A model generated the notes under the pieces. That model saw only the letters and a program-made list of their open reading frames with translations, was not told the origin of the DNA and made no database searches. From assembly GCA_018668195.1 (NCBI GenBank), contig JABITU010000264.1, positions 1 through 9,377 of the forward strand: a stretch of DNA of 9,377 nt, given 5' to 3'. The position numbers were made by a program, and so were the translations under genes. This document shows, in pieces, positions 1 through 9,377 of the stretch (positions are counted from its first letter, which is position 1; every line of letters starts with the position of its first letter). Source of the stretch: Tateyamaria sp. Lineage in GTDB: Bacteria > Pseudomonadota > Alphaproteobacteria > Rhodobacterales > Rhodobacteraceae.

Positions 1-103
1 GGATTTGAAAAACCCCGAATGTAGCGCGGATCGCAAAGCTGACGATGATAATTGCGCAACCCACGATGAGGACAGGCGTGAACAAAGTGGTGCGTGATGA
101 CAT
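1..103 (-). CDS. MFS-type transporter, N-terminal fragment (cut by window edge)
   Basis: The reverse strand from 103 to 1 reads as an open frame of 34 codons plus one base, beginning MSSRTTLFTPVLIVGCAIII and continuing VSFAIRATFGVFQI. This is a short polar start followed by one long hydrophobic helix and an R-x-x-FGVF stretch, the usual look of the first membrane segment of major facilitator superfamily transporters (oxalate/formate antiporter-like branch). ATG at 103 is chosen because an in-frame TAA lies nine codons upstream and a GGAG sits 8 bases before it. The substrate cannot be told from this fragment, and the rest of the gene lies outside the window. It is transcribed divergently from zapE. 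The family call is inference from a short piece; another multi-pass inner-membrane protein is possible. Confidence 0.6.
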   Translation of the reverse strand, partial: MSSRTTLFTPVLIVGCAIIIVSFAIRATFGVFQI

Positions 104-119
104 GCTGCGAACTCCGGCG

Positions 120-132
120 GTTTACGGTAAAC
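120..132. promoter_or_regulatory. Perfect 13-bp palindrome, possible operator
   Basis: GTTTAC-G-GTAAAC is a perfect inverted repeat (6-1-6) that overlaps the predicted -10 box and start point of the leftward gene and lies 16 bases from its start codon. Placement across a promoter is typical of a repressor site. No cognate regulator gene is seen in the window, so the binding protein is unknown. A chance palindrome of this length cannot be excluded from one copy. Confidence 0.4.
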
Positions 133-156
133 TAGGCGCTTGGAATCTTGCGTCAA
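129..156 (-). promoter_or_regulatory. Sigma70-like promoter for the leftward MFS-type gene
   Basis: On the minus strand a TTGACG (-35, complement of 151-156, five of six consensus bases) is followed after 16 bases by TAGTTT (-10, complement of 129-134, three of six). This would start transcription near 122, giving a leader of about 20 bases with GGAG just before the ATG at 103. The -10 is weak, but the distance to the gene fits well. The -10 box overlaps the palindrome at 120-132. Confidence 0.4.
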
Positions 157-239
157 ATCAGAAATTTTTAGAGTCTCATCACATATGCTGAACCAACATG
201 GCTTTTCACAAGTAAACAGGCAGGCTAGAGCAGTTGAGC

Positions 240-1295
240 ATGAAGAATTTAATTGCCGAATATAACACGCTGGTGAATGCCGGAACAGTGACCGACGATG
301 CAGCTCAAAAGGCCGCTTTGCCCGAGTTTGAACGCATACGGGCGGCTCTCGCGGCGCCTGTCAAACGCGGCTTTTTTCGCAAGGCACCAACGCCGCCAAA
401 AGGCTTGTATCTTTGGGGTGGCGTGGGCCGTGGCAAATCGATGCTCATGGATTTCTTTGTTTCTCACGTTACTGTACCGGCCCGGCGCGTGCATTTTCAC
501 GCCTTCATGCAAGAAATCCACGCGTCTATGCACGAAGCACGCAAACGCGGGGTGGATGATGCTATTGCACCAGTTGCCGCTGATATTGCCGCATCCGTCC
601 GCTTGCTGGCCTTCGACGAAATGCAGATTACCGATATCACAGACGCGATGATTGTTGGCCGCCTCTTTGAGGCGCTTTTTGCAGCTGGCGTCTTGGTCGT
701 GACAACCTCAAACCGAGTGCCCGATGACCTGTACAAAGACGGGCTTAACCGGCAACTTTTTCTTCCATTTATATCGCTCCTGAAAGAGCACATGGTCGTC
801 TGGGAGCTTTCATCCCCCACGGATTACCGTCAGGATCGTCTTGCTGGCAGCCCAACCTATTTCACCCCGCTGGGCTCAGATGCAAGCGCCCAAATGAACT
901 CTGTATGGAAGGATTTTACCGGTGGTGACACCGCTCCACTGGACCTTTTGGTGAACGGCCGCACTGTTACTCTGTCTCAATATCGCAGTGGTGTGGGCAG
1001 AGCCAATTTCTTTGACCTATGCGCCAAGCCCCTCGGTCCAGCCGACTTTCTGGTGATTGCGAATGCATGTAAAGTGCTAATGATCGACGACATCCCAATG
1101 CTGTCACGGAGCAATTTCAACGAGGCTAAACGGTTTGTGACGCTTATAGATACGCTTTACGAAGCACAGGTGCGGTTGATTTGTTCTGCCGCTGCAAAAC
1201 CGGAGATGCTGTATCTTGAGGGGGAAGGCACCTTTGAATTCGAGCGTACGGCATCGCGGCTGCGCGAGATGCAAAGCGAAGACTGGGCGAGCTGA
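240..1295 (+). CDS. zapE: Cell division protein ZapE / AFG1-family ATPase
   Basis: A 351-residue AAA+-like P-loop ATPase of the ZapE/AFG1 (LACE1) family. Family members act at the division site, where ZapE destabilises FtsZ polymers, or in membrane protein quality control in mitochondria. Seen in the sequence: Walker A GGVGRGKS at residues 60-67, Walker B LLAFDEM at 122-128 (Asp126, Glu127), a sensor-type TTSNR at 155-159, and a nearby conserved-looking arginine at 171 (NRQLFLPFI). Length is normal for the family. The frame extends two codons upstream to TTG at 234 (MSMKNL), but ATG at 240 is preferred as the ordinary codon. The Shine-Dalgarno is weak either way (GGCTAGAG, 223-230). It is divergent from the MFS-type gene, convergent with folC, and appears to be a single-gene unit. 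No confident promoter was found upstream. All key motifs look intact. Confidence 0.93.
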   Translation: MKNLIAEYNTLVNAGTVTDDAAQKAALPEFERIRAALAAPVKRGFFRKAPTPPKGLYLWGGVGRGKSMLMDFFVSHVTVPARRVHFHAFMQEIHASMHEARKRGVDDAIAPVAADIAASVRLLAFDEMQITDITDAMIVGRLFEALFAAGVLVVTTSNRVPDDLYKDGLNRQLFLPFISLLKEHMVVWELSSPTDYRQDRLAGSPTYFTPLGSDASAQMNSVWKDFTGGDTAPLDLLVNGRTVTLSQYRSGVGRANFFDLCAKPLGPADFLVIANACKVLMIDDIPMLSRSNFNEAKRFVTLIDTLYEAQVRLICSAAAKPEMLYLEGEGTFEFERTASRLREMQSEDWAS

Positions 1296-1313
1296 ACGCA
1301 GAGACGTCTGCGT
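1296..1313. terminator. Hairpin just after the zapE stop, possible terminator
   Basis: ACGCAGA-GACG-TCTGCGT forms a perfect 7-bp stem with a 4-base loop, starting on the base after the zapE TGA. It sits in the 113-base gap between two convergent genes, the expected place for a terminator serving one or both. No T-run follows on either strand, so it is not a classical intrinsic terminator and may only stabilise the 3' end of the transcript. The rest of the gap (1314-1408) shows nothing recognisable. Confidence 0.35.
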
Positions 1314-1408
1314 AAACAACCTTTCGCCCGAGTGCAGGCCAGTCAGCGTGCGGATCAACTCCAATTTCGTGCAATACGCTTTAAATCGCGGACCCTGCTG
1401 CCGTGATA

Positions 1409-2689
1409 CTATCCGTTTTCGCGCAAAACGGCGCCCGCAAGATACAGTGAACCGCAAATGAGCACGCGCGCGTGCGGATCATCTGCAAGGATCGCCTGCA
1501 AGGCTTCAGTCACAGTGTCTGCGGCACGGCCTGCAAGCCCGACATGCTGCGCAGCTTGTGCGGTTTGATCTGCGGGCAATGTGTTGGCCTCGCCGGGGAT
1601 TGAAACGCCCGTCAAACTGATGGCGACTTCGGCAAGCGGCGCAAGGTAGCCGTCGACGTCCTTGGTATTGAGCATACCGCAGATCATATGCGTGGGCCGC
1701 TTTGGCAAGCTGCGCAACACCAAAGCCAATGCCGCCCCAGCCGCAGGGTTATGCCCGCCATCCAACCAAAGCTCTGCCCCGGACGCGTTGGCAAGGTTGG
1801 CCAGCGGACCACTGCGCAACCTCTGCATCCGAGCGGGCCAGACCGCTTGAGTTAAGCCTGCCGTGCACGCGGCTTCATCGCAGCCCAGATGGCGCAACGC
1901 GGCCAGCGCAATACCCGCATTCTGAATTTGGTGCAAACCGGGCAAAATCGGCAATGGCAAATCCAGCAAACCCAGCTCATCTTGATAGATCATTCCATCC
2001 CGTTCCGGACCGGAATGCCAATGCTGTCCGTAGGCCAAAACCGGCGCACCGCATTGCGCTGCACGCGCTTCCATAACACCAAGACCGGACTCACTCTGCG
2101 GGCCGATGATACAAGGCACACCCCGTTTTATTATTCCTGCCTTTTCGCCAGCGATTGCAGCAATTGTGGTGCCCAGAAACGCTTCGTGATCCATAGAAAC
2201 TGGCGTGATAATCGTAAGCTCGGGCCTGTCGATAACATTCGTCGCATCAAGCCGCCCACCAAGACCAACCTCTAGCAACGTAAAATCTGCAGGTGTCCGG
2301 GCAAAGGCCAAGAGTGCGGCACAGGTTGTAATCTCAAAATAGGTAATATCGTCTGCGCCGTTCTTTGCATAACATTCGTCTAGCAAAGCTGTCAGATCAG
2401 CTTCGGAAATCAATGTCCCGGCCAGGCGGATACGTTCATGAAACCGCGCCAGATGCGGTGACGTATAAGCATGTACCTTATGGCCCGCAGCCTCTAGCCC
2501 CGCACGGACCATCGCCTGAGTGGACCCTTTACCATTCGTGCCCGCGATGTGGATAACCGGCGGTACGTCATTTTGAGGATTCCCAAGGGCATCCAGCAAG
2601 CGCCATACCCGATCAAGCGTAAGGTCGATGACCTTAGGATGCAGTGCCATCATCCTGGCAAGGATAGCATCCGATGTCTGCGCGGTCAT
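1409..2689 (-). CDS. folC: Bifunctional folylpolyglutamate synthase / dihydrofolate synthase
   Basis: A 426-residue Mur-ligase-family enzyme that adds glutamate to dihydropteroate (making dihydrofolate) and to reduced folates, using ATP in the cytoplasm. Motifs in order: P-loop GTNGKGS at 50-56, YTSPHL at 75-80, [12 protein letters not shown] at 140-151, SMDH at 165-168, GEKAGIIK at 181-188 (Lys188 is the position usually carbamylated), WPARMQRL at 284-291, LDGGHN at 309-314, and a C-terminal CGSLYLAG. Length and domain order are those of the full-length family. The start codon overlaps the accD stop by four bases (ATGA, 2686-2689), so translation is probably coupled to accD. The accD-folC pairing is also known from other proteobacteria, including E. 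coli. Assignment as bifunctional rather than folylpolyglutamate-only is by default for a bacterium with one copy in view. Confidence 0.95.
1413..1431. other. Inverted repeat across the 3' end of folC
   Basis: CCGTTTT-CGCGC-AAAACGG is a perfect 7-bp stem with a 5-base loop, placed over the last codons of folC, two bases inside the stop codon. Together with the hairpin at 1296-1313 it gives a stem at each end of the convergent gap. No T-tract follows it on either strand. It could protect the folC transcript 3' end or be a coincidence of the codons. Confidence 0.25.
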
Positions 2690-3603
2690 GTCTTGGGCGC
2701 ATCCGCGGCATCCGGAATTGCATCAGGTGATGGAAGATCGCCCTTGATAGCGGGCGATAACCCCATGAGCATGCGCGTGATGGTGATCAACTCTTCGCGC
2801 ATGTCGATCCGCGATGTCACACGGTCAAGCATACCATGATCCAGCAGGTATTCGGCGCGTTGAAACCCTTCGGGCAGTTTTTCACGAATAGTCTGTTCGA
2901 TAACACGGGGGCCTGCGAAACAGATCAGCGCGTTGGGTTCGGCAATGTGAACATCCCCCAGCATCGCATAAGAGGCCGTGACCCCACCCGTCGTAGGATG
3001 GGTCAGAACAACAATATACGGCAGCCCCGCTTCCTTCAGCATCTGGACTGCCACGGTGGTGCGCGGCATTTGCATAAGACTAAGGATGCCCTCTTGCATC
3101 CGCGCGCCACCAGCTGCGGAAAATAAAATTAACGGGCGCTTAAGTTTCACAGCTTCTTGAGCGGCGGCAATGATAGCGTTGCCCACGTACATGCCCATCG
3201 AACCGGCCATAAAGCTAAAATCTTGTGCGGCTGCCACGATAGGCGTACGGCCGATTTCACCTGCAGCCACCAACATCGCTTCTTCTTCACCTGAAACCTT
3301 TTGAGCCGATCGCATCCGGTCAGGATACTTCTTTTGATCGCGAAAATGCAGCGGGTCAGAAACAGGTGTTGGGACTTTGATCGATGTAAAGATACCACCG
3401 TCGAACATAGCAGTGAAACGTTCACGCGGCGAAATGGCCATGTGATGGTTACAGTTTGAACAAACGTTCAGGTTCTCGGTAAGCTCACGATGGAACAACA
3501 TCGTGCCGCAAGCGTCACATTTAGTCCACAGGTTTTCCGGTGTTTCACGGCGCGAAAAGATCGAGTTAATCCGAGGCCGAACGTAGTTTGTGATCCAGTT
3601 CAT
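2686..3603 (-). CDS. accD: Acetyl-CoA carboxylase carboxyltransferase, beta subunit
   Basis: A 305-residue subunit that, with AccA, moves the carboxyl group from biotinylated AccB to acetyl-CoA to make malonyl-CoA, the first committed step of fatty acid synthesis. The N-terminus [10 protein letters not shown] and a four-cysteine zinc ribbon (Cys29, Cys32, Cys48, Cys51) are typical. The crotonase-type carboxyltransferase core follows, with glycine-rich [11 protein letters not shown] at 162-172, [17 protein letters not shown] at 201-217 and the [18 protein letters not shown] block at 231-248. The frame opens six codons earlier (ATG at 3621), but ATG at 3603 is chosen because AGGAA lies 8 bases upstream and the family begins with MNW. 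It overlaps folC by four bases. Upstream is a 57-base gap after the CPBP gene with its own promoter-like sequence, so it may be expressed both from the upstream operon and on its own. Confidence 0.96.
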
Positions 3604-3630
3604 GGGGTGTTCCTGCTGCACTGTTAAACT

Positions 3631-3643
3631 TCAGATAATCTGA
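3631..3643. promoter_or_regulatory. Perfect 13-bp palindrome upstream of accD, possible operator
   Basis: TCAGAT-A-ATCTGA is a perfect inverted repeat (6-1-6) covering the candidate -10 box of the accD promoter. It could be a repressor site, or a small stem in a read-through transcript from the CPBP gene. There is no T-run after it, so it is not an intrinsic terminator. Its sequence differs from the palindrome at 120-132, so the two are unlikely to share a regulator. Confidence 0.35.
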
Positions 3644-3660
3644 GCGCCGCACAATTGCAA
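3632..3660 (-). promoter_or_regulatory. Candidate internal promoter for accD-folC
   Basis: On the minus strand TTGCAA (complement of 3655-3660, four of six consensus -35 bases) begins directly after the CPBP gene stop. It is followed after 17 bases by TATCTG (complement of 3632-3637, three of six -10 bases). Transcription would begin near 3625, about 20 bases before the accD ATG, with AGGAA in the leader. The spacing is good but the -10 is poor. It is supported mainly by the gap itself, since neighbouring genes in this block overlap. Confidence 0.3.
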
Positions 3661-4566
3661 TCAGGCGCGGATTGCAAAACGTGCTGCCAGCCAGCTGACA
3701 AACATGTATGCAAAGTCGACCGGCAGCCATTCGGCCATCTGTGCTTCATCCGCCACGCCAAAGGGCAAGACATAAAGCGCAAGGCCCGACATCTGATCCG
3801 GAGTGGCAACCAAAACCATGGCTGACACATTGTTAAAAAAGTGTACCGCGATCGCCGGACCAAGGGTGCCTGCCCGAGCTGTCAGGTCCGCCATCAGAAT
3901 TCCAAACATCACCGCCCACAATGCAATCGTCACCGCATTGCTACCAGCGCTATCGGGCAGATAGTGACCCAGTCCAAACAGCCCTGCCGGCAACAGTATC
4001 CAGACCAAGGGCGACCGAAATCGTGCGGCGAGCTGTTGCTGGATATATCCACGAAAAAATATCTCTTCTGCCCCGCTCTGTGCCAAAATAGCGACTAGGG
4101 CAAAAGGCAAAAGCAAAATCCAGCGACCAAAGTTCATATTTTTCTGTAAAGGTTCGCCAGAATTATAGGGCGGCAACACAATCAAGGCGACAGTGAGCAG
4201 TGCCATGGCAGCCGCAACAACAATGAACTGACGCAGTGCCAGCCCAGACGGACCCAAAAGTGTAGAAGGTCCGCGTTTATGCACAATCACGCAGACGATT
4301 GCAGATGCGGCGGCCAGCAAACCAAGCTGGCCCAACAGAACCAACATACCGACCGTTGTTTGACCCGAAGTCGCATCCAAAGCCACCCGACTTGCGATGT
4401 CTGGGCCCATCAAGCCGAACAGCGCGCCAAACAAAATCTGGCTGAGAACGAGGAAAAAACCTGCCACCAGAACAAGGCCAAGTGCAAGACGCCAAACCTC
4501 TGGGTGTACCCGCGCCGGTTCGACATAAAGATCATGAGAACGGTAGTTTAGGGACCAGACCTTCAT
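3661..4566 (-). CDS. CPBP-family intramembrane glutamic protease (CAAX/Abi type)
   Basis: A 301-residue multi-pass inner-membrane protein of the CPBP (Rce1/CAAX protease, Abi) family, which cleaves substrates within or near the membrane. All motifs are present: EE-x3-R (Glu167, Glu168, Arg172 in AEEIFFRGYIQQ), a glycine-rich GLFGLGH ending in His201, and a late VHFFNN (His242, Asn245, Asn246). Hydrophobic stretches at about 27-53, 73-95, 112-131, 147-163, 187-203, 211-228, 234-256 and 282-299 suggest eight membrane segments. The start ATG overlaps the stop of the upstream ABC-like gene (ATGA, 4563-4566), so the two are very probably translated together and may work together. The natural substrate is unknown. 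Family members have been tied to bacteriocin immunity, peptide maturation and regulated proteolysis; nothing here picks among these. Catalytic residues look complete. Confidence 0.9.
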   Translation of the reverse strand: MKVWSLNYRSHDLYVEPARVHPEVWRLALGLVLVAGFFLVLSQILFGALFGLMGPDIASRVALDATSGQTTVGMLVLLGQLGLLAAASAIVCVIVHKRGPSTLLGPSGLALRQFIVVAAAMALLTVALIVLPPYNSGEPLQKNMNFGRWILLLPFALVAILAQSGAEEIFFRGYIQQQLAARFRSPLVWILLPAGLFGLGHYLPDSAGSNAVTIALWAVMFGILMADLTARAGTLGPAIAVHFFNNVSAMVLVATPDQMSGLALYVLPFGVADEAQMAEWLPVDFAYMFVSWLAARFAIRA

Positions 4567-7500
4567 GACTCGCTTTCTGACGTTAGCCGCGCTTCGTCCA
4601 TTGGTATTCCGTCCTGAGATACTTGCATATTTGAGTACCGGACAAAATTAACCACCCCGGTCAGATGTCCAGCAACCGTCTGAAGCATGTTCATTAAAAC
4701 GCTGGCGTCGTTCTCCAGAACAGCGCGGAATTCTTTGGCTCCAAGACGAAGGAATGTAACCTCAGATGTCGCCGTTAGGTTTAACTGCCGGGGTTCATTA
4801 AGAATGATTGCCAGATCCCCGATTAAGCGACCCGGTTCAACATTGGATACCGGCTGCGTTTCGCCATCAGAACCTTGATAACTCAGCAGCGCGGTGCCCG
4901 AGACGCACAAATAGGCCGCATCGGCTTTCTCGTCGACTGAAAAGATGCGCTGCCCGGCTTCTGCTTTATACCATTGCGCGGCAAACGCCAAAAGTCGCTG
5001 ATTGCGGCTTTCGAGCCCAGAAAACATCTCTGTCCGCGTGATAGCGCGCAATTTTCGGCTCAGGTCATCGCCTTCTTCGGTATCATCATGACGCTGCATC
5101 CCATCAATGCGTCCGTCCTCGATCTCAACATACAGATCGTAGGCATCTGGATTTTCAAAGTTTTCCTCTAGAAATACCAACGTCGCTTCGGGGAGCAATT
5201 TACGCAGCTCGTCACGCGTTCTTTGTCGCTGCTGTGCGTTGTGACTGGCCAAAGCACGATCAAGCACCAGCACATCAGGGCGCTTGATCCCTGCCCGTGA
5301 AAAAGCCAAACGCTCATGGAAAATAGTGGGCAGGCGTGCGCCGCCAAGACCTGTGGGGAGGTCAAAGTTTGTCTCAGCTACAAGCCTACGCATACCCTTC
5401 TTGGACAATAATTCGGCCACAACGTCTTCGATCATGTCGGCTCGGGCACCTGCCAATGCTGACACCCGGCCATATAGTGCGTTTTCCAATAGAGTGAGAC
5501 GTGGCAAATACTTGTCAGGCTCAATCGGAACAAAAAGACGGCCAACTTGTTTGCGCAGTGCTGCAGCACTGGTTTTTCGAATTTGCACAATCTCTTTTTT
5601 GAAGCTCTCGGGAAAGGCCGGACCAATCTGTTCAGCGGTAAAGGCAAATGGAACCGTCAAAAGCAGGGTAAATTCATCATTGGTCAGGGCCACATCGCCC
5701 TTTTCGCGCCGCCGGGCGGAAATCTCTACCAGCTGCTCGTAAAGCTCGGCTTCGATATTGAGGGACGTAAAGAGCGGATGTTTGGTGCCGTCCATGCCAA
5801 ACGTTTGGTGCAGCGTTTCGATTAGCAACTGCGAGATTGCAATGCCCTGTTCGGCCAGACCGTGTTCGAATAGCAAATTCATAAACCGCTTGTCTGAAGC
5901 AAGGCCTTGTTGGCTGATTTCACGCGATGGCGCGGCAAACAGGAGGTTGCCACCCAACGGTATTGCCGGATTGAATTCGTCGGGATCAAATCGGTAAACG
6001 ACATCGTCCAGTTTGGTTTCTCTTAGACGTTTCTCGACTTGCGGCCGCAAGTCTACAATGGCCTGTGCCAGTTCGGGATGTTTGGCAGCCTCCATTCGAC
6101 TATCGAGCATTCGACGAAACATGAACTCATCGCTGCCAATGGCCTGCACTAGCTCAAACCACCATTTGCGAACTTCTTCTGCTGATCCAAGTTCAGCGAG
6201 GGACGGATCAAGCCAATCAGATCCAATCGGATCAATACTGTTGCCGGACCGACGCGCTTCATCTTCGAATTTGTTGGGCTTTCCTGGCATGCCACTCTTT
6301 GCTTTTGGCGCAGTCATCAGCGGCATCATCAGATTGCTGCCAAGCGTTCCATCGAAAAGGTAAGGGCGCGAATGCGCATAGCCGATTCGCGCGGCCACAA
6401 TCGACTGGTGTAAAGTAGACAGATTATGCCCCGCAATTGTTACGGTGCCCTGTTTCGGCATAACCTCGCGGGCGAGAAGTTCCGCCAGTGCCGTCCGTTC
6501 GACCTGGCTTTTAACCTTGATGGCAACACGCGCCCCTTGCGGGATAGTCAAATCGATACGCTCAAGAATGGGAGTGTTTTCGTCATTTCGGACTGTGACC
6601 CCGTCAATCACGATATCCCCGCGCAAATGCGGTATGTCTTTGGGTTCACCGTCAAACAGCTTTTCGTCAATCATATTGCGCGGTGCAAAACGCTCAGTCA
6701 CGATTTCCCATCGCAGCGCCATATCTTGGGTCTGATTGTAATAGGTCAGCAGTTCTTTCCATGGGCTGGAAAGATCTTTGTAAGCTGCAAGCGCAGCCAC
6801 CAGAGCGCCAACCGTAATATCCCCACGAATGGCAAGATATCCGCCGACAGAATAGAAAAAAAACGGCGTCAGCTGAGTAATGAAGTTGTTGAGAAACTTC
6901 ATGAAAAATTTTTGCTGGTAAATCTTAAACCGAAGTTCAAAAATTCGGCCCAGACGATAGGTGAACTGAGCCAAGCGATACCTAAGCCCGCCATTCGTGC
7001 GCAGATCAGTTATGCCTGCCGCGCTCTCTCCAATTTCCGAAGAAAACGCGCGAACTTCTTTTATTCGCTCCTTGTTCAGCAGGTTGATCCGTCGTTGTAG
7101 CAGCGGGATCAGCCACGCTTGTAGCGGGATAAGTGCAATAGCCGCCAAGCCAAACCACACCGACTGCATAAATAAAAAGACCACAATAATGAGCATTTGC
7201 CCGGCCTGAAAAACCGGCTGCGCGACCATATCACCCATCAACCCGCCCATGGGCTCAGCCTCGGACGTGACCATGCTGACCAGTTCACCCTGACTGGTTG
7301 AGCGGAAGTAATTGCGCGGAAACCGCAGCATGCGCGATATCAGCTGATACCGAAACCGACGCAACAGGCGTTCAGCAGCGATGCCCTTCATCGTGTTCAG
7401 ACGCATCTTAAGAAGGCCATGCACCAGCACCGAAGCCAGATAGCCAAAGCACAGCGCCATGAGGAATTGGACCTGACCAAGCTCGATGTCAAAGACGGTG

Positions 7501-7658
7501 ATAGTGTCGCCCCTTGCACCGATTGCGTCGTTGATGATCCGCTTGGGCAACTCTAACGTCACAAAAAGAAACGGAAATGTTACAACGGTCAACCCCAGCA
7601 AAAACAGCTGATCACGTTTTGAATACTTCCAGATGAAGGCGAAAAGACTGGCGTCCAT
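4563..7658 (-). CDS. ABC-transporter-like membrane protein with degenerate ATPase domain and C-terminal cyclic-nucleotide-binding-type domain
   Basis: A 1031-residue protein in three parts. Residues 1-325 are an ABC exporter-type membrane domain: hydrophobic segments near 19-36, 65-85, 150-188, 255-275 and 283-297, and the cytoplasmic-loop-like FRSTSQGELVSMVTSEAEP at 118-136. Residues 345-855 resemble an ATPase domain (IDGVTVRNDENTPILERIDL, then a Walker-B-like VLVLD and EDGRI), but the motifs are lost: Walker A reads KVKSQVERT with Arg388 in place of Lys, the Q-loop Gln is Ser430, LSGGQ reads LPTIF (776-780), the catalytic Glu is Arg801, and the H-loop His is Glu831. An insertion of about 270 residues splits the domain. 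Residues 873-1006 form a Crp-type ligand domain. Start at 7658 is supported by AGGAAT six bases upstream. It heads the leftward block and is coupled to the CPBP gene. Transport substrate and ligand are unknown; ATP-driven transport by this chain alone looks unlikely. Confidence 0.85.
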   Translation of the reverse strand: MDASLFAFIWKYSKRDQLFLLGLTVVTFPFLFVTLELPKRIINDAIGARGDTITVFDIELGQVQFLMALCFGYLASVLVHGLLKMRLNTMKGIAAERLLRRFRYQLISRMLRFPRNYFRSTSQGELVSMVTSEAEPMGGLMGDMVAQPVFQAGQMLIIVVFLFMQSVWFGLAAIALIPLQAWLIPLLQRRINLLNKERIKEVRAFSSEIGESAAGITDLRTNGGLRYRLAQFTYRLGRIFELRFKIYQQKFFMKFLNNFITQLTPFFFYSVGGYLAIRGDITVGALVAALAAYKDLSSPWKELLTYYNQTQDMALRWEIVTERFAPRNMIDEKLFDGEPKDIPHLRGDIVIDGVTVRNDENTPILERIDLTIPQGARVAIKVKSQVERTALAELLAREVMPKQGTVTIAGHNLSTLHQSIVAARIGYAHSRPYLFDGTLGSNLMMPLMTAPKAKSGMPGKPNKFEDEARRSGNSIDPIGSDWLDPSLAELGSAEEVRKWWFELVQAIGSDEFMFRRMLDSRMEAAKHPELAQAIVDLRPQVEKRLRETKLDDVVYRFDPDEFNPAIPLGGNLLFAAPSREISQQGLASDKRFMNLLFEHGLAEQGIAISQLLIETLHQTFGMDGTKHPLFTSLNIEAELYEQLVEISARRREKGDVALTNDEFTLLLTVPFAFTAEQIGPAFPESFKKEIVQIRKTSAAALRKQVGRLFVPIEPDKYLPRLTLLENALYGRVSALAGARADMIEDVVAELLSKKGMRRLVAETNFDLPTGLGGARLPTIFHERLAFSRAGIKRPDVLVLDRALASHNAQQRQRTRDELRKLLPEATLVFLEENFENPDAYDLYVEIEDGRIDGMQRHDDTEEGDDLSRKLRAITRTEMFSGLESRNQRLLAFAAQWYKAEAGQRIFSVDEKADAAYLCVSGTALLSYQGSDGETQPVSNVEPGRLIGDLAIILNEPRQLNLTATSEVTFLRLGAKEFRAVLENDASVLMNMLQTVAGHLTGVVNFVRYSNMQVSQDGIPMDEARLTSESES
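4641..5042 (-). other. Cyclic-nucleotide-binding-type (Crp-like) domain of the ABC-like protein
   Basis: Residues 873-1006 begin ITRTEMFSGLESRNQRLLAF and run through AGQRIFSVDEKADAAYLCVS and GRLIGDLAIILNEPRQLNLT to a C-terminal helix with VLMNMLQTVAGHL. This order matches the beta-roll of Crp/Fnr and channel sensory domains. The phosphate-cassette region keeps GDLA (the usual Glu is Asp948) and the arginine after proline (Arg957), but the small residue that usually follows is Gln958. Binding of a cyclic nucleotide is therefore possible but not assured; the domain could bind another ligand or none. No DNA-binding helix-turn-helix follows. Confidence 0.8.
5463..6386 (-). repeat. Three related Q-loop-like segments inside the ABC-like protein
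   Basis: Three protein stretches have the same pattern of short beta strand, aromatic/proline turn and a (E/G/S)N-L/A-L-like helix start. They are residues 425-447 (IGYAHSRPYLF...GSNLMMPL, bases 6318-6386), 553-577 (VVYRFDPDEFNPAI...NLLFAAP, 5928-6002) and 708-732 (LFVPIEPDKYLPRL...NALYGRV, 5463-5537). This pattern matches the Q-loop region of an ABC ATPase, which normally occurs once. The second and third copies are the most alike. It suggests that the insertion grew from duplicated or fused partial ATPase domains. The likeness is by eye and at the protein level only. Confidence 0.45.
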
Positions 7659-7833
7659 GATTATTCCTGATCGATAGGGCCATGCGTCAGGGCTGAAATC
7701 TCAACCCGGCTCGTAAAGTTTGGTCAACGTAGTGATCGCTCCGCAGCATTACAACCGCAGGCAGGCAGCTGGGCGCTTGCAGGTCTGTGGGTCAATGGGT
7801 ATTCCAATTCCCAACGCTTTCAGGGAGGCAGCA
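7659..7833. promoter_or_regulatory. Divergent control region between the ABC-like gene and ilvD
   Basis: This 175-base spacer must hold the start signals of both divergent genes. Rightward, TTGCAG (7777-7782) and TATTCC (7800-7805) are 17 bases apart, a weak match of three of six bases each. Leftward, a TTGACC (complement of 7722-7727) is a good -35 but lacks a clear -10 at the right distance. No leader peptide rich in Ile, Val or Leu codons and no terminator/antiterminator pair was found, so classical ilv attenuation is not supported. Confidence 0.3.
7823..7828 (+). promoter_or_regulatory. ilvD: Strong ribosome binding site fixing the ilvD start
   Basis: GGGAGG lies 5 bases before ATG at 7834. 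An in-frame ATG also exists at 7795 (adding 13 residues, [13 protein letters not shown]) but has no comparable site, so 7834 is taken as the start. Confidence 0.8.
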
Positions 7834-9377
7834 ATGCTAAAAGGCAAGTTCGACAAATCAAAATTGCCCAGCCGTCATGTAACCGAAGGGCCAGCGCGCG
7901 CGCCGCATCGGTCCTATTATTACGCGATGGGCATGACCGAAGAAGAGATTCACCAACCTTTGGTCGGTGTCGCCACCTGCTGGAACGAAGCCGCACCTTG
8001 TAACATCGCCCTGAACCGTCAGGCGCAATCGGTCAAGGTCGGGGTCAAGGCGGCCTCTGGTACTCCGCGCGAATTTACGACCATTACCGTCACCGACGGC
8101 ATCGCCATGGGTCACGAGGGCATGAGATCATCATTGGCCAGCCGTGAAGCCATCGCCGACACTGTCGAACTGACGATGCGTGGTCATTGCTATGATGCGA
8201 TCGTTGGACTTGCCGGGTGTGACAAATCCCTGCCGGGCATGATGATGGCTATGATCCGGCTGAATGTGCCTTCTGTCTTTCTATATGGTGGGTCGATCTT
8301 GCCGGGCCGCGCGCCCAAGGACGCTCAGGTGCCAGCCGAATACGCCAATCGCGACCTGACAGTTCAGGACATGTTTGAAGCCGTTGGCCACCAGCAAAAC
8401 GGCACCATGACAGAAGCCGAGCTTGAAGTTCTTGAGCGTGTCGCCTGTCCATCGGCTGGGGCATGTGGCGGCCAATTCACGGCCAACACCATGGCCTGCG
8501 TATCCGAGGCCATTGGCCTTGCCTTGCCAAACTCGTCGGGGGCACCCGCCCCATACGAATCGCGTGATGAATACGCCAAGGCCTCTGGCGCTGCTGTGAT
8601 GCACCTAATCGAAAAGAATATCCGTGCCCGTGATATCGTTACACGACAATCGCTTGAAAACGCGGCACGTATTGTCGCCTGTACTGGTGGGTCCACCAAT
8701 GCAGGCTTGCACCTGCCAGCCATGGCGCACGAGGCGGGCATCGATTTCTTCCTCGAAGACGTCTGTGACATCTTCCGAGATACGCCTTACTTTGTGGATC
8801 TCAAACCTGGCGGTCAATACGTGGCTAAAGATCTTTATGACGTCGGCGGAGTGCCTGTCGTGATGAAAGAGCTGCGCAAGGCCGGATTGATCCACGAAGA
8901 CTGCATGACCGCCACCGGATACTCTATCGGCGAAGAGCTGGACAAGATCGATCTGCAGGCCGACGGCAAGGTAATCTATCCGGTCGAAACGCCCCTCACC
9001 AAAACCGGCGGTGTTGTTGGCCTCAAGGGGAATGTGGCCCCCGAAGGCGCAATCGTCAAAGTTGCGGGCATGGAAGCCCAGCACCAGATATTTACAGGTC
9101 CTGCCCGCATATTCGAATGTGAACAAGACGCGTTTGAAGCGGTGCAAAACCGAACCTATGAAGAAGGTGATGTTTTCGTCATCCGCAATGAGGGGCCTTC
9201 TGGTGGGCCCGGCATGCGCGAGATGCTGGCAACGACGGCGGCGCTGTCCGGTCAGGGCATGGGCAAAAAGGTTGCGCTGATCACAGATGGTCGGTTCTCA
9301 GGCGCAACACGTGGTTTTTGCGTCGGCCATGTGGGGCCCGAAGCGGCGCACGGTGGCCCGATTGCTTTGCTAAAAGA
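7834..9377 (+). CDS. ilvD: Dihydroxy-acid dehydratase, 3' end cut by window edge
   Basis: The first 514 codons of an enzyme of the IlvD/Edd family that dehydrates 2,3-dihydroxy-3-methylbutanoate and its isoleucine-pathway homologue to the 2-keto acids, the third common step of valine and isoleucine synthesis and a source for leucine and pantothenate. Three cluster cysteines are in place: Cys56 (NEAAPCN), Cys129 (GCDKSLPG, followed by Lys131) and Cys211 ([16 protein letters not shown]). A cysteine at all three sites is the pattern of the 2Fe-2S, oxygen-tolerant branch (plant and Mycobacterium type) rather than the oxygen-labile 4Fe-4S E. coli type. Other family blocks seen are [10 protein letters not shown] at 88-97, [10 protein letters not shown], and [20 protein letters not shown] near the cut. 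An expected length near 575 residues means about 60 residues lie beyond the window. It is divergent from the ABC-like gene; no link in function is evident. Confidence 0.96.

Follow-up and report, generated by a model that had tools for sequence, protein, structure and literature searches.

A CNBD-bearing degenerate ABC exporter is encoded directly before an independently conserved putative CPBP protease in one clade of Rhodobacterales

Among systems found in the open-access PMC literature, the closest is HetC of Nostoc PCC 7120 (PMC10986499), an ABC exporter-type protein that bears a CNBD and to which proteolysis is tied. The CNBD of HetC is N-terminal; it is reported to be needed in vivo and to bind ppGpp, with no protection by cAMP, and the protein combines a C39 peptidase domain of its own with an essential ATPase. 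A second point of comparison is the NCBIfam model NF041647, in which an ABC transporter permease subunit is fused to a CPBP domain in a single protein. For CPBP proteins themselves, work on the myxosortase MrtX (PMC11980579) names the Glu-Glu pair, the His and the Asn as critical. The CPBP relatives LnsB and SpdC lack the catalytic residues and are argued, in PMC7387801, to be non-proteases.

We analyzed a 9,377-nucleotide stretch of DNA from Tateyamaria sp. (contig JABITU010000264.1; the window hereafter). The closest named relatives of its proteins also come from Tateyamaria, in line with Rhodobacterales. A sequence-only reading had proposed that two of its genes, overlapping by a shared ATGA, encode a module for membrane signaling or maturation. 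Both ORFs were found at the positions that it gave. The ABC-like gene (4563..7658, minus strand) encodes a 1031-aa pseudo-ABC protein with an exporter membrane domain, a degenerate, expanded NBD and a C-terminal CNBD, as indicated by its ORF, Pfam, PDB sequence matches, an AF2 model and Foldseek. The CPBP gene (3661..4566, minus strand; PF02517) encodes a 301-aa putative intramembrane glutamic endopeptidase, as indicated by its ORF, Pfam, AF2 and Foldseek. At the junction, GTCATGAAG, the TGA stop of the ABC gene and the ATG start of the CPBP gene overlap by 4 nt (4563..4566, minus strand). Pfam and locus comparison place accD (2686..3621, minus strand) downstream of the CPBP gene, a position that it occupies whether the ABC gene is present or absent, followed in a conserved block by a Mur-ligase-family gene (1409..2689, minus strand) that we take to be folC. 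Beyond this folC-like gene and on the opposite strand to it, Pfam identified an AFG1-like ATPase gene (234-1295). The divergent upstream neighbor of the ABC gene is ilvD (7720..9375, plus strand; ORF and Pfam), which runs off the window end.

The locus differs from each of the described systems. Unlike HetC, the window ABC protein has its CNBD at the C terminus and has lost its ATPase site, and the putative protease is encoded by the separate CPBP gene. A Pfam scan of the ABC ORF revealed no peptidase domain; compared with a HetC-type protein, it lacks the fused C39 peptidase and, as predicted from its motifs, the working ATPase. The likeness to NF041647 lies in an ABC membrane part joined with a CPBP domain; however, that model describes one fused protein, whereas the window ABC protein is separate, exporter-type and equipped with a CNBD, and the window CPBP protein scored 36.4 bits against the model's cut-off of 435. 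With the exporters PCAT1, TM287-288 and TmrAB (4s0f, 3qf4 and 6rah) the ABC protein shares the membrane domain and the NBD fold, but its NBD motifs are destroyed, the NBD contains an expansion of ~290 aa and a CNBD has been added.

The membrane domain ascribed to this partner by the sequence-only reading was borne out by Pfam (ABC_membrane, PF00664; 2.1e-19, 70.7 bits); it spans residues 50-290 (6789..7511, minus strand) and appears as long helices in the AF2 model. The NBD fell slightly under the 25-bit cut-off of ABC_tran, at 24.5 bits, and is split into an N-terminal part (~residues 347-445; 6324..6620, minus strand) and a C-terminal part (~residues 740-855; 5094..5441, minus strand). The expansion (~residues 446-739; 5442..6323, minus strand) is the gap between the two NBD pieces that align to PDB sequences. 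Arginine (R388) occupies the Walker A Lys position in the first part; in the second, which also contains D800, the ABC signature position reads LPTIF, the catalytic Glu position is R801 and the H-loop His position is E831. Relatives of the same type, which we call type A, share these losses. Among the best 120 of 1716 matches, the Walker A Lys position was Arg in 120/120 and the catalytic Glu was present in 0/120, and the Walker B Asp was retained in 114/120; Glu stood at the H-loop position in all 14 type A tree rows with a CPBP gene. The claim that one partner has lost its catalytic motifs therefore extends well past the window. Compared with an active ABC exporter, then, the membrane domain is present and the Walker A Lys, the catalytic Glu, the signature and the H-loop His are missing; from established knowledge of ABC transporters, the protein is not expected to hydrolyze ATP. 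We rejected a pseudogene or sequencing artifact, as the 120 relatives listed span 979-1081 aa and have lost the same Lys and Glu. The AF2 model was moderate (pLDDT 70.7, pTM 0.48, from a 30-row alignment), and its best Foldseek matches were ABC exporters (PCAT1, TmrAB).

The C-terminal domain (residues 899-984; 4707..4964, minus strand) matched cNMP_binding (PF00027; 8.7e-14, 51.7 bits against a cut-off of 27.5). A Crp-like sensory domain had been proposed here: the CNBD was confirmed, but the closest sequence was PDB 5d1i (3.4e-12), with PKA regulatory subunits next among the named matches. The phosphate-binding cassette of CNBDs usually contains a Glu, an Arg and a small residue following the Arg. 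Unlike 5d1i and the PKA subunits, type A proteins (best 120 of 1716) carry Asp at the Glu position (120/120) and mostly have Gln following the Arg (103/120), the Arg itself being invariant (120/120). The window motif, GDLAIILNEPRQ, conforms to this pattern, with Asp948 at the Glu position and Gln958 next to Arg957. Among the tree rows of two further types, type B had Glu in 11/11 and Ala after the Arg in 10/11, and type C had Asp at the Glu position in 5/5. In type D, where the CNBD is a separate gene, most members have the Glu; a regular expression for the motif matched 18 of these 20 genes (two of the matches with Asp for Glu), and the other two read GETAILCDxPR. Given the altered phosphate motif in type A, neither ligand binding nor a sensor role is certain. 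An anti-phage defense system was considered and rejected: PADLOC matched the CNBD region only weakly, to a pair of TIR effector models, and did not match the CPBP protein.

We next consider the CPBP partner. Pfam assigned it to PF02517 (Rce1-like) at 1.7e-16 and 60.7 bits (cut-off 22.4). As the sequence-only reading had it, all catalytic residues are kept: E167, E168, R172, H201, H242 and N246 were invariant in 76/76 relatives beside an ABC gene and in 20/20 without one. The AF2 model had a pLDDT of 84.3, and Foldseek ranked SpdC (6u0o) first (prob 1.00, E 0.07) and Rce1 (4cad) fourth (prob 0.54, E 1.5), with no match at E<=0.001. The points of likeness to the CPBP/Rce1 family (MmRce1, SpdC and MrtX; PMC11980579 for the last) are the PF02517 domain, the motif residues and, at poor E-values, a resembling predicted fold. 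What sets the window protein apart from these three is its conserved position before accD-folC in Rhodobacterales. It differs also from LnsB and SpdC, which lack the catalytic residues according to PMC7387801. Since these residue-less relatives are argued there to be non-proteases, the residues kept here are informative without amounting to proof, and protease activity is predicted from family membership. The CPBP protein could not be placed in a known Mrt/myxosortase sorting system, as its NCBIfam matches were far under the cut-offs (for example, 41.8 versus 130 bits).

Scanning genome contigs with the ABC alignment yielded 520 relatives, and the best 80 served as named loci. The CPBP profile matched downstream of the ABC gene in 77 of these 80, with only a piece at a contig end in L013. 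The contig of L077 stops 104 nt beyond the ABC gene; at L043 and L071 accD follows the ABC gene immediately, and the CPBP profile had zero matches genome-wide in both genomes. All 76 junctions that we measured within these 80 loci, with start codons assigned by script, were tight: 58 were overlaps, 23 of them by 4 nt, and 18 were gaps of 1-19 nt. We then turned to an order-level sample of 390 genomes, in which presence counts are lower bounds because few candidates were scored per genome (two for ABC at E<=1e-30, six for CPBP at E<=1e-15) and both lists of places are partial. On this footing, at least 112 genomes had an ABC match, 81 of these having two, and at least 304 had the CPBP profile, 228 of them without an adjacent window-type ABC gene. 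All type A and C places fell within the ABC listing, and CPBP places were taken from the matches listed. CPBP was adjacent and on the same strand in 76 of the 85 listed type A or C copies, and beside 76 of the 79 type A genes. The other nine copies were six type C genes elsewhere and three type A genes (G183, G319, G312) with accD next and CPBP absent there. Conserved adjacency, which the sequence-only reading had left to be checked, is thus found within one clade.

Type A genes without CPBP were those of L043, L071 and L180-L182, from genomes G002, G003, G183, G319 and G312. Within the type A tree they require at least three label changes, corresponding to three separate branches, and we read these absences as losses since CPBP is present in relatives that lack the ABC gene. 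The possibility that each gene occurs freely without the other, raised earlier as what would speak against the pairing, thus holds largely for the protease, with its 228 genomes, and for the ABC gene on three branches. The two genes do not form an obligate two-part system in which each is found only with the other. Of the sequence-only interpretation, the adjacency, the close coupling within the clade and the contrast between inactive ABC and intact protease motifs are supported, and a dedicated module is not.

A more widespread neighborhood of the CPBP gene emerged from loci without a neighboring ABC gene. In 20 such loci, hand-picked and non-random among the places listed, accD and folC followed CPBP in 20/20, spaced within 150 nt in 18 and by ~1 and 1.4 kb in L174 and L175; ilvD lay divergently on the other side of CPBP in 11/20. 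Twelve of these loci belong to genomes for which no ABC match was listed, seven to genomes with one such match (type B, or, in G004, a place outside those listed), and one to G108, which has a type C gene elsewhere. Among 110 type A loci, CPBP and accD were both downstream of the ABC gene in 106, L043 and L071 lacked CPBP, and the remaining two had neither, consistent with contig ends at L013 and L077. Most simply read, the ABC gene arrived ahead of CPBP within a single clade, although the direction of this rearrangement is our inference and loss of the ABC gene elsewhere, not insertion, would be the alternative. Conserved adjacency alone can therefore mislead: it is accD-folC, and not the ABC gene, that is the more widespread neighbor of CPBP.

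Tests of a functional link gave mixed results. At the thresholds used, no CPBP columns tracked the presence of the ABC gene when the 76 proteins beside one were compared with the 20 without. Evolutionary rates were taken relative to AccD+FolC and set against 74 references, with L071 excluded for want of a full FolC. The ABC proteins of L180-L182, a single CPBP-less branch, were faster than all 74 references, but that of CPBP-less L043 was not accelerated (23 of the 74 were lower). The CPBP proteins of L156, L157, L158 and L168, near relatives with no neighboring ABC gene, were likewise not accelerated, and those of seven of the 20 ABC-less loci (L159, L160, L166, L167, L169, L173 and L174), most of which are distant, exceeded at least 73 of the 74 references.

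The window ABC protein belongs, as type A, to a larger and apparently undescribed alphaproteobacterial family. We built a quick tree of 59 proteins (24 type D, 11 type B, 5 type C and 19 type A), in which long branches meet at the join between type D and the rest; G156, outside the tree, was typed C because its flanks resemble those of G067. Every type A, B and C row (19, 11 and 5, respectively) had lost the Walker A Lys. At 30 type D loci, the aligned columns had the Walker A Lys in 23, the catalytic Glu in 15 and the H-loop His in 13, and 120 type D proteins among the matches listed had neither the Lys nor the Glu. The Lys and Glu counts at the type D loci speak against all family members being dead, and because some type D members keep NBD residues, motif loss looks stepwise. 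A segment in the NBD expansion looked duplicated under the type D profile: its copies 2 and 3 aligned to each other over 64 columns (prob 94), and only 23 columns were common to copy 1 and each of these (prob 38 and 70); the type A profile gave no signal of duplication. We therefore rejected a triplicated segment for the window protein and keep a partial duplication at the level of the family.

The CNBD is fused in types A, B and C and is a separate gene in type D, where it lay directly downstream of the ABC gene in 20/20 chosen loci, hand-picked and mostly high-scoring, and also in L183 and L184. Near these 20 type D genes we found glycosyltransferase-like genes in 19, with none in L222 and with some queries matching the same ORF in L224, L227 and L238, and a histidine phosphatase in 18; Pfam names were taken from single representatives, and one glycosyltransferase-like protein had no Pfam match. 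One type C gene with a fused CNBD (L131) also lies within such a cluster, which was absent at the other type C loci examined (L130, L176 and L178) and at the two type B loci (L113 and L117). The CNBD, fused or adjacent, is the strongest functional link found for the ABC family; this statement covers the full-length members examined and not L134 and L135, and the membrane-domain-only relatives L136-L138 have no NBD or CNBD within their frames. The flanking sequence retrieved for 18 loci of type B, 6 of type C and 24 of type D or resembling it gave no CPBP match, and both controls matched. In a class-level sample of 240 genomes, 79 reached E<=1e-30 with the type D protein P0329, among them genomes with types A, B and C such as G001, G004 and G005, and 10 had the CPBP profile, strong in three that are all in the order sample as well.

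Considering the data as a whole, we lean toward the explanation that a CNBD-bearing dead exporter, probably acting as a membrane regulator, has been placed before an independently conserved protease. The type A protein would be a catalytically dead exporter that keeps its membrane domain and cytoplasmic CNBD, most likely serving as a membrane regulator or scaffold and not as a pump, and the state of the CNBD would be relayed through the expanded NBD to the membrane domain. The CPBP protease would stem from an older CPBP-accD-folC block and work without the ABC protein; in one Roseobacteraceae-centered clade, the ABC gene would have come between ilvD and CPBP, and because it overlaps the latter we propose that both proteins are made together. 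This explanation is favored by the presence of CPBP in 304 of 390 genomes with an adjacent ABC gene in only 76, together with accD-folC in 20/20; by CPBP residues that are equally invariant without the ABC gene, with no ABC-linked columns; by the four near ABC-less relatives whose CPBP is not accelerated and the lack of CPBP near types B, C and D; and by the loss of the Walker A Lys in types A, B and C and of the catalytic Glu in type A, the CNBD that is fused or next door across the types, the three label changes that CPBP-less type A rows require and, in the class-level sample, the 79 genomes for the ABC family against 10 for CPBP. Motif loss conserved among relatives and invariant CPBP residues further argue that the pair is neither chance nor pseudogene. 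Against it stand the 76/76 tight junctions, which are more than mere neighborhood needs; the faster ABC of L180-L182, as if a partner had been lost; the fast CPBP in seven of 20 ABC-less loci, though most of these are distant; and the altered CNBD motif and moderate AF2 model of the ABC protein.

The same junctions, kept with the gene order across the clade, and the same accelerated ABC branch count against hitch-hiking, in which two unrelated membrane-protein genes would share one transcript by position only. Both families do occur apart, the accD-folC context of CPBP is identical with or without the ABC gene and no columns covary, yet on the whole we judge mere hitch-hiking unlikely. A dedicated sensor-protease module, as the sequence-only reading had envisaged, would make more of the junctions, of the 76/79 adjacency, of inactive ABC motifs beside intact CPBP motifs and of the L180-L182 rates: the CNBD-bearing dead ABC protein would bind a ligand and gate or feed CPBP by direct contact. 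NF041647 indicates that such a link exists elsewhere, weak as its match to the window CPBP is. Against this proposal, CPBP is without an adjacent window-type ABC gene in 228 genomes, the ABC gene outlives CPBP on three branches, no CPBP columns are ABC-linked and the ABC protein of L043 is not accelerated; we regard it as quite improbable, and direct control of the CPBP protease by the ABC protein is possible but unproven. Similarly doubtful to us is a broader version, a class-wide CNBD-controlled dead-ABC switch first tied to the glycan cluster and re-wired in marine Roseobacteraceae to gate CPBP. The exporter fold and membrane domain, and the residues kept in distant type D members, would also suit half of a working heterodimeric exporter with its degenerate site here and an ATPase-competent partner encoded elsewhere. 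Degenerate halves of such exporters usually keep nucleotide-binding residues, but all 120 type A relatives listed have lost the Lys and Glu, and a Pfam scan of six genes of the window showed no intact half-ABC partner, making this very unlikely.

A fixed-word search of open-access PMC, outside which most subscription journals lie, returned no paper on the ABC-CPBP pair or on a degenerate ABC-CNBD family, and we hold their novelty to be tentative. ABC proteins that have turned into regulators are known in animals (SUR). Returning to the dead exporter as membrane regulator, the family described here would be a large bacterial one whose degenerate ABC exporters, as far as full-length members were examined, carry a fused CNBD or have one encoded alongside. 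If the CNBD steers the membrane protein without ATP, it would allow experiments on how a signal passes through a protein that was once a pump.

At type D loci (the 20 chosen, L221-L240, and L184), glycosyltransferase-like genes (19 of the 20) and a histidine phosphatase gene (18 of the 20) adjoin the pseudo-ABC gene, and the same neighbours are found beside one type C gene (L131). These clusters often encode an additional protein that has no Pfam match and that we take to be polysaccharide deacetylase-like. The type D loci (L221-L240, L184) also contain the CNBD as a separate gene. At a second type C locus (L130:1601-4638), the neighbours identified by Pfam are ABC and HlyD genes, and genes with the same assignments adjoin a distant relative (L185:9494-13428); both sets presumably resemble type I secretion systems. 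At L113:1-4894, a type B pseudo-ABC gene lies beside an Omp85/POTRA gene, which we assume to be TamA-like, and beside a long frame at the locus end that has no Pfam match.

Near another distant relative, whose CNBD is likewise a separate gene, an 814-aa frame (L183:9828-12272) combines CNBD, pyridine-nucleotide oxidoreductase and 4Fe-4S domains. Relatives of 434-465 aa that comprise the membrane domain only (L136-L138) are flanked by cupredoxin-like and cytochrome c genes, with the Pfam basis for these neighbours coming from L137 only. Among the chosen Rhodobacterales loci in which CPBP has no neighbouring ABC gene (L156-L175), accD-folC follows the protease gene in 20 of 20.

Finally, the NBD motifs of one type D protein (L203) are nearly intact: Walker A reads GSTGGGKT, the catalytic Glu and H-loop His are kept, and Asn occupies the Walker B Asp position. 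This protein is possibly a working relative.
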